Below, piece after piece: positions 1 through 64,000 of a stretch of 64,000 nucleotides of DNA. Each line of letters opens with the position of its first letter. Position 1 is the stretch's first letter. The notes beneath the pieces were generated by a model, which did no database searches, was not told the origin of the DNA, and saw only the letters and a program-made list of their open reading frames with translations. Made by a program: the position numbers and the translations under genes. The stretch is taken from the NCBI RefSeq assembly GCF_002288225.1, contig NZ_CP016777.1, forward strand, positions 62,001-126,000, in the 5' to 3' direction. The stretch is from Candidatus Planktophila dulcis. GTDB taxonomy: Bacteria; Actinomycetota; Actinomycetes; Nanopelagicales; Nanopelagicaceae.

Positions 1-1415
1 ACACAGCTGTAATCAAGTCATATTCAGCTCTTGTTGCTGCCCCAGTAACAACCACACAGGATGTAAGCATTGTAGTTGCAGCTTCTGATGCAACTGTTGC
101 GCTTACAGGTGCAACTGCTATTGATGCAGGACGTACCCGTGCGTGGATGAACGCTGGATCAACTTACACAACTGCTAACGATTCAGCGGTGTCTGTGGTC
201 TCAACTGCAGCTGCAACTGATCACGCAGCGATTCGTGTGACAACATTTACGGCAGCTGGAGATGCAGCCCCTGAATCAGTAACTGTAACTCTTACAGGTG
301 CCGGCGTTATCTGTCAGAGCACTGTCTGCGGAAAGAGCATTAAGGTTATTGGAACTGGTGGTTCTACAGACTTTACTGTTCGCGCAGATGGAACAGCTGG
401 AACAGGTTCAATCGTTGTTGCTACAACTTCAAAGACATTCCCAGCTAAGACTGTGAACTTCTTTGCGAAGGCTGCAAGCACATTTGCTGCTCCTTCAGTA
501 GCGCGTCCAGTTATCGACACAACAGCTACAAATGATGTTGTTCGCGTAACAGCAGCTGATGCAGCAGGAAACCCTTGGACTGGTGCGGCATACATCTATG
601 CAACATCAGCAGCTTCTGCACTTATTGCAGGATCTGAGACACCAGTTGCATGTACTTTCGATGCAGCCGACAATCGCCACGAGTGCCCAGTAACAGGTAA
701 GGCTTCAGGAACAGCATCATTCAAGATTATCGATGCTTCAACAGTCGCACTTGCTACAGCTACTTCAGCTGAAGTTTCAGTTCGTGTTTCAGTTGCAACT
801 GCAGGTTCTGTAAGCCTTGCATTCGATAAGTCTTCATATGTTCCTGGAGAGCGTGCGATTATTCGTGCGACTGTCTTGGATACAGCGGGACTTGCAATGC
901 CAGAGACAACTCTTGCAAACCTCTTCGCTACAGGCGCTATCTCGTCAAACATGGGTCTCACAGCAGTGAGCTCAAACGTTTTGACAAGCGTTTCTGGAAC
1001 AGTCAAGGGCGCAAATAGCTCATCAGATGTAAACAACCTCGCAACAGCGGGAACTGTTACATACATCGTGACTATGCCACAGACAACTGGAACAGTTACT
1101 CTCACAGCTAAGGGCGGCACAAGCCTTGCTCTTGCTGGTCAGGTAACAGTTACAGCTTCAGCAGAAGTTACAAATCCTTCAGCAGATGCAGCTACAGATG
1201 CAGCTAACGAAGCTACAGATGCAGCTAACGCAGCTACAGATGCAGCACTTGCAGCAGCAGATGCAGCAGATGCAGCAACAGCTGCAGCTCAGGATGCATC
1301 AGATGCAGTTGCAGCACTTTCAGCAACTGTTGCTAAGTTGGTCGCAAGCCTCAAGGCTCAGATCACATCATTGACTAACCTAGTCATCAAGATCCAGAAG
1401 AAGGTCAAGGCTTAA
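1..1415 (+). CDS. Large Ala/Thr-rich secreted surface (S-layer-like) protein, 3' part
   Basis: The reading frame is open from the left edge (frame starting at base 3), so the 5' end, including any signal peptide, lies outside. About 470 residues are visible. They are rich in Ala, Thr, Ser and Val with few charged residues, which suits stacked beta-sandwich (Ig-like) modules of a cell-surface protein. Two Cys pairs are visible (one around bases 310-330, one around 650-690) and could form disulfides. The last 75 residues change character: an Ala-rich segment with a seven-residue period (ATDAANE, ATDAANA, and so on) followed by a short basic tail ending KIQKKVKA, which looks like an alanine coiled-coil stalk. 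A strong terminator follows, so this is the end of a transcription unit. Similar proteins are described only as S-layer-like or hypothetical in related actinobacteria; the exact function is unknown. Confidence 0.7.
   Translation, partial: TAVIKSYSALVAAPVTTTQDVSIVVAASDATVALTGATAIDAGRTRAWMNAGSTYTTANDSAVSVVSTAAATDHAAIRVTTFTAAGDAAPESVTVTLTGAGVICQSTVCGKSIKVIGTGGSTDFTVRADGTAGTGSIVVATTSKTFPAKTVNFFAKAASTFAAPSVARPVIDTTATNDVVRVTAADAAGNPWTGAAYIYATSAASALIAGSETPVACTFDAADNRHECPVTGKASGTASFKIIDASTVALATATSAEVSVRVSVATAGSVSLAFDKSSYVPGERAIIRATVLDTAGLAMPETTLANLFATGAISSNMGLTAVSSNVLTSVSGTVKGANSSSDVNNLATAGTVTYIVTMPQTTGTVTLTAKGGTSLALAGQVTVTASAEVTNPSADAATDAANEATDAANAATDAALAAADAADAATAAAQDASDAVAALSATVAKLVASLKAQITSLTNLVIKIQKKVKA
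1191..1247 (+). repeat. In-frame 21-base tandem repeat coding heptads
   Basis: A 21-base unit (GCT ACA GAT GCA GCT AAC GNA) occurs twice in full (1191-1211, 1212-1232) and a third time in part (from 1233). It encodes ATDAANE/ATDAANA and leads into a longer degenerate Ala/Asp heptad region up to about base 1330. The period equals seven codons, which fits a coiled coil. Confidence 0.75.
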
Positions 1416-1443
1416 GTAGCCCCTTTAACTGAAAAGATCAGAA

Positions 1444-1487
1444 CCGAATCCCGGTTCCCCTTCGGGGGAGCCGGGATTCGGCCTTTC
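1444..1487 (+). terminator. Strong intrinsic terminator after the surface protein
   Basis: A 17-bp stem (1444-1460 with 1465-1481, one G-U pair) is closed by a TTCG tetraloop at 1461-1464 and followed by the T-rich CCTTTCT. It separates the surface protein from the O-antigen ligase-like gene 24 bases downstream of the stem. Confidence 0.93.
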
Positions 1488-1505
1488 TAAAGATAAGATA
1501 CGCAC

Positions 1506-3200
1506 ATGCTCAACAAGGAATCTGAATCATTACTTTCAAAGCTGCTATTAGTGGGACCTGCACTTGTAACTATCTTGGTTTTTACTTCGGGGGTTACTGA
1601 CCCAGTCAATGTAAACAAATTACTTGCACTAGGAATAGTCTCTTGTTCAGCAATTGCAATACTAACTGTAAAGTCTTATCGCTTCATTTGGGCAGAACAC
1701 AAATTCCTCATATTGACGCTTTTTGGATTCTTGCTTGCTTCAATAAATTCAATCATTCAAAGTGATTCTCCAATAACACAACAACTCTACGGCGTATATG
1801 GACGAAATAATGGTTTTCTACTTTACCTATTTTTGCTTCTCATTTTCATCGCAACTCTCTCAGCAGGGAAAATTTCAACTTCGAAAAACGTAGTTTATTC
1901 CCTTGTGGTAGCGGGTGCAGTAAACATCATTTATTGCGGATGGGTACTTGCTTTTGGAGATTTCGTAGGATGGACAAATCCCTACGGAAATATCCTGGGT
2001 ACTCTGGGTAATCCTAATTTCATAGGCGCATTTCTAGGCATGTTTTCCTCTGTGTTGATTACTTTGGCTATTGCTAACTTTAAGAATCCAAAAATATTTC
2101 TTTTGATTACAACGACTCTTGGAGTTACAATCTTTGAGATTGTGAAGTCCAATGCCATCCAAGGTCGTGTTCTATTAGTCGTCGGTCTAGCAATCAATGG
2201 CTTCTTCTTCATCAGATCCAGATTTAAAAGCCAAATTCCTGCAGTAATTTACTCGGCCATGTGCACTCTGGGTGGCGTTGCAGGATTACTTGGGGCTCTG
2301 CAAATTGGTCCACTTGCAAAGATTATTTATAAAGATTCAGTCTCGCTACGTGGGGAGTACTGGAATGCAGGACTGAACATGGCAAAGACTCATCTATTTT
2401 CAGGGGTCGGCTTTGATTCATATGGTGATTGGTATCGATTGTCTCGCAGGGCGTCAGCTCTAGTTAAGCCTGGACCAGAAACAGTAAGCAATGCAGCGCA
2501 CAATGTAGTAATTGACATATTTGCTTTTGGGGGACTTCCTCTACTCATTTCTTACTTAGCTATAATGGGGATCGTTCTTCAGTCAATCATCAGGCACACC
2601 TTGAGAAGCCAAGCGTTCGATTATGTCTTTGTCAGCCTTATTGGAGCCTGGCTGTGTTTTCAGCTGCAGTCAGTAATTAGCATTAATCAAATTGGATTAG
2701 CAGTCTGGGGCTGGGTACTTGGAGCAGCGATCGTTTCGTATGAACGGATTAAGCGAGTAGACAGCAGCCCAGAATTAACTAAATCTAAAACAATTAGATC
2801 AACAAGCGCAGAGGTCATCTCTCCGAATTTGCGTGCAGGCGTAGCCCTTGTTTTGGGAGCACTCATTGCAGTTCCACCCTTTTCGGCAGATGTTAAATGG
2901 CGTAGCGCACAAGTATCAATGGATGCGGCGAAAATCGAAGCGGTCTTAGTCCCCAGTTATTTCAACCCACTGGGTACCTTCAAATACCTTCAAATTGTTG
3001 GTGCGTTTGAGGAGAGCAACCTACCCAACTTGGCTCATAAATATGCAGTGGAAGCAGTAAATTTCAATCCACACAGTTATGAATCATGGCGCCTTTTTAC
3101 CTTAATCCGAAGCACAACACCAGAGGAACTACAGATTGCATTGAGTAATATGAAAAAGCTCGATCCGAAAAACCCAAGAATTATCTCTGAATCTAAATGA
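1506..3200 (+). CDS. O-antigen ligase / Wzy-like polysaccharide membrane protein
   Basis: The 564-residue protein has roughly ten to twelve hydrophobic segments spread over residues 10-430. A large loop around residues 260-330 contains the GLNMAKTHLFSGVGFDSY stretch, which resembles the Wzy_C/O-antigen ligase signature (R.. YW..G..M...HPLFGVG..). The C-terminal 120 residues after the last membrane segment are soluble and TPR-like (paired helices, ending near KLDPKNP). Members of this family join or polymerise lipid-linked glycans at the outer face of the membrane. The stop overlaps the next start by four bases (ATGA), so it is co-translated with a nucleotide-sugar dehydrogenase; together they suggest surface polysaccharide synthesis. 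The substrate cannot be told. Confidence 0.75.
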   Translation: MLNKESESLLSKLLLVGPALVTILVFTSGVTDPVNVNKLLALGIVSCSAIAILTVKSYRFIWAEHKFLILTLFGFLLASINSIIQSDSPITQQLYGVYGRNNGFLLYLFLLLIFIATLSAGKISTSKNVVYSLVVAGAVNIIYCGWVLAFGDFVGWTNPYGNILGTLGNPNFIGAFLGMFSSVLITLAIANFKNPKIFLLITTTLGVTIFEIVKSNAIQGRVLLVVGLAINGFFFIRSRFKSQIPAVIYSAMCTLGGVAGLLGALQIGPLAKIIYKDSVSLRGEYWNAGLNMAKTHLFSGVGFDSYGDWYRLSRRASALVKPGPETVSNAAHNVVIDIFAFGGLPLLISYLAIMGIVLQSIIRHTLRSQAFDYVFVSLIGAWLCFQLQSVISINQIGLAVWGWVLGAAIVSYERIKRVDSSPELTKSKTIRSTSAEVISPNLRAGVALVLGALIAVPPFSADVKWRSAQVSMDAAKIEAVLVPSYFNPLGTFKYLQIVGAFEESNLPNLAHKYAVEAVNFNPHSYESWRLFTLIRSTTPEELQIALSNMKKLDPKNPRIISESK

Positions 3201-4402
3201 AAATTGCAATTATAGGGCAGGGTTATGTTGGCTTAACCATTTCAGTATTTGCCGGTGAGTTCTACGAGGTTTTAGGTTTTGATAACAATTCAAAAATCGT
3301 GGATCAGCTGAATCGGGGTATCTCTCATATTGAAGGTGTAGCAAGCCCTACCTTGCAGAATTGGATCAAGGCTGGGCGCTATCGCGCAACTAGTATGGGA
3401 AGCGACATTGCTGATGCAGATTTGGTCGTGATTGCCGTACCTACACCGCTAACTAAAGATCGTAAACCAGATTTAACTTTTATCGATGCTGCATGTAAAA
3501 CTATTGGTGAAAACGTGAAGAAGTCCGTACTAGTTATCAATGAGTCTACTTCTTTTCCCGGGACTCTCCGAAACTACATTAAGCCTGCCATCGAAAAGTA
3601 TTCAAAAAGCCCAATTGAGCATTTGTATGCAATTTCACCAGAGCGAGTAGATCCAGGCCGCGGAGACTTTAATCAAAAGAACACCCCGCGTCTTTATGCA
3701 GGACTAACTCCTGAAGCTTCTGCCAAGACTTATACTTTTTATTCTAGGTTCTGTGACGAGCTAGTTGAGGTTTCTTCCCCCGAGGTTGCCGAGGCGGCTA
3801 AGCTATTTGAAAACTCATTCCGCCAGGTGAACATTGCACTTGTTAACGAATTTGCTCAGATTGCGCATTCACTCGGGATAAGTGTCTATGAGACTTTAGA
3901 CGCAGCGAATACAAAACCGTATGGATTTATGAAGTTCACACCAAGTGCCGGAGTAGGTGGGCACTGCATCCCAGTGGACCCAACCTACTTGGCGGCTGTA
4001 GCTGAGGAACATGGGGCTCCTGCAACCTTCATTCGCCGAGCAAATGAAGTCAACTTAGAGATGTCGAAGTATGTGGTTGATCGAGTTCAAGCCGATAACG
4101 GTGGATCACTTTTAGGTAAGAGTGTTCTTGTTGTCGGAGTTGCCTACAAGCCAAACGTCGCTGATGTGCGAGAAACAGCAGCGAAGGTTGTCATTGAGCA
4201 CTTGCGAGTACGAGGCGCAGTTGTTTCTTGGCACGATGACGTTGTCGGAAGTTGGGATGGCGAGAAGTCATCGCCGTTGTCGGGAGCAGATATTGCTCTT
4301 GTAGTAACCAAACACGATGACGTCAAGGAGAGCGATATCTTGGCAAGTGCACCGTACGTCTTCGATACGACTGGAAAAATTGCTGGAACTAAGGGGCTTT
4401 AA
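3197..4402 (+). CDS. UDP-N-acetylhexosamine 6-dehydrogenase (nucleotide-sugar dehydrogenase)
   Basis: This 401-residue enzyme oxidises the C6 hydroxyl of a UDP-sugar to a carboxylate in two NAD-dependent steps. The N-terminal Rossmann motif GQGYVG lies at residues 7-12. The signature SPERVDPG is typical of the UDP-GlcNAc/ManNAc branch (WbpA, WecC, TviB) rather than of UDP-glucose dehydrogenase. The catalytic cysteine is C257 in GVGGHCIPVDP, and the C-terminal NAD/UDP-binding domain has GVAYKPNVADVRE. It overlaps the upstream ligase-like gene by ATGA, and its stop shares TTAA with the convergent epimerase. The product would be a uronic-acid sugar for the envelope glycan. UDP-glucose dehydrogenase is a less likely alternative. 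Confidence 0.85.
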   Translation: MKIAIIGQGYVGLTISVFAGEFYEVLGFDNNSKIVDQLNRGISHIEGVASPTLQNWIKAGRYRATSMGSDIADADLVVIAVPTPLTKDRKPDLTFIDAACKTIGENVKKSVLVINESTSFPGTLRNYIKPAIEKYSKSPIEHLYAISPERVDPGRGDFNQKNTPRLYAGLTPEASAKTYTFYSRFCDELVEVSSPEVAEAAKLFENSFRQVNIALVNEFAQIAHSLGISVYETLDAANTKPYGFMKFTPSAGVGGHCIPVDPTYLAAVAEEHGAPATFIRRANEVNLEMSKYVVDRVQADNGGSLLGKSVLVVGVAYKPNVADVRETAAKVVIEHLRVRGAVVSWHDDVVGSWDGEKSSPLSGADIALVVTKHDDVKESDILASAPYVFDTTGKIAGTKGL

Positions 4403-5349
4403 GCGAAACTCTTTGCAACGCTGTCGATAATTGAATCCAGAGTATGTGTTGGTGACCAGCCAACAGCTTTTTTGATCTTTGAAACATCAGGGACTCGGCG
4501 TTGCATATCTTCAAATCCCGCAGGGTAGGCATCCGAATATGGGATAAACTTAATACCTGAATTTGAGTGTGTTTGATATATGACTTTTTCGGCGAGCTGT
4601 TTGATTGTTACTTCACCAACTCCACCCACATTGAAGTAGTCGCCAATTGTTGAGTCAGAGTCCATGAGTGTAAGTACTGCCCGAACGGCATCTTCCACGT
4701 GGCAGAAGACGCGGGATTGGCTGCCATCGTCATAAATTGTGATGTCCTCGTTCTTCAGGGCTGCTTGAACAAAGCGAGGAACAACCATTCCGTATTGGCC
4801 GGTTTGGCGCGGGCCGACGGTGTTGAAGAATCGAACTGTGGTGACTTTGAGGCCGTGTGTCTTGTGAAGCGTGTGTGCGACGGCTTCTTCCAGGGCCTTT
4901 GCATCAGAGTAGGTCCAGCGTATTTTTTGAGGTGCGCCGACTACACGATCTGATTCTTCGTGAAGAGGTTGATTTGGATTCTTGCCATAAATCTCTGAGG
5001 TAGATGCGATGAGAAGACGCTTGTCATGCTTTGTAGCTGCATTGAGAACCACTTCAGAGCCTGTGAAATTGCGATCAATGGATTCGATGGTGTGCTCCAT
5101 GATGTTCTTAACGCCAAGGGCTGCAGCCATATGGAAGACGATGTCGGATTCAGCGACTAACTTGTCGACGAGATCTTTATCGCGAATGTCGCCTTCGTGG
5201 ATGCTGATCTTGCCTTCGAGATGAGTGATGTTCTTTTTCGAGCCGGTGGAAAGGTTGTCGAGGATTGTGACGCTATCGCCACGGGCGATGAGGGCATCGG
5301 TAAGGTGTGAGCCGATGAAACCGGCACCACCGGTGATGAAAGCGCGCAT
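4399..5349 (-). CDS. NAD-dependent nucleotide-sugar epimerase/dehydratase
   Basis: The 316-residue protein is an extended short-chain dehydrogenase. It opens with TGGAGFIGSHLTDALI (NAD-binding GGxGFIG at residues 7-13), has the conserved DNLSTG and GDIRD turns, and carries the catalytic YSDAK (YxxxK) near residue 147. The family covers UDP-glucose 4-epimerase, dTDP-glucose 4,6-dehydratase and UDP-glucuronate decarboxylase; the exact substrate cannot be fixed. Its convergent position against a UDP-HexNAc dehydrogenase suggests joint work on nucleotide sugars. The ATG has no Shine-Dalgarno sequence but a TAGACT -10 box seven bases upstream, so the mRNA is probably leaderless. Confidence 0.85.
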   Translation of the reverse strand: MRAFITGGAGFIGSHLTDALIARGDSVTILDNLSTGSKKNITHLEGKISIHEGDIRDKDLVDKLVAESDIVFHMAAALGVKNIMEHTIESIDRNFTGSEVVLNAATKHDKRLLIASTSEIYGKNPNQPLHEESDRVVGAPQKIRWTYSDAKALEEAVAHTLHKTHGLKVTTVRFFNTVGPRQTGQYGMVVPRFVQAALKNEDITIYDDGSQSRVFCHVEDAVRAVLTLMDSDSTIGDYFNVGGVGEVTIKQLAEKVIYQTHSNSGIKFIPYSDAYPAGFEDMQRRVPDVSKIKKAVGWSPTHTLDSIIDSVAKSFA

Positions 5350-5362
5350 GGGTGTGAGTCTA
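5350..5362 (-). promoter_or_regulatory. Leaderless -10 box of the epimerase gene
   Basis: On the minus strand TAGACT (5357-5362) is followed by a seven-base spacer and the ATG. This places the expected transcription start on the A of the start codon. Confidence 0.65.
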
Positions 5363-5453
5363 TCTTTTATGTTGGTTTGTCCAGACTTGTGTTACTGGGG
5401 GTGGCTCGGGTTTCATGCAGGTGGTTCTCAGGAAAGTAGGAGAAGGTTTGAGT

Positions 5454-5681
5454 ATGAAAAGTACTGGGGCCACGTATAAGAAGTACTCATCAGCTGGGGT
5501 CGACTGGGCTTCGTGGTTCTTGGGGATTGGCTTAGGGCTGACGCTGGCAACAGCGTTGATGGTTGATGGGGTAGATGCGCAGAAGTGGATTGGGCGAGCA
5601 GAGCTTGCTGGATACTCTTTTTGGACAATCAATCGCCATGATGGTACTGCCTGGTCCTATGGTTCCAATAAGGGGTATTGA
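5454..5681 (+). CDS. Small single-span membrane protein of unknown function
   Basis: I do not recognise this 75-residue protein. The ATG at 5454 is chosen over an upstream ATG at 5415 because AGGAG-type purines (5438-5446) stand seven bases before it. The N-terminus is basic (KSTGATYKKYSS), followed by one hydrophobic segment (WFLGIGLGLTLATALMV) and a soluble tail rich in Trp, Tyr and Gly. It lies 18 bases before the UPF0303 gene, which itself overlaps a PfkB kinase, so the three probably form one operon. No functional claim can be made; a chance ORF is possible but less likely given the ribosome-binding site. Confidence 0.5.
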   Translation: MKSTGATYKKYSSAGVDWASWFLGIGLGLTLATALMVDGVDAQKWIGRAELAGYSFWTINRHDGTAWSYGSNKGY

Positions 5682-5699
5682 GTACGGCAAGATAGGCGA

Positions 5700-6188
5700 G
5701 TGGTTACAACCGGTGGGTTTACAAGTGAAGGTTTGGCTCTTGAGGCCAAGGCTTTGCAGTTGTCATCTTTGACGCAAGCAGAGGCACTTGAAATCGGTGC
5801 GATTGCACAGGCGATTGGTTTAGAGCGCAAGCTCCCGATTGCTGTTGAAGTTCGGATGAAAGATTGGATTGTCTTTCATGCATCGTTGCCGGGATCATCA
5901 CCAGAAAATGATTGGTGGATTGGTCGCAAAGCTCGCGTTGTGAATTTAACGGGGCGTTCGACAATGCATGAGCGAGTGATTGCTGAAGAGCAAGGAATTA
6001 ATTGGCATGTGAGCAAAGGCGTGGAAGAAGAGCTATATGCCATCCACGGAGGCGGTCTTGCACTTAACGTTGTGGGATTAGGATTGACAGGTATTTTGAT
6101 TATTAGTGGCTTGCCACAAGTGGAAGATCACTTACTTGGAGTTGAAGTCATTACTGAATATTTGGCACGTAAGGGAGAACAGCAGTGA
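5700..6188 (+). CDS. UPF0303 / heme-degrading-domain (GlcG/HbpS fold) family protein
   Basis: The 162-residue protein matches the UPF0303 (DUF336, YBR137W-like) pattern: an N-terminal helix region with LEIGAIAQAIG, then the conserved centre with IVFHASLPGSSPENDWWIGRKARVV, then a Gly-rich hydrophobic strand pair (HGGGLALNVVGLGLTGILIISGLPQVEDH). Family members share the GlcG/HbpS fold; related members bind heme or cobalamin-like ligands, but the function of UPF0303 itself is not settled. It starts with GTG and its stop overlaps the GTG of the PfkB kinase (GTGA), which indicates translational coupling and perhaps a role in sugar metabolism. Confidence 0.75.
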   Translation: MVTTGGFTSEGLALEAKALQLSSLTQAEALEIGAIAQAIGLERKLPIAVEVRMKDWIVFHASLPGSSPENDWWIGRKARVVNLTGRSTMHERVIAEEQGINWHVSKGVEEELYAIHGGGLALNVVGLGLTGILIISGLPQVEDHLLGVEVITEYLARKGEQQ

Positions 6189-7093
6189 GCATCTGGGTGT
6201 GTGGTGAGGTGCTGATTGATTTAATTCCTGGCGCTGATGGTGTGAGAGTTCCGCATGTGGGTGGAGGGCCTGCAAATACTGCCAAAGCGCTGGCGCGCTT
6301 GGGTCATGATGTGCAATTCATTGATGGAATTTCCAGTGATCAGTACGGGCAGATGTCTCGTAAAGAGCTGCTCGATGATGAAGTGAAGTTAGATCTTGCT
6401 TTAAAGAGCGATAAGCCAACCTGCACAGCTGAAGTAACTCTTGCTGCCGATGGAAGTGGTTCCTATGTTTTTAACATTAATGGCACAGCAACTTTTGATT
6501 TCTCATTAGATTGGTTGCCAGATCCTTCTCGCTATAAGCCACAGGTGCTCCATATAGGCACCCTGGTCACTGTTATTGAGCCAGGGGCAGAAGTTCTCTA
6601 TGACTGGGCTATTCGTGTGGCTGAGTTTGCACCCATTGTCTATGACCCCAATATTCGACCATCAGTGATGGGAGATCGAGATAGGTATCAAGCATCTGTG
6701 GAGAAGTGGGTTGCAATTTCATCAGTGATTAAAGTAAGTGATGATGATGTGGAGTGGTTATATCCAGGTGAGAGTGTTGAAAGTGTTGCACAGCGCTGGA
6801 TTAACGATGGTGCTGCACTCGTTGTGATTACTCGCGGCATCAATGGACTACTTGGAGTAACAGCAAGCGGTTCTGTGGAAGTACCGGGTGTGAAGATTGA
6901 GGTTGCAGATACTGTTGGAGCAGGAGATACGGTGGGTGCGATCATTGTTGAAGCGATGATTGAAAAGGGAATCTTAAACTTGACCGATGAAGTATTGAAG
7001 GCAACTCTGCATCGCGCGGCAGTTGCTGCAGGGATTACATGTTCTCGTAAGGGAGCTCAACCTCCTTACAAGCATGAGTTGAAGGGTGTTTGA
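6185..7093 (+). CDS. PfkB-family carbohydrate kinase (fructokinase-like)
   Basis: The 302-residue cytosolic kinase phosphorylates a sugar with ATP. The N-terminal PfkB signature is GGGPANTAKALARLG (residues 27-41). The C-terminal signature DTVGAGDTVGA carries the catalytic Asp and the anion hole (near residue 245). CGEVLIDLIP at the N-terminus is typical of the fructokinase/ScrK branch. It starts with GTG, overlapping the previous stop, and its TGA overlaps the next ATG by one base. The aldose-epimerase-like gene behind it supports a sugar-uptake role. Fructose is the most likely substrate, but other hexoses or ribose are possible. Confidence 0.88.
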   Translation: MSIWVCGEVLIDLIPGADGVRVPHVGGGPANTAKALARLGHDVQFIDGISSDQYGQMSRKELLDDEVKLDLALKSDKPTCTAEVTLAADGSGSYVFNINGTATFDFSLDWLPDPSRYKPQVLHIGTLVTVIEPGAEVLYDWAIRVAEFAPIVYDPNIRPSVMGDRDRYQASVEKWVAISSVIKVSDDDVEWLYPGESVESVAQRWINDGAALVVITRGINGLLGVTASGSVEVPGVKIEVADTVGAGDTVGAIIVEAMIEKGILNLTDEVLKATLHRAAVAAGITCSRKGAQPPYKHELKGV

Positions 7094-7857
7094 TGCAATT
7101 TATTGATGATGCAGAGTTCCAGGTCGCAATCGATCTCGATGGCGGTGGAAAGATCACATCTGTTAAATGGCGTGAGATGGAATTTACTGTTCCATTCCGC
7201 GGCAACGTTCTTTCTAACGGTTGGTACCCAATGGCTCCGTGGGCTGGGCGTATTCGTGATGGATTGATTACATCTAGTTCAGGTGTTGAACATCAACTCC
7301 CCACGAACATTGACCCACCGAATGCAATTCATGGATTTGGTTTCTCCTCCTCTTGGCAAGCGATTGGTCCAGGGCGTTCTTTACTGCATTTACCAAAGCC
7401 ATATATGGGCGCAACAGTTGAACAGACGATTGAAGTCTTAGATGATGCAATTCGCTGGTCTCTTGAATATGACGATAATGGTTGCGATATTCCTGTTTGG
7501 CTTGGAATGCATCCATGGTTTGCTCGTGATCTAGAACGAGGCGGAGCAGCTGAAATCGAATTTAGCGCAGCAAAGATGTTAAAGCGTGGCTCTGATGGAT
7601 TGCCTACGGGTGAACTCATTTCACCAACGCCAGAGCCTTGGGATGATGCATTTACGCAAGTTCGTGGAACACCATCGGTTATTTGGGAAGATGTTGCACG
7701 TATTGATATTGAATCTGATGCGCCATGGTGGGTTGTCTATAACGAAGACCCAGATGGAGTTTGTATTGAGCCACAGACCGCACCTCCTGATGCGGCTAAT
7801 TTAGGCATTAGTGGTGAGAACTACATTGAAGCCCTCTTTGTTTTCTCTGAAGGCTAA
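7093..7857 (+). CDS. Aldose 1-epimerase (galactose mutarotase) family protein
   Basis: The 254-residue protein has the features of the mutarotase superfamily: NGWYPMAPWAGRI (substrate loop), AIHGFGF with the family's first His, GMHPWFAR with the second His, and a late Glu in GVCIEPQTAPPDA as putative base. These enzymes interconvert alpha and beta anomers. The ATG at 7093 forms TGATG with the kinase stop; a TTG one codon earlier is possible but needs no invoking. As it is co-transcribed with a PfkB kinase, it probably prepares the sugar anomer for that kinase. Confidence 0.83.
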   Translation: MQFIDDAEFQVAIDLDGGGKITSVKWREMEFTVPFRGNVLSNGWYPMAPWAGRIRDGLITSSSGVEHQLPTNIDPPNAIHGFGFSSSWQAIGPGRSLLHLPKPYMGATVEQTIEVLDDAIRWSLEYDDNGCDIPVWLGMHPWFARDLERGGAAEIEFSAAKMLKRGSDGLPTGELISPTPEPWDDAFTQVRGTPSVIWEDVARIDIESDAPWWVVYNEDPDGVCIEPQTAPPDAANLGISGENYIEALFVFSEG

Positions 7858-7858
7858 T

Positions 7859-7871
7859 TAGGATTACTCGT
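7859..7871 (+). promoter_or_regulatory. Leaderless -10 box of the aminotransferase gene
   Basis: TAGGAT (7859-7864), a seven-base spacer, then ATG at 7872. The box starts two bases after the previous gene's stop, so the -35 region lies inside that gene. Confidence 0.6.
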
Positions 7872-9230
7872 ATGAGCACTCAGATTAATCGCCAGCATCT
7901 TAAATCACTTCGCGCGAAGGAAGAACAGCGCTTTCTTGATACCCATAAGAAGTCAGCTGCAGCCTTTGAAGATTCGAAGAAGGTCATGCACGAGGGTGTG
8001 CCAATGTCTTGGATGGCTAAGTGGCCAGGTGCTCACCCTGTCTTTGTGAAAGAAGCCAAAGGTGCGCGCTTTACCGATGTTGATGGCCATACCTATGTTG
8101 ATTTTTGTTTAGGTGACACAGGGTCAATGACAGGTCACTCACCGGATGCAACTGTGGCTGCAATTCGCGAGCAGGTTGGTAAAGGCATTACTGCGATGTT
8201 GCCTACTGGGGATGCTGCGATTGTCTCTGGTTTATTGAAGGAACGTTTTGGTCTGCCTTTGTGGCAATTTACGGTCTCAGCTACCGATGCAAACCGCCAC
8301 GTTATTCGTTACTCCCGCATGATCACAGGACGCAGCAAGATTGTTGTCATCGATCGTTGTTATCACGGCTCTGTCGATGAAACCTTTGCAACTTTGGATG
8401 ATGCAGGTTTTACGGTCAAGCGCGAAGGAAATATTGGAGCACCTGTTGATTTAGCTGAGACAACTCGCGTTGTTGAATTTAATGATTTAGCTGCAATGGA
8501 GAAGGCTCTTGCACACGGTGATGTTGCAGCAATCTTGATGGAACCTGCCATGACAAATATTGGAATTGTTCTGCCGCAAGATGGTTATTTAGTTGGTGTG
8601 CAGGCTCTAGCAAAGAAGTACGGCACGTATTTGATTATCGATGAGACCCACACAATCTCTGTGGGTCCTGGTGGAATGACAAAGGCGCTTGGTTTGAAGC
8701 CTGACTTCCTTACTATCGGTAAGGCACTTGCTGCAGGTATCCCAACAGGAACTTTTGGAATGACTCAAGAGATTGCGGATGCAATCAAGAAGATGGTTGA
8801 ACTGGAAATTATCGACCTTGGTGGAATTGGTGGAACTCTTGCAGGAAATGCTCTGTCACTTGCTGCGATGAAGGCGACGCTGACTCAAGTACTAACAGAG
8901 GCAAACTTTGAGCGCATGATTGCTCTGGGTAACCGCTGGTGCGATGGCATTGATGCTGCAATTAAGGAGTTTGATCTTGATTGGCACTGCAACCGTCTAG
9001 GTGCACGCGGTGAGTACATCTTTAAAGGCAAGCAGCCTGTGACGGGTAAAGAAGCGGCTGATTCAGGTGACTTCGAACTTGAGCAGTACATTCACTTGCG
9101 TCTACTTAATGATGGTTACTTGATTACGCCGTTCCACAACATGGCTCTGATGTGTCCTGATACAACTCAAGGCGATGTTGATGGCCACACAGCAGCATTT
9201 AGGACAATGTGCGCGGAGCTTGTCTACTAA
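7872..9230 (+). CDS. Class III aminotransferase (glutamate-1-semialdehyde-aminomutase-like)
   Basis: The 452-residue PLP enzyme belongs to fold type I, class III. GDTGSMTGHSP matches the GSAM substrate loop. LIIDETHTISVGPGG carries the PLP-binding Asp, and LTIGKALAAGIPTGTFG carries the Schiff-base lysine. The family moves amino groups between an amine and a keto acid. Several positions differ from true HemL (DETHT in place of DEVMTGFR), so I prefer a general transaminase over heme synthesis. It follows a sugar kinase and a mutarotase but has its own apparent promoter. The substrate is unknown. Confidence 0.8.
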   Translation: MSTQINRQHLKSLRAKEEQRFLDTHKKSAAAFEDSKKVMHEGVPMSWMAKWPGAHPVFVKEAKGARFTDVDGHTYVDFCLGDTGSMTGHSPDATVAAIREQVGKGITAMLPTGDAAIVSGLLKERFGLPLWQFTVSATDANRHVIRYSRMITGRSKIVVIDRCYHGSVDETFATLDDAGFTVKREGNIGAPVDLAETTRVVEFNDLAAMEKALAHGDVAAILMEPAMTNIGIVLPQDGYLVGVQALAKKYGTYLIIDETHTISVGPGGMTKALGLKPDFLTIGKALAAGIPTGTFGMTQEIADAIKKMVELEIIDLGGIGGTLAGNALSLAAMKATLTQVLTEANFERMIALGNRWCDGIDAAIKEFDLDWHCNRLGARGEYIFKGKQPVTGKEAADSGDFELEQYIHLRLLNDGYLITPFHNMALMCPDTTQGDVDGHTAAFRTMCAELVY

Positions 9231-9283
9231 TTCTCATTCGGCTGTAGTATTTAATCAATCGACTCAAAACAGAAAGTTGAAAT

Positions 9284-10225
9284 GTGAATAATTCGCGATC
9301 CAAGTTAGCTGACAAACCCAGACTTTTTCTACTGGTTTCGAGTACTTGGAGATTTGTAAGATATTTTTTAATTGTTATTCGCCTGAAGGGTGCACGAAGT
9401 GTTGGTGTCGATGAATTTGAAAATGGATTACTAGTTCTGAATCGAACCACTTCTTTGGGTGAAAGGGGTGAACTAGTCACTACCCCTCGGGATGAAACCA
9501 TTTACAGGTTTGTTGTTGAACATGGTGAGTGGGAGCCCGACGAATCTCGCTACCTCTCGAACCGACTAATCGCGGCCGAAGATGCAGGAGAGAATGGGCT
9601 GAAGATTGCACTTGTTGATATAGGTGCGAATTCTGGCCTTGTAACGAGGCAGGTACTAAACCTTTCAGGGAGCGCCTGTGAAGTAATTTTGGTTGAACCC
9701 ATCCCGAATCATGTTCTTGCTATCCAAGCAAATTTGAAGAAGTGGGGTGACAGGGACCAGGTGCGAATTGTGGAGGCTGCGCTGGGTGAAATAAATGGCC
9801 AAAGCGAGATAAGTATCGAGAAGTCAAATAGAGGTAATTCTTCGCTTCTTTCAAGTGCAATGCCAGCAGCTGGAACTTTGAAGTTGTCCGTAGAAATTTT
9901 GGCAGTAGAGGATTTCTTTAAAAATTTCTTATCAAACCTTGACCGCTACATAGTTAAGTCAGATACACAAGGATATGATTCAAGAATTCTTTCTCTCCTA
10001 CCCATTGAATTTTGGAATAAATGCCAAGGTGCGGTCATCGAAGTCTGGGCGCTTCCTGAAATAGAAGTTCTCCCGGTGCAGCTGTTGTTAACAAAGTGGC
10101 AGAGTTATTGGGATTTTAATTGGGCGGCAGATGGCTCATCTCCAACAAATCTTGAAGAAATCGGATCTTTCTGGTTAAGCAAGTCAGGAAAATCTAAAAA
10201 CTTATTCATTAACTGTGCTAGATAG
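9284..10225 (+). CDS. FkbM-family SAM-dependent methyltransferase
   Basis: The 313-residue protein has the class I methyltransferase motif VDIGANSGLVTRQVL (near residue 105), the acidic end of strand 2 (VILVEPIPNH) and the FkbM-type IVKSDTQGYDSRIL segment. FkbM enzymes usually O-methylate sugars or other secondary metabolites. The start is a GTG; the ATG two bases earlier runs straight into a stop. Codon use is AT-richer than in the flanking genes (about 38-42 percent GC in sampled lines), as often seen in glycan-modification genes acquired by transfer. It stands alone between a transaminase and the convergent mshD-like gene. Confidence 0.78.
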   Translation: MNNSRSKLADKPRLFLLVSSTWRFVRYFLIVIRLKGARSVGVDEFENGLLVLNRTTSLGERGELVTTPRDETIYRFVVEHGEWEPDESRYLSNRLIAAEDAGENGLKIALVDIGANSGLVTRQVLNLSGSACEVILVEPIPNHVLAIQANLKKWGDRDQVRIVEAALGEINGQSEISIEKSNRGNSSLLSSAMPAAGTLKLSVEILAVEDFFKNFLSNLDRYIVKSDTQGYDSRILSLLPIEFWNKCQGAVIEVWALPEIEVLPVQLLLTKWQSYWDFNWAADGSSPTNLEEIGSFWLSKSGKSKNLFINCAR

Positions 10226-10231
10226 TTGTGT

Positions 10232-10705
10232 TTAATTGAATCCAAGGCTTTGATATAAGCCTTTCCCAGCTTCGTTATCGTCATCGACATACAACATGGC
10301 CTGTTTGATGCCCTTTTCCTTTAGGTAGATTAGACCCCCTGTGCAGACCGCTTTGCCAATACCTTTGCCTGATTCGCTTGGGTCAACGCCGATGACATAT
10401 AGCTCACCGATTGGGTCCTGGTTAACAAATTCATGGTGAATCTTGGTCCAGCAGAAACCTGCAATCTTGCCGCCCTGAACACAGAGGAAGAATCCCTTTG
10501 GATCAAACCAAGCCTCTTGCATTCTGTTTTCTAGATCTGCCAATGCCCAATTTCCTTGGTCGGGATGTCCTGCAAAGATGAGGTTGTTGAGGTCGAGCCA
10601 GGCTTGGTCGTGAATTTCTGGGTCGAAGGTAATGAATTGATAGTTATGCGGAATGTGCGAAATTGGTGCTTCAAGTGTTCGGTAGAGCTTAAGAATGTGG
10701 CGCAT
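10232..10705 (-). CDS. mshD: Mycothiol synthase-like single-domain GNAT acetyltransferase
   Basis: The 157-residue protein resembles the C-terminal acetyltransferase half of MshD, which acetylates Cys-GlcN-Ins in the last step of mycothiol synthesis. Supporting motifs are FAGHPDQGNW, EAWFDPKGFFLC, GFCWTKIHHE, IGELYVIGVDPSESGKGIGKAV (acetyl-CoA loop) and ALYVDDDN-type LYVDDDNEAGKGLYQSLGF. Canonical MshD is about 300 residues with two GNAT domains; the N-terminal one is missing here. The start lies two bases after the glnR stop, and glnR-mshD adjacency is conserved in actinobacteria (Rv0818-Rv0819 in M. tuberculosis). The short form may be active or only related to MshD. Confidence 0.72.
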   Translation of the reverse strand: MRHILKLYRTLEAPISHIPHNYQFITFDPEIHDQAWLDLNNLIFAGHPDQGNWALADLENRMQEAWFDPKGFFLCVQGGKIAGFCWTKIHHEFVNQDPIGELYVIGVDPSESGKGIGKAVCTGGLIYLKEKGIKQAMLYVDDDNEAGKGLYQSLGFN

Positions 10706-10707
10706 GG

Positions 10708-11421
10708 TTAAACGAGTTCAGAAATAGAAGTTTCCTTGCCACCGTTTTGTACGGTGAAGCGGTATCCGACATTGCGGACAGTGCCGATGATTGATTCAAA
10801 TTCAGGGCCGAGCTTTGAGCGAAGGCGACGGATGTGAACGTCTACTGTGCGAGTGCCACCGAAGTAGTCATAGCCCCAGATTTCTTGAAGAAGCTGCGCG
10901 CGAGTAAATACGCGACCTGGGTGTTGTGCGAGGTACTTCAGTAATTCGAATTCTTTAAATGTTAAATCAAGGGAAGTGCCCTTGATCTTGGCCGTGTAAG
11001 TATTTTCATCGATGACGACATCACCTTGACGGATTTCAGATGATGTGGGATCAAGGGACTCAAGTTGTGCGGCATGTGCCCCAACTGCGATGCGGATACG
11101 AGCATCTACTTCAGCTGGTCCCGCCGTATCGAGGATGACATCGTCAACGCCCCAGTCTGCAGTAAATGCTGAGAGGCCTCCTTCGGTTGTGATTGCAATA
11201 ATGGGTGCACCGACTCCAGTAGTTGAGAGAAGTCGTGTGAGTGATTTTGCTGTGGGGAAGTCGCGACGAGCATCGACGAAGACAACATCCATAAGTGGTG
11301 TGTCGACGAGAACAGATGCTTCAAGTGGCATGACTTTGCAAGTGTGTTGCAAGAGGGCGAGAGCAGGAAGAACTTCTGCGCTTGCTCCTTGCGAATTAGT
11401 CAGTAGCAACACCTTGGCCAT
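10708..11421 (-). CDS. glnR: GlnR-type orphan response regulator (nitrogen regulator)
   Basis: The 237-residue protein has an N-terminal receiver-like domain (residues 1-110) and a C-terminal OmpR-type winged helix (residues 140-230: [53 protein letters not shown] split over several blocks). The receiver lacks the usual N-terminal acidic pair (it begins LLLTNSQGA) but keeps the VFVDARRD strand, as in actinobacterial GlnR, a phosphorylation-independent activator of nitrogen genes. I start it at 11421 (MAKVLLLTN); a 12-residue upstream extension is not GlnR-like. A TATTCT box six bases before that ATG supports this start and a leaderless mRNA. It is divergent from thiX with start codons 18 bases apart. 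Confidence 0.9.
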
Positions 11422-11433
11422 TGTGTGAGAATA
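11422..11433 (-). promoter_or_regulatory. Leaderless -10 box of glnR, overlapping the thiX promoter
   Basis: Minus-strand TATTCT (11428-11433), six-base spacer CACACA, then ATG. On the plus strand the block 11427-11432 (GAGAAT, preceded by TGT) stands six bases before the thiX GTG at 11439, so one AT-rich block may serve both genes. Confidence 0.65.
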
Positions 11434-11438
11434 CTCTT

Positions 11439-11852
11439 GTGAAAACCTATCTTCCACTCGTCATTGTGCTGGCTCTTGCTTCAGCATATGGATTCTGGTG
11501 GAAGCGTAAACAAGGCGCTATCCGCTCCAATAAAGCTATTCCAGGCCATCGATTGACTCCTGCGGTACTGGGTGAGGCCCTGGGATCACGAGCGACCATG
11601 GTGCAGTTCTCATCAGCTTTCTGCACTCCGTGCAGAGCAACCCATGCACTGCTCTCTCAGATGGTCATTTCTATGGCTGATGTGAAGCACATTCATATCG
11701 ATGCTGAGTCTCATCTTGAGTTGGTGCGAGAGCTCGATATCCGATCAACGCCAACAACCTTGTTTATCAATAAGGATGGGGTTGAGGTAGGCCGCGCTGC
11801 AGGAACACCTAAGCGTGAGCAGGTTCTGGCTGCGTTAGCAAGAATTGGATAA
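11439..11852 (+). CDS. thiX: Membrane-anchored thioredoxin-like protein (ThiX type)
   Basis: The 137-residue protein has an N-terminal membrane anchor (residues 3-20, [17 protein letters not shown]) and a thioredoxin fold with [18 protein letters not shown] (redox CxxC, CTPC) and the cis-Pro loop [10 protein letters not shown] take the GTG at 11439 as start; an upstream TTG at 11421 lies on the glnR start codon. The gene faces away from glnR and begins the actinobacterial order thioredoxin, DUF4395, sulfurtransferase, DUF1416 (Rv0816c-Rv0814c region in M. tuberculosis). Here an inserted methyltransferase separates it from the rest. A role in thiol or sulfur handling is inferred from context. 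Confidence 0.82.
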
Positions 11853-11855
11853 ACG

Positions 11856-12575
11856 TTAATTAGGAATTTTCTTTTGCAGAATACATATGAGCATTCCGGT
11901 TGCAATTGGTTCTAGGATTATCTTAATTTCACAATCAACGAATAATTCCTGAAGCTGTGCTCTTGTTTGTATTCGTTCACTACCTTTCAGTATTCCTGGA
12001 ACGCCATTCAACATCTGAATTTCTGAGACTTTTTCCACAGATATTGCAATTAGCCCCCCGGCGCTGGTAACTCTCATCATTTCCTTTGCTGCTTGTTTTG
12101 GATTAGCAGAATACGAAAGAGTCCATGAACAAAGCAAGTATGAAAATTCATTATCCGGGAAATTCATCTCATGCATATCACCGATATCGACCAGAGGTGA
12201 GTAAGAGAATGTGTCAAGAGTAGAAATAGACTTTAAGTCAAACCCTAGACTTCGAGCAATATAGATCTCATTTTCATATCGAGGGCCAAGAATAAGAAGT
12301 CTCTTGTTTAGTTCGGTTGGAATGCACATCATCGCGAATATTGGGTTATAAATTCGGGCGAGAGGTGTAAACTTACCGAATTGCTCTCGGGAGTATGAGA
12401 CACCCAAAGTCGTATTCCTATTGACATCAAAATTTAATTTTCGTAGAATTTTGATGTAATAAAACCAGCGAAGAAAAGCAATTTGGTTCCCATAAGCCCA
12501 AAAAAACCCCGACCTTGTTCTTCTAAGAATCAGACTTGGTCTAAAGGTGTTCAGAAAATACAACAATGTTTCCAT
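11856..12575 (-). CDS. SAM-dependent methyltransferase (type 11-like), low GC, inserted
   Basis: The 239-residue protein has an N-terminal basic region, then a methyltransferase core: RLLILGPRYENEIYIARSLG in place of the usual glycine motif, DMHEMNFPDNEFSYLLCSWTLSYSANPKQAAKEMMRV (motifs II-III) and a final SAGGLIAISVEKV strand. The SAM-binding glycine loop is degenerate, so activity is not assured. One sampled 60-base line holds only 16 G/C, clearly below the neighbours. It sits on the opposite strand inside a conserved sulfur gene order, which suggests insertion by transfer. A TAGTTT box six bases before the ATG suggests leaderless expression. The substrate is unknown. Confidence 0.62.
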   Translation of the reverse strand: METLLYFLNTFRPSLILRRTRSGFFWAYGNQIAFLRWFYYIKILRKLNFDVNRNTTLGVSYSREQFGKFTPLARIYNPIFAMMCIPTELNKRLLILGPRYENEIYIARSLGFDLKSISTLDTFSYSPLVDIGDMHEMNFPDNEFSYLLCSWTLSYSANPKQAAKEMMRVTSAGGLIAISVEKVSEIQMLNGVPGILKGSERIQTRAQLQELFVDCEIKIILEPIATGMLICILQKKIPN

Positions 12576-12587
12576 AGGATAAAACTA
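12576..12587 (-). promoter_or_regulatory. Leaderless -10 box of the inserted methyltransferase
   Basis: Minus-strand TAGTTT (12582-12587), six-base spacer TATCCT, then ATG. The 200 bases between this start and 12787 hold no convincing gene. Confidence 0.5.
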
Positions 12588-12774
12588 CTTGTATTTGATC
12601 AGTCTCCCGGGATTTAGCACCTATACACCGACTCCCTTCGCAGTTGCCCAGAATTAGCAGTTGAAACATTTTTTGCAATGATGGCACCTCATGCCTTGGC
12701 CTCCATGCACTCGAGATTGCCACTAATCCAATAGTGCGAATCATTCGCAACTCGCTTATGTCAGGACGGTTCTC

Positions 12775-12786
12775 TACCCTATAGCC
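12775..12786 (+). promoter_or_regulatory. Leaderless -10 box of the DUF4395 gene
   Basis: TACCCT (12775-12780), six-base spacer, ATG at 12787. No Shine-Dalgarno sequence is present. Confidence 0.65.
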
Positions 12787-13233
12787 ATGTCCGAAATTCT
12801 AGAAAAGCCAGAAGTGCAAAAGATTTATATCGATGCACGTGGTCCACGATTTTCTGCAAGCTTCACGGCAATCTTTCTTGCAACAGCCTTAGTAACTCAT
12901 AACGTCTGGGTTCTTGTTGCTCAAGGGCTTGTCTTTCTTATCGGTGCTACTCGCGGTCCTCAGTTCACTCCCTACGGTTTGCTCTTTAAGAACCTCATCA
13001 AGCCTCGCTTGAAGAAGGAGGCTCCAACGGAGGATGTGCGCCCACCTAAGTTTGCGCAATCTGTTGGATTTGGATTCGCACTTGTTGGAACAATCGGCGC
13101 ATTTGCTGGCGCAGATATCGTCTTCACGGTTGCAACCGCATTCGCACTAGCTGCAGCGTTTCTTAACGCTGCCTTTAATTATTGTTTGGGTTGTGAGATG
13201 TATCTGCTGCTCGTCCGTTTTAGATCTAAATAA
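12787..13233 (+). CDS. DUF4395 membrane protein
   Basis: The 148-residue protein has four hydrophobic stretches (around residues 23-40, 42-55, 90-110 and 115-135), a PRFSA motif near residue 20 and NYCLGCEMYLLL near the C-terminus. These match DUF4395, a family found with thioredoxin and rhodanese genes in actinobacteria. The CLGC cysteine pair could take part in thiol exchange at the membrane; that is inference. It is followed 40 bases later by the sulfurtransferase gene with its own ribosome-binding site. Confidence 0.82.
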   Translation: MSEILEKPEVQKIYIDARGPRFSASFTAIFLATALVTHNVWVLVAQGLVFLIGATRGPQFTPYGLLFKNLIKPRLKKEAPTEDVRPPKFAQSVGFGFALVGTIGAFAGADIVFTVATAFALAAAFLNAAFNYCLGCEMYLLLVRFRSK

Positions 13234-13273
13234 TTAAATACACATTTACCAACTAACCTAATAGGAGAAGAAA

Positions 13274-14107
13274 ATGTCACGTGAAACATCGCTGGTTACC
13301 GCTGATTGGGTAGCTCAAAACTTAAATGACCCAAAGGTTGTTATCGTCGAGGTTGACGAAGATACAACCCTCTACGCACAGGGCCATATTGAAAATGCCA
13401 TTACCTTCCACTGGCGCGAAGATCTACAAGATGGCTTGATCCGCGACCTCATCTCAAAGGAGAAGTTTGAAGCTCTTCTTTCAAAGAGTGGAATCTCAAA
13501 TGATTCAACAGTGATCCTCTATGGAGGTAATAACAACTGGTTTGCTACCTATGCGTTCTGGTACTTCAAGGTCTATGGCCATGCAGATGTTCGCCTTCTT
13601 GATGGTGGTCGTAAGCGCTGGGAGCTCGATGCTCGCCCATTCGTAAGCGAAGTTCCTTCTCGCACACTTACTCACTACGTTGCAAAGGAGCGCGATAACT
13701 CAATCCGCGCATACCGCGATGAAGTGATTGCAGCTATTGGCACAAAGAACATCGTTGATGTGCGCTCACCTGCAGAGTTCTCAGGAGAGCTTGCAGCTCC
13801 TGCTCACCTTCCACAAGAAGGTGGACAGATCAAGGGACATATTCCAACAGCGAAGAACATCCCTTGGTCAAAGGCTGCAAATGAAGATGGGACGTTTAAA
13901 TCAGATGCTGAACTTAAGGAGATCTACCAGAGCGCTGGTGTTGATCTAGCTAAGGACACTATTGCTTACTGCCGTATTGGTGAGCGCTCAGCGTTCTCTT
14001 GGTTTGTGCTTCACGAACTACTAGGTGTTAACAATGTAAAGAACTACGACGGATCATGGACTGAATACGGTTCACTCGTCGGAGTTCCTGTTGCAGTTGG
14101 CGCATAA
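13274..14107 (+). CDS. Thiosulfate sulfurtransferase (two-domain rhodanese, CysA2/SseA type)
   Basis: The 277-residue cytosolic enzyme transfers a sulfane sulfur from thiosulfate to a thiol or cyanide acceptor. It has two rhodanese domains: the N-terminal one (residues 8-125, ending LDGGRKRWE) is non-catalytic; the C-terminal one (150-275) carries the active-site Cys in YCRIGERSAF. GGAG-like purines (AGGAGAAG) precede the ATG. It lies between DUF4395 and DUF1416 genes, the usual actinobacterial neighbourhood. A close paralogue with a signal peptide sits at 43261. Confidence 0.92.
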   Translation: MSRETSLVTADWVAQNLNDPKVVIVEVDEDTTLYAQGHIENAITFHWREDLQDGLIRDLISKEKFEALLSKSGISNDSTVILYGGNNNWFATYAFWYFKVYGHADVRLLDGGRKRWELDARPFVSEVPSRTLTHYVAKERDNSIRAYRDEVIAAIGTKNIVDVRSPAEFSGELAAPAHLPQEGGQIKGHIPTAKNIPWSKAANEDGTFKSDAELKEIYQSAGVDLAKDTIAYCRIGERSAFSWFVLHELLGVNNVKNYDGSWTEYGSLVGVPVAVGA

Positions 14108-14113
14108 CTAACT

Positions 14114-14437
14114 ATGCGTACTTGCGGTGCAACACCTGGTGGACCATCTCTTGATGGCATAGATCTATCTCAGCAGACCGTAATTCAGGGACAAATACTT
14201 CGGGACGGGAGTTCTGATTCAGTGCCCAATGGCACTGCGGTTGCTAATGGACATGTGCGATTACTTGATGCATCAGGTGAATTCACCGCAGAGGTTCCGA
14301 CCAATAGTGATGGTCAGTTCTGTTTCTTCGCAGCTCCTGGTTCCTGGACTCTTGTGGTTCAGGCACCGGGTGCTCGCGTAGAGCAGAAGCTCATTGCCGC
14401 TCGTGGTACGCCTACAGATCTTGTTATCCACATTTGA
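14114..14437 (+). CDS. sseC: DUF1416 (SseC-like) protein
   Basis: The 107-residue protein begins with a short Cys-containing segment (MRTCGATPGGPSL) and continues as a small beta-sandwich (residues 25-107) of the carboxypeptidase-regulatory type, matching DUF1416/SseC. It starts six bases after the sulfurtransferase stop and is almost always found behind such genes, so it is thought to assist sulfur transfer. Its biochemical role is not established. Confidence 0.85.
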   Translation: MRTCGATPGGPSLDGIDLSQQTVIQGQILRDGSSDSVPNGTAVANGHVRLLDASGEFTAEVPTNSDGQFCFFAAPGSWTLVVQAPGARVEQKLIAARGTPTDLVIHI

Positions 14438-14447
14438 TTTAAGAAAG

Positions 14448-14459
14448 TAGACTTATCGC
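14448..14459 (+). promoter_or_regulatory. Leaderless -10 box of the Fur-family gene
   Basis: TAGACT (14448-14453), six-base spacer TATCGC, ATG at 14460. Confidence 0.68.
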
Positions 14460-14867
14460 ATGGCTGAAAAACACGAACTCCACGAAAAGGGCTTACGCCT
14501 TACGCCGCAGCGCGAACTTGTTCTCTCTGCTGTTCGTTCCCTAGGACACGCAACACCTGAAGAGGTGGCAGAGAAGGTGCGCCAGACACACCCTGGAATC
14601 AACCTTTCAACTGTCTATCGCAACCTTGAAACACTGGAAAACGTTGGCCTTGTTCAGCACACACACCTAGGCCATGGTGGTGCTACCTATCACGCAGCCG
14701 AAGAGCTAACCCATTTACACCTTGTCTGTGGCACATGCGGATCAGTGGGAGATGCTCCCATCGATGTTGCAGCGAACTTCGTGCAGAACCTTTCTGATGA
14801 CTACGGCTTTAAGACCGATGTCACACACTTTGCCATCTATGGCACCTGTGCTGCCTGCGTTAAATAG
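14460..14867 (+). CDS. Fur-family metal-dependent transcriptional repressor
   Basis: The 135-residue protein has the Fur winged helix (residues 8-80; LRLTPQRELVLSAV, then NLSTVYRNLETLENVGLV as recognition helix) and a C-terminal dimer domain with metal sites: HLHLVCGTCG and YGTCAAC give the two structural-zinc Cys pairs, and HFAIYG the regulatory His. The metal specificity (iron, zinc or manganese) cannot be told from this sequence, although the layout is close to actinobacterial Zur/Fur proteins. It is monocistronic by spacing, with a leaderless promoter, and faces ygfZ. Confidence 0.87.
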   Translation: MAEKHELHEKGLRLTPQRELVLSAVRSLGHATPEEVAEKVRQTHPGINLSTVYRNLETLENVGLVQHTHLGHGGATYHAAEELTHLHLVCGTCGSVGDAPIDVAANFVQNLSDDYGFKTDVTHFAIYGTCAACVK

Positions 14868-14887
14868 CAGTTATTCGATGTCGCTCG

Positions 14888-14900
14888 TAGACTTACGAGC
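14888..14900 (+). promoter_or_regulatory. Leaderless -10 box of ygfZ
   Basis: TAGACT (14888-14893), seven-base spacer, ATG at 14901. The flanking CTCGTAGACTTACGAG is also a near-perfect inverted repeat and could be an operator. Confidence 0.62.
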
Positions 14901-15806
14901 ATGACAGCCGTATTTGTAGAAGATGGCCCCGATAAGGGCGCCATCTGGCATTTCGGTGAACCCAATAAAGAACAACGCGCACTGGCTGAAGGCAAAGCAT
15001 GGGCGGATTTATCTCATCTTTCAGTCATTGCGATATCAGGAGATGATCGCCTGAAGTGGTTACACGATTTAACAACCCAGTACCTCGTTGATTTCGGTGC
15101 TGGCATGTGGCTATCTGCAATGGTCTTGGATCCACAGGGACATGTTGAGTATCAATTCAATGTTGTTGATGATGGAACCACTTCTTATCTTGTGATGGAT
15201 CCACACTTTGTTGAAGGTTTGTCAACGTATTTGAACAAAATGCGATTTATGTTGCGCGTGGAAGTCCGCGATGCCACATCTGAATTTGCAGTCCTGCGCG
15301 CACCGGGAGCAGCCAATGAAATCGGTGGACCTTTTGCGCTGGTTCCCCGCGCAGAACTTGAAGAGATGAAGTCCGCATTTAACTCAACAGCCACACAGGT
15401 TGGCACATGGGCACTGGACGCCGAACGTGTTGCTGCAGGGCGCCCACGACATGGGATTGATACTGACTTTAAGACAATTCCTAATGAGCTCGGTGTGTTA
15501 AATGGCGCAGTCCATATGAATAAAGGGTGTTATAGAGGACAAGAGACAGTGGCAAAGATTTATAACTTAGGTAAGCCACCTCGTCGCCTTGTGATGTTGC
15601 ACCTAGATGGCCATGCAGTTGTGATGCCACCAACGGGTACTCCTGTGATGAATGGTGAGACCCAAGTTGGATTTCTTGGGACTGTGGCTCGCCATCATGA
15701 ATTAGGGCCGATTGCACTTGCAATTGTGAAGCGCAATACGCCAGTTGATGCGCAGTTGATGGTTGAGGGTGTGGCTGCATCACAGCAGATCATCGTGGAG
15801 GCATAA
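14901..15806 (+). CDS. ygfZ: YgfZ/GcvT-like folate-binding protein for Fe-S cluster repair
   Basis: The 301-residue protein is a GcvT-fold relative that binds tetrahydrofolate and helps assemble or repair Fe-S clusters. The diagnostic YgfZ motif KGCYRGQE (near residues 208-215) is intact, including its Cys. The N-terminal part has LSVIAISGDDRLKWLHDLTTQ, typical of the family. GGAGG at the very end of this gene serves as the ribosome-binding site of the 24-residue ORF that follows, suggesting co-transcription. Confidence 0.88.
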   Translation: MTAVFVEDGPDKGAIWHFGEPNKEQRALAEGKAWADLSHLSVIAISGDDRLKWLHDLTTQYLVDFGAGMWLSAMVLDPQGHVEYQFNVVDDGTTSYLVMDPHFVEGLSTYLNKMRFMLRVEVRDATSEFAVLRAPGAANEIGGPFALVPRAELEEMKSAFNSTATQVGTWALDAERVAAGRPRHGIDTDFKTIPNELGVLNGAVHMNKGCYRGQETVAKIYNLGKPPRRLVMLHLDGHAVVMPPTGTPVMNGETQVGFLGTVARHHELGPIALAIVKRNTPVDAQLMVEGVAASQQIIVEA

Positions 15807-15807
15807 G

Positions 15808-15882
15808 GTGAAATTTATTGGCCAATTGTTTGTTGTTTCATTGGCTTGCCTTGCAATCATGTGGGCTGTTCGTAAGCTTTAA
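15808..15882 (+). CDS. 24-residue single-span membrane microprotein
   Basis: A GTG-initiated ORF encodes MKFIGQLFVVSLACLAIMWA followed by VRKL. It has a perfect GGAGG at 15797-15801 with a six-base spacer, inside the end of ygfZ. The product is a basic-capped single hydrophobic helix. Such tiny proteins are usually missed by gene callers. The function is unknown; it may modulate a membrane partner encoded elsewhere. Confidence 0.55.
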   Translation: MKFIGQLFVVSLACLAIMWAVRKL

Positions 15883-15886
15883 CAGT

Positions 15887-15898
15887 TACTCTTACCCC
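15887..15898 (+). promoter_or_regulatory. Leaderless -10 box of the 44-residue membrane protein
   Basis: TACTCT (15887-15892), six-base spacer, ATG at 15899. The box lies five bases after the stop of the 24-residue ORF. Confidence 0.55.
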
Positions 15899-16033
15899 AT
15901 GGAGCTCTTCACAACAGTGGTACTGGCACTTGTCGCATTGGTTGTGGGTGTAGGGCTCGTTATCTATGGGATACGCGGTACTCGTGAATCTCAAGCTCGT
16001 GATGGGCGCACATATAAGAGAGGCAGGCTCTAA
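15899..16033 (+). CDS. 44-residue single-span membrane protein
   Basis: The ORF encodes a short outside N-terminus, one hydrophobic helix (residues 4-26, TTVVLALVALVVGVGLVIYG) and a basic cytosolic tail with GRTYKRG. I use the ATG at 15899; a longer reading from 15818 would overlap the 24-residue ORF and lacks support. The TAA overlaps the next ATG by one base, so the protein is coupled to the nitrobindin-like gene. The function is unknown. Confidence 0.6.
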   Translation: MELFTTVVLALVALVVGVGLVIYGIRGTRESQARDGRTYKRGRL

Positions 16034-16533
16034 TGGCCTTCACAATCCCTGAAGGACTACATCCTGATCTCAATCCACTTGCGTGGATGATTGGAACTTG
16101 GCGCGGTAAGGGCCGTGGTGAATATCCAACGATTGAAACCTTTGAATATGCCCATGAGGTGGTCTTTAACCATGATGGTCGCCCTTTTATGAATTACTAC
16201 TCACGTTCATGGATTATTGATAAAGATGGGGAGATTATTCGCCCTGCGGCCTCTGAGACAGGTTTCTGGCGCGTGAAGGAAAATAATGTGTTAGAAGTTG
16301 TGATCTCACATAACACTGGAATCTCTGAAGGTTGGGTCGGACAATTTGATGGTCCCAAGATTCAATTAGTGATGGATCAGGGGTATTCAGCACCGAGCGC
16401 GAAGATTGTTACAGCGGGTGTGCGCTTGTATGGTCTTGTTGCAGGAGAGCTCTTCTTCGCCTATGACATGGCAGCTGAAGGACAAGAACTTCAGGCACAT
16501 ATCTGGTCAACACTTGAGCGTCAGTCTGAGTAG
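16033..16533 (+). CDS. Nitrobindin-like heme-binding beta-barrel protein
   Basis: The 166-residue protein matches the FABP-like nitrobindin family (THAP4 C-terminal domain, Rv2717c). The signature GTWRGKG lies at residues 21-27, with HPDLNPLAWMIG before it; a C-terminal His in LQAHIWSTLERQ is the expected proximal heme ligand. Members bind ferric heme and isomerise peroxynitrite to nitrate. In other actinobacteria this gene lies close to Fur-family and ygfZ genes, as here. It is translationally coupled to the small membrane protein in front of it. Confidence 0.85.
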   Translation: MAFTIPEGLHPDLNPLAWMIGTWRGKGRGEYPTIETFEYAHEVVFNHDGRPFMNYYSRSWIIDKDGEIIRPAASETGFWRVKENNVLEVVISHNTGISEGWVGQFDGPKIQLVMDQGYSAPSAKIVTAGVRLYGLVAGELFFAYDMAAEGQELQAHIWSTLERQSE

Positions 16534-16543
16534 AGGCGAATAA

Positions 16544-17464
16544 ATGAGTGATGCAGTATTAGCAGAGTATGTTCGCGATGGCGTTGTGGAATCTGTGCAC
16601 CGCGGGTATTTGCTTGCACTCAACGCTGATGGTTCCGTCAACCTTGCTCTCGGTAGTTCTGAGCAGTTGATCTTTCCTCGCTCATGTGTGAAATCAATTC
16701 AAGGCGCTGCGATGGTGCGCGCAGGGTTGAAGTTAGAGCCGCGTCTACTTGCTCTCAGTTGTTCAAGCCATTCAGGCACAGCGGAGCATTTAACTGCAGT
16801 GCGCGAAATCTTGTCACTTGCCAAACTCGATGAGAGTGCGCTGCAGTGCATGCTAGATAAGCCGTTGGGGGATGAAGAACGTCGTGCTTGGGCAGATAAG
16901 GCACCTACACGTATTGCAATGAACTGCAGTGGAAAGCATGCTGCGATGTTGTTGACCTGCGTTACTAATGGTTGGCCTATTGCAAACTATTTAGATCCAT
17001 CGCATCCTTTGCAAGTTGCTATTAAGAGTGAGTTAGAGGCGTTAGCAGGGGAATCAATCACACTGACATCTACTGATGGGTGCGGAGCACCGTTGTTCTT
17101 ACTCTCTGTCACTGGTTTGGCACGTGCTGTTCGTGCAATAACTATCTCCAGTGATCCTGTGCATGTGAGTGTGTTGAGTGCATCGCGGACATATCCGCAG
17201 ATGGTTGCAGGTAAGGGTCGTCTTACAACGCAGATGATGGAGGCTGTGCCTGGGCTCTATATGAAAGATGGCGCAGAAGCTGTTGAAGTTGCATCGATGC
17301 CTGATGGGCGAACACTGGTATTTAAAGTCTCTGATGGCTCATTGCGACCCTTTCGCGTATTGGTCCATGCAGGTTTGAAGCGATTGGGTATTGATAGCCC
17401 GTATGAGGCTGAGAACGTGCTTGGTGGTGACCGAGTTATCGGTGCCATTCGCGCAACCTTTTAA
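16544..17464 (+). CDS. L-asparaginase II family protein
   Basis: The 306-residue protein matches the actinobacterial/rhizobial asparaginase II family (PF06089), which is unrelated to the E. coli AnsB fold. Diagnostic segments are VRDGVVESVHRGYLL, PRSCVKSIQGAAMVRAG, CSSHSGTAEHL, MNCSGKHAAML and STDGCGAPLF. It would hydrolyse asparagine to aspartate and ammonia in the cytosol. It begins 10 bases after the nitrobindin-like gene, so it is probably in the same operon. Confidence 0.87.
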   Translation: MSDAVLAEYVRDGVVESVHRGYLLALNADGSVNLALGSSEQLIFPRSCVKSIQGAAMVRAGLKLEPRLLALSCSSHSGTAEHLTAVREILSLAKLDESALQCMLDKPLGDEERRAWADKAPTRIAMNCSGKHAAMLLTCVTNGWPIANYLDPSHPLQVAIKSELEALAGESITLTSTDGCGAPLFLLSVTGLARAVRAITISSDPVHVSVLSASRTYPQMVAGKGRLTTQMMEAVPGLYMKDGAEAVEVASMPDGRTLVFKVSDGSLRPFRVLVHAGLKRLGIDSPYEAENVLGGDRVIGAIRATF

Positions 17465-17471
17465 TCGCGCG

Positions 17472-17484
17472 TACCCTTTCATCT
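17472..17484 (+). promoter_or_regulatory. Leaderless -10 box of mshA
   Basis: TACCCT (17472-17477), seven-base spacer, ATG at 17485. Confidence 0.62.
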
Positions 17485-18744
17485 ATGACTTCTCGTCGCA
17501 TCGCCACCTTGATGGTGCATACCTCACCTCTTGATCAAGCAGGCACAGGCGATGCTGGTGGCATGAATATCTATGTCGTTGAAGCAGCACAGAATATGGC
17601 TGCGATGGGCGTGCAGGTAGATATCTTCACACGTAGAACAAATACAGATATTGCAGATGTTGTCGATGTTGCACCGGGAGTGCGCGTCATACAACTCAAC
17701 GTTGGCCCTGTCAGTGGTGTGACAAAAGAGCAGCTACCTAAGCTGATCCCTGAACTCTCAGTAGCTTTTAGTGATGCACTGAGCAAAACAAAGTACGACA
17801 TCATCCATTCGCATTACTGGATCAGTGGCAAGGTTGCTATGCCGGTTGCTAAAGAGCTGGGTATTCCTCTTGTGCACACCATGCACACCATGGCAAGGGT
17901 TAAGAACTTGAATTTGGCAGAAGGAGAAACTCCTGAGCCAATGATTCGTGTGCAGGGTGAGACTCAAGTGGTTGCAGCAGCCGACGTACTCGTTGCCAAT
18001 ACCGATGCTGAGGCAGCATCTCTTGTCTCTCTCTATGAGGCATGTCCAGATAATGTTTTGGTGGTCAGCCCTGGTGTGAACCTGAAAGTCTTTACGGCCA
18101 GTACTGGGCGAGCAGCTGCCCGTGATGTATTAGATCTTGATAAGAGCGCTCATATCATCACCTTTGTGGGTCGTATTCAGCCGCATAAGGGCCCTGAGGT
18201 ACTAATTCGCGCTATTGCAGAGCTTGTCTCGCACTCACCACATCTGCGTACTAAATTGATTACCAACATCATTGGTGGAGCATCGGGTGCTAACCAATCA
18301 GAAGTTGAAAGACTAAAAGAGCTCACCACATGGCTTGGTATTGATGATGTGGTGCGCTTTGCTCCTCCTGTGCCACGTGAAGATCTGCCGCAGTGGTATC
18401 GCGCATCTGATTTAGTCTGCGTACCAAGTTATTCTGAGAGCTTTGGTTTAGTTGCCCTTGAAGCACAAGCCTGTGGCACGCCAGTTGTTGCAACAGCGGT
18501 TGGCGGCCTTCGCACAGCGGTTGCTGACGGTATTTCAGGTGTTCTCGTTGATGGACATGATCCACGTGCTTGGTCATCTGTTCTCTCTCGCCTTCTTCAA
18601 GAGCCACAGCGCCGCGTGCTGCTCTCCATGGGTGCTATCGAGCATGCATCGCACTTTGGGTGGGATGCAACATCACGGGGCACCCTTGATATCTATGACC
18701 GTGTTCTCTCAGCCCGTGCTGATGCCCAGAAAAATATTGGATAG
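17485..18744 (+). CDS. mshA: D-inositol-3-phosphate glycosyltransferase (mycothiol step 1)
   Basis: The 419-residue GT4-family enzyme transfers GlcNAc from UDP-GlcNAc to inositol-1-phosphate, the first step of mycothiol synthesis. The N-terminus has HTSPLDQAGTGDAGGMNIYV, the MshA donor/acceptor loop; HSHYWISG and HTMHTMARVKN follow; the C-terminal domain has FVGRIQPHKGPE and PSYSESFGLVALEAQACGTPVVA (EX7E). The next gene starts on the base after its stop. The order mshA-ybjN-gpm is conserved in mycobacteria (Rv0486-Rv0489). With the MshD-like protein at 10232 this implies the cell makes mycothiol. Confidence 0.93.
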   Translation: MTSRRIATLMVHTSPLDQAGTGDAGGMNIYVVEAAQNMAAMGVQVDIFTRRTNTDIADVVDVAPGVRVIQLNVGPVSGVTKEQLPKLIPELSVAFSDALSKTKYDIIHSHYWISGKVAMPVAKELGIPLVHTMHTMARVKNLNLAEGETPEPMIRVQGETQVVAAADVLVANTDAEAASLVSLYEACPDNVLVVSPGVNLKVFTASTGRAAARDVLDLDKSAHIITFVGRIQPHKGPEVLIRAIAELVSHSPHLRTKLITNIIGGASGANQSEVERLKELTTWLGIDDVVRFAPPVPREDLPQWYRASDLVCVPSYSESFGLVALEAQACGTPVVATAVGGLRTAVADGISGVLVDGHDPRAWSSVLSRLLQEPQRRVLLSMGAIEHASHFGWDATSRGTLDIYDRVLSARADAQKNIG

Positions 18745-19224
18745 ATGGCACTTGATCCACGGGAGGTCATTGAAGATTTCCTTCAATCCCACGATTTAGA
18801 TTTTGATCGCAAGGATGCAAGCACCTTTATGGTGACGCTGCCTGGGGAGAAGAAACTACAGACTCATTGCGCTCTCGTTGTGGGAGATCACTCTTTGAGT
18901 ATTAATGCCTTTGTTATTCGTAAGCCTGATACTCATGAAGATGCTGTGCATAAGTGGTGCATGACAAAGAATGCATCGATGTATGGGATTGCCTTTGCCA
19001 TCAATGAGCTGGGAGATATCTATCTTGTGGGGCGTCTGCCACTGGATGCTGTGAATGCGCAAGAGATTGATCGTTTGATTGGATCAGTGCTGCAGTATTC
19101 AGATTCATCTTTTAATCCGCTATTGGAATTGGGCTTTGCAGATGCAATCCGCCGAGAATGGGCATGGCGAGTAAGCCGTGGTGAATCTCTTGCAAATCTT
19201 GAAGCCTTCAAGCATCTTGTGTGA
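18745..19224 (+). CDS. YbjN-domain protein
   Basis: The 159-residue protein matches the YbjN (type III secretion chaperone-like) fold family: an N-terminal helix with DPREVIEDFL, two strand pairs, and the conserved WCMTKNASMYGIAFAINELGDIYLVGRLPL segment across the centre. It directly abuts mshA (no gap) and lies 17 bases before gpmA, the same order as Rv0487. Its molecular role is unknown. Confidence 0.85.
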   Translation: MALDPREVIEDFLQSHDLDFDRKDASTFMVTLPGEKKLQTHCALVVGDHSLSINAFVIRKPDTHEDAVHKWCMTKNASMYGIAFAINELGDIYLVGRLPLDAVNAQEIDRLIGSVLQYSDSSFNPLLELGFADAIRREWAWRVSRGESLANLEAFKHLV

Positions 19225-19241
19225 TGTGAGAAGATAGGCAC

Positions 19242-19991
19242 ATGTCTAACTACAACTTGATCTTGCTACGCCATGGCGAATCCGAATGGAATGCCCTCAA
19301 CCTCTTTACAGGCTGGGTTGATGTGCGCCTATCTGAAAAAGGTATTGCAGAAGCCAGTCGCGGTGGAAAGTTACTTGCAGAGCGTGGTTTGTTACCTGAT
19401 GTAGTGCACACATCTCTTCTTCGTCGCGCTATCCACACATCTCAACTTGCTCTTGATTCCTGTGATCGCCACTGGATTCCAGTAAAGCGTTCTTGGCGTC
19501 TTAATGAGCGCCACTATGGCGCGCTGCAAGGCAAGGACAAGGCGCAGACGCTGGCTGAATACGGCGAAGAGCAATTTATGTTGTGGCGCCGCTCCTATGA
19601 CACCCCACCACCGTTGATTGAAAAGGGCTCTGAGTACTCACAAGATGCTGATGCGCGATATGCAGATCTTGGCGCAGAGTTGCCACTGACAGAGTGCCTG
19701 AAAGATGTTGTGGTGCGCATGGTTCCTTACTGGACCGAATCAATCATTCCTGACCTCAAGAGCGGCAAGACAGTGCTTGTGACAGCTCACGGCAATTCAC
19801 TGCGCGCTCTCGTTAAGCACCTTGAAGGAATAAGTGATGCTGATATTGCTGGCCTTAATATCCCAACGGGTATTCCACTGCTCTATGAGTTAGATGCGAA
19901 TTTCAAGCCAGTCATAGCTGGCGGTGAGTATTTAGATCCTGCGGCAGCTGCGGATGCAATTACAGCAGTTGCGAATCAGGGCAAAAAGTAA
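19242..19991 (+). CDS. gpmA: 2,3-bisphosphoglycerate-dependent phosphoglycerate mutase
   Basis: The 249-residue glycolytic enzyme converts 3- to 2-phosphoglycerate. The phosphohistidine motif [10 protein letters not shown] is at residues 7-16; [15 protein letters not shown] and [18 protein letters not shown] are typical of GpmA; the second catalytic His is in [17 protein letters not shown]. It closes the mshA-ybjN-gpmA operon, and its stop codon abuts that of the convergent lipoprotein gene. Confidence 0.95.
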
Positions 19992-20483
19992 TTAAGGAGT
20001 GACGTTTGCGTAATCATCGCGCTTATCGCGGATGATGACGTTGACTGTGACAACTCCTGCGCGAGCAAAGGCAAGTTGTAGTTCAACATTCTTACCAGCT
20101 TGTGCTCCAACGCCTGCAAAGACAGCTTTAGCGTTTGCAGAATCTCCTTCAAAGCGGATTGGCTTATCTCTCAGTAGGTTCTGCTCACCTGACAGGGTTG
20201 CTGTTGTGCCACCTGCTGAAATACCTAGGAGAGCATCTGCCTCATCCATGTAATTAACCATTGTGCCCACTACAACAGCTGATCCATCTTCTGTTGCAAC
20301 AAGGAGAAGATTTGAGATGGAGAGATTGCTTCCATTTGTTGTGACTGTGGCTTCAGCACCGTCAGTAACGCGCTTGATTAAACGAGTAGCAGCATCTGGA
20401 CCATAGCCACATGAAGTCAGTGAGAGAGTCAGTGCTACTGCTGTGATTGCAGTGGTGAACTTCTTAATATGTGGACGGCGCAT
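19992..20483 (-). CDS. Lipoprotein of unknown function
   Basis: The 163-residue protein starts with a lipoprotein signal peptide (basic RRPHIKKF, hydrophobic AITAVALTLS, lipobox LTSC with the acylated Cys near residue 25). The mature part is a small beta-rich domain with ISNLLLVATEDGSAVVVGTMVN and a later RFEGDSANAKAVFAGVGAQAG, resembling copper-chaperone/DUF461-like actinobacterial lipoproteins, though without their Met/His ligands. It is divergent from carD across 116 bases. The function is unknown. Confidence 0.7.
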   Translation of the reverse strand: MRRPHIKKFTTAITAVALTLSLTSCGYGPDAATRLIKRVTDGAEATVTTNGSNLSISNLLLVATEDGSAVVVGTMVNYMDEADALLGISAGGTTATLSGEQNLLRDKPIRFEGDSANAKAVFAGVGAQAGKNVELQLAFARAGVVTVNVIIRDKRDDYANVTP

Positions 20484-20569
20484 GGGATGAATTATCGCAT
20501 GTCAAATTAGCCTTATTTAACGCCGGTTTAGGCGCTTTAAATGGGGTTTTCTATGTCAGAGATGGCTGG

Positions 20570-20575
20570 TAGAAT
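20570..20575 (+). promoter_or_regulatory. Extended -10 box of carD
   Basis: TGGTAGAAT contains an extended -10 (TGn before TAGAAT, 20570-20575), 24 bases before the carD ATG. This mRNA would have a short leader, with GAAGGG as a weak ribosome-binding site. Confidence 0.45.
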
Positions 20576-20599
20576 TGGTCGTCTATCGAAGGGCAATAC

Positions 20600-21082
20600 A
20601 TGTCATTTAAGGTCGGCGAAACCGTTGTTTATCCCCATCACGGAGCAGCTCTTATCGAGGCAATTGAAACTCGAGTCATTAAGGGCGAAGAGAAGACCTA
20701 CCTCGTTCTCAAGGTTGCACAAGGTGACCTCACTGTGCGCGTACCTGCAGATAATGTGGATCTCGTCGGTGTCCGCGATGTCGTTGATTCAGCAGGCCTA
20801 GATCGCGTATTTAACGTCCTTCGTCAGCCATATACGGAGGAGCCAACAAACTGGTCACGTCGCTATAAGGCAAACCTCGAAAAGCTTGCATCCGGTGATG
20901 TCATTAAGGTCGCAGAAGTTGTCCGCGATCTCTACCGTCGCGATCTTGATCGTGGCCTTTCTGCCGGTGAAAAGCGCATGCTCGCCAAGGCGAAGCAGAT
21001 TCTCGTCTCTGAGCTCGCTCTCGCTGAGCGCACAGATGAAGAGAAGGCTGCAACTCTCCTTGACGAGGTTCTCGCTTCGTAA
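20600..21082 (+). CDS. carD: CarD-family RNA polymerase-binding transcription regulator
   Basis: The 160-residue protein has the N-terminal RNAP-interacting Tudor-like domain ([21 protein letters not shown]) and the C-terminal helical DNA-binding domain, including the conserved [25 protein letters not shown]-like stretch (Trp that wedges open-complex DNA) and [16 protein letters not shown]. CarD stabilises open complexes at many promoters in actinobacteria. The order carD-ispD-ispF-cysS-rlmB is the same as Rv3583c-Rv3579c. Confidence 0.95.
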
Positions 21083-21100
21083 TTTAGTAACACTGTCATC

Positions 21101-22219
21101 ATGATTGCCGCAATCGTCGCTGCCGCAGGTAGTGGCGAACGTTTCAGTGCATCTATTCCCAAAGCGCTCATTGCCTTAGGTGATCGCACACTCCTTGAAC
21201 ATGCAATCTCATCACTGTCTGCTGTCGCAGATCAGATTGTTGTCACAGCACCCGCAGGCTGTGAAGATCAGATCCGCGCGCTCGTTGGCGATGCCGTCAC
21301 TGTCGTAACAGGAGGCGCAACTCGCTCAGATTCTGTGCGGGCAGGACTTGCGGTAATTAGCGGCGCAGACTTTGTCCTGGTTCACGATGCAGCGCGCGCT
21401 CTTGCAACACGAGAGCTAGCAGCCAGTGTTGTTGCAGCACTTCGTGCAGGAGAAGTCGCAGTAGTTCCAGCACTGCCGGTAGTCGATACGTTGCAGAACG
21501 TTGGCGCAGATGGGTATGTCGTAACGGCCGTTGATCGCACACCCCTTCGCCGTATTCAAACACCACAAGGTTTTTCATATGCAGTCTTGAAATCAATTCA
21601 TGAGAGTGCAAGTGATGCAACAGATGATTCAACGCTGGCGCTCAATGCTGGCCATAAGGTGCGCGTTGTAGCGGGTGAAGAGCGAGCACTGAAAATCACA
21701 ACCCCATCTGATTTAGCAAGGGCTCTTACATTCTTAGGCGATGCCGCAACATTTACTACTGGTGTGGGAGTTGATGCTCATGCATTTGGTGAGGGGCGCG
21801 AGCTTTGGCTTGCAGGACTTCATTGGCCTGATGAGGTGGGCGTTGAAGGCCACTCTGATGGCGATGTGGCAGCTCATGCAATCTGCGATGCGCTCTTTGC
21901 AGCAACTGGCCTTGGCGATTTAGGTAGTAACTTCGGCACATCGCGTCCTGAATATGCCGGTGCATCGGGAGTGACTCTCTTGAAAGAGACATATGAGTTG
22001 ATATCTAGCGCTGGTTATTCGATCTCGCATGTATCTGTGCAGATCATCGGCAATCGTCCTCGAATTGGTGCTCGTCGAGCTGAAGCGATTTCAACGCTGT
22101 CACAAGCCTTAGGTGGGGCAGAGGTTGCGATTCTTGCAACAACGACCGATGGCATGGGCCTTACCGGTGAAGGCAAGGGCATTGCAGCGATTGCATCTGC
22201 GCTTGTAATCAAGCGTTAG
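21101..22219 (+). CDS. ispDF: Bifunctional IspD-IspF (MEP pathway)
   Basis: The 372-residue fusion carries two enzymes of non-mevalonate isoprenoid synthesis. Residues 1-210 are IspD ([20 protein letters not shown] nucleotide-binding loop; [21 protein letters not shown]), which makes CDP-methylerythritol. Residues 215-372 are IspF (GVGVDAHAF with metal Asp and His; [45 protein letters not shown]), which makes the cyclic diphosphate. In mycobacteria these are separate adjacent genes; here they are one reading frame without a gap. Confidence 0.95.
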
Positions 22220-22228
22220 AATTGCCTA
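22217..22228 (+). promoter_or_regulatory. Leaderless -10 box of cysS
   Basis: TAGAAT (22217-22222) overlaps the ispDF stop codon; a six-base spacer leads to ATG at 22229. Confidence 0.62.
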
Positions 22229-23632
22229 ATGAGTTCGCTATCTTTATATGACACGCTAACGCGAACCACCTCCGAATTTGTCCCCCTTAAAAAAGGTGAA
22301 GTCGGAATCTATTTGTGTGGTGCAACTGTTCAAGCACCTCCTCATATCGGCCATGTGCGCTCAGGCGTTAACTTCGACATCTTGCGCCGTTGGTTAACAA
22401 AGTCTGGTTACAACGTCACCTTTATTCGTAATGTCACAGATATTGATGACAAGATTTTGCATAAGGCTGTGCACGAGGAGATGCCTTGGTGGGCAGTTGC
22501 TATGAAGTATGAGCGTGCTTTTACTGATGCTTATGCTGCTTTGAATGTATTGCCACCAACCTATGAACCACGAGCAACAGGCCATGTCACTCAGATGATC
22601 GAACTGATGCAGTTGCTCATTGAAAAGGGTGCCGCATATGCCCCTGGCAATGGCGATGTGTATTTAGAGGTTCGCAAACTCTCTTCTTACCTCACACTTT
22701 CACGTCAGAAGCTTGATGATTTGCAACCGGCTGCGGACGCTGATGAAACTTATAAGAAAGATCCGCGCGATTTTGCTCTGTGGAAGGCTGCAAAACCCGG
22801 AGATCCATCATGGCCAACTCCGTGGGGACCAGGGCGTCCTGGTTGGCACCTTGAATGTTCTGCGATGGCGCATCAGTATTTAGGTGAGAGCTTTGATATC
22901 CACGGTGGTGGACTTGATCTGATCTTTCCTCACCATGAGAACGAGATTGCACAATCAGAAGCAGCAGGATTTGCCTTTGCTAAGCGATGGCTGCATAACG
23001 CATGGGTGACAGCATCCGGTGAGAAGATGTCGAAGTCTTTGGGTAATTCACTTCAGGTTCATGAATTGTTGAAATCTGTTCGCGGAATCGAACTTCGTTG
23101 GTATTTAGGTTCTGCTCACTACCGTTCGATGCTTGAGTTCTCACATGAAGCACTTGCAGAATCTGCAACAGCGTTTCGTCGTATTGAAGGTTTCTTGACT
23201 CGCTCTGTTGAGATTCTTGGGTCAGAGCCAACACCAGTTATTAGTGCAGCATTTACGGATGCCATGAATGATGATTTAGCTGTGCCGACAGCACTTGCCT
23301 CTATTTCTGAGGCGCTACGCATAGGAAATAGCGCAATTACTGCAGGAGATACTGCTGTTATTGCTTCTGCTGCCAATGAAATCCGTGGAGCACTTGATGT
23401 CCTTGGCTGTGACCCATTTGATCCTGCCTTTGCAACCAATGGTGGAAGTGAAGACCTCACCGCGGCCCTTGATGGCACCATCACATTAGCTCTAGAACAG
23501 CGCACGGCTGCGCGCGAGCGTAAAGATTTTGCAGCATCTGATTCAATTCGTGATGGGTTGGCAGCACTTGGAATTACTATTGAAGACACTGCACAAGGGC
23601 CACGTTGGTCAATCTCTAGAGATGGAAAATAA
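22229..23632 (+). CDS. cysS: Cysteinyl-tRNA synthetase
   Basis: The 467-residue class I synthetase charges tRNA-Cys. It has the zinc/cysteine site [17 protein letters not shown] (HIGH), [38 protein letters not shown] and the KMSKS loop [10 protein letters not shown], then a C-terminal anticodon-binding tail. The length and the intact C-terminal domain distinguish it from the related mycothiol ligase MshC. Its place behind ispDF and before rlmB follows the actinobacterial order. Confidence 0.95.
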
Positions 23633-23634
23633 CA

Positions 23635-24588
23635 ATGGCCGGTAATGCAAAACCTAGAGGTGCAGTTCGTAAATCTAAAAAGGGTCCTTCTGCTGGTACT
23701 GGTGGAAATAATAAGCGCCGCCTTGAAGGTAAGGGGCCAACACCGAAGGCTGAAGATCGTCCCTATCACGCAGCTGCTAAGCGCAAGAAAGCTGCAGAGA
23801 AATCTGCGGCTAAAAAGCCAGCTGCAGCAACTCGTAAATACACCAAGGGTGATGGACTCCGCGGTGAAATAGTTGCAGGGCGTAATGCGGTCCTTGAAGC
23901 TCTGCGTGAATCTGTTCCAGCAACTGAGTTGTTGGTCGCGCGCAGTATTGATGTGGATGATCGCGTCGCAGAGTCCTTACAGATTGCTTTAAACTTAGGT
24001 TTATCAATTCGTGAAGCACACCGTGCTGAGGTTGAAGGAATTTCACCTAATAGCCAAGGAATAATTCTTTCGATTAAGCCTTTCCAATATTCATCCTTTG
24101 AAGAGATTATTCAGCGCGCAAAGAAGCCGATGCTTTTGGTTGCACTCGATGGTGTGACAGATCCACGTAACTTGGGTGCAATTGTTCGATCTGCTGCAGC
24201 CTTTGGCGCATCCGGTGTCTTGATGACTGAGCGTCGCGCAGCAGGTATGACAGCATCTGCGTGGAAGTCTTCCGCTGGTGCAGCAGCTCGTCTGCCTATC
24301 GCACAGGTGACAAATCTTGCTCGCACTATTGATGAAGCAAAGAAGCTGGGCTGCTTTGTTGTGGGCCTTGATGGTGAGTCTGATACAGCGATTGCAGATA
24401 TGAAGGTCGCAACAGAGAACATCATGGTTATCGTGGGTTCTGAAGGTAAGGGGCTAGCTCGCCTCACACGTGAGAAGTGCGATCTGATTGTCTCTATTCC
24501 GATTAGCGCATCAACTGAGTCACTGAATGCATCCGTTGCAACATCTATCGCTTTATATGCAGTCGATGAGGCACGCCGTAAGGGCTAA
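23635..24588 (+). CDS. rlmB: 23S rRNA (guanosine-2'-O-) methyltransferase RlmB (TrmH/SpoU family)
   Basis: The 317-residue protein has a very basic, low-complexity N-terminus (residues 1-75), an L30e-like substrate-binding domain (IVAGRNAVLEALRE on) and a SPOUT methyltransferase domain with the knot motifs LVALDGVTDPRNLGAIVRSA, IMVIVGSEGKGLARL and VSIPISASTESLNASVATSIALY. It methylates a ribose in the peptidyl-transferase region of 23S rRNA (G2251 in E. coli). It starts two bases after cysS. Confidence 0.92.
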   Translation: MAGNAKPRGAVRKSKKGPSAGTGGNNKRRLEGKGPTPKAEDRPYHAAAKRKKAAEKSAAKKPAAATRKYTKGDGLRGEIVAGRNAVLEALRESVPATELLVARSIDVDDRVAESLQIALNLGLSIREAHRAEVEGISPNSQGIILSIKPFQYSSFEEIIQRAKKPMLLVALDGVTDPRNLGAIVRSAAAFGASGVLMTERRAAGMTASAWKSSAGAAARLPIAQVTNLARTIDEAKKLGCFVVGLDGESDTAIADMKVATENIMVIVGSEGKGLARLTREKCDLIVSIPISASTESLNASVATSIALYAVDEARRKG

Positions 24589-24594
24589 GTAGCT

Positions 24595-25374
24595 ATGGCA
24601 TTTCAACGTTTCATTGTCTGTGGAGATTCATACTCTGAAGGTATGACTGATGAAGTCATCGATGGCAAATATCGCGGATGGGCAGATCGTGTTGCAGATG
24701 TGATGACAACAGCGCATCCAGATTTCACCTATGTGAATTTAGCTGTGAGAGGCAAACTCATTGCCCAGGTTGTTGAGAGCCAAGTCCCAGTCGCACTCAA
24801 GCTTGTCACTGGCAAAGAGACTCTGGTTTCATTTCATGCCGGTGCCAATGATGCGCTGCGTCCTGGATATCAAGCATCGATTGCTATTCCGCTCTATCAA
24901 GATGCTGTGCGATTGATTGCCAAATCTGGTGCAACGCTGATGCTCTTCACTGTTCTTGAAAATACAGGCAATAAAGGAAGAGGCTCCGAAATTTGGGAGA
25001 AGCGATTCTCTGAATTTAATCAAGGAGTTCGCGCAGTGGGTGCTGAAGTTGGCGCGATTGTCGTTGATGCCAACCAAGAGAAGTTCTTTAGTGATCGCAG
25101 ATTCTTAGCATTTGATCGATTGCACCTTAATGCCGAAGGTCATAAGCGATGCGCTGATGCTGTGCTTGAAAGAATTGGGCTGCCATTTGATCCATCCTGG
25201 CGCACACCTCTGCCGCCTGCGAGAAAGACTCCGTGGGTTATTGAGAAGGCAATCACCGTTGTGTGGTTTGTGACCTTTGCTCTTCCTTGGGTTGTGCGTC
25301 GCTTGATGGGTAAATCATCAGGTGATGGGCGTAGTGCTAAATACCCAACACCTGTGAAGTGGCCTCTTCGTTAA
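24595..25374 (+). CDS. SGNH/GDSL hydrolase with C-terminal hydrophobic tail
   Basis: The 259-residue protein is an SGNH esterase/lipase relative: block I VCGDSYSEGM (Ser), block III SFHAGANDAL (Asn), and DRLHLNAEGH (Asp and His) near residue 180. The C-terminus has a hydrophobic segment (AITVVWFVTFALPWVVRRLMG) that could anchor it to the membrane face. No signal peptide is seen. Substrates may be acyl or acetyl esters. It starts six bases after rlmB; its stop shares TTAA with the convergent lacZ stop. Confidence 0.85.
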   Translation: MAFQRFIVCGDSYSEGMTDEVIDGKYRGWADRVADVMTTAHPDFTYVNLAVRGKLIAQVVESQVPVALKLVTGKETLVSFHAGANDALRPGYQASIAIPLYQDAVRLIAKSGATLMLFTVLENTGNKGRGSEIWEKRFSEFNQGVRAVGAEVGAIVVDANQEKFFSDRRFLAFDRLHLNAEGHKRCADAVLERIGLPFDPSWRTPLPPARKTPWVIEKAITVVWFVTFALPWVVRRLMGKSSGDGRSAKYPTPVKWPLR

Positions 25375-28300
25375 ATAGCGCGAACTGTCCAGGTAAAGTT
25401 ATAAGTACCGCCAGATACTAAGTATTGCGGCAGAGTATCTGGACCACAGGATGCTGTTCCCACACCGCGATGAGCGGCATCGATATGAACAATGGTGTTT
25501 CCTGTTGGCACTAACTCAACATCATGTGTGGCATCAGCTAGCTGCTGCGCCCTAAATGGTGTTGCAGATACTTGACGTGGTTTATCTAGATCGATGCGCA
25601 CACCGTGGCCTGCGTGATCTGTGAGAGCAAACCAACGAACCCCAGCATGTCCACCATTTTCTTGTGGTCGAACATAGGGAACATATTGCTCTGCAACTGT
25701 TGATACCCACTTATGAACGCGACCGATCTTGCGATCTGGGTAGTTCTCGTGTGAACCGATACCGAAGTAGGTGTAGTTGCTCAAAGTTCCATCAATCTCA
25801 AAGTTGATACCGATGCGAGCTAAATCTGTGAATTGCTTAGGGACAGTGATTGTCTCCTTCACCGAATAGCCACCTGCAACAGGTGTCACAAGTTGAACTT
25901 GCTTAACCTTATAGCCGGTACTTGTCTGCCATTCGCTAACTACTTTGTATGACTTGGCAGTCTCTGTAATGGTGCAATCTGTGCGCTCGAGCTCGCGCAC
26001 GCCATATTGCTCCCACTTTGTTGTGATGCGACCGATGCGATCGTTATCTGTGGGTGCACGCCATAGTGAAAGCTCAGGTGCTAGAACACCAAATGGAATC
26101 TGGATTTCACCTGCATCATCGACAGCAATCTCAAAGAGATTGTTTGTCTTAGCAGTTTGAATAGTCTCTTTGCGTGATGGAAGTGCGAATTGGCTCCAGC
26201 CCACTTCATGACCAGCTGGCGCCCAATCGGTGCGGTTCTTGCGCACGATGGTGAAGTTGATAAAGCGCTCACCTGCAGCATCTGGCTTTAGGAGAGATTT
26301 TGATTTCACTGAAATCTTTGCACTCTTTTGTGGTGCGATCTTTGGCAAGACAACCTTGCCGCTATCGATGACTTCACCGTTGCGGTTGATGCTCCAAAAG
26401 AGGTCAAAATCAGCTACATCCTTGAAGTATTGGCGGTTGGTGACTGTGAAAGAACCTGATGATGCCTTCGTTGTGGTGATGACTACAGGGGCTGCAATTG
26501 CTTTGAACTCATGCATCGCAGGCTTTGGTGTGCGATCAGGAAAGACCATTCCATCGCAGACAAAGTTTCCATCATGAGGAGCTTCACCAAAGTCTCCGCC
26601 GTATGCAGAACGCTTTGTGCCATCAGGCAGAGTCTGTTCAATTCCGTGATCCCAGAACTCCCAGATAAATCCACCTTGAAGTCCAGGTGTTGAATGGATG
26701 GCATCCCAATACTCTTTGAGAGTTCCATTGGAGTTACCCATTGCATGGGAGTACTCACACATAATCAATGGGCGATCTTGTTTGCCTGACTTCACATAAT
26801 CAAGGATTGCCTTAATCGATGGATACATCGGGCTGACGACATCTGTGAGTGAATGTCCACCGGTCCAATTTCCGTTGATGCCACCCTCATAGTGAAGTGG
26901 TCGTGATGGATCGAGTGCGCGAGCAAAAGCTGCTGCACCTTCATGGTTCTTGCCACGACCTGATTCATTACCGAGTGACCAGAAAATTACTGATGGGTGG
27001 TGCATATCGCGCTGGACCATGCGGCCAACGCGCTCAAGGAATGCTGATGCATAACGTGGGTCATCAGCGATGGAGTCATAGAAAGCGTGGGATTCAATAT
27101 TTGCTTCATCGATGACATAGAAACCGAGTTCATCGCAGAGATCATAGAAAGCTGGATCATTGGGGTAGTGAGATGTGCGCACAGCGTTGAAGTTCCAACG
27201 TTTCATCTCAAGAAGATCCTGGCGCATATCATCGCGAGTAAGGACGCGACCTGTGAAGCGATTGAAGTCATGGCGGTTAACGCCATAGAGGTAGATGAGT
27301 TTGCCGTTGAGCAACATCTCACGGCCCTTGATGACGATAGAGCGAAAGCCAATCTTCTGTTGAGAGACTTCAATGACAGTGCCACTAGGGCTGACTAATT
27401 CAATGCGAAGTGTGTATAAACTCGGGGTTTCAGCAGACCAGGCTGCAATCTTTGGAATGGTGGTTTCAAAAACAACATGCCCTGGCCATGGTGATTTGAG
27501 CTTAAGGCGCATCGCCTTAGCGGACTCTGGAATATCACCTCTCCAGTATTCGCCAGCGAAGGATTTACGATCTGCCTCGCGCATCTCCGCAGTCATCTCA
27601 GTGAACAGTGGTGAGACATGATCCTTATAGGTTTGTGAAAGCTGTGCTGACTTTGTCTTAGGAAGTTCATCGATAAATGTGCGAAGGGTGTAACCATCAA
27701 TGCTCTTGCCACCGATGGAGCCGATGATTGCATCGATCTTTAGCGTGCCTGTTGTGCCATCTGCCTGAAGACCTGCAGTTGTTGCAAATCTTTCGATGAA
27801 GACATGCTCGGTTGCATAGAGTTTGACGGAGCGAGTGATGCCACCGTGCCACCACTGATCTTGATCTTCGATATAGGTGGCATCTGACCATTTAGTGACT
27901 TTGATTTCAAGATTATTCTTACCGCGCTTAATCTGGCCAGTAATATCAAATTCTGCTGCAAGACGTGAATCTTTTGTTAGTCCTACTTCAACACCGTTAA
28001 CAGTAATGAGTGCAACAGATTCATATCCACCTAAGTGCAAGACAACTCGCTTACCCTCCCATGATGCTGGGATATTGAAATCTCTTTCATATATTCCTGT
28101 TGGGTTCAGTGCTGGAACATCTGGTGCAACGTGATCCCAAGGCATTTGTGTATTGGTGTAGTGAGGCTTATCAAAGAAGTCATCACTTGTTGGTTGCATT
28201 GTCCACAAACCAGGAACAGGAATTTTGTTCCATCGTTTGCGTGAATCATCAGTGGGCGAATTTAAGAGTTGGAAGCGCCATGTGCCATCGAGCGAAATAG

Positions 28301-28379
28301 TTTCGAAGTGCTCGATGTTGAGCATCCCAAGTCGATTGATTGAATTGGTCTCAGGGCTCATCCAGTAGTTAGGCAACAT
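25371..28379 (-). CDS. lacZ: Beta-galactosidase (GH2, LacZ type)
   Basis: The 1002-residue enzyme hydrolyses terminal beta-galactosides. It has the N-terminal jelly roll, Ig-like domain, TIM barrel, and the C-terminal beta-galactosidase small-chain domain (around FGIGSHENYPDRKIGRVHKW). Catalytic acid/base Glu is in VIFWSLGNESGRG; the nucleophile Glu is in RPLIMCEYSHAMGNSNG. I start it at the ATG 28379 because GAGAGGA stands nine bases upstream; an in-frame TTG at 28478 would add 33 unusual residues. No signal peptide, so the substrate must be imported. It is not next to a sugar transporter here. Confidence 0.93.
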   Translation of the reverse strand: MLPNYWMSPETNSINRLGMLNIEHFETISLDGTWRFQLLNSPTDDSRKRWNKIPVPGLWTMQPTSDDFFDKPHYTNTQMPWDHVAPDVPALNPTGIYERDFNIPASWEGKRVVLHLGGYESVALITVNGVEVGLTKDSRLAAEFDITGQIKRGKNNLEIKVTKWSDATYIEDQDQWWHGGITRSVKLYATEHVFIERFATTAGLQADGTTGTLKIDAIIGSIGGKSIDGYTLRTFIDELPKTKSAQLSQTYKDHVSPLFTEMTAEMREADRKSFAGEYWRGDIPESAKAMRLKLKSPWPGHVVFETTIPKIAAWSAETPSLYTLRIELVSPSGTVIEVSQQKIGFRSIVIKGREMLLNGKLIYLYGVNRHDFNRFTGRVLTRDDMRQDLLEMKRWNFNAVRTSHYPNDPAFYDLCDELGFYVIDEANIESHAFYDSIADDPRYASAFLERVGRMVQRDMHHPSVIFWSLGNESGRGKNHEGAAAFARALDPSRPLHYEGGINGNWTGGHSLTDVVSPMYPSIKAILDYVKSGKQDRPLIMCEYSHAMGNSNGTLKEYWDAIHSTPGLQGGFIWEFWDHGIEQTLPDGTKRSAYGGDFGEAPHDGNFVCDGMVFPDRTPKPAMHEFKAIAAPVVITTTKASSGSFTVTNRQYFKDVADFDLFWSINRNGEVIDSGKVVLPKIAPQKSAKISVKSKSLLKPDAAGERFINFTIVRKNRTDWAPAGHEVGWSQFALPSRKETIQTAKTNNLFEIAVDDAGEIQIPFGVLAPELSLWRAPTDNDRIGRITTKWEQYGVRELERTDCTITETAKSYKVVSEWQTSTGYKVKQVQLVTPVAGGYSVKETITVPKQFTDLARIGINFEIDGTLSNYTYFGIGSHENYPDRKIGRVHKWVSTVAEQYVPYVRPQENGGHAGVRWFALTDHAGHGVRIDLDKPRQVSATPFRAQQLADATHDVELVPTGNTIVHIDAAHRGVGTASCGPDTLPQYLVSGGTYNFTWTVRAI

Positions 28380-28505
28380 GTCAGCAATCCTCTCACTTGA
28401 ACTTGCATAAACGAATTCAAAATTGGCCCAGAAGTGTTGTTTTATAGGGCGAATTTGCCGATTTTTACTATCTGCCAATAACTGCCATAATTACGCCCGC
28501 AGTAC

Positions 28506-28580
28506 GCCTCCCTAGCTCAGTGGTAGAGCAGCTCACTTGTAATGAGCAGGTCATCCGTTCAATCCGGATGGGGGGCTCCA
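28506..28580 (+). tRNA. tRNA-Thr (anticodon TGT), CCA encoded
   Basis: A 75-base cloverleaf: acceptor GCCTCCC with GGGGGGC, D arm GCTC-GAGC, anticodon stem GCTCA/TGAGC with loop CTTGTAA (anticodon TGT), T arm ATCCG-TTCAATC-CGGAT, discriminator T and encoded CCA. A possible promoter (TTTACT 28464-28469, 16-base gap, CATAAT 28486-28491) lies upstream. Confidence 0.95.
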
Positions 28581-28611
28581 GTATTACTCCATCGCAATGG
28601 AAGGAGCCGAC

Positions 28612-29130
28612 ATGACTGATAACTCTTTCCCTCACGATTCCTTCGATGATCTCTTGGCAGCAAATGCTGAATATCAGAAGAGCTTTAAATACTCAGGGCT
28701 CACTGGATCTGCAGCTAAAGGCTTAGCAATTGTCACCTGTATGGATTCACGTATCAACCCATTGTCTGTCATTGGATTGCGTTCAGGAGATGCCAAGATT
28801 CTTCGTAATGCAGGCGCTCGAGTCACTGAAGACGTAATTCGTACTCTAGTTCTTGCGACCTACCTTCTCAATGTAAGCCGCATCTTGGTGATGCCACATA
28901 CTGATTGCAAGATGGCTGAAAATGATGAGGCCGATTTCCATAAGCTCATTGATGAGCAATATGGCGTCAACACATCAAGTCTTGAATTTCGCACATCGCG
29001 AGATCAGCTCGGAGCCCTTGCCTCTGACTTAAATCGAATTCGCTCATACCCACTCTTGCGTGATGGCGTTGTAGTCGCAGGTGCGATTTATGATGTGAAG
29101 ACTGGAACAATTACTCCGTACGAGGGTTAG
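28612..29130 (+). CDS. Beta-class carbonic anhydrase-like protein
   Basis: The 172-residue protein has the beta-carbonic anhydrase zinc site: Cys and the Asp-Arg dyad in VTCMDSRINP, and His/Cys in MPHTDCKM. It would interconvert CO2 and bicarbonate. The start is at 28612, since GGAAGGAG ends six bases before it; an ATG at 28597 overlaps this ribosome-binding site. It is a compact form, as in the Rv1284 subgroup. Its end overlaps the convergent hydrolase by 20 bases. Confidence 0.9.
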   Translation: MTDNSFPHDSFDDLLAANAEYQKSFKYSGLTGSAAKGLAIVTCMDSRINPLSVIGLRSGDAKILRNAGARVTEDVIRTLVLATYLLNVSRILVMPHTDCKMAENDEADFHKLIDEQYGVNTSSLEFRTSRDQLGALASDLNRIRSYPLLRDGVVVAGAIYDVKTGTITPYEG

Positions 29131-29890
29131 TACGGCGCATCGGCATGCGAGTTACTGGGTAACTCAAATCTTCAAGAAATTCACGGATCAATAGCTGGGC
29201 TAGAGCTGGTCGCTCTTTAATAAATTTATGCGATGTTGCAGGCACGATGGCCAGTTGTCCTAGCGGAATATTTTCATAGAGCTCAACGGTGTGGTTGTGC
29301 TGGATGACATCATCATCTCCTGCCATAACCATTACAGGGCATTGAATTTTCGCTAAATCCTTTGGAGTTAAATCTGGCTCAGTTCTCTGGATATTAATCA
29401 TCTTCTGAATCTTCTTAGCCAGTGTCTCTGGTGCGTCAGGGGATGTGCGGTTGTACTCCTCTTGATTCTCAGCGGAAACAACACCATCAAAGTCATCGAT
29501 ATGAACGACGCCATTAGGGTGAAAGTTGGCACCGAGTGTGATGATTGAGCGCACAAGCTCTGGGCGTTGCATCGCAACCATCAGAGCCACAATTCCGCCA
29601 TCGCTATAGCCGATCAGATGTGCTGGCTCTTTCACAACTTCCTCTAAATATGCGATCGCCTCTTTGGTTTGAAATGCATAATGAAAACTCTCTGTGCGAT
29701 CGCCGGTGAAGCCATGTCCTGTGCGGTCATAGGCATAGACATGAAAATCATCTTCAACTGCTGGAAGGATGTATGAATCCCAGTGGGATGTTTGGCTTAG
29801 GCCACCGTGAAGAAGAACTACTGCTTCACCATTGTTATCCCATTCGTATGAATAGACCTGATGTCCATCAACGGTGAGATAACGCTCCAT
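29111..29890 (-). CDS. Alpha/beta-hydrolase
   Basis: The 259-residue protein has a clear alpha/beta-hydrolase core: oxyanion loop VLLHGGLSQTSHW, nucleophile elbow GYSDGG (Ser near residue 94), acid in MVMAGDDDVI and His in VPATSHKFIKE. No signal peptide. Substrates cannot be told (esters, lactones or peroxide chemistry). It starts four bases after ndh, so both are probably one transcript. Confidence 0.85.
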   Translation of the reverse strand: MERYLTVDGHQVYSYEWDNNGEAVVLLHGGLSQTSHWDSYILPAVEDDFHVYAYDRTGHGFTGDRTESFHYAFQTKEAIAYLEEVVKEPAHLIGYSDGGIVALMVAMQRPELVRSIITLGANFHPNGVVHIDDFDGVVSAENQEEYNRTSPDAPETLAKKIQKMINIQRTEPDLTPKDLAKIQCPVMVMAGDDDVIQHNHTVELYENIPLGQLAIVPATSHKFIKERPALAQLLIREFLEDLSYPVTRMPMRRTNPRTE

Positions 29891-29894
29891 ATTG

Positions 29895-31127
29895 TTAGAG
29901 AGTATCCATGATGTGTCGATTGCCGCGATCGAAAGTTAAGTAGTTCCAGGTCCAGTCAGCGATGGTGCCAATCTTGTTACGGCCACCAAGGAGATAGAAC
30001 AAGTGAAGGAAGAGCCATGCAAACCAGGCAAGAGGGCCAGTCATTCTAAAGTTACGTACTTCAACAACTGCCTTGTGGCGACCAATGGTTGCCATTGATC
30101 CCTTATCGCGATACTTAAAGGGTTTGAGAGCTTTACCTTCATGCTTGCGCAAGATTTGTCTTGCAACCCATTTACCTTGTTGCAGAGCAACAGGTGCGAC
30201 CATGGGATAGAAGCGACCATCTTTACCCTTTGAGCCGTTGATATCTCCGATGGCCCAGATATTTGGGTAGTGATTTACTTCTAGGTTTTCATCAGTATCA
30301 ATACGCGTTCCAGCGATAGGAAGGTTGAGTAACCCTGCTGTTGGTTCACCCTTCACGCCAGCTGCCCAGATGGTGACTTCTGCTGGGATGGGTTCTCCAG
30401 TTTTGACAATAATCTGACGTGATTTGATTTCGCGCACAGAAGTATTTGTCTTCACAAAGACACCCAACTTATGAAGATCTGACTCTGCGCGGGCTGAGAG
30501 CTTCTCACTAAACATAGGAAGGATGCGAGGGCCTGCTTCAATCAAATAGATATCAATATGATCTGCAGCATGTGCCAAATCGTTCTTCAGTGGTCCGCGC
30601 TTAAGTTCTGCAAGTGCGCCAGCCATCTCAACGCCTGTGGGACCACCACCGACAACTGCGATAGAGAGTCGAGTGTTATCTTCAAAGCGGCATAAATCTT
30701 CAAAGCGGCGCATAACCTCTGCGCGAATCATGAGAGCCTCGTGAACACTCTTCATACCAAGGCCATGTTCGCTTACACCCGGAACTCCAAAGTCAGCAGT
30801 GGAAGAACCGAGTGCGACGATGAGGTGATCAAATTCAAGAGTCTCTGATGAATCAAGTTTGACCATCTTGTTCTTATGATCGACAGAGATGGGTGATCCC
30901 ATTCGGAATTTCACTCCCGTATCGCGAAGAGCTCCGCGCACTGGGTGGACTACGTGATCGGCAGCCAATCCTGCAGTTGAAACCTGATAGAGAAGAGGGA
31001 GGAATGTTTGAAAGTTATGGCGGTCAACGAGTGTGACATCAGCCTTTCCGGCCAGAGCCTTCGCAGCACCTAGGCCACCGAAACCGGCTCCGAGAATGAC
31101 GACGCGAGGTCGAGTAGAAGAAGGCAT
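29895..31127 (-). CDS. ndh: Type II NADH dehydrogenase
   Basis: The 410-residue flavoprotein oxidises NADH and reduces quinone without pumping protons. FAD-binding ILGAGFGGLGAAKAL is at residues 9-23; the NADH site is IAVVGGGPTGVEMAGALAEL; WAAGVKG and NIWAIGDING mark the second FAD half. The C-terminal 60 residues hold the membrane-facing amphipathic region (FAWLFLHLFYLLGGRNK). TAGACT six bases before the ATG implies a leaderless mRNA. It diverges from the SDR/DUF2867 gene with only 23 bases between the start codons. Confidence 0.92.
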   Translation of the reverse strand: MPSSTRPRVVILGAGFGGLGAAKALAGKADVTLVDRHNFQTFLPLLYQVSTAGLAADHVVHPVRGALRDTGVKFRMGSPISVDHKNKMVKLDSSETLEFDHLIVALGSSTADFGVPGVSEHGLGMKSVHEALMIRAEVMRRFEDLCRFEDNTRLSIAVVGGGPTGVEMAGALAELKRGPLKNDLAHAADHIDIYLIEAGPRILPMFSEKLSARAESDLHKLGVFVKTNTSVREIKSRQIIVKTGEPIPAEVTIWAAGVKGEPTAGLLNLPIAGTRIDTDENLEVNHYPNIWAIGDINGSKGKDGRFYPMVAPVALQQGKWVARQILRKHEGKALKPFKYRDKGSMATIGRHKAVVEVRNFRMTGPLAWFAWLFLHLFYLLGGRNKIGTIADWTWNYLTFDRGNRHIMDTL

Positions 31128-31139
31128 GAGGTAAGTCTA
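31128..31139 (-). promoter_or_regulatory. Leaderless -10 box of ndh
   Basis: Minus-strand TAGACT (31134-31139), six-base spacer TACCTC, ATG. It shares two bases with the opposite-strand -10 box of the divergent gene. Confidence 0.68.
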
Positions 31140-31150
31140 GGCTCAGATAC
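31138..31150 (+). promoter_or_regulatory. Leaderless -10 box of the SDR/DUF2867 gene
   Basis: TAGGCT (31138-31143), seven-base spacer, ATG at 31151. The first two bases also belong to the minus-strand ndh box. Confidence 0.66.
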
Positions 31151-32650
31151 ATGAATACGCAGAATCACCAGACATCGCCTGAGGGGCGTCTCTACCTTGT
31201 TACCGGCGCATCTGGATATGTGGGTGGTCGTTTAGTCCGAGATCTGCTCAGCGATAAGAAGCGTGTGCGCGTATTTGTGCGCGATGCCAAGAAGATTCAA
31301 GGTCAGAGTTGGGCCTCACAGGTTGAAGTCGTTGAAGGTAATGCAAGTAATGTGCAAGATCTCGAGCGCGCACTTGCAGGCGTGAATACTGCTTATTACT
31401 TGCTGCACTCCATTAACGTTGCAACAGACTTCGGAGATATTGAATCTGCGATGGCACGCAGCTTTGCACTCGCCTCAGAGGCAGCACATGTGGCACAAAT
31501 TATTTATCTTGGTGGAATTGCTAACGATGAGAATCGAAGCCGCCACTTAACCTCACGAATGAATACTGGCTCTCAACTGGCATCGACATCAGTGCCTGTT
31601 CTTGAGCTGCGAGCCGGCATCATTATTGGTTCAGGGTCAGCATCCTTTGAGATGTTGCGCCACTTAACTCACCGTCTGCCGATTATGACTACTCCTAAGT
31701 GGGTCTCAAATCGCACGCAACCGATTGCTATTCGCGATGTGCTCTACTACCTGCGCAGCGCTGCCAATTTAACAAAACCTGAAAATCGCATCTGCGATAT
31801 TGGTGGACCTGAAGTTGTTACCTATGCCGCGATGATGCAGAACTTCTCCAAGCTATCTGGACTTCGTAAGCGCATCATCATTCAAGTTCCAGTTCTGACA
31901 CCAAAGCTTTCAAGTCTATGGATTGGCTTTGTAACGCCTGTGCCCACTTCTCTTGCAAGACCCCTTGTGGAGTCGCTGATTAGTGAGGTCGTTGTTGATT
32001 CTCGTAAGAGCGTTACTGAGTTAATTCCTCTTCCACCTGAAGGTCTTTTGACTGTCTCGCAAGCGATTGAGTTAGCACTGACCCGAGTTGCAGAAAATCA
32101 CGTTGACACACGGTGGTCTGATGCATCTTTCCCCATGGCACCGTGGCAGAAGGCGCAGAGCGATCCTGATTGGGCAGGTGAGCTAATGCTCAAGGATCAT
32201 CGCGAAATTGAATCCGATGTTTCTATCGAAAAGATTTGGGAACAGATCGAAGGCATTGGCGGAGAACGCGGATGGTTTGGCTCTGGCTGGCTCTGGTATT
32301 TGCGTGGCCTGATCGATCGCATGGTCGGTGGAGTTGGACTTCGTCGTGGTCGTCGCGATCCTGTGCACTTGCGTGTTGGTGACACCGTTGATTTCTGGCG
32401 GGTGGAGGCGATGGAACATGGAAAGAGTCTGCGTCTCTATGCTGAAATGATTCTTCCCGGCAAGGCTTGGCTTGAATTCACATTGAGTGAAAGCGATGGC
32501 AAGAGCGTTGTGACGCAAGATGCACTCTTTGAACCACGTGGATTAGGTGGCCAGATTTATTGGTATCTAGTCTCACCATTTCACTTCTTTATCTTTCCTA
32601 CGATGCTGCGCAATATCGTTAAAGCTGCTCGTAAATCCCACACTTCATAG
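31151..32650 (+). CDS. NAD(P)-binding SDR protein with C-terminal DUF2867 domain
   Basis: The 499-residue protein has an N-terminal NmrA-like Rossmann domain (LVTGASGYVGGRLVRDLL at residues 16-33; the atypical SDR lacks a clear YxxxK) and a C-terminal DUF2867 domain from about residue 330 (SWLWYLRGLIDRMVGGVGLRRGRRDP, then DFWRVEAME and LPGKAWLEF). This fusion is common in actinobacteria and some proteobacteria. The enzymatic role is unknown; a quinone- or lipid-related reductase function is a guess from its divergent partner ndh. Confidence 0.82.
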   Translation: MNTQNHQTSPEGRLYLVTGASGYVGGRLVRDLLSDKKRVRVFVRDAKKIQGQSWASQVEVVEGNASNVQDLERALAGVNTAYYLLHSINVATDFGDIESAMARSFALASEAAHVAQIIYLGGIANDENRSRHLTSRMNTGSQLASTSVPVLELRAGIIIGSGSASFEMLRHLTHRLPIMTTPKWVSNRTQPIAIRDVLYYLRSAANLTKPENRICDIGGPEVVTYAAMMQNFSKLSGLRKRIIIQVPVLTPKLSSLWIGFVTPVPTSLARPLVESLISEVVVDSRKSVTELIPLPPEGLLTVSQAIELALTRVAENHVDTRWSDASFPMAPWQKAQSDPDWAGELMLKDHREIESDVSIEKIWEQIEGIGGERGWFGSGWLWYLRGLIDRMVGGVGLRRGRRDPVHLRVGDTVDFWRVEAMEHGKSLRLYAEMILPGKAWLEFTLSESDGKSVVTQDALFEPRGLGGQIYWYLVSPFHFFIFPTMLRNIVKAARKSHTS

Positions 32651-32661
32651 CCACTCCAATC

Positions 32662-32674
32662 TAAGATTAGGTCT
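32662..32674 (+). promoter_or_regulatory. Leaderless -10 box of the DUF3263 gene
   Basis: TAAGAT (32662-32667), seven-base spacer, ATG at 32675. Confidence 0.6.
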
Positions 32675-32941
32675 ATGTCTGCGCTAGAAAATAACGAGAC
32701 GGCTGGTTCACACTTGACCGACCTCGAAACGCGCATCCTGGACTTCGAACGCAATTGGTGGCGCTTTGCTGGAGCTAAAGAGACTGCGATTAAAGAGCTC
32801 TTTGACCTCACAGCCCCTCGCTACTACCAACTCCTGAATGACCTGATCGATCGCGATGATGCCCTTGCCGCCTCTCCGATGCTGGTCAAGCGCCTTCGCC
32901 GCCTGCGCGAGGCCCGCATGCAAGCCCGCACAGCCCTCTAA
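32675..32941 (+). CDS. DUF3263 protein
   Basis: The 88-residue protein matches the actinobacteria-specific DUF3263: LTDLETRILDFERNWWRFAGAKE, then AIKELFDLTAPRYYQLLNDLIDRDDAL and a final VKRLRRLREARMQAR. The helix-turn-helix-like middle (FDLTAPRYYQLLNDLI) and basic tail suggest DNA binding, but no target is known. It is transcribed ahead of groEL from its own apparent leaderless promoter. Confidence 0.85.
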   Translation: MSALENNETAGSHLTDLETRILDFERNWWRFAGAKETAIKELFDLTAPRYYQLLNDLIDRDDALAASPMLVKRLRRLREARMQARTAL

Positions 32942-32999
32942 AGCACCTCAAGCCCACCCCTCGTTTTGCCCCGTGGAATAAACCCGTCTAGATTTGGCG

Positions 33000-33026
33000 T
33001 TAGCACTCGAGGGTCGAGAGTGATAA
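33000..33026 (+). promoter_or_regulatory. CIRCE operator (HrcA binding site)
   Basis: TTAGCACTC (33000-33008), nine-base spacer, GAGTGATAA (33018-33026). It differs from the consensus inverted repeat by one base. It lies 39 bases before groEL and predicts heat-shock control by HrcA. Confidence 0.93.
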
Positions 33027-33053
33027 TTCGGCCCAGTTTCAATTGATACATAG

Positions 33054-34688
<1,635 letters not shown>

Positions 34689-34707
34689 ACTACGCGTAAT
34701 CCGTTAG

Positions 34708-34743
34708 AGAAGGCCCTCGAGATTAACCTCTCGGGGGCCTTCT
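34708..34743 (+). terminator. Intrinsic terminator after groEL
   Basis: A 15-bp stem (34708-34722 with 34729-34743, one G-U pair), six-base loop, then GCTTT. The -10 box of the next gene starts five bases later, so its -35 region lies inside the stem. Confidence 0.9.
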
Positions 34744-34747
34744 GCTT

Positions 34748-34759
34748 TACGATTAGAAC
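34748..34759 (+). promoter_or_regulatory. Leaderless -10 box of the DUF3027 gene
   Basis: TACGAT (34748-34753), six-base spacer TAGAAC, ATG at 34760. Confidence 0.65.
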
Positions 34760-35422
34760 ATGAAGACATTTGATGCACAGACCGTTGCACGCGATGCCGC
34801 ACTTCTTGAGGCAGAGTTTGCAACACAGGTCGGCGACTTTGTCTCAGTTGATTACGATGATGACAATCGCGTAGCGACATATTTATTTATTGCAGATATC
34901 GCTGGATACCGTGGATGGCGTTGGTGCATCACCGTTGCAAAAGTTGATGACGATGCGCAAGCAACCGTCTGTGATGTTGTAATCTTGCCAGGGCCTGATT
35001 CACTTCTAGCGCCCGATCACATTCCTTATATGGAACGAATCCTTCCTGAAGATATACAGCCAGGAGTAATTGTTCCAAGCGTTCTTGAAGATACTCGCCT
35101 TGTTCCTGGCATTAATGCACTTGCGCAAGATGAAGGCCTTGATGCCACTGAAGTATTTGATTTAGGTTTGATGCGTCCACGCGTTCTCTCAATTGAAGGT
35201 CGCGATCAAGCAAGCAAGCGTTGGTATTTAGGTGATCGCGGACCGAATACTCCTCTTGCACAAGGTGCTCCTAAGCCATGTGCTTCATGTGGATTCTTTA
35301 TTCCTATTGCAGGTTCACTTCGATCATCATTTGGTGTCTGCGCCAATGCGATTGCACCTGATGATGCACGCGTAGTTTCAGTCGACCATGGCTGCGGCGC
35401 GCATAGCGAAGCAACGCTCTAA
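34760..35422 (+). CDS. DUF3027 protein
   Basis: The 220-residue protein matches actinobacterial DUF3027: DYDDDNRVATYLFIADIAGYRGWRW, then LPGPDSLLAPDHIPYMERI, and a C-terminal Cys-rich part (PCASCGFFIPIAGSLRSSFGVCAN and DHGCGAHSE) that could bind zinc. In other actinobacteria the gene also sits next to a cold-shock protein gene, as here. The function is unknown; a role in transcription or translation stress is only suggested by the neighbour. Confidence 0.82.
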   Translation: MKTFDAQTVARDAALLEAEFATQVGDFVSVDYDDDNRVATYLFIADIAGYRGWRWCITVAKVDDDAQATVCDVVILPGPDSLLAPDHIPYMERILPEDIQPGVIVPSVLEDTRLVPGINALAQDEGLDATEVFDLGLMRPRVLSIEGRDQASKRWYLGDRGPNTPLAQGAPKPCASCGFFIPIAGSLRSSFGVCANAIAPDDARVVSVDHGCGAHSEATL

Positions 35423-35534
35423 GCCCATTCACGCCTAAAACTAGGTCGCACGCCCCATCGCAGATGCGATAAATTAGCCCCCTGTCCGAATCCCCTCGGC
35501 TACACCACACGGAAATTCTTAAGGAGTAAGTGCA

Positions 35535-35918
35535 ATGCCTACAGGAAAAGTTAAATGGTTTTCCCTTGAAAAAGGTTTTGGATTTATTGCCTCCGATGAA
35601 GGCGAAGATGTTTATTTAGCATCATCAGCACTTCCTGAAGGTGTTTCAACTGTTAAGCCTGGCACCAAGCTTGAGTTCTCTGTGATTGATTCACGTAAGG
35701 GACCACAGGCAATGTCAGTGCATATTGTTGATGCACCAGTTTCACTTGCTGAAAATTCACGTGTGAATAACGATGATCTTGCAGCGATGATTGAAGACAC
35801 CATCAAGATTCTAGATCGCGTTGGAAATGGTCTTCGTCAAGGACGCCATCCATCAGGTGCTGAGGCAGAACGCCTTGGCCGTGTATTGCGTGGCATTGCT
35901 TCTCAGCTAGAGGCTTAA
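35535..35918 (+). CDS. Cold-shock-domain protein with C-terminal helical extension
   Basis: The 127-residue protein opens with a cold-shock domain (residues 1-66; KVKWFSLEKGFGFIASDEGEDVYL with RNP1 KGFGFI), then carries a 60-residue acidic-to-mixed helical tail (DDLAAMIEDTIKILDRVGNGLRQ). Typical Csp proteins stop near residue 70. It binds single-stranded nucleic acid. AAGGAG stands before the ATG; its TAA shares TTAA with the convergent DUF2530-like gene. Confidence 0.9.
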   Translation: MPTGKVKWFSLEKGFGFIASDEGEDVYLASSALPEGVSTVKPGTKLEFSVIDSRKGPQAMSVHIVDAPVSLAENSRVNNDDLAAMIEDTIKILDRVGNGLRQGRHPSGAEAERLGRVLRGIASQLEA

Positions 35919-36103
35919 ATACCCGTGCGACGTGATCGTCGTATTGAGTAACGAATACCCATCGCACCTAAAACTGCGCCCACTACGCATGTCCAAATAA
36001 TCTTGGACTCAGCCCCTGCTGCAATAGCAACTACTCCTGCTGCAAGCCAGCAGATGGAGCCAATAGCGATTAGAGTTACAACAGATTTAATGTTTGATGC
36101 CAT
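35915..36103 (-). CDS. DUF2530-like small membrane protein
   Basis: The 62-residue protein has two hydrophobic helices (residues 7-25, VVTLIAIGSICWLAAGVVAI, and 33-50, IIWTCVVGAVLGAMGI) and a basic tail YSIRRSRRTGI, matching DUF2530 of actinobacteria. I use the ATG at 36103; an upstream in-frame start would overlap the divergent MFS gene. TACTCT six bases upstream suggests leaderless expression. The function is unknown. Confidence 0.72.
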   Translation of the reverse strand: MASNIKSVVTLIAIGSICWLAAGVVAIAAGAESKIIWTCVVGAVLGAMGIRYSIRRSRRTGI

Positions 36104-36115
36104 GGGAAAAGAGTA
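36104..36115 (-). promoter_or_regulatory. Leaderless -10 box of the DUF2530-like gene
   Basis: Minus-strand TACTCT (36110-36115), six-base spacer TTTCCC, ATG. It fills the whole 12-base gap to the divergent MFS start codon. Confidence 0.6.
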
Positions 36116-37375
36116 ATGCGAATTAAGGTTGATGAGAACGGAAACTGGCGCTCGTTTCGCCATCGCAACTTCCGCATCCTCTACCCAGCCAATGCGATGT
36201 CGAATATCGGCACATGGGCACAGCGCGTTGCACAAGATTGGCTTGTTCTAGAGCTAACTGACAATAACGGTTTCTATCTCGGCCTTGTCACAGCTATCCA
36301 ATTCGCACCTGTGCTGCTCTTTAGTCTGCAAGGTGGTGCGATGGCAGATCGCATCGATAAGCGAAAGTTATTGATCTGGACAAATATCGTCGCTGCCCTT
36401 GCCTGTTACACACTTGGCATTTTGGTTGTGGCAGAGGTAATTCAACTCTGGCATGTCTTTGTTTGTGCAGCTGTCTTAGGTATTTCATCAGCGCTAGATG
36501 CTCCCATTCGTCAGAGCTTTACGGCTGAGATTGTCGGTCACTCAGATGTTGCTAATGCAGTCAGTCTGAACTCAGCGAATTTCAATGCAGGACGCTTAGT
36601 AGGACCGGCTCTCTCTGGTTTTCTCATCGCCCGCTTTGATACAGGCCCTTCCTTTCTTATCAATGCAACTACTTATCTCTTTGTAATCCTTTCGCTATTT
36701 TTTATGCGCTCATCCGACTTCTTTATCCAGAAGAAGGAAGAGACTCTTGGCACCATTCGAGAAGGTCTTCGCTATGCCAAAGCTCGCCCTGATCTCTATG
36801 TTGTGATGGCGCTAGTCTTTTTTGCAGCAACCTTTGGTCTGAACTTTCAAATCTTTAATGCGTTGATGGCTTCTAAAGAATTTGGAAAAGGCCCTGCAGA
36901 GTTTGGCCTTCTTGGAACTTATATTGCAGTGGGTTCATTAACGGGTGCGCTACTGAGTGCTCGTCTTGAGCGCTTTAGAGATGCAAAGCTTGTGATGCGA
37001 CTTGGTGTGTGGTTTTCAATTGTGGTCATTGTTCTATCAGTGATGCCTACCTATACCTGGTACTCACTCTGGTTACCTGTTTGTGGAATATCAGCGCTCA
37101 CAATGTTGATTAGCGCTAATTCTTATGTGCAGGTCAATAGCGATCCTGCTGTGCGAGGGCGCGTAATGGGTATTTATCTCTTGGTATTTATGGGAGGAAC
37201 TCCGGTTGGTTCACTTCTCATTGGTTATCTGACTGAAGCGCTGGGAACGAGAGAGACGATTGCGCTCTGCGGTGGATTCTCGTTGTTGATGTGTGTGCTG
37301 ATCTGGGTCTTCTTCAACGACAAAGTTGAACGTCCTGCAGATTTACGAGTCTCTAGCGTCCTAAGAGAACAATAA
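36116..37375 (+). CDS. MFS transporter (EntS-like efflux family)
   Basis: The 419-residue protein has twelve predicted membrane segments. RHRNFRILYPANAMSNIGTWAQRVAQDWLVL at the start and GGAMADRIDKRKLLIW (loop 2-3) match the MFS_3/EntS efflux branch. Substrates cannot be told; drug or siderophore export is typical. DUF2530-MFS adjacency occurs in other actinobacteria, usually with a MarR gene that is missing here. Confidence 0.85.
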   Translation: MRIKVDENGNWRSFRHRNFRILYPANAMSNIGTWAQRVAQDWLVLELTDNNGFYLGLVTAIQFAPVLLFSLQGGAMADRIDKRKLLIWTNIVAALACYTLGILVVAEVIQLWHVFVCAAVLGISSALDAPIRQSFTAEIVGHSDVANAVSLNSANFNAGRLVGPALSGFLIARFDTGPSFLINATTYLFVILSLFFMRSSDFFIQKKEETLGTIREGLRYAKARPDLYVVMALVFFAATFGLNFQIFNALMASKEFGKGPAEFGLLGTYIAVGSLTGALLSARLERFRDAKLVMRLGVWFSIVVIVLSVMPTYTWYSLWLPVCGISALTMLISANSYVQVNSDPAVRGRVMGIYLLVFMGGTPVGSLLIGYLTEALGTRETIALCGGFSLLMCVLIWVFFNDKVERPADLRVSSVLREQ

Positions 37376-37419
37376 GAACTAGCCCAATGAGTGTCAGGGC
37401 TGTGATTAATCTGCGGCTC

Positions 37420-38594
37420 TTAAAGTTCATTATCTATAAGGACTTTCTGTGGGACATATGATGGCGCAATCTTCACGATGCCATAAGCAATAAGAATCAA
37501 TACCGGCACCATCAAATAGGCACGAGATATGCCGAAAGCATCACCGAGAACACCGAGTAAGAATGGTGATCCACCGATTGCAATACCTGCAGCGATAGAG
37601 CTGCGACCAATTGCAAGATCTGGTCTGTTATCGCTAAAGGCAATCATGCGAAGGGATGCCAGTGCGAATTGGTTAGAGATACCAAGGCCAGCAATGAGCA
37701 CACCAATAAAGCTGATCTGTAAATTATGTGAGAACCAGACGATGGTGAAACCCACAGCTTGAATTCCAATAAAGGTATTGAGCTGCGTATCGATCTGCCA
37801 GCGCTTTAATATCCGCCCGCCATACCAACGACCCAGCGCCATTCCAGTGCCGAGTGCTGCAACGGTCAGAGTTGAAATAGCAGGTGTTGCACCTGTGCGA
37901 TCGATGATGAGCGCTGCTGCCCAGAATGAAATAGCAAACTCACTTGAAATACAGGCAACATAGCCAACCCATGAGATCCAGAAAGCACGAGAGAGCTTTC
38001 CTGATTGAGAACCATCTTCGTGAGGAATGTGTACTTCTGTTGTCTTATCGCGCATTCCAAAGAAGAGAAATGCTGCAAGAGGAAGTGCGATGAGCATTCC
38101 AAAGCGCCAGAAGTCGCGGTAGTTATTGGCAATCGTTCCAACAATCAAAGTTCCTGAGACATACCCGCATGATGCAATGGCATTTGCTTGTGTGAGCGCC
38201 ATAGGCGACATCTCTTTGTAGTGAGTGGTAATTGCAGTAATTGCATTGTTAATTGTGATGGAGATTCCAAAGCCTGCGATGAGGGCTGCGGGAATAGAGA
38301 AGAGAACAGAAGGCGATGCAACGAATGCAATAAGTCCCACGGAGAAGAATCCAATACCGATCCATGCAGTGACAGGGCGTCCAAAGCGATGAGCTAGGTG
38401 AGGATTAACAAGGCCTGCCAAGATAGATGCAACACCCATCGCAGTTCCGTGAAGGCCTGCAATAGTTAGTGATGTTCCTTGATCTGCACGTAGGAGTGGC
38501 TGAGAAGGACCAAAGCTTCCAAGGAAGATATTGACGCAGACTGTTTGTAGAGCGACAGTCCAGAAATATCTGTCGCGAGTGATCTTATGAGTCA

Positions 38595-38595
<1 letters not shown>
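37420..38595 (-). CDS. MFS transporter, substrate unknown
   Basis: The 391-residue protein has about twelve hydrophobic segments. Loop 2-3 has HLAHRFGRPVTAWIG; loop 8-9 has GRWYGGRILKRW. It starts with a GTG that shares a base with the serC stop (TAGTG), so it is coupled to serC. A link with amino-acid metabolism is possible but unproven. Confidence 0.82.
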
Positions 38596-39728
<1,133 letters not shown>

Positions 39729-39731
<3 letters not shown>

Positions 39732-40424
39732 CGGGTAGTACCTATGTACTTCCCAATCGGATGCGATGTTAGACCGCTCATAGCGAAGGCGATCATGCAG
39801 GCGTGAGTAACGGCCCTGCCAGAATTCAATGTTGACCGGCGTCACACGATAGCCGCCCCACTGTGGTGGACAAGGAACTGTTGTTCCTTCAGGCCACTTC
39901 TCCGATGCGCCCTTAAAGCGTTGTTCGAGTTCTTCGCGAGATGCTAGGGGAGCCGACTGCGCAGATGCCCATGCACCAATCTGTGATGACCATGGACGCG
40001 TTGCAAAATAATCTTCTGATTCTTGCCGCGCAATTTTTTCTGCAAATCCGCTGATGGAAACTTGTCGCTCCATCGCATACCAAGGAAACAGGAGTGTGAC
40101 TTGCGCATTCAATTCGATTGCTTGAGCTTTGCGAGATCCATAATTGCTAAAGAAGGTAAAACCACCTTGTGAGACATCTTTAAGCAAAACTGTTCGTGTG
40201 GTGATGGCATCTGCGCCGTTCTCATCTGTGCCAAGAGTTGAGAGCACCATCGCATTTGCTTCGACGATAAAGGCATTGGCTGCAGCTTCACGTAGCCACG
40301 AGTGAAAGGCTTCGAAGGGATCGTTGGGTAACGATTCAAGGCCAACCTCGCCATAGGAGCGACGCATTGCCCGGATGGCATCGCGTTCTAACTGTCCGTT
40401 TACCTGTTGGTCATCTTGGCTCAT
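39729..40424 (-). CDS. pdxH: Pyridoxamine 5'-phosphate oxidase
   Basis: The 231-residue FMN enzyme oxidises pyridoxine or pyridoxamine phosphate to PLP. TTRTVLLKDVSQGGFTFFSNYGSRKA holds the FMN/substrate contacts; WYAMERQVSISG, RPWSSQIGAWAS and a final RLHDRLRY...W segment match PdxH. I start it at 40424 (MSQDDQQ); an upstream extension to 40550 is not conserved-like and runs into the divergent citrate synthase. The cofactor is required by SerC next door. Confidence 0.93.
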
Positions 40425-40533
40425 GGATGTATCGAACCTCACTTTCGGTAGGAGTGCATCCCCGTAGCAAGTGGTGGTCAGCACCCCTGCGGGAGGTGCA
40501 GAATTGCCCACAGGATTACAAGAGGAGCTCACC

Positions 40534-41649
40534 GTGTCAGATGATTTCAAGCCAGGTCTTGAAGGCGTAATTGCATTCGAATCAGAGATTGCAGAGCCAG
40601 ATAAAGAAGGTAGCGCGCTTCGTTACCGCGGTGTTGATATCGATGATCTCGTAGGTCGCGTCTCATTTGGAAACGTATGGGGACTTCTTGTTGATGATGA
40701 ATTTAATCCAGGGCTACCTAACGCTGAGCCATTCCCACTTCCTGTTCACTCAGGTGATGTGCGCGTAGATATTCAATCTGCGATTGCAATGCTTGCACCA
40801 GCCTGGGGCTTTAAGCCAATTCTTGATATTTCAGATGAAGAAGCTCGTAGCAACCTTGCACGTACTTCAGTCATGGTTCTTTCATACCTTGCACAAGCGG
40901 CTCGTGGACTTTTCAATCCAATGATTCCTGAGTCTGAAGTTGATAAGGCACATACTGTTGTTGAGCGCATGATGATTCGTTGGCGCGGAGAGCCAGATCC
41001 ATTACACGTTCGCGCAATCGATGCTTACTTTGTATCTGCTGCAGAGCACGGAATGAATGCATCAACATTTACAGGCCGCGTTATTGCATCTACTGGTGCT
41101 GATGTGTGTGCTGCACTCTCTGGTGCAATCGGTGCAATGTCAGGTCCACTTCACGGTGGTGCGCCATCTCGCGTATTGCACATGATCGAAGAAGTTGAAA
41201 AGACTGGTAACGCTGAGGCCTACGTCAAGGATCTTCTAGATCGCAAGGAACGCCTTATGGGATTTGGTCACCGCGTCTATCGCGCTGAAGATCCACGCGC
41301 TCGCACACTTCGTCGTACAGCGAAAGAACTTAACGCTCCACGTTACGCAGTAGCTGAAGCGCTAGAGAAGGCAGCGCTTAAAGAACTTCACGAGCGTCAA
41401 CCAGATCGCGTTCTTGAGACCAACGTTGAATTCTGGGCAGCAATTATCTTGGACTTCGCAGAAGTTCCAGCACCGCTCTTTACATCGATGTTTACAGCAG
41501 CTCGTACTGCTGGCTGGTCTGCACACATCCTTGAGCAAAAGCGCACCGGTCGTTTGATCCGTCCATCTGCTCGCTACGTCGGAAAGGCTCCTCGTAAGCC
41601 TGAAGATGTACAGGGCTGGGATGCTTCTGTTGAGCAACTTCATAAGTAA
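40534..41649 (+). CDS. Citrate synthase
   Basis: The 371-residue enzyme condenses oxaloacetate and acetyl-CoA. The catalytic His residues are in MSGPLHGGAPSRVL and MGFGHRVYRAEDPRA, and the Asp in the late VEFWAAIILDFAEVP segment. It matches the short actinobacterial citrate synthase 2 (CitA) type. AGAGGAG at 40521-40527 sets the GTG at 40534 as start rather than an ATG/GTG at 40471. It diverges from pdxH. Confidence 0.93.
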   Translation: MSDDFKPGLEGVIAFESEIAEPDKEGSALRYRGVDIDDLVGRVSFGNVWGLLVDDEFNPGLPNAEPFPLPVHSGDVRVDIQSAIAMLAPAWGFKPILDISDEEARSNLARTSVMVLSYLAQAARGLFNPMIPESEVDKAHTVVERMMIRWRGEPDPLHVRAIDAYFVSAAEHGMNASTFTGRVIASTGADVCAALSGAIGAMSGPLHGGAPSRVLHMIEEVEKTGNAEAYVKDLLDRKERLMGFGHRVYRAEDPRARTLRRTAKELNAPRYAVAEALEKAALKELHERQPDRVLETNVEFWAAIILDFAEVPAPLFTSMFTAARTAGWSAHILEQKRTGRLIRPSARYVGKAPRKPEDVQGWDASVEQLHK

Positions 41650-41654
41650 CTAAG

Positions 41655-41666
41655 TACTCTCGCTCC
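41655..41666 (+). promoter_or_regulatory. Leaderless -10 box of the photolyase gene
   Basis: TACTCT (41655-41660), six-base spacer, ATG at 41667, just after the citrate synthase stop. Confidence 0.6.
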
Positions 41667-43028
41667 ATGCGAAATATCGTCTGGTTCCGCCGAGATTTAC
41701 GTATCGGCGATCACCCAGCGCTCATCGCTGCCATGGAAGGCGCCGATGAGATAGTTCCTGTATTTATACTCGATAAGCAGCAGATTTCTGAAGCAGGAAG
41801 CAAACTCCTTGCCTATATGAGCCAATCACTTCGCGCACTCGATGAATCCCTGGGTAACCGCTTACACATCATTGAAGGCGATCAAGTAGAAGTATTGAAA
41901 GAGTTGATTGATCTTTATGATGTGAAAGAAGTTCATATCTCAACTGAGTATGAGCGCTATGGCGCAGAACGCGATGCACGCGTTGAAGCAGCTGGCATTC
42001 CACTTGTTCGCACAGGTTCTCCCTATGCAGTTGCACCGGGTCGAGTTCTCAAACCAAGTGATGCAACGCCATACAAGGTTTACACACCGTTCTATAAAGG
42101 TTGGTGTGCTCACGGTTGGCGTGCTCCTGCTAAGACGCCGAAAGAGATTAAGGCGCCGAAGCCCTCAGATAAATACCGCGCATTTCCTGACTTTCCTGTC
42201 CCTGAGGGAACAACAATTATTGAAGCGGGTGAAGCTGCTGCGCTCAAGCGCTTTAAGGAATTTACTAAGAATGGTCTTGATAGTTATGACGAGAACCGTA
42301 ACTTTGCAGGAATAGATGGCACATCAAAGATGAGTAGTTATCTCAAGTTTGGCGAGATTCACCCGCGCACACTGCTTTTAGGTCTTGGTGAGACCAAGGC
42401 TCATGACACATTCCGCAAGGAGATTGCCTGGCGTGAGTTCTATGCAGATGTTCTCTTTAACAATCCCAATACCGATACTGAGTACTACGCACCGAGATTT
42501 AAAGAGATGCGTTATGACAAGCCAGGTAAGCAATTTCAGGCTTGGTGTGAAGGCAAGACTGGTTATCCATTTGTTGATGCTGCAATGCGTCAATTAGTTA
42601 TTGAAGGATGGATGCATAATCGCACGCGAATGGTTGTTGCATCATTCTTGGTTAAGGACCTCCATCTTGAATGGCAGCTAGGTGAGCGATTCTTTGCAGA
42701 ACACCTGACTGATTACGACCCAGCATCAAATGCCCATGGTTGGCAGTGGACAGCCGGCACTGGCACAGATGCATCTCCGTATTACCGAGTCTTTAATCCC
42801 ATCGAACAAGGGCGACGTTTTGATGAAAATGGCGATTACATCCGCAAATATGTTGCAGAACTGGCCCACTTAAGTGCTGCTGAGATTCATGAGCCTTGGC
42901 TATTCCTCGATGGATATTCACATGGATATCCAGAGCGCATCGTCGATCACGCAGTAGAACGTATTGAATCTCTTGAAAGACTTAAAGAGATTAAGGCTGA
43001 TAAGCCTGAACAACCCATAAAGAAATAA
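41667..43028 (+). CDS. phrB: Deoxyribodipyrimidine photolyase (CPD class I)
   Basis: The 453-residue flavoprotein uses light to split pyrimidine dimers. The N-terminal antenna domain opens VWFRRDLRIGDHPAL; the FAD domain has KMSSYLKFGEIHPRT, WREFYADVLFNNP, DAAMRQLVIEGWMHNRTRMVVASFLVKDL and SNAHGWQWTAGTGTDASPYYRVFNP (last Trp of the electron chain). A photolyase suits a bacterium of sunlit surface water. Confidence 0.95.
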   Translation: MRNIVWFRRDLRIGDHPALIAAMEGADEIVPVFILDKQQISEAGSKLLAYMSQSLRALDESLGNRLHIIEGDQVEVLKELIDLYDVKEVHISTEYERYGAERDARVEAAGIPLVRTGSPYAVAPGRVLKPSDATPYKVYTPFYKGWCAHGWRAPAKTPKEIKAPKPSDKYRAFPDFPVPEGTTIIEAGEAAALKRFKEFTKNGLDSYDENRNFAGIDGTSKMSSYLKFGEIHPRTLLLGLGETKAHDTFRKEIAWREFYADVLFNNPNTDTEYYAPRFKEMRYDKPGKQFQAWCEGKTGYPFVDAAMRQLVIEGWMHNRTRMVVASFLVKDLHLEWQLGERFFAEHLTDYDPASNAHGWQWTAGTGTDASPYYRVFNPIEQGRRFDENGDYIRKYVAELAHLSAAEIHEPWLFLDGYSHGYPERIVDHAVERIESLERLKEIKADKPEQPIKK

Positions 43029-43070
43029 TTGCTAAATACTCATTTTTACTATCTGCAAGTAATTTGCAAT

Positions 43071-43099
43071 TTTACAACTCTGGATTAACTCTCTATCTT
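43071..43099 (+). promoter_or_regulatory. Sigma-70-type promoter of the sulfur operon
   Basis: TTTACA (43071-43076), exactly 17 bases, TATCTT (43094-43099). The expected start near 43106 gives a leader of about 155 bases before the sulfurtransferase, containing the leader peptide ORF. Confidence 0.68.
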
Positions 43100-43134
43100 T
43101 CTCGTAATTAAGAACCTAGCGAGAGGTGGTCACG

Positions 43135-43194
43135 ATGTTCCTTACTAAGCGTCGCGTTATTGACTACTGCCGCATCACAAGCACCAGCTGCTGA
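43135..43194 (+). CDS. Cys-ending leader peptide, putative sulfur attenuator
   Basis: A 19-codon ORF encodes MFLTKRRVIDYCRITSTSC, with GAGAGG eight bases before its ATG. The pattern (L-T-K-R-R-x-[VI]-D, R, S, terminal Cys) is that of the short 'putative leader peptides' found upstream of sulfur-assimilation genes in actinobacteria; cysteine-rich upstream ORFs acting as cysteine-responsive attenuators are known in mycobacteria. Its two Cys codons (12 and 19, the latter just before the stop) could sense charged tRNA-Cys. A pyrimidine run right after the stop (43197-43208) contains TCCTTT, complementary to the AAAGGA ribosome-binding site of the next gene (43250-43255). Confidence 0.72.
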   Translation: MFLTKRRVIDYCRITSTSC

Positions 43195-43260
43195 TCTTTC
43201 CTTTTTTCTCATCCCTGTAACACAATTTTTTAAAACCCAAAAAACTAACAAAGGATAAAA

Positions 43261-44211
43261 ATGTCAATTTCAAGAAAGTTAATCGCAGGAGCAGCAGTTG
43301 CTGGTCTCCTTTCGACGGTCGGAATCGTTCCTGCCGAAGCACGTCCAAAGAATCAGGCTCGCGCAGTTGCACAACCAGATTGGCTTGAGCAGAACATCGA
43401 TAACCCTAAGGTTCGCATCATTGAAGTAAGCACTGAACCTGGTATCTATGAGCGCGGACATATCAAGAACTCAATCAAGTTTGTGTGGCACACAGATCTT
43501 GTTGACACAGTCAACCGCGACATCATCAGCCAGGCTAACTTCACAGCACTTGCCCAGAAGGCTGGCATCAGCGATGACACAACAGTTGTTCTCTACGGAG
43601 ATAAGAACAACTGGTTTGCTGCATGGGGCGCATGGATCTTTAACATCTACGGTCAGAAGGATGTTCGCATTCTTGATGGTGGACGTGTGAAGTGGGAGAA
43701 GGATGGTCGTGCTCTCACAACAGCAGTTCCAACATTTAAGGCTGGTAACTTCAATGCAAATCCAGCTGATAAGAATCTTCGCGCAAACATCATCAAGGAT
43801 GTAATCCCAGCAGCAAAGAAGACAAAGGTTGCAGCACTTGTTGATATCCGTTCAGCTGATGAATTCAGTGGAAAGATCTTTGCACCTGCTGGTTTCCAGG
43901 AGCTTGCAGTGCGCGCAGGACATATCCCAGGAGCGGTCAATATTTCTTGGGGACAGAATGTCAATGCAGATGGAACCTTTAAGACTGTTGCAGAGTTGAA
44001 GAAGCTCTATGCAGATAAGGGCATCACCGGAACAGATCAGATCATTACCTACTGCCGTATTGGTGAGCGTTCATCTCTCACATGGTTCGTGCTCAGTGAA
44101 ATCCTCGGATTCCAGAAGGTAAAGAACTACGACGGTTCATGGACTGAGTACGGAAACACAATCGGTGCACCGATTAGTAATCCTTCAGGCACAATCTGGG
44201 GAGCAGCGTAA
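43261..44211 (+). CDS. Exported thiosulfate sulfurtransferase (two-domain rhodanese)
   Basis: The 316-residue protein starts with a signal peptide (MSISRKLIAGAAVAGLLSTVG, cleavage probably after AEA near residue 27). Two rhodanese domains follow; the second carries the active-site Cys in YCRIGERSSL. It resembles the cytosolic enzyme at 13274 closely, down to the shared VKNYDGSWTEYG end. It is set outside the membrane just ahead of a YeeE/YedE transporter, so it may process or bind thiosulfate before uptake. AAAGGA five bases before the ATG is the ribosome-binding site, which the leader may mask. Confidence 0.9.
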   Translation: MSISRKLIAGAAVAGLLSTVGIVPAEARPKNQARAVAQPDWLEQNIDNPKVRIIEVSTEPGIYERGHIKNSIKFVWHTDLVDTVNRDIISQANFTALAQKAGISDDTTVVLYGDKNNWFAAWGAWIFNIYGQKDVRILDGGRVKWEKDGRALTTAVPTFKAGNFNANPADKNLRANIIKDVIPAAKKTKVAALVDIRSADEFSGKIFAPAGFQELAVRAGHIPGAVNISWGQNVNADGTFKTVAELKKLYADKGITGTDQIITYCRIGERSSLTWFVLSEILGFQKVKNYDGSWTEYGNTIGAPISNPSGTIWGAA

Positions 44212-45455
44212 TTTCCACCCTTCCAACACAGAGCAGCAACCTCGGAGATCCCGGGGTTGCTGCTTCTGCGTGGACGGCTAAAGAGAAGGTTCGCACTGCA
44301 ATCTCCTTTGCAGTGATTGCCGCACTTCTTCTCCTTGCATTTATTCTCTCTTCAAATATATCTAATTCAACAGCGCCAATCTCACTTCTTATCGGTATGA
44401 GCCTTGGCTTATTGCTTGAGCGTGGTCGCTTCTGTTTCTTCTGCATCTTCCGTGATGGCATTGAAGATAAGAACACCACACCATTTCTCTCAGTATTGGT
44501 TGCGATTGCAACAGGATCTATTGGTTACGCACTCATCTTTGGTCAATTCCTTCCTGATACCAGCACCGATCGACTTCCACCGGTGGCACATATCGGACCG
44601 GTGAGCTGGGTCTTAGTAGTTGCAGCCTTTGCCTTTGGAATCGGAATGTCCTTATCTGGAGCCTGCATTAGCGGTCATCTCTATCGTCTTGGTCAGGGAT
44701 ACCTTCGGGCAATTCCCGCACTCATTGGAACATTGATTGGTTTTGTTCTTGCATTCTTATCCTGGAACTGGCTCTATCTCAACGCTATCTCTGATGCACC
44801 AACTATCTGGTTGCCACATTACGTTGGTTACTCAGGTGCTCTACTCATCACCTTATCTGCGCTCCTTCTCCTTGCCTTTATTGCAATTCGTAGAGGCACC
44901 AACTCAGATCCGATTCGCAAGGTGAGCGCTGCACCTCTCTCGCTCTCAGGAACTCTGAAAAATCTGATCACAGAGCGATGGAGCCCTATTGCGACAGGTG
45001 CTATCGCTGGAGTTCTAGGAACCATTGCTTACCTTCGCGTTGAACCACTCGGTGTGACACGTCAGCTCAGCACTACTGCTCGAACATTTATGGATTCCAA
45101 CAAGATTGGACCTGAATCTCTTGTTGGCCTCGATCGCATGGCTGGATGTGTTGCAGTTGTTGCCGAGGCAATTACCAATAATGGCTGGCTTGTTATTGGA
45201 ATTATTGGAACCTCATTTGCCGCTGCCCTTGCTGGGGGACGCTTTAAATTCTCTCGCCTGACTCCTACAAATTCAGCCACAGCACTGATTGGTGGAATCT
45301 TGCTCGGTTGGGGCTCGATGACATCCCTTGGTTGCACAATTGGTGTTCTTCTCTCTGGAACACAAGCATTTGCACTCTCTGGTTGGGTCTTCTTCGCCTT
45401 TGTATTCCTCGGTAGCTTTGTTGGAATCAAATTGAAATTTCACACAACAGGCTGA
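44211..45455 (+). CDS. YeeE/YedE (TsuA-type) thiosulfate/sulfur transporter
   Basis: The membrane protein has about nine or ten helices with the conserved Cys sites of the family: GRFCFFCIFRDG, SLSGACISGHLYRLGQG, and SLGCTIGVLLSG near the end. Proteins of this family import thiosulfate. The frame is open and well coded from the sulfurtransferase stop onward, but the first ATG/GTG/TTG is the GTG at 44313, which would cut into the first helix. I therefore propose initiation at the ATT codon at 44211, overlapping the previous stop, with GGGGAG upstream. If that is wrong the gene is 44313-45455 (380 residues). The end overlaps the convergent GGDEF gene by 16 bases. Confidence 0.8.
   Translation: MSTLPTQSSNLGDPGVAASAWTAKEKVRTAISFAVIAALLLLAFILSSNISNSTAPISLLIGMSLGLLLERGRFCFFCIFRDGIEDKNTTPFLSVLVAIATGSIGYALIFGQFLPDTSTDRLPPVAHIGPVSWVLVVAAFAFGIGMSLSGACISGHLYRLGQGYLRAIPALIGTLIGFVLAFLSWNWLYLNAISDAPTIWLPHYVGYSGALLITLSALLLLAFIAIRRGTNSDPIRKVSAAPLSLSGTLKNLITERWSPIATGAIAGVLGTIAYLRVEPLGVTRQLSTTARTFMDSNKIGPESLVGLDRMAGCVAVVAEAITNNGWLVIGIIGTSFAAALAGGRFKFSRLTPTNSATALIGGILLGWGSMTSLGCTIGVLLSGTQAFALSGWVFFAFVFLGSFVGIKLKFHTTG
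44235..44261 (+). other. Stable hairpin at the sulfurtransferase/YeeE junction
   Basis: A 10-bp stem (44235-44244 with 44252-44261, one G-U pair) with a seven-base loop follows the sulfurtransferase stop by 23 bases. No T tract follows, so it is not a standard terminator. It may stabilise the upstream mRNA or tune transporter output; it may also be only a by-product of coding sequence. Confidence 0.5.
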
Positions 45456-46816
45456 GCCTGAACAACCCCCACACCGCTCCTCTTAGCTTCATACATCGCA
45501 GCATCTGCACGTTCTAGTAGCTCTCCAGCTCCATCATTATGAACATGGCCGATGCTCACACCGATCTTTATTGAATGGCCTTCAAAGAGAAATGGATAAC
45601 TACAGGTTGCTTGCAGCGCATAGGCAGCCTCCAAAGTCTCTTCATAACTTCCGTTTATCAGGACTCCGAATTCATCTCCACCAAGTCGGGCAAGGACAGA
45701 ACCTGTGGGAAGTGAACGGGTGAAACGTTGGGCAACTTGTTGCAGAACAACATTGCCAATTTCATGGCCGTAGGTGTCATTGACTGGTTTGAATGCATCG
45801 AGATCAAGTAGTAGTAGCGCACCTTCTGTCTTTGAAAAGGTTGCGAGCTCTGCAATCAATCTGCGTCTATTGGGAAGACCTGTAATGTCATCGGTGCGGG
45901 CAAGTACTTTCTCTTCACCTAAATTCTTTGCTTGACGAATAACGATACTCATTCTAAAGAATGCCATAAACAGCGTTGCAACTGCAGGGGCCACGATGTA
46001 GATGGGAAAGATTCCAGGGCGCAGGGCGATGAGCGCTAACAAAGTGGGGCTAATGAAAATGGAGAGTGCAAGAAATGCAGGATGGATTCCCACATCGTAT
46101 TCACTTTTACTTTGTGGCAACCAGAATGATGATGCAATCAGAACTATTCCAATCAACCATCCATCATCGGTGAGTTGGCCAAATGTGTAGGTTCCATTGA
46201 CTGTGAGCCAGAGATAGAGAAGATCTGACATTGAAAAGAGTGCAATACCGAGAAAGAGAATGGCTGCCCGCATCTGAAGTCTGTGTGTGACAAGTGCAAT
46301 GGAGGCGATAATCAGAAGGAGTAGGTCGCAGATGGGAAAGAGCAGTGAGAAGAATTGGTCCTGCAGATTAATCAGTGATTGCGGAAAGACGCGATTAAGA
46401 AAGAGCGCTGTGGCGATGGAAGAGATTCCAAGGCCGAAGATCGCTGCATCCAGAAGTTCAAGCGGGTTGAGCTTTCGACCTCGCGCTAGTGATCGTGGAA
46501 TGGCAATAAGAGCCAAGGGATAGAAGAGGGTGTAACTGAGCTGGGCCAAGAGCCCTGCACTTTGAGGAAGAGAGTAGAAATCGCTATAGCTATTGAGTAT
46601 TGAACCAAAGCCCCAGAAAGTAATTGCAAGACAAGCTGAAGCAAGTGCAACAGGATCATTGCTCAGTGGTGATTGTGCTATTGCTGCAATCGCGCAGATC
46701 CAGATTGCGTTATAGAGAAAGAGGTCCAGAAGTATGGAGCGCTCTGTGAAAATAGATTTAAAGGCGATATGAGAGAGCAAGAGCCATAGTGGCGCCCATC
46801 GAAGTACTCGGTACAC
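45440..46816 (-). CDS. Membrane-bound diguanylate cyclase (GGDEF)
   Basis: The 458-residue protein has an N-terminal membrane region of eight or nine helices (residues 5-280) and a C-terminal GGDEF domain (from DDITGLPNRRRL). The active site is intact: LDAFKPVNDTYGHEIGN and ARLGGDEFGVL. It makes c-di-GMP. No EAL domain is present. The membrane part looks like a sensor, its signal unknown. It starts with GTG, preceded by TAATGT. Encoding c-di-GMP signalling is notable for a compact genome. Confidence 0.9.
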   Translation of the reverse strand: MYRVLRWAPLWLLLSHIAFKSIFTERSILLDLFLYNAIWICAIAAIAQSPLSNDPVALASACLAITFWGFGSILNSYSDFYSLPQSAGLLAQLSYTLFYPLALIAIPRSLARGRKLNPLELLDAAIFGLGISSIATALFLNRVFPQSLINLQDQFFSLLFPICDLLLLIIASIALVTHRLQMRAAILFLGIALFSMSDLLYLWLTVNGTYTFGQLTDDGWLIGIVLIASSFWLPQSKSEYDVGIHPAFLALSIFISPTLLALIALRPGIFPIYIVAPAVATLFMAFFRMSIVIRQAKNLGEEKVLARTDDITGLPNRRRLIAELATFSKTEGALLLLDLDAFKPVNDTYGHEIGNVVLQQVAQRFTRSLPTGSVLARLGGDEFGVLINGSYEETLEAAYALQATCSYPFLFEGHSIKIGVSIGHVHNDGAGELLERADAAMYEAKRSGVGVVQAQPVV

Positions 46817-46830
46817 CTGTCACATTAAAT

Positions 46831-46870
46831 AAGTAAGGCTCCCACCTATAAATAGGGGAAGCCTTACTTT
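46831..46870 (-). terminator. Intrinsic terminator behind the surface-protein gene
   Basis: An imperfect inverted repeat (AAGTAAGGCT... with ...AGCCTTACTT) lies between two minus-strand genes; the minus strand continues ATTTAATG after the stem. It ends the transcript of the gene at 46897 before the GGDEF gene. Confidence 0.8.
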
Positions 46871-46896
46871 CGGGGCGTTGAAAAAACTCTTATACG

Positions 46897-47505
46897 TTAG
46901 AAGCCCTTAGCGCAGAGGAGATTTGCTGAAGCCTTCGCATCTGCTGCATTGGTCTTGAGCTGTCCTGGAGCGCCCAGAAGTAGCGCCTTCTTCGCTTCAA
47001 GGTCCTTTACCTGTGCAGAAAGTTTTGTCTTAGAAGCGCTCAATACAAGAACTGCATTGGCAAGCTTTGAGATTGCACCAGCAAGCTTCTGCTTATCTGC
47101 AGCATTTGTGGATGCATTCATCGTTGCCTGGAATTGGATTACTTGAGTACGCGCTTTGTCATAGGCGGCTGTGGTGCTGGCAAGGGCTGCTGCTGCTGCG
47201 GTGTATTCAGCATCAAGTGCTGCAGTCTGATCAGAGACATTGGCAAGATCTGCTTGAGCCTTTACCGCTGCTTGGAACTGTCCTACTGCAGTGAGGCACT
47301 CAGCTGAGAGCCATGTGAGCTTTGAATTCTTCACCAATGGGTTCTTTGCACACTTGTACTTATACCCAGCAACTGTCGTTGTTGCATTGACCTTCTTGCA
47401 GGCTGTGCCGTTGCTGATCTTTGCAGCAGCTGATGCTGGAACTGCAGAGATACCGCTTGCGACAATCACGGCAGAAAGTAGAGTGATAGATACCTTGCGA
47501 AACAT
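46897..47505 (-). CDS. Secreted coiled-coil surface protein, Ala-rich
   Basis: The 202-residue protein has a signal peptide (MFRKVSITLLSAVIVASG, cleavage near ASA|AAK), then a short Cys module (GTACKKVNATTTVAGYKYKC) and a long Ala-rich helical region (residues 65-190; many AALA, AKQKLAGAISKLANAV repeats) with a final Cys. It would form a coiled coil on the cell surface. GGAGG six bases before the ATG at 47505 fixes the start. The Cys module recurs in other actinobacterial surface proteins. The function is unknown. Confidence 0.75.
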   Translation of the reverse strand: MFRKVSITLLSAVIVASGISAVPASAAAKISNGTACKKVNATTTVAGYKYKCAKNPLVKNSKLTWLSAECLTAVGQFQAAVKAQADLANVSDQTAALDAEYTAAAAALASTTAAYDKARTQVIQFQATMNASTNAADKQKLAGAISKLANAVLVLSASKTKLSAQVKDLEAKKALLLGAPGQLKTNAADAKASANLLCAKGF

Positions 47506-47617
47506 AAAGTCCTCCATTAGATATGTTGCTATGGTATCGAGCCAATATTGAATTTTGAGCGTAACTCGGCGGTAGGACTATGGAATTTCATGTGAATTAG
47601 CACTGTCTTGCATCCTG

Positions 47618-47623
47618 TATGAT
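47618..47623 (+). promoter_or_regulatory. -10 box of the DEAD-box helicase gene
   Basis: TATGAT at 47618-47623, near consensus and with TG one base upstream context (CTGTATGAT). It predicts a start near 47630 and a leader of about 157 bases. Confidence 0.58.
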
Positions 47624-47628
47624 TAAGC

Positions 47629-47786
47629 CATCGAAGCATCCCGCATCGATGTACTTCCCCCCAAAGTGCGCCACATGGCCACTTACTTGCGAGTCTTATC
47701 AAGACCCTGATGGCGCTGGTTTTTTAGCCAGTTTGAGACCATCTAACCGAGACGCGCTTGTCGTCTCGATTGGTGTTGAATTTTCT
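47629..47786 (+). ncRNA. Structured 5' leader of the helicase mRNA (candidate)
   Basis: At least four stems can form: CATCGA/TCGATG (47629-47634 with 47646-47651); GCGCCA/TGGCGC (47668-47673 with 47711-47716) enclosing GTCTT/AAGAC (47693-47697 with 47701-47705); CTGG/CCAG (47716-47719 with 47728-47731, exclusive with the previous stem at one base); and CGAGACG/CGTCTCG (47748-47754 with 47762-47768). Long folded leaders that give autoregulation or cold control are known for DEAD-box helicase mRNAs of other bacteria. I match it to no known riboswitch. Confidence 0.45.
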
Positions 47787-49949
47787 ATGTCTCTACAATC
47801 CCGTACTGCTGCGCCCGGAAAAGCTCGTCGCGCTGCCAAAGGTAAACCCCGCCACACAACTGCCGAGAAGGCTGCCCGTAAGGCAGTCGTTGCAAAGCCA
47901 GCTGCTCGTGGAACTGCAAAGCGAAGCGCTCCTGTGAAGGAAGCAGCATCTACTGCAGCACGCACAACAGCTAAGACCACACGTTATTCAGATCGCGAGA
48001 CTGGTACTAAGAAAGAAGTACGTCTTGCAGATCGTTCCAAGCTACGCGCACAGCGTTTTCAAGAGCGCACAGCATCAAAGTCTAAGAACGTCGAGGGTGC
48101 CATAAAGGGCAACCCAAAGCAGTCTCGTGAAGAGCGCACCTTCGAAAAGCCAAAGAGAGCCTTTAAGCCAGCTGGTGCAAAGCCTGTTGTGGGCCGTACA
48201 GCACCTGAGAGAACTGCAAAGCCACAATCACGTGCTGCAAAGTTCATTGCAGATCGCACAGAACGTTCAGAGCGTCCATTTCGTCCAGAGCGTTTAGAGC
48301 GTCCAGCAAAATCTGATGTTCGTCCAACAACTCGTCGCGAAGCGGTGAAGGCAAAGGTTGCTCACTCAGATGACGGCCGTCCAAACTTTGTTCCACAAAA
48401 GCGTGAAAAATATAATCCAGCAGCACCACAGTCAGCTGCGCAGCGTCGTGGAGATTCTCCTCGCACACCTGCAAAGCCACCACGCGATCGCCGCAATGAT
48501 TCACGTGGTGAATCACCAGCATATGCACGCGATGATTTCCGCGCATCAAAGACTCATAACAAGGCAGCTGTCGATTTCGGCGCTGATGATAATTACATTT
48601 CAGTAAACCTTGCCGATGCAAACCTTGTTGAAGCAACACCGCTCACTGAGGTAACAACATCATTCCGCGATCTCGGTATTGCACCGGCGCTCGCAAATGC
48701 ACTCAATGCTCAAGGCATTACGCATCCATTCCCAATCCAGATTGCAACACTTCCCGATGCTCTTGCAGGTCATGACATCTTGGGCCGTGGACAGACTGGT
48801 TCAGGAAAGACTCTGGCATTCAGCCTTGCACTTCTTACAAATATTTCAGATAAGACAGCGCGCCCTCACAAGCCACTGGCACTTATCTTGACCCCTACAC
48901 GTGAACTCGCGCAGCAGATTGACGAAGTTCTTCGTCCATTAGCACGCGCTGTTGGCCATGAATCAGTAGTTATCGCAGGCGGAATGCCATATGCAAAGCA
49001 AATCACTGCAATGCGTAAGGCGACTGCAATCTTGGTTGCAACTCCTGGTCGCTTAATTGACCTTCTCAATAAGAATGAAGTTCAGCTCGATCAACTTCAG
49101 ATCACTGTTCTTGATGAAGCAGATCAGATGGCAGATATGGGATTTCTTCCAGTAGTGAAGGAAATTCTTGATCAGGCTCGTCTTGATGGACAGCGTCTTC
49201 TCTTCTCAGCAACTCTCGATCGCGGTGTTGATTCACTCGTTCGTCAGTACCTCAAGAACCCAAAGACTCACTCATTGCAGAATGACCGTGCTTCTGTTTC
49301 AACTATGGAGCACCACGTTCTTCAGATGCACCCTGGCGATAAAGATGACATCACATCACAGATTGCAGCTCGTAATGGAAAGACAATTCTCTTCGTAAAG
49401 ACTCAGCGCGGTGCAGATCGTCTTGCTGACAAGCTTGCTAACGCTGGTGTTCCAGTGGGTGCGTTGCACGGTGGAAAGTCACAGGCAGTTCGTACTCGCA
49501 CACTTGCACTCTTTAAGGAGCAAGATAATTCAGCTCTCGTTGCAACAGATGTTGCAGCACGCGGAATCCACGTTGATGGAATCTCACTTGTTGTTCACGT
49601 TGATCTTCCACAAGATCACAAGGATTACTTGCACCGTTCAGGTCGCACAGCTCGCGCTGGCGAATCAGGAACTGTTGTTACCTTGTCATCATCAAAGAAT
49701 CAGCGTGCAGTATCTGGTCTTCTCGGTCGTGCAGGTGTGACACCGAAGTTCCACGATGTGCGCCCTCTCGATGAGAAGCTCATGGTTATCACTGGTGCTC
49801 AAGAGCCATCAGGTGTTCCATATATTCCGCCAGTAATGGAGCGAAAGAGCCCAGGTGGTTCACGTTCAGGTGGCGGAGCTCGTCGCGGTGGTTCAGGTTC
49901 AGGTAAGTCTGGTGGATACCGTGGTGGCAATAGCCGCCGTGGCCGCTAA
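47787..49949 (+). CDS. DEAD-box RNA helicase with long basic N-terminal extension
   Basis: The 720-residue protein has about 270 N-terminal residues of basic low complexity (many KPAARGTAKR, RERPFRPERLERP-like runs), then a DEAD-box core: Q motif region FRDLGIAPALANAL, GRGQTGSGKT (Walker A), PTRELAQQ, VLDEADQMADMGF, LFSATLD, and motif VI HRSGRTARAGE; it ends in a Gly/Arg/Ser tail (GGSRSGGGARRGG). It unwinds RNA in ribosome assembly or decay. I start it at 47787 because the ATG at 47619 lies inside the probable -10 box. Its stop abuts the convergent SDR stop. Confidence 0.85.
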   Translation: MSLQSRTAAPGKARRAAKGKPRHTTAEKAARKAVVAKPAARGTAKRSAPVKEAASTAARTTAKTTRYSDRETGTKKEVRLADRSKLRAQRFQERTASKSKNVEGAIKGNPKQSREERTFEKPKRAFKPAGAKPVVGRTAPERTAKPQSRAAKFIADRTERSERPFRPERLERPAKSDVRPTTRREAVKAKVAHSDDGRPNFVPQKREKYNPAAPQSAAQRRGDSPRTPAKPPRDRRNDSRGESPAYARDDFRASKTHNKAAVDFGADDNYISVNLADANLVEATPLTEVTTSFRDLGIAPALANALNAQGITHPFPIQIATLPDALAGHDILGRGQTGSGKTLAFSLALLTNISDKTARPHKPLALILTPTRELAQQIDEVLRPLARAVGHESVVIAGGMPYAKQITAMRKATAILVATPGRLIDLLNKNEVQLDQLQITVLDEADQMADMGFLPVVKEILDQARLDGQRLLFSATLDRGVDSLVRQYLKNPKTHSLQNDRASVSTMEHHVLQMHPGDKDDITSQIAARNGKTILFVKTQRGADRLADKLANAGVPVGALHGGKSQAVRTRTLALFKEQDNSALVATDVAARGIHVDGISLVVHVDLPQDHKDYLHRSGRTARAGESGTVVTLSSSKNQRAVSGLLGRAGVTPKFHDVRPLDEKLMVITGAQEPSGVPYIPPVMERKSPGGSRSGGGARRGGSGSGKSGGYRGGNSRRGR

Positions 49950-50714
49950 CTAACGCTGCTTCTTACGAACATTCATTCCGATCTGGCGTACAAATTTTCT
50001 TGGAATAGTTGAGATAACTCCCACAAGAAGTTTGTATTGCCAGCCAGGAATGCTCACTGGCTTATTTGCCAGGGCATCTTTCCACGATTGAGCAACTAAC
50101 TTATCGGCGTTAAGCCACATAAAGTTTGGTAGCCCGCCCATCTTCATTCGCCCTCGCTCGTGAAATTCTGTGCGAGTAAATCCAGGGCAGAGCGCTGAGA
50201 CTTTTACCCCACTGCTTGCAAGTTCGGTATTCATGGATTCAGAGAGCACAGTCATATATGACTTGGCAGCGCTATATGTGCCACCTGCGATAAAGCTTGC
50301 AACGGATGAGTTATTGATAATGATTCCAGATTTGCGCTCTTTCATTCCAGGGATGACGGTGTGCATAAGGCGCATAGGTGTTCGCACCAATACATCAAAC
50401 ATCTGTTGTTCTGCATCCATCTGACTTGCACTAAATGCCTTATTGATTCCAAATCCAGCGTTGTTAATCAACACTTCAATCTCATAGGTGCTGATGTAAT
50501 CCTCAACTGATCGACAACCTTCATTAGTTGAAAGATCTGCAGGCAATACAAATGTCTGCACGCCATACTTTTCACGAAGCCCCGCTGCGCGTTCATGAAG
50601 ACGAGCTTCATCGCGCGCAACGAGTGCGACGTTATAACCCTTAGATGCAAGTAAGCGAGTGAAACTTTCACCAATTCCAGCAGTTGCACCTGTAACAAGA
50701 GCCCATTGCGCCAT
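49950..50714 (-). CDS. Classical short-chain dehydrogenase/reductase
   Basis: The 254-residue enzyme has the NAD(P) motif TGATAGIG (residues 8-15), NNAGFG, the catalytic Ser in INNSSVASF and YSAAK (YxxxK), and CPGFTRTEF. The sequence is close to DltE/YqjQ-like SDRs; substrate unknown. It starts on the base after the stop of the saccharopine-dehydrogenase-like gene, so both form an operon. Confidence 0.88.
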   Translation of the reverse strand: MAQWALVTGATAGIGESFTRLLASKGYNVALVARDEARLHERAAGLREKYGVQTFVLPADLSTNEGCRSVEDYISTYEIEVLINNAGFGINKAFSASQMDAEQQMFDVLVRTPMRLMHTVIPGMKERKSGIIINNSSVASFIAGGTYSAAKSYMTVLSESMNTELASSGVKVSALCPGFTRTEFHERGRMKMGGLPNFMWLNADKLVAQSWKDALANKPVSIPGWQYKLLVGVISTIPRKFVRQIGMNVRKKQR

Positions 50715-51941
50715 TTAAGCCACGATCCCCTTTGGTTCTTCTTCGCGGATATGCCATGAAGATCCGTACTCGGAGATTAAATCAAGGAAGGGCTGTGCTG
50801 GGAACCATTCAGGGCCAGATATTCCTGTTGGCTTCCATTCACCACTTGCAATGAGCTCCATTGCAATCAATGGGTTGATAGCTGTCTGCCATACAACTGC
50901 TTGATTGCCATAATTCTTCATCGACCATTCGTTATCGACAACGTTATAGATATAGACAGCCTTTGGCTTGCCGTCCTTACCTAAACCTTTAACGAGAGTT
51001 CCTGCACAGGTTTTTCCGTGCATTTTGTCACCGATAGTTGCAGGATCTGGAAGTAGGGCTGCAAGAAGTTCGCGAGGTGACACCTCAACTCCTTGCACGG
51101 AAACCTTCTCCTTCTTATCAAGTCCCAGTGTGTGAATAGTCTTCAAGGTCTCAATAAATTGAGCGCCAAGTCCATATTTAAAGCGAACTTCCTTCGCCTT
51201 GACCTTCATTGGAATCAAGACAGCTTCTTCATGTTCAACGTTGACGCATTCAACTGGTCCAATGCCATCTGGGAAGTCATATGTTTCTAGTTCGCTAAAA
51301 GGCTCAGTTGTATACCAACCGCGACCTTCTTCGAAGATCAAGGGTGGATTCAGACACTCTTCAATCGTTGTCCAGATAGAAAACGATGGTGCGAAGTCAT
51401 AACCATCAACGGTGAGGTTCGAGCCATCCATGACAGCTAAGTAATCAATGCGAGAGAAGAGTTCATCTTCGGCATAACGGGCAAAGACATCGCTCATTCC
51501 AGGTTCAATACCCATTCCAACAACAGCGTAGTTACCGTTCTTGTTCCAAGCATCTGCACGAGCAAATTGCTCATCACCTAACTTAACTCCAGGCTTATTC
51601 ATCGGATCTGTTGGATGCGGCGTCGATAGTGACATCGCCATATCCATGTAATTAACTTTCTCTTCTTCACATGCCAAAAAGATTGGCATAACAAAGCGCG
51701 GATCTACCGCGTTCACGACAATATCGGGAGCAGCTTTACGAATGAGAGCGCGAATATCGTTCACATCAGAGGCATCCACCTCCTGCGCAGAAAATCGTGG
51801 GTCATTGACCTTTGTTACGGCTGCTTGAGCTCTAGACAGGCTGCGATCTGCAACGACCATTGACGTAATAAATGGTCTACGTGATGCGATATTTGCGATT
51901 GCACTGCCAACTCCGCCTGCGCCGATAACGAGCGCTTTCAT
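50715..51941 (-). CDS. Saccharopine dehydrogenase family protein (carboxynorspermidine synthase-like)
   Basis: The 408-residue protein has an N-terminal NAD(P) Rossmann fold (ALVIGAGGVGSAIANIASRRP), DIVVNAVDPRFVMPIFLACEE and MGIEPGMSDVFARYA, matching Lys9/carboxynorspermidine dehydrogenase relatives, which reductively join an amine and an aldehyde. Long insertions (MHGKTCAGTLVKGLGKDGKPKAVYIYN) are typical. The start at 51941 has AAAGG eight bases upstream; an in-frame upstream start is not supported. It may serve lysine or polyamine metabolism. Confidence 0.85.
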   Translation of the reverse strand: MKALVIGAGGVGSAIANIASRRPFITSMVVADRSLSRAQAAVTKVNDPRFSAQEVDASDVNDIRALIRKAAPDIVVNAVDPRFVMPIFLACEEEKVNYMDMAMSLSTPHPTDPMNKPGVKLGDEQFARADAWNKNGNYAVVGMGIEPGMSDVFARYAEDELFSRIDYLAVMDGSNLTVDGYDFAPSFSIWTTIEECLNPPLIFEEGRGWYTTEPFSELETYDFPDGIGPVECVNVEHEEAVLIPMKVKAKEVRFKYGLGAQFIETLKTIHTLGLDKKEKVSVQGVEVSPRELLAALLPDPATIGDKMHGKTCAGTLVKGLGKDGKPKAVYIYNVVDNEWSMKNYGNQAVVWQTAINPLIAMELIASGEWKPTGISGPEWFPAQPFLDLISEYGSSWHIREEEPKGIVA

Positions 51942-52047
51942 GGGTGGCCTTTCATTCTTAGTTATACGCGCTTGAAATAAGTGCGTTAAGGCAAGGCTAT
52001 CTATACCGATAACCTTTGCCAAGTAACTTCGCTATTGAAGTGCCCAC

Positions 52048-52120
52048 GTCCCCGTAGCTCAGTGGATAGAGCAACCGCCTCCTAAGCGGTAGGTCGCAGG
52101 TTCAACTCCCGCCGGGGACA
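52048..52120 (+). tRNA. tRNA-Arg (anticodon CCT)
   Basis: A 73-base cloverleaf: acceptor GTCCCCG with CGGGGAC, D arm GCTC-GAGC, anticodon stem CCGC/GCGG with loop CTCCTAA (anticodon CCT), T arm with GGTTCAACTCC, discriminator A. CCA is not encoded (CTC follows). Confidence 0.95.
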
Positions 52121-52126
52121 CTCACC

Positions 52127-52138
52127 TAGGATTGCATT
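52127..52138 (+). promoter_or_regulatory. Leaderless -10 box of the CapA-family gene
   Basis: TAGGAT (52127-52132), six-base spacer, ATG at 52139. It begins seven bases after the tRNA-Arg; read-through from the tRNA is an alternative. Confidence 0.58.
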
Positions 52139-53119
52139 ATGAAATTTCGAATTGCAATTGTTGTGTGCGTCATCACAGCCTTTGCAATTCTTGCAACACA
52201 GCCCATATCGAGTCCATTAAAGGGCAATAAAAGTAGAGATGTAGTTATTAATGTCGTTGGCGATATTCATGGCGAGAGCGCCATTGATCGCACTGCAATT
52301 CCAGCCTTGAAGCGATATTTTGCAGATGGCAATCTCAATATGTTTAATCTGGAAACCGCAGTCACGAATGAAATGAAGAAAGAAGTGAAGGAATATAACT
52401 TCAAGACAGATCTTGAATTTCTTCAATCACTTAAATCTGTGGGATTAAATGTTGCAACCGTTGGCAATAATCACAGTTTTGACTATGGCTCACAAGGCTT
52501 CCTCGACACTCTGCAGAACCTGACAAAAGCTGGAATCTCCTATGTTGGTGGTGGGGTCAATAGCGATCTCGCATATCAAGGTCAGATTTATAAGGTGAAT
52601 GGCTTAAAGATCGGCGTCTTAGGTCTTGCAAAGGTCAATGGTGGACCTGGCTCAATTGCAAAAGTAGATAGAGCTGGAACAACAAATGGTTATGACGCAC
52701 GTTCCACAGAGCGAGCAATCACAGCCATGAAGAAGGTCAGTGATGTATTGATAATTCTGACCCACTGGGGCGAAGAAGGCTTCTTCTGCCCAAGAGATTA
52801 TGAACTCTCCAGTGCGAAGAGATGGAGCGCACTAGGTGCTGACATCATTCTGGGAAGCCATACCCATACTCTGCAGCCGATTACTTATGAAGATAACAAG
52901 CTTGTGGCCTACTCATTAGGCAATTTCATCTTTTACTCATCAAATATCGAAAATAGAAGTACTGGGATATTGAAAATTCGAATTACTCCCAACAAGGAGA
53001 TTACCTACACACTTCAGCCAATGCTAATCAATAACCAGACCAAGGTTCCAGAGATAAGTGCCGCTTTTTACACACCCACTATTAATTGCGAAGATCAGGC
53101 AAAGACAACGGTGCGATGA
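52139..53119 (+). CDS. CapA-family metallophosphatase-like exported protein
   Basis: The 326-residue protein has an N-terminal signal anchor (IAIVVCVITAFAILATQP) and a PGA_cap/CapA domain: NVVGDIHGES, NLETAVT, ATVGNNHSFDYG, IILTHWGEEGF and LGSHTHTLQPI, with the conserved metal-binding Asp/His/Asn set. The family is linked to poly-gamma-glutamate capsules, but many members act on envelope phosphoesters; the real substrate is unknown. It overlaps the convergent purU by 25 bases. Confidence 0.87.
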   Translation: MKFRIAIVVCVITAFAILATQPISSPLKGNKSRDVVINVVGDIHGESAIDRTAIPALKRYFADGNLNMFNLETAVTNEMKKEVKEYNFKTDLEFLQSLKSVGLNVATVGNNHSFDYGSQGFLDTLQNLTKAGISYVGGGVNSDLAYQGQIYKVNGLKIGVLGLAKVNGGPGSIAKVDRAGTTNGYDARSTERAITAMKKVSDVLIILTHWGEEGFFCPRDYELSSAKRWSALGADIILGSHTHTLQPITYEDNKLVAYSLGNFIFYSSNIENRSTGILKIRITPNKEITYTLQPMLINNQTKVPEISAAFYTPTINCEDQAKTTVR

Positions 53120-53934
53120 CCGACGATAAAGATTCGATCTTCTGCATAGAGCTTTACTGCGCGCGCTAGAACACGTCGTTCGATATCGCGACCAAGAGCA
53201 ATCATTTCCTCTGGTGTTGCTGAGTGATTTACGTGTGCAACATCTTGTTCGATGATTGGACCTTCATCCAAGTCAGCTGTAACAAAGTGGGCAGTTGCGC
53301 CAATGATCTTTACGCCACGCTCATGTGCTTGGTGATAAGGCTTTGCACCCTTAAACCCTGGCAAGAATGAGTGATGGATGTTAATTATCTTTCCAGGCAT
53401 CGCAGCTGTAAATGTGGAAGAAAGAATCTGCATGAAGCGAGCAAGGACAACGAAATCAATCTTGAGTTCTGAAATCTTTGCAAGCATTACTTTCTCTTGC
53501 TCAGCCTTATTCTCTTTAGTCACTGGAAGGTAGAGGAATGGAATTCCATGGGATTCAACAAGTGATTTAAGTTCTTCGCGATTTGAAATAACAAGTGGGA
53601 TTTCAATGGGAAGTTCGCCAAGTTCAAGCAAATACATCAAGTCACGAAGACAGTGGCTCTCTTTTGTAACTAAAACAAGTGCGCGAGGCTTCTGAGCCGT
53701 TGGACGAATATGCAGAGCAGGTGAGAATTTACCTAGGCTTTCATTGAGGCTCTTCTGTGCAGCTTCAAGTCCTTGAGTTGTTTCAAAGCGAGTGCGCATT
53801 ACAAAGGCGTTAGTGGTGGTGTCGGTGAACTGTTGGTTCTCAATGATGTTGCCGCCGCAATTGAGCACGGCAGTAGTCATCGCGTGAACGATGCCTGGCT
53901 GATCGGCGCATTGCAGGGAAGCGATGAGATCCAT
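53095..53934 (-). CDS. purU: Formyltetrahydrofolate deformylase
   Basis: The 279-residue enzyme splits 10-formyl-THF to formate and THF. An N-terminal ACT domain (residues 3-75) is followed by a formyltransferase fold with FVVLARFMQILSSTF, IINIHHSFLPGFKGAKPYHQAHERG (catalytic His) and TADLDEGPIIEQD (catalytic Asp). Formate then feeds purine synthesis. TAAACT six bases before the ATG suggests a leaderless mRNA. Confidence 0.95.
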   Translation of the reverse strand: MDLIASLQCADQPGIVHAMTTAVLNCGGNIIENQQFTDTTTNAFVMRTRFETTQGLEAAQKSLNESLGKFSPALHIRPTAQKPRALVLVTKESHCLRDLMYLLELGELPIEIPLVISNREELKSLVESHGIPFLYLPVTKENKAEQEKVMLAKISELKIDFVVLARFMQILSSTFTAAMPGKIINIHHSFLPGFKGAKPYHQAHERGVKIIGATAHFVTADLDEGPIIEQDVAHVNHSATPEEMIALGRDIERRVLARAVKLYAEDRIFIVGHRTVVFA

Positions 53935-53946
53935 GCGATGAGTTTA
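53935..53946 (-). promoter_or_regulatory. Leaderless -10 box of purU
   Basis: Minus-strand TAAACT (53941-53946), six-base spacer CATCGC, ATG. Confidence 0.62.
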
Positions 53947-53953
53947 AAGGAAA

Positions 53954-56059
53954 CTAGTGGGTAATCGTAAATCGCTGTAAACGCTTAGGAGCCCACCAGT
54001 TGCGCTCACCGAAGAGTCGCATCAGAGCAGGCACGAGAAGGGCACGAACGATGGTTGCATCCAGTATTACCGCGAGTGCAACACCAAAGCCCATCGATTT
54101 AATCGATGTGACACCACTTGTGATGAAAGCTGCGAATACAACAGCGAGCAAGACTGCAGCCGCAGTAATGATTCGTGCTGAACGCTGAAGGCCAGTTGCA
54201 ACTGCTTCAACATTGCTCTTACCTGCCAAGTGTTCTTCACGAATACGTGAGAGCAAGAAGAGTTCATAGTCCATCGATAATCCGAAGACAACGACGGCAA
54301 TCAAAATAACAATGGAGGTATCAAGTGTTCCCGTGAGGGTGAATGAACCCACCAGCCATTGCAGATGTCCATCGATAAATACCCACGTGAGCACACCCAT
54401 CGTCGCTGCAAGAGAGAGCACGTTGAGCAAGACTGCCTTGATTGGCAAGATGATGGAACCGGTGAAGATAAAAATCAGAACAAAAACGCTGAGTGCAATC
54501 CAACCGAGAGCCCATGGAAGTGTGGATGAGATTGCATCTTGAGAATCTGTGTAGTCAGCGGCAACTCCACCAACAAGGGCACCTTGTGGCGCTGGAATAT
54601 CTCGAATTGTGTGGATCAAGTTCTGAGCTTCGGGAGTTCTGGGCAACATTGCTTGGTATGCAACGAGTCGAACGTCCTTGCCGATTACCTCTGGCGCTGC
54701 AACGCCAATTACTCCGGAGACTGCTGCAATCTTCTTGGCATATGTTGCAACTTCACCAGTTATCTCTGCACCATCAAAGATAACTATTTCGATGGGAGTT
54801 CCAGTCTGCCCAGGAAATCTCTTATCTTGAAGTGCAGTTGCAATAGCTGCTTTATTGGTAGCGGGCAGCATTCGAGAATCACCTTGCGCGAATTTAATGT
54901 TCTGCACTGGGGCAGCAAGAACACCTAGAACTATGAGAGAGACAATTACGACAGCTGCAGGGCGTTTCATCACCATGCGTGCTGTATCAGCCCAACGCCC
55001 ATCTTCTTTAGGTGTGATTGCAGATTTTCTCACTACACCTTTATCAATTTTCTCACCCATAAGAGCAAGGATTGGTGGAAGTCCAAAAATTGCACCTATG
55101 ACTGCAATTGCTACTACTGATACTCCTGCATATCCAAATGATTTTAAGAATGGAAGTGGGAAGAAGATGAGCGAAACCATTGTGACGAGGACAGTGAGCC
55201 CAGAGTAAAAGACCGTCTTTCCTGCTGTGCCCATTGTGGTCACTACTGCATCTTCAACACTCTTTCCATGGTGGATCTCTTCGCGGAAACGATTGACCAT
55301 AAGTAAGGCGTAATCGATACCGAGTCCAAGACCCATACCTGTAGTGAGGTTGAGTGCATAGACACTGACATCAGTGAAGAGTGACAAGAGGTAGAGAATA
55401 AAGAATGCTCCCAAGATTGCGGCAACACCGACTATGAGTGGCATTGCAGAGGCAGCTAATGCACCAAAGACAAATGCAAGGAGTATGAAAGTCAGTGGAA
55501 TTGAGATTACTTCAGCTAACTTGAGATCTTTTGAAATCTTCTCTGTGATTGCGTTACCAACAACGCCAACTCCGCCTGCATAGAGAGTCAAGCCATCAAT
55601 CTTGCCGTCATATTTTTCCTGAAAAATCGCTCCGAGCCTCTGGCTTTGTGGTGTGAATGCTTCGCCTTCACCGTAGATGAGTACGAATGCAGCCTTTCCA
55701 TCAGAGGATTTCAGTGTTGCCTCACCACCAGAGCTCCAGAATGAAAGAGTCTTGGTGACACCATCTTCTTGCGACATCTTCTTTTCAAGAGCAAGAGATT
55801 TCTGTGTAACAACAGAATCTGTGACATCGGTGTTTCCCGCATCAATGACGACGACAACAGCAGGATCTTGAACCTTTAATTCATCGCGCAAGTACTCGTA
55901 TACCTTGTATGAATCACTCTTTGGGTTTGAGTAACCACCTGAATCAAGTCTGCTGAAGATCAGTGAACCAATCGCCCCTGCCAGCAGAATGCCAATGACA
56001 AAGAGTGCTACCGCCATCTTGCGATAGCGGACTAATACATGACCTAGGCGCTCGAACAT
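53954..56059 (-). CDS. MMPL-family RND transporter
   Basis: The 701-residue protein has the MMPL layout: one N-terminal helix, an outer loop domain (residues 40-170), five or six helices (about 175-330), then a second copy (helix near 370, outer loop, helices 510-690). GLGIDYALLMVNRFREE and GLSMDYELFLLSRIREE are the paired signature segments of the helix-4 and helix-10 proton path. Such pumps export lipids or drugs in actinobacteria. No partner gene is near; substrate unknown. Confidence 0.9.
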   Translation of the reverse strand: MFERLGHVLVRYRKMAVALFVIGILLAGAIGSLIFSRLDSGGYSNPKSDSYKVYEYLRDELKVQDPAVVVVIDAGNTDVTDSVVTQKSLALEKKMSQEDGVTKTLSFWSSGGEATLKSSDGKAAFVLIYGEGEAFTPQSQRLGAIFQEKYDGKIDGLTLYAGGVGVVGNAITEKISKDLKLAEVISIPLTFILLAFVFGALAASAMPLIVGVAAILGAFFILYLLSLFTDVSVYALNLTTGMGLGLGIDYALLMVNRFREEIHHGKSVEDAVVTTMGTAGKTVFYSGLTVLVTMVSLIFFPLPFLKSFGYAGVSVVAIAVIGAIFGLPPILALMGEKIDKGVVRKSAITPKEDGRWADTARMVMKRPAAVVIVSLIVLGVLAAPVQNIKFAQGDSRMLPATNKAAIATALQDKRFPGQTGTPIEIVIFDGAEITGEVATYAKKIAAVSGVIGVAAPEVIGKDVRLVAYQAMLPRTPEAQNLIHTIRDIPAPQGALVGGVAADYTDSQDAISSTLPWALGWIALSVFVLIFIFTGSIILPIKAVLLNVLSLAATMGVLTWVFIDGHLQWLVGSFTLTGTLDTSIVILIAVVVFGLSMDYELFLLSRIREEHLAGKSNVEAVATGLQRSARIITAAAVLLAVVFAAFITSGVTSIKSMGFGVALAVILDATIVRALLVPALMRLFGERNWWAPKRLQRFTITH

Positions 56060-56118
56060 AGGGTTAAGTATGTAGGATGGTGTAACCGCTATCGAATTGA
56101 AAGAACAGGTGTTCCCTC

Positions 56119-56235
56119 ATGAGCGATGTGTTTCCTACAACACCTGATGATGAACGCGACCCTCGTGAAGACCAGAAGGAAGATAAAAAGCGAGAAGAAG
56201 AGATTAAGGGCGATAAGCCCCCACACCACGGCTAA
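56119..56235 (+). CDS. 38-residue charged, disordered protein (candidate)
   Basis: The ORF encodes MSDVFPTTPDDERDPREDQK and a Lys/Glu-rich rest ending KPPHHG. No hydrophobic segment is present. Its stop shares CTAA with the convergent fmdB, as in real neighbouring pairs here, which supports it as a gene. The ribosome-binding site is weak. I do not recognise it; it may be spurious. Confidence 0.42.
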   Translation: MSDVFPTTPDDERDPREDQKEDKKREEEIKGDKPPHHG

Positions 56236-56438
56236 CTTTTATCAGTTGTAGCTGCAGGTTTTGTAACAGAATCGGTTTTATAGAAACCAGATCCTTTAAA
56301 AACAACTCCGACTGCCGAATACACCTTGCGAACTTCACCCTTACATTCAGGGCATTCAGTAAGTGGTGATTCTGAAAATGACTGGAAAGCCTCAAAGGCA
56401 TGGTCACACGCAACGCATGCATATTGATATGTAGGCAA
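56232..56438 (-). CDS. FmdB-family zinc-ribbon protein
   Basis: The 68-residue protein begins (M)PTYQYACVACDHAFE with a TTG start at 56438, and has the Cys pairs CVAC and CPEC of the FmdB/CxxC_CxxC_SSSS family, then VFKGSGFYKTDS typical of it. AAAGG stands upstream of the TTG; a longer frame to 56525 is not family-like. It is thought to bind zinc and regulate transcription; proof is poor. Confidence 0.88.
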   Translation of the reverse strand: MPTYQYACVACDHAFEAFQSFSESPLTECPECKGEVRKVYSAVGVVFKGSGFYKTDSVTKPAATTDKS

Positions 56439-56555
56439 TGTGTGACCTTTCTCTTCTCGGGTATCTATGCCTAAGTCTAAAGAAGTGAGACGATAGGTGC
56501 GAATCCGCAGGGGTTCTGAGCACAATCGCCGATGTTTAAGAGGAGCATGAAGACT

Positions 56556-57071
56556 ATGAAGAAGGTCAGCGCTATTGCAGTGGTTATAGGAGCAATTCTC
56601 TTCACGCCAATAGCTGCCTTTGCTAACTCTCTCGTTGCGACATCTCCAATGTCCGGTGCGACACTTCAGAGCGCACCGAGTGCAATTACCGTCACCACTG
56701 AAATTGCTCTCATGGATGCGGGTAATGAAATCTCTGTAACTGATCCAACGGGAGTTCGTGTCGATGATGGCGCGCTCACCATTGATGGAGTCAATGCTGT
56801 CATTGGTTTAAAGCAATTAGTGAAGACTGGAATATATACAGTCAATTATTCGTTGCTTGCCGAAAATGACATCCCACTCATTGGGAAATTTACCTTTAAC
56901 TTCGCTGAGCCAACGGTGATTGCAACAACTGCTCCTGCACCTACAAATGCACCAACTCCTTCAGGAAATAACCTTGGAACAACAATCTTTGTTCTTGGCC
57001 TTCTTGCAGCGGCAATTGTTGTGACTGTTGCACTCTCTCTTTATGCGCGAAAGCTCTATCGCGACCGATGA
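56556..57071 (+). CDS. CopC-like exported protein without copper ligands
   Basis: The 171-residue protein has a signal peptide (MKKVSAIAVVIGAILFTPIA, cleavage after AFA), a CopC beta-sandwich (VATSPMSGATLQSAPSAITV; TGIYTVNYSLLAENDIPLIGKFTF), a Thr/Pro/Ala linker and a C-terminal membrane helix. Typical CopC binds Cu with the mature N-terminal His and the His of a DGHP-type motif; here these positions are Asn and Ile, and the protein has no His or Cys at all. I choose 56556 because AGAGGAG stands ten bases upstream. It overlaps copD by ATGA. Confidence 0.82.
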   Translation: MKKVSAIAVVIGAILFTPIAAFANSLVATSPMSGATLQSAPSAITVTTEIALMDAGNEISVTDPTGVRVDDGALTIDGVNAVIGLKQLVKTGIYTVNYSLLAENDIPLIGKFTFNFAEPTVIATTAPAPTNAPTPSGNNLGTTIFVLGLLAAAIVVTVALSLYARKLYRDR

Positions 57072-58960
57072 ACCTTCTGTCAGGAAATCTGACTGCTGTT
57101 GATCCTTTGGTAAGTGCCCTTGGCACACTGAACAAATCAATCTCACTCTTTGCAGCTTTTAGTCTTGTTGGCGTATTGCTCTCACTCTCATTCTTCTTAA
57201 TAGAGCGCGAAGGTAAGTTAGAAGAGAATGCGCTTCGACTTCGCAATATTGGCAAAGTCCTTGCTGGAGTCTGGTTTCTTACCAGCGCCTTTCAAATCAT
57301 TATCACCTTAGCCAATATTTTGGGAACTTCTCTTGGTTCAGCCCTCGATCCAACAACGCTAAGTTCATTTGTGCGCCAGATTGATCTGGGCAGATTCCTT
57401 GCATTTCAAACTTTCCTCGCAGGCGTTGTCTTGATCAGCCTTACCTTTCTTCGACGAGTATTGCCTGCAACTGTTCTTCTTGGAATCTCATTACTCGCAC
57501 TTGTTTCACCAGTCTTTCAAAGTCACTCAGCATCAAGTGGATCGCACTCTTTAGCTATCGGGTCACTAGTGATTCACGTTGTTGCCCTCTCACTGTGGGT
57601 CGGTGGAGTTTTTGCTCTTGTTCTGCTCAATGATTCAGATCGCAAAGTAGCGCTACCTCGCTTTAGCCAGTTAGCTCTCTGGGCTGCAATTGCAGTGGTG
57701 GCAAGTGGACTCATTAATGCGTGGACACGACTTAACTTTGCATCCGCGTGGTCTTCTTCCTATGCGCGCATCATCATTGTGAAAGCACTCCTGACTGTTG
57801 TACTTCTTGTGATTGGTTACCGCAATAGAAAATCACTTGCTCAAGGAGATAAGACGGGATGGAATCTTCTCTCTCGAGTAATCATCGTGGAAGCGTTGAT
57901 CATGGGAGCCGTCGTTGCACTTGGTAGTTGGTTATCGGGTTCTCAACCACCGGCTGGAAAAGAGTTGCCGTTTAATGCAGCACTTTCCATTGTTGGTTAT
58001 CCAACTCCTGCTGCTCCGAATTTCACTCGATTACTGACTCTTTACGATCCAGATGCGCTCATTATCGGAATTCTCATCACACTTGTTGCTCTCTATATCA
58101 AGGGTGTAGTGATCTTGAAAAAGCGCGGTGACTCATGGCCTGTGGGTCGCACGGTTGCATTTGCATTGGGAGTTTCAGCAATGGATTTTGCAACAAGTGG
58201 TGGTCTTGGTGTTTATGCAAAGTTCTCATTTGAATATCACATGATTGCTCACATGGTCATTGGAATGGTTGCACCTATTGGATTAGTACTTGGAGCACCA
58301 ATAACGTTGGCACTTCGTACACTCCCACAAGGGCGAACACCTGAGGAGCGTGGAGTTCGCGGAATGCTGATTGCGCTCCTACATTCGCGCTACTCAATCG
58401 TGTTGACCAATCCGATAACAGCTCTTGCACTCTTTGATGGCTCACTCTTTGTTCTCTACTTCACCGATCTCTTTGGTAACTTGATGCAATCTCATGTGGG
58501 ACATCTCTTTATGAATGTGCATTTTCTTTTGGCTGGCTACCTTTTCTTCTATGTCATTATTGGAATCGACCCAAATCCGCGCAAGGTTCCGCACTTATTT
58601 CGCATAGTCATTCTCTTTGCTGCAATGAGCATTCATGCCTTCTTTGCTATTTCACTTCTTGCGACTACAACGCTGATTGATAAGGGTTACTACGGCTCTC
58701 TCAATACTCCATGGCTAGGTGATTTATTAGCTGACCAACATGCAGCCGGTTCGATTGCCTGGGGGATGGGTGAAGTTCCCATCATCTTGGCTTTGATTGC
58801 AACCTTTATTCAATGGATGCGTGATGATTCACGCGAGGCAAAGCGCATCGACCGCAATGAAGCCCGCATGGCTGCACTGGGTGAACCTGATGAACTTGCT
58901 CAATACAATAAGTACCTGAGCCAACTGCAGAGCCGCGATAAGAAAGAAGGTGGGTCATGA
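57068..58960 (+). CDS. CopD-CtaG fusion: copper import / cytochrome oxidase assembly membrane protein
   Basis: The 630-residue protein has about fourteen helices. Residues 80-300 are a CopD domain (SHSASSGSHSLAIGSLVIHVVALSLWVGGVFAL, with conserved His); residues 320-600 are a caa3-type CtaG assembly domain (SFEYHMIAHMVIGMVAPIGLVLGAP, HVGHLFMNVHFLLAGYLFF, with His pairs). Such fusions are usual in actinobacteria and supply copper to cytochrome oxidase. It is coupled by ATGA overlaps to the copC-like gene before and the acyl-CoA dehydrogenase after. Confidence 0.9.
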   Translation: MNLLSGNLTAVDPLVSALGTLNKSISLFAAFSLVGVLLSLSFFLIEREGKLEENALRLRNIGKVLAGVWFLTSAFQIIITLANILGTSLGSALDPTTLSSFVRQIDLGRFLAFQTFLAGVVLISLTFLRRVLPATVLLGISLLALVSPVFQSHSASSGSHSLAIGSLVIHVVALSLWVGGVFALVLLNDSDRKVALPRFSQLALWAAIAVVASGLINAWTRLNFASAWSSSYARIIIVKALLTVVLLVIGYRNRKSLAQGDKTGWNLLSRVIIVEALIMGAVVALGSWLSGSQPPAGKELPFNAALSIVGYPTPAAPNFTRLLTLYDPDALIIGILITLVALYIKGVVILKKRGDSWPVGRTVAFALGVSAMDFATSGGLGVYAKFSFEYHMIAHMVIGMVAPIGLVLGAPITLALRTLPQGRTPEERGVRGMLIALLHSRYSIVLTNPITALALFDGSLFVLYFTDLFGNLMQSHVGHLFMNVHFLLAGYLFFYVIIGIDPNPRKVPHLFRIVILFAAMSIHAFFAISLLATTTLIDKGYYGSLNTPWLGDLLADQHAAGSIAWGMGEVPIILALIATFIQWMRDDSREAKRIDRNEARMAALGEPDELAQYNKYLSQLQSRDKKEGGS

Positions 58961-60102
58961 GTTTAGAGAACATATTCACGCTACCCTCTGAATACAACGA
59001 TCTTCGCGATTCAGTTCGTGCTCTCTCTGAAAAAGAGATTGCACCTCATGCCCATGCAGTAGATGAAGACCATCGCTATCCACAAGAGGCACACGATGCT
59101 CTTACCAAGGCCGGACTCTTTGCAGCACATGTGCCCACTGAATTCGGTGGCGATGGCGCTGATGCACTTGCTGCATGCATCATTATTGAAGAAGTGGCAC
59201 GAGTATGTGCATCATCCTCACTTATTCCTGCAGTGAATAAATTAGGTTCATTGCCACTTATTCTTGGTGGAAATAAAGAACAGAAAGAACGTTGGCTTCG
59301 CCCATTGGCACAAGGAAAAGGTTTTTCTTACTGTCTCTCAGAATCTGAAGCAGGCTCTGACGCCTCCGCCCTAAAGACAAAGGCTGAACGCAAAGGCGAT
59401 GGATGGGTTATCAATGGAAGTAAGAAGTGGATTTCAAATGCAGGAGAATCACATTTCTATACCGTCATTGCTCAAACTGATCCTTCACTTGGATCCAAGG
59501 GCATCACAGCATTTATAGTTGAGAAATCTGATCCAGGTGTTTCATTTGGGGCGCCAGAGAAGAAGATGGGCTTTCGTGGATCTCCCACCCGTGAGGTCTA
59601 TTTCGACAATGTGAGTATTGGCGATGACCGTCGCATCAGTGAAATAGGTAAAGGTTTTTCACTTGCCATGGACACTCTCGATCACACACGCATCACTATT
59701 GCGGCCCAGGCTCTTGGAATTGCACAAGGTGCCCTAGATACTGCCAAGAAGTATTCACATGAGCGTAAGCAATTTGGCAAAGAGATCTTTGATTTCCAAG
59801 GTGTTCAATTTATGTTGGCAGATATGGCTATCGCTGTTGAGACTGCGCGCCAGATTACCTATGCAGCAGCTGCAAAGAGTGAGAGATTAGATAAGGATCT
59901 GAAGTTCTTCTCCGCCGTAAGTAAGACATATGCAACAGATGTGGCAATGAAGGTCACAACAGATGCTGTGCAGATTCTTGGTGGATATGGATATGTCTCT
60001 GACTATCCAGTTGAGCGCATGATGCGCGATGCCAAACTAACTCAGATCTATGAGGGCACAAATCAGATTCAGCGCATTGTGATTGCGCGCAATCTTCCTT
60101 AA
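58957..60102 (+). CDS. Acyl-CoA dehydrogenase
   Basis: The 381-residue flavoenzyme has SYCLSESEAGSDASALKTKAE and WISNAGESHFYTV (FAD sites), MGFRGSPTREV, the DHTRITIAAQALGIAQGALD region, and the C-terminal QILGGYGYVSDYPVERMMRDAKLTQIYEGTNQIQR with the catalytic Glu in YEGT. It oxidises acyl-CoA to enoyl-CoA. Its coupling (ATGA) to the copper gene is odd and may only reflect compaction. Chain-length specificity cannot be told. Confidence 0.93.
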   Translation: MSLENIFTLPSEYNDLRDSVRALSEKEIAPHAHAVDEDHRYPQEAHDALTKAGLFAAHVPTEFGGDGADALAACIIIEEVARVCASSSLIPAVNKLGSLPLILGGNKEQKERWLRPLAQGKGFSYCLSESEAGSDASALKTKAERKGDGWVINGSKKWISNAGESHFYTVIAQTDPSLGSKGITAFIVEKSDPGVSFGAPEKKMGFRGSPTREVYFDNVSIGDDRRISEIGKGFSLAMDTLDHTRITIAAQALGIAQGALDTAKKYSHERKQFGKEIFDFQGVQFMLADMAIAVETARQITYAAAAKSERLDKDLKFFSAVSKTYATDVAMKVTTDAVQILGGYGYVSDYPVERMMRDAKLTQIYEGTNQIQRIVIARNLP

Positions 60103-60105
60103 TTA

Positions 60106-60654
60106 CTACCTTCGAAAGCGCAGAACCAGATCTGGAGTTGCTGCTGCATTGAGCGGTTGATCCCATTCTTGGCGAGGTAAATCTTCACTCGATATCTCAT
60201 CAGGATGAATCAAACCAATAGACCATGCGCGAAGTTTTGGTAGAGCGCGGTCGTAGTAACCACCACCTTGACCTAATCGATAACCACTTCGGTCAATACG
60301 TAGTGCTGGAACAATGACGACATCGATTGTGGCAAGGTCGTTGAAGACATCACCAGCTGGTTCAAGAATTTTCTTCTTGGCAACAAGGCTAGATTTTGAT
60401 CCATCCCACTTCACCCAATCGAGTTGGTCGCCATTGATTCTGGGTAGTAGAAGAATCTTTCCCGCTTTGATAAGAGCAGTATTTAATGAAGATGTATCAG
60501 GTTCATCGCCATAAGACATATAACTTGCGATTATCTTCGCCTGTGAAATTTCAGGGGATGTAGCCAGAAATTGAAAGCTGTGTTCCATGTAACGCTCGTT
60601 ACGTTCGTGACGATATCGAGTGCGAAGTGCTGACTTTTCTTCGCTCTGACCCAT
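60106..60654 (-). CDS. 5-formyltetrahydrofolate cyclo-ligase
   Basis: The 182-residue enzyme turns 5-formyl-THF into methenyl-THF with ATP. KSALRTRYRHERNER at the N-terminus and RLGQGGGYYDRALP (the GxGGGYYDR signature) near residue 125 are diagnostic. AGGGG stands seven bases before the ATG. It diverges from the Glp-like gene as Rv0992c does from the galU-moeA1 group in M. tuberculosis, but galU is missing here. Confidence 0.92.
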   Translation of the reverse strand: MGQSEEKSALRTRYRHERNERYMEHSFQFLATSPEISQAKIIASYMSYGDEPDTSSLNTALIKAGKILLLPRINGDQLDWVKWDGSKSSLVAKKKILEPAGDVFNDLATIDVVIVPALRIDRSGYRLGQGGGYYDRALPKLRAWSIGLIHPDEISSEDLPRQEWDQPLNAAATPDLVLRFRR

Positions 60655-60699
60655 GGAAATCCCCTAGTAGTAAGTGATGTACAAGTAAGGTTAGTGATT

Positions 60700-61611
60700 A
60701 TGTCAGAACGTATGCGTGTAGATGAAGTACTTACCTCTCTTCTAGATCTATGCCGTCCTCTTGAGCCCTTTGATATGCCGCTACTTGATGCACACGATGG
60801 AACTCTCGCTGAAGATATCTATGCGGGAGAACGTCTTGTCATGAAGGCCGGCAGTCGCATTCGTTCAACCCAGATTGGTTTGGCTGCATCGATTGGCCTT
60901 GATCATCTTCCTACGCGCCCGCATCCACGCGTAGTTGTAATTTCAGCAGGTCCTGACTTAGTTGAACCTGGCATCCCACTTAAAACTGATGAAGAGTATG
61001 AAACTAACTCCTGGTTACTCACAACTGCAGTTCGTGAAGTTGGTGCAGTTGCCTATCGCGTGCACTCCATTCCTGATGATGAGTCGCAATTGCAGAGTGT
61101 GATTGAAGATCAGCTCGTACGCGCCGACCTCATCATCATTAGCGGTGAACGCCATGATGATTCATTTGATCTCATCACTCGCACCTTAGAGAAGATGGGT
61201 GAGATTAAGACTGTTGAAATCTCCATTGAATCAAGTGGCCGCCATAATTTTGGAACTATCGGACCCGATAAGACTCCGGTTGTCACACTTCCAGGTGATC
61301 CGATTGCTGCATACATCTCCTTTGAACTTCTGATCCGCCCGATGATTCGCACAATGCTTGGCACAGTAAATATCCATCGCCCATCAGTGAAGGCAAAGCT
61401 TGAGAAAGCTCTGACTTCTTCAGGCGGTAACCGTTCTTATGTGAGAGCAATTTTGAGTGAAGATGGAAAGTCTGTGGCGCCACTGAGTTCTCAAGATGAA
61501 CAGGCAACGCTTTCGGATGCTAATTGTTTTATTGCAGTTCCTGAAGGTGAAACTAGTTTGTCTGCAGGTGCGCAGGTCACTGTCGTAGTTCTTGAGCGAC
61601 GTTATCTCTAA
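60700..61611 (+). CDS. Glp-like (gephyrin/MoeA-related) protein lacking MoeA domain II
   Basis: The 303-residue protein resembles MoeA/gephyrin E but is about 100 residues shorter. After DAHDGTLAEDIY the sequence jumps straight to MKAGSRIRSTQIGLAASIGLDHLPTRPHPRVVVISAGPDL, so domain II is gone. In domain III the catalytic SGGVSxGxxD loop reads SGERHDDSFD, and KPGKPFAFG reads SSGRHNFGT; the LPGDPIAAYISF core stays. It is thus probably not a molybdenum insertase. Its place before rimJ and a glpR-like gene fits Glp, which in corynebacteria binds FtsZ and the receptor GlpR. ATG at 60700 is preferred over GTG at 60694. Confidence 0.8.
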   Translation: MSERMRVDEVLTSLLDLCRPLEPFDMPLLDAHDGTLAEDIYAGERLVMKAGSRIRSTQIGLAASIGLDHLPTRPHPRVVVISAGPDLVEPGIPLKTDEEYETNSWLLTTAVREVGAVAYRVHSIPDDESQLQSVIEDQLVRADLIIISGERHDDSFDLITRTLEKMGEIKTVEISIESSGRHNFGTIGPDKTPVVTLPGDPIAAYISFELLIRPMIRTMLGTVNIHRPSVKAKLEKALTSSGGNRSYVRAILSEDGKSVAPLSSQDEQATLSDANCFIAVPEGETSLSAGAQVTVVVLERRYL

Positions 61612-61628
61612 GCAGGTGAGTTGATCTC

Positions 61629-62201
61629 ATGTGGCCGGTAACGCTTTATGGTGATGAAATCACTCTTCGCCCGGCCCGTTTCCGAGATCGCACTGCATGG
61701 AATGATGTTCGTGCAGAAAATAAAGAGTGGCTCACTCCATGGGAGGCAACCCTTCCTGTGCTTCCGCAGGATTCACCCGCATATGAGAATCAGGGCCGAC
61801 CATCCTTCTATGAAATGGTCCATCTCCTTCGTCGCGAGGCCCGTGCTGGGCGTTCCTACTCATTTCTAATCTGGAATGAATCCAATCTCATCGGCCAGAT
61901 AACAATGGGTGGCGTTATGCATGGCGCACTTCGTGGGGCGCATATCGGTTATTGGATTGATCGAAACTATGCCAATCGCGGCTTTACTACGCAGGCGGTA
62001 AAGCTAGTCACTGCTTTTGGATTCTCTCAAATAGGGCTGCATCGCATAGAGATAAATGTGCGCCCTGAGAATGCTGCCTCCTGCAGAGTTGCCGAGAAAG
62101 CTGGGTATGTTCTAGAAGGTGAGCGCAAGGCCTTCTTACATATCGATGGTGCATGGAGAGACCATCTGTCCTATGTAAAGAGCAATGAATTAATCCAGTA
62201 A
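61629..62201 (+). CDS. RimJ/RimL-type GNAT acetyltransferase
   Basis: The 190-residue protein has an acetyl-CoA-binding core: LIGQITMGGVMHGALRGAHIGYWIDRNYANRGFTTQAVKLV, then GLHRIEINVRPENAASCRVAEKAGYVLEGERK, the classic RimJ/SpeG-like pattern. It probably acetylates a protein N-terminus. It lies between the Glp-like and GlpR-like genes, as Rv0995 does. AGGTGAG precedes the ATG. Confidence 0.9.
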   Translation: MWPVTLYGDEITLRPARFRDRTAWNDVRAENKEWLTPWEATLPVLPQDSPAYENQGRPSFYEMVHLLRREARAGRSYSFLIWNESNLIGQITMGGVMHGALRGAHIGYWIDRNYANRGFTTQAVKLVTAFGFSQIGLHRIEINVRPENAASCRVAEKAGYVLEGERKAFLHIDGAWRDHLSYVKSNELIQ

Positions 62202-62255
62202 ACCCCCCTTGAAATCCACAGAGTTACGCTCAGTCGCCTCTAACCTTTACCCATC

Positions 62256-63050
62256 ATGGCCTCAGGAATTATCTATCTAGCAATTATTGGCATGTGGGTT
62301 GCCTATTTTCTGCCACGCTGGGTACATAACAAGAATGAATTCTCCGGTAAGAGCGTCGAACGTTATAAGAGCGCACTCCGAGTAGTTGCAAGTACTACAC
62401 CGGGTGCACAAATTGGCTCTGGAGCAATTTATACAGATGTAGATCGCGCAGGACGCGTAGCACAACAACTCATGCGCCGCAGAATTATCTTCTCACTTAT
62501 TACTACAACACTTATCCTCACAACGGCAGGTGCCATCATGCAGACATTCACATACATCGCAATCGCTATTCCTGTTACTGGATTAGTTCTCTATATTGCC
62601 CATGTTCGTCGTCAAGAAAATAGCGATCGCATCACGCGCCGTCGTATGGATCAATTGCATCGCACAACCGAAGGTGTTTCACATACCAATCTTGCAGATG
62701 TGCTTACACATAATTCTCACAGTGAAGTTAAAGTCAATCAAGATCACTGGATTCCTTTGTCAGAACGCGAACTCACAGGTGTCACACTTCTTCCTAAGGG
62801 AACAGCGCAATCACGTGCTGAGTGGCAACCTAATGAGATTCCAGTTCCAACATATGTAAACGCGCCAAAGGCTGTTCAGTCAAAGCGTGTCCTTGATTTA
62901 ACCGAACCAGGTAGATGGACTGAAGAGCAAGAACGTTTAGAACGCGAAGCGCTCGCTGCAGCTGCTCCATCACGCGATGAAGTATTTGATCAACAGCTTG
63001 CAGATGAAGCAGTACAGAAGCTTCGCGAAATGCGCGCTGCTAACGAATAG
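62256..63050 (+). CDS. GlpR-like membrane protein (putative Glp receptor)
   Basis: The 264-residue protein has one N-terminal helix (residues 4-20, IIYLAIIGMWVAYFLPRW), a cytosolic stretch, two further helices (about 75-115) and a long charged C-terminal cytosolic tail with RVLDLTEPGRWTEEQERLEREALAAA. The position behind Glp-rimJ and the PRWVHNKN motif after the first helix match Rv0996 and corynebacterial GlpR, the membrane receptor of Glp at the division site. I assign it by gene order and topology; direct sequence identity to GlpR was not computed. Confidence 0.7.
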   Translation: MASGIIYLAIIGMWVAYFLPRWVHNKNEFSGKSVERYKSALRVVASTTPGAQIGSGAIYTDVDRAGRVAQQLMRRRIIFSLITTTLILTTAGAIMQTFTYIAIAIPVTGLVLYIAHVRRQENSDRITRRRMDQLHRTTEGVSHTNLADVLTHNSHSEVKVNQDHWIPLSERELTGVTLLPKGTAQSRAEWQPNEIPVPTYVNAPKAVQSKRVLDLTEPGRWTEEQERLEREALAAAAPSRDEVFDQQLADEAVQKLREMRAANE

Positions 63051-64000
63051 CTAAATCCAGCTCTCAAACCACATGCGTGCATGCCATGCGTCATAGGTGA
63101 TCAGATCGCCCATATAGAGCGGTAAGAAGTATAAGAAGTTAAAGAAGAGCACGATATATACCCCTGCTACAACAACTTCTCCCAAGCGACCGTAATTAGT
63201 CAGTATTGATCGAGTGCAATAAATGAGTGCAAGAATCAGAAAAGGCTCAAAGACAATTGCATAGAAAGAGAACACCGTGCGCTCTTGGAAGAAGAACCAC
63301 GGCAGATAACCTGCAGTAATTCCCGTAACAATGACTGTGAGAGCGGGATCTAATCTGTGCTTAGCAATACTGCGAGCCCATAAGCCAAAGACAACCACGA
63401 TTGCAATTGTTCCAAGCCACCACAACAGCGGTGTTCCTAAAGCAAGGATTTCTTGTGAACAGCTGTCGGCGCCACACCCTTTCGGTGATTCGTAATAGAA
63501 CGAGGTTGGTCGTCCCATGACAAGCCAACTCCATGGATTTGCTTGGTAGACGTGTTTCTCCGTTAACCCTGTATGAAAGTCCAACATCTGTTGGTGGTAG
63601 TAGATAATTGATGAAATTACATTTGATGAGTAATCACGATTCCAACCACGGTTACTAAGGAACCAGCCAGTCCATGATGTTATGTAAACGAGAAGTGGGA
63701 CTGCACCAAATTGACCAATGCGGGCAAGAGTCGGCTTTATCAAATCTTTTCCTGAGTAATGCGTGAATGCTCGGTAGAAACCAATTGCTGCAAATGCGAT
63801 GATGAAATAGAGAGCGCTCCACTTTGTGGCCAGAGCTAATCCCAGAACAACGCCTGTCCACCAGTAGCGTTTTGTCAGGAAGAGATAGGAAGCAAGCAGA
63901 ACGAAGAAGGTTAAGAAGTTATCGAGAAGTGCTGTGCGTGAATGTACTAGTGCTAAACCATCAATTGCCATCAGTGCACTTGCAAGTCCAGTCAGAACTG
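63051..64000 (-). CDS. Protein O-mannosyltransferase (Pmt, GT39), C-terminal part
   Basis: The frame is open to the right edge, so the N-terminal part lies outside. The visible 316 residues include LASALMAIDGLALVHSRTALLDNFLTFF (PMT core), AVGLALATKWSALYF-like VLGLALATKWSALYF, and a late YLPWFFFQERTVFSFYAIVFEPF, all typical of Rv1002c-type protein mannosyltransferases that attach mannose to exported proteins at the membrane. About seven helices are visible. The ORF ATG at 63971 is internal. Confidence 0.88.
   Translation of the reverse strand, partial: VLTGLASALMAIDGLALVHSRTALLDNFLTFFVLLASYLFLTKRYWWTGVVLGLALATKWSALYFIIAFAAIGFYRAFTHYSGKDLIKPTLARIGQFGAVPLLVYITSWTGWFLSNRGWNRDYSSNVISSIIYYHQQMLDFHTGLTEKHVYQANPWSWLVMGRPTSFYYESPKGCGADSCSQEILALGTPLLWWLGTIAIVVVFGLWARSIAKHRLDPALTVIVTGITAGYLPWFFFQERTVFSFYAIVFEPFLILALIYCTRSILTNYGRLGEVVVAGVYIVLFFNFLYFLPLYMGDLITYDAWHARMWFESWI

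Follow-up and report, generated by a model that had tools for sequence, protein, structure and literature searches.

A translated leader peptide that responds to cysteine through attenuation probably controls a two-gene operon for the uptake of reduced sulfur in Candidatus Planktophila dulcis, an acI bacterium of the Nanopelagicaceae. The operon lies within a 64,000-nt stretch of DNA (the window) of the complete 1.35-Mb genome and is also present in Candidatus Planktophila versatilis and Candidatus Planktophila lacus, the closest named complete relatives among those that carry it. A promoter is followed by a leader ORF, a spacer of 66 nt, a gene for a rhodanese that is predicted to be exported and a gene for a transporter of the YeeE/YedE family (Table 1). 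Relatives of the locus were gathered through the rhodanese within the family Nanopelagicaceae, and they comprise 36 operon relatives with upstream sequence together with two divergent copies (36-38% identity). Several public records titled as a Bifidobacterium breve MAG (L092, L094-L096, L100, L107, L109 and L113) seem to be mislabelled, as their operons are clearly of the Nanopelagicaceae.

Table 1. Features of the leader-controlled operon (positions in the window)
Feature	Position	Strand	Remarks
Sigma-70-type promoter, TTTACA-17-TATCTT	43071-43099	+	Most relatives share both hexamers and the 17-nt spacing at the equivalent place
Shine-Dalgarno region of the leader (CGAGAGGTGGTCACG)	43120-43134	+	Almost every relative whose 5' UTR measures 34-54 nt has an SD-like motif
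Leader ORF, MFLTKRRVIDYCRITSTSC*	43135-43194	+	Sensor codon TGC 43189-43191; stop TGA 43192-43194
Unstructured spacer, candidate Rho loading region	43195-43252	+	15 C and 1 G in 58 nt
Shine-Dalgarno of the rhodanese gene, AAAGGA	43250-43255	+	
Exported (predicted) two-domain rhodanese, CysA2-like	43261-44211	+	PF00581; 3HWI; active-site loop CRIGERSS
GGGGAG, probable Shine-Dalgarno of the transporter gene	44198-44203	+	Within the 3' end of the rhodanese gene
YeeE/YedE-family transporter, 414 codons	44211-45455	+	PF04143; probable AUU start at 44211-44213

On comparative grounds the leader is a genuine and conserved gene, and a chance ORF is ruled out. The initial annotation of this DNA had described an ORF of 19 residues with a ribosome-binding site (RBS) and with Cys as its last codon, and both points hold, the site being a GAGAGG upstream of the ORF. 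A leader occupies the matching place in all 39 rhodanese loci with upstream sequence (the window, the 36 relatives and the two divergent copies), and the last Cys, on whose conservation the annotation had staked its proposal, is invariant across the leader-bearing relatives, where it is written as TGC or TGT and is combined with any of the three stop codons. The alignment of relatives shows K5, R6, R7, D10 and R13 to be as invariant as C19, and the core KRRxxDxxR.....C, which also characterizes the Ms5788A family of leaders, is found in 34 of 34 distinct cores. Comparison of the leader codons gives differences at 53% of third positions versus about 20% at first and second positions (pS 0.73, pN 0.19, pN/pS 0.26); synonymous codons change freely while residues stay fixed, and selection therefore acts on the peptide. 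The only Cys residues of the leader in the window are Cys12 and Cys19, with no contiguous run of Cys codons; a few relatives end in CC.

Two other views of the leader can be weighed against this record. A plain codon-supply sensor, in which only the decoding rate of the last Cys codon would count and the rest of the peptide would be irrelevant, is compatible with the invariance of that residue under either Cys codon and with the replacement of the inner Cys12 by Ala in relatives, but it is an improbable explanation given that the five other invariant residues are fixed despite free synonymous change and that the pattern KRR..D..R.....C recurs throughout the class. Purifying selection at the level of the peptide might equally be a sign of a conserved small protein with its own function and no regulatory role in cis. 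This we consider very improbable, because the leader stands directly before sulfur or cysteine genes or DUF4395 operons, with short spacers, in all of the loci examined, because the C-terminal tails past the Cys vary among loci and because the mycobacterial relatives are reported to be attenuators of downstream genes.

The assignment of the ORF to the actinobacterial sulfur leader peptides, made initially from its form, is borne out by the distribution of the leader as well as by its terminal Cys. A leader profile matches 134 of the 197 genomes of the class at E 0.01 (a reversed-profile control matched 0 of 197) and 172 of the 296 genomes of the family. Within its own genome the window copy is the sole match (E 5.7e-12), with no second copy found by the profile search at E 10, and a direct DNA pattern search for the leader gave noise only. 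The window leader matches the NCBIfam model Ms5788A (NF042933) with 22.9 bits (E 5.2e-5), under the cut-off of 45, and NF042934, 'putative leader peptide', with 15.7 bits against a cut-off of 27. Mycobacterial-type copies (MLTKRRAVDLCRVAGSCCCCCSC) found by our profile pass the models, one of them with 45.7 bits to Ms5788A. The window leader has the core and a similar length in common with the members of these two models and, like the Ms5788A family and other members of the class, it lies before an operon with a CysA2-type rhodanese; it differs from Ms5788A in having two separate Cys residues instead of a Cys tract, and in being followed by YeeE and a rhodanese that is exported, not by DUF4395-cysA.

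Elsewhere in the class the leader is followed by DUF4395 and then by a cytosolic CysA2-type rhodanese. In other Nanopelagicaceae, where gene names were assigned by sequence resemblance and not by family search, it precedes DUF4395-cysA, DUF4395-Fur or cysK with a serine acetyltransferase-like gene. The last arrangement (L079, L181 and L186) suggests that several operons of this lineage are under cysteine control. Some of the DUF4395 contexts (L080, L081, L082 and L087) carry a short TTGTT...AACAA inverted repeat right after the leader stop. The window itself contains, at 12787-14437, an operon of DUF4395, a cytosolic cysA-type rhodanese and a small third gene, and the DUF4395-cysA part of it (12787-14107) is without a leader, whereas the copies of relatives carry one. 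Operons of the exported-rhodanese and YeeE type outside the Nanopelagicaceae (L117-L129) are also without a leader. This distribution suggests that the exported-rhodanese operon probably acquired its leader within the acI lineage, and for the same reason an ancestral association of the leader with this operon is unsupported.

The promoter that had been reported upstream of the leader is present, but its sequence taken alone is no better than chance (1 site versus 1.4 expected). In nearly all relatives the matching place carries identical hexamers with the 17-nt spacer. The distance from the end of the -10 box to the leader start is 35 nt in the window, with the Shine-Dalgarno (SD) sequence in between, so that the leaderless transcript typical of polycysteine attenuators is not what is seen here. 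Most other loci have the same layout, with a 5' UTR of 34-54 nt and an SD-like motif. At 15 loci, relatives or divergent copies (L012, L023, L026-L031, L033, L034, L036, L037, L039, L053 and L054), the start codon of the leader follows the end of the -10 box by 6-7 nt and no SD is present, and a leaderless mRNA is therefore to be expected. As judged from their sequences, both layouts place a ribosome on the leader. The mode of initiation thus switches between close relatives while the promoter spacing stays constant at 17 nt.

That the leader senses cysteine is very likely by homology to mycobacterial leaders. Leaders with Cys codons have been tested experimentally in M. smegmatis, where they are reported to attenuate in response to cysteine (PMC9031893, PMC13236596). 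The polycysteine leaderless short ORFs of that species, described by Canestrari et al. 2020 and cited in these two papers, are similar to the window leader in standing before sulfur genes and in their cysteine-dependent decoding, and some acI relatives look leaderless as well; on those accounts, the window leader is set apart by its SD, its single terminal Cys codon and its lack of a conserved RBS pairing. We propose that transcription would begin at the promoter in Table 1 and that ribosomes would then translate the 19 codons of the leader. When Cys-tRNA is plentiful, ribosomes would pass the final Cys codon and be released at the stop, and expression of the operon would stay low; when cysteine is short, a ribosome would pause with the last Cys codon in its A site, and expression would go up. 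A share of the nascent chain in the pause is suggested by the invariant basic and acidic residues, which lie 6-14 positions ahead of the Cys, and the conserved KRRxIDxxR segment in the exit tunnel would probably aid the pause.

The step by which a paused ribosome might raise expression of the operon was initially ascribed to a switch in which a run of pyrimidines past the leader stop holds the RBS of the rhodanese gene in a duplex until a stalled ribosome frees it. UCCUUU (43199-43204) is indeed complementary to AAAGGA, translation attenuation is the mode reported for cysteine genes of M. smegmatis (PMC13236596), and the spacers of L065-L068 show, by eye, a UUCCUG/CAGGAG complementarity. A 6-bp match is, however, no more than chance provides, and the comparative folding proposed as a check speaks against the switch. 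In calculations that rest on energy models and an assumed ribosome footprint, the native 25 nt after the leader stop of the acI relatives pair with the RBS more weakly than their shuffles (-7.6 versus -8.6 kcal/mol, p 0.002) and no better than with the RBS of other relatives; the RBS is more open than it is under shuffled spacers (5.6 versus 6.9 kcal/mol, p 3e-6); a ribosome stalled at the Cys codon changes its opening energy by a mean of only 0.3 kcal/mol; and the region folds like its shuffles (z -0.24). No conserved RBS pairing was found in relatives, nor was the sequestration of the RBS by leader mRNA that marks polycysteine attenuators. These pairing, opening and folding results rule out sequestration as a conserved feature, and we regard it as an unlikely mechanism for the operon. 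An intrinsic terminator is ruled out too, nothing terminator-like being present in 43020-44330, and an Rfam search returned two tRNAs only, with no riboswitch, T-box or other family.

Rho-gated attenuation is the reading that we favour for the output step, with somewhat less than even confidence. The composition of the spacer is unmatched on either strand of the window, its C/G ratio is 3.5 across relatives, and Rho is encoded in the genome, so that the ingredients of a Rho attenuator (a C-rich, G-poor and unstructured RNA after the leader, and Rho itself) are at hand; together with the failure of the RBS switch and the lack of a terminator, it is this combination that leads us to favour Rho. 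The spacer would be exposed as naked RNA when ribosomes leave and would be partly shielded when one stalls. A rut site would usually need more than the 66 nt of this spacer. A 5' UTR poor in G may also be a common trait in acI, as the spacers of other leader-controlled acI genes have a C/G ratio of 2.0; these are often 45-60 nt long, and Rho may thus not serve as a general output. A natural point of comparison is the tna operon of E. coli, in which an arrest leader of the TnaC type, with free tryptophan as its signal, is coupled to Rho-dependent termination. We propose that the window leader resembles TnaC in having conserved residues in the tunnel and in stalling the ribosome where the ORF ends, beside a C-rich, unstructured stretch; the differences are that the signal here would be a lack of Cys-tRNA, that the spacer is short and that the Rho step is only proposed.

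Both genes named initially downstream of the leader are confirmed. The rhodanese is a two-domain protein that matches PF00581, and its N-terminal extension of ~30 residues is, by eye, of the signal-peptide type, an extension that is missing from a cytosolic paralogue with 49% identity; export is thus predicted. Its nearest match is the mycobacterial thiosulfate sulfurtransferase of CysA2 type, 3HWI (E 2.5e-89), with which it has the active-site loop in common. The transporter matches PF04143 (Sulf_transp) over the whole model (E 1.4e-55) and is encoded by the only Sulf_transp gene of the genome. The reported lack of assimilatory sulfate reduction in acI strains (PMC5301498), which the initial annotation had invoked, agrees with our failure to find a gene of the PAPS-reductase family in the genome, while 14 of 14 control genomes matched that family. 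The absence of such a gene and the presence of a single Sulf_transp gene make the operon a good candidate for the uptake of reduced sulfur, probably as a route by which the exported rhodanese and the transporter would provide a cell that lacks sulfate reduction with sulfane sulfur, for which thiosulfate is perhaps the source.

Thiosulfate is perhaps the substrate, as it is for TsuA/YeeE of E. coli, a transporter of the same PF04143 family that takes up thiosulfate together with TsuB (PMC11582611). The partner of the E. coli transporter is a cytosolic TusA-like protein, whereas the partner here is an exported CysA2-like rhodanese, and this difference is one of the grounds for an alternative in which the operon would import a product of the rhodanese, such as sulfane sulfur, or would serve detoxification or selenium chemistry. 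Relatives of YeeE act on various species of sulfur or selenium; the transporter scores 81 and 83 bits against the TsuA equivalogs NF041049 and NF052577, whose cut-offs are 645 and 400; and its best NCBIfam match is YedE/FdhT, far below the cut-off. The match over the entire Sulf_transp model argues for thiosulfate, and a leader that ends in Cys in a genome that lacks the PAPS-reductase family fits sulfur nutrition. We hold the alternative to be less likely than not, though by no means negligible.

The transporter probably begins at AUU 44211, a start suggested by comparison of the loci. The first canonical start in its frame is GTG 44313, and ATT 44211-44213 overlaps the rhodanese stop codon by its final A. 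With the more divergent L042, L043, L053 and L054 (NTGA overlaps) set aside, the frame opens with ATT (31 loci) or ATC (4 loci) in all 35 readable Nanopelagicaceae loci (the window and L008-L041). GGGG before this position is kept in all operon relatives, length differences 3' of it are whole codons, and outside the family three Acidimicrobiia-like relatives have an ATG at the exactly equivalent place (TAATG in L117, TGATG in L119 and L120). L028 has no ATG, GTG or TTG until codon 136 of the frame. The simplest reading appears to be an AUU/AUC start used by ribosomes that terminate on the rhodanese. A frameshift fusion of the two genes is unlikely, since in L026-L028 a stop codon closes the transporter frame 4-7 bases ahead of the rhodanese stop. 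Codons 2-22 of the transporter show no purifying selection (pN/pS 0.98), and the variable 5' part of the gene contains a perfect 10-bp inverted repeat, AGCAGCAACC/GGTTGCTGCT, at 44232-44264.

Taken jointly, these elements would describe a class-wide KRRxIDxxR arrest peptide with a hypersensitive single Cys codon placed exactly six residues after the last Arg, whose effect is read out in acI by Rho and not by RBS sequestration, before a transporter with an AUU/AUC start that is reached only by ribosomes finishing the rhodanese; we put forward this complete picture tentatively, as one that is rather unlikely to hold in every part. Leaders that respond to cysteine are a known kind, and what is new is a variant, without a Cys tract or conserved RBS pairing, that stands before an exported rhodanese and YeeE. 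It links the control studied experimentally in mycobacteria to a peptide found throughout the class, in which selection acts on the residues and not only on the Cys codons. For the cell, the leader would tie an operon for sulfur import to the state of its cysteine supply. In many lakes no other bacteria are as abundant as the acI Actinobacteria, which reportedly lack assimilatory sulfate reduction, so that the way in which they ration reduced sulfur bears on sulfur cycling in fresh water and on the cultivation of acI strains.
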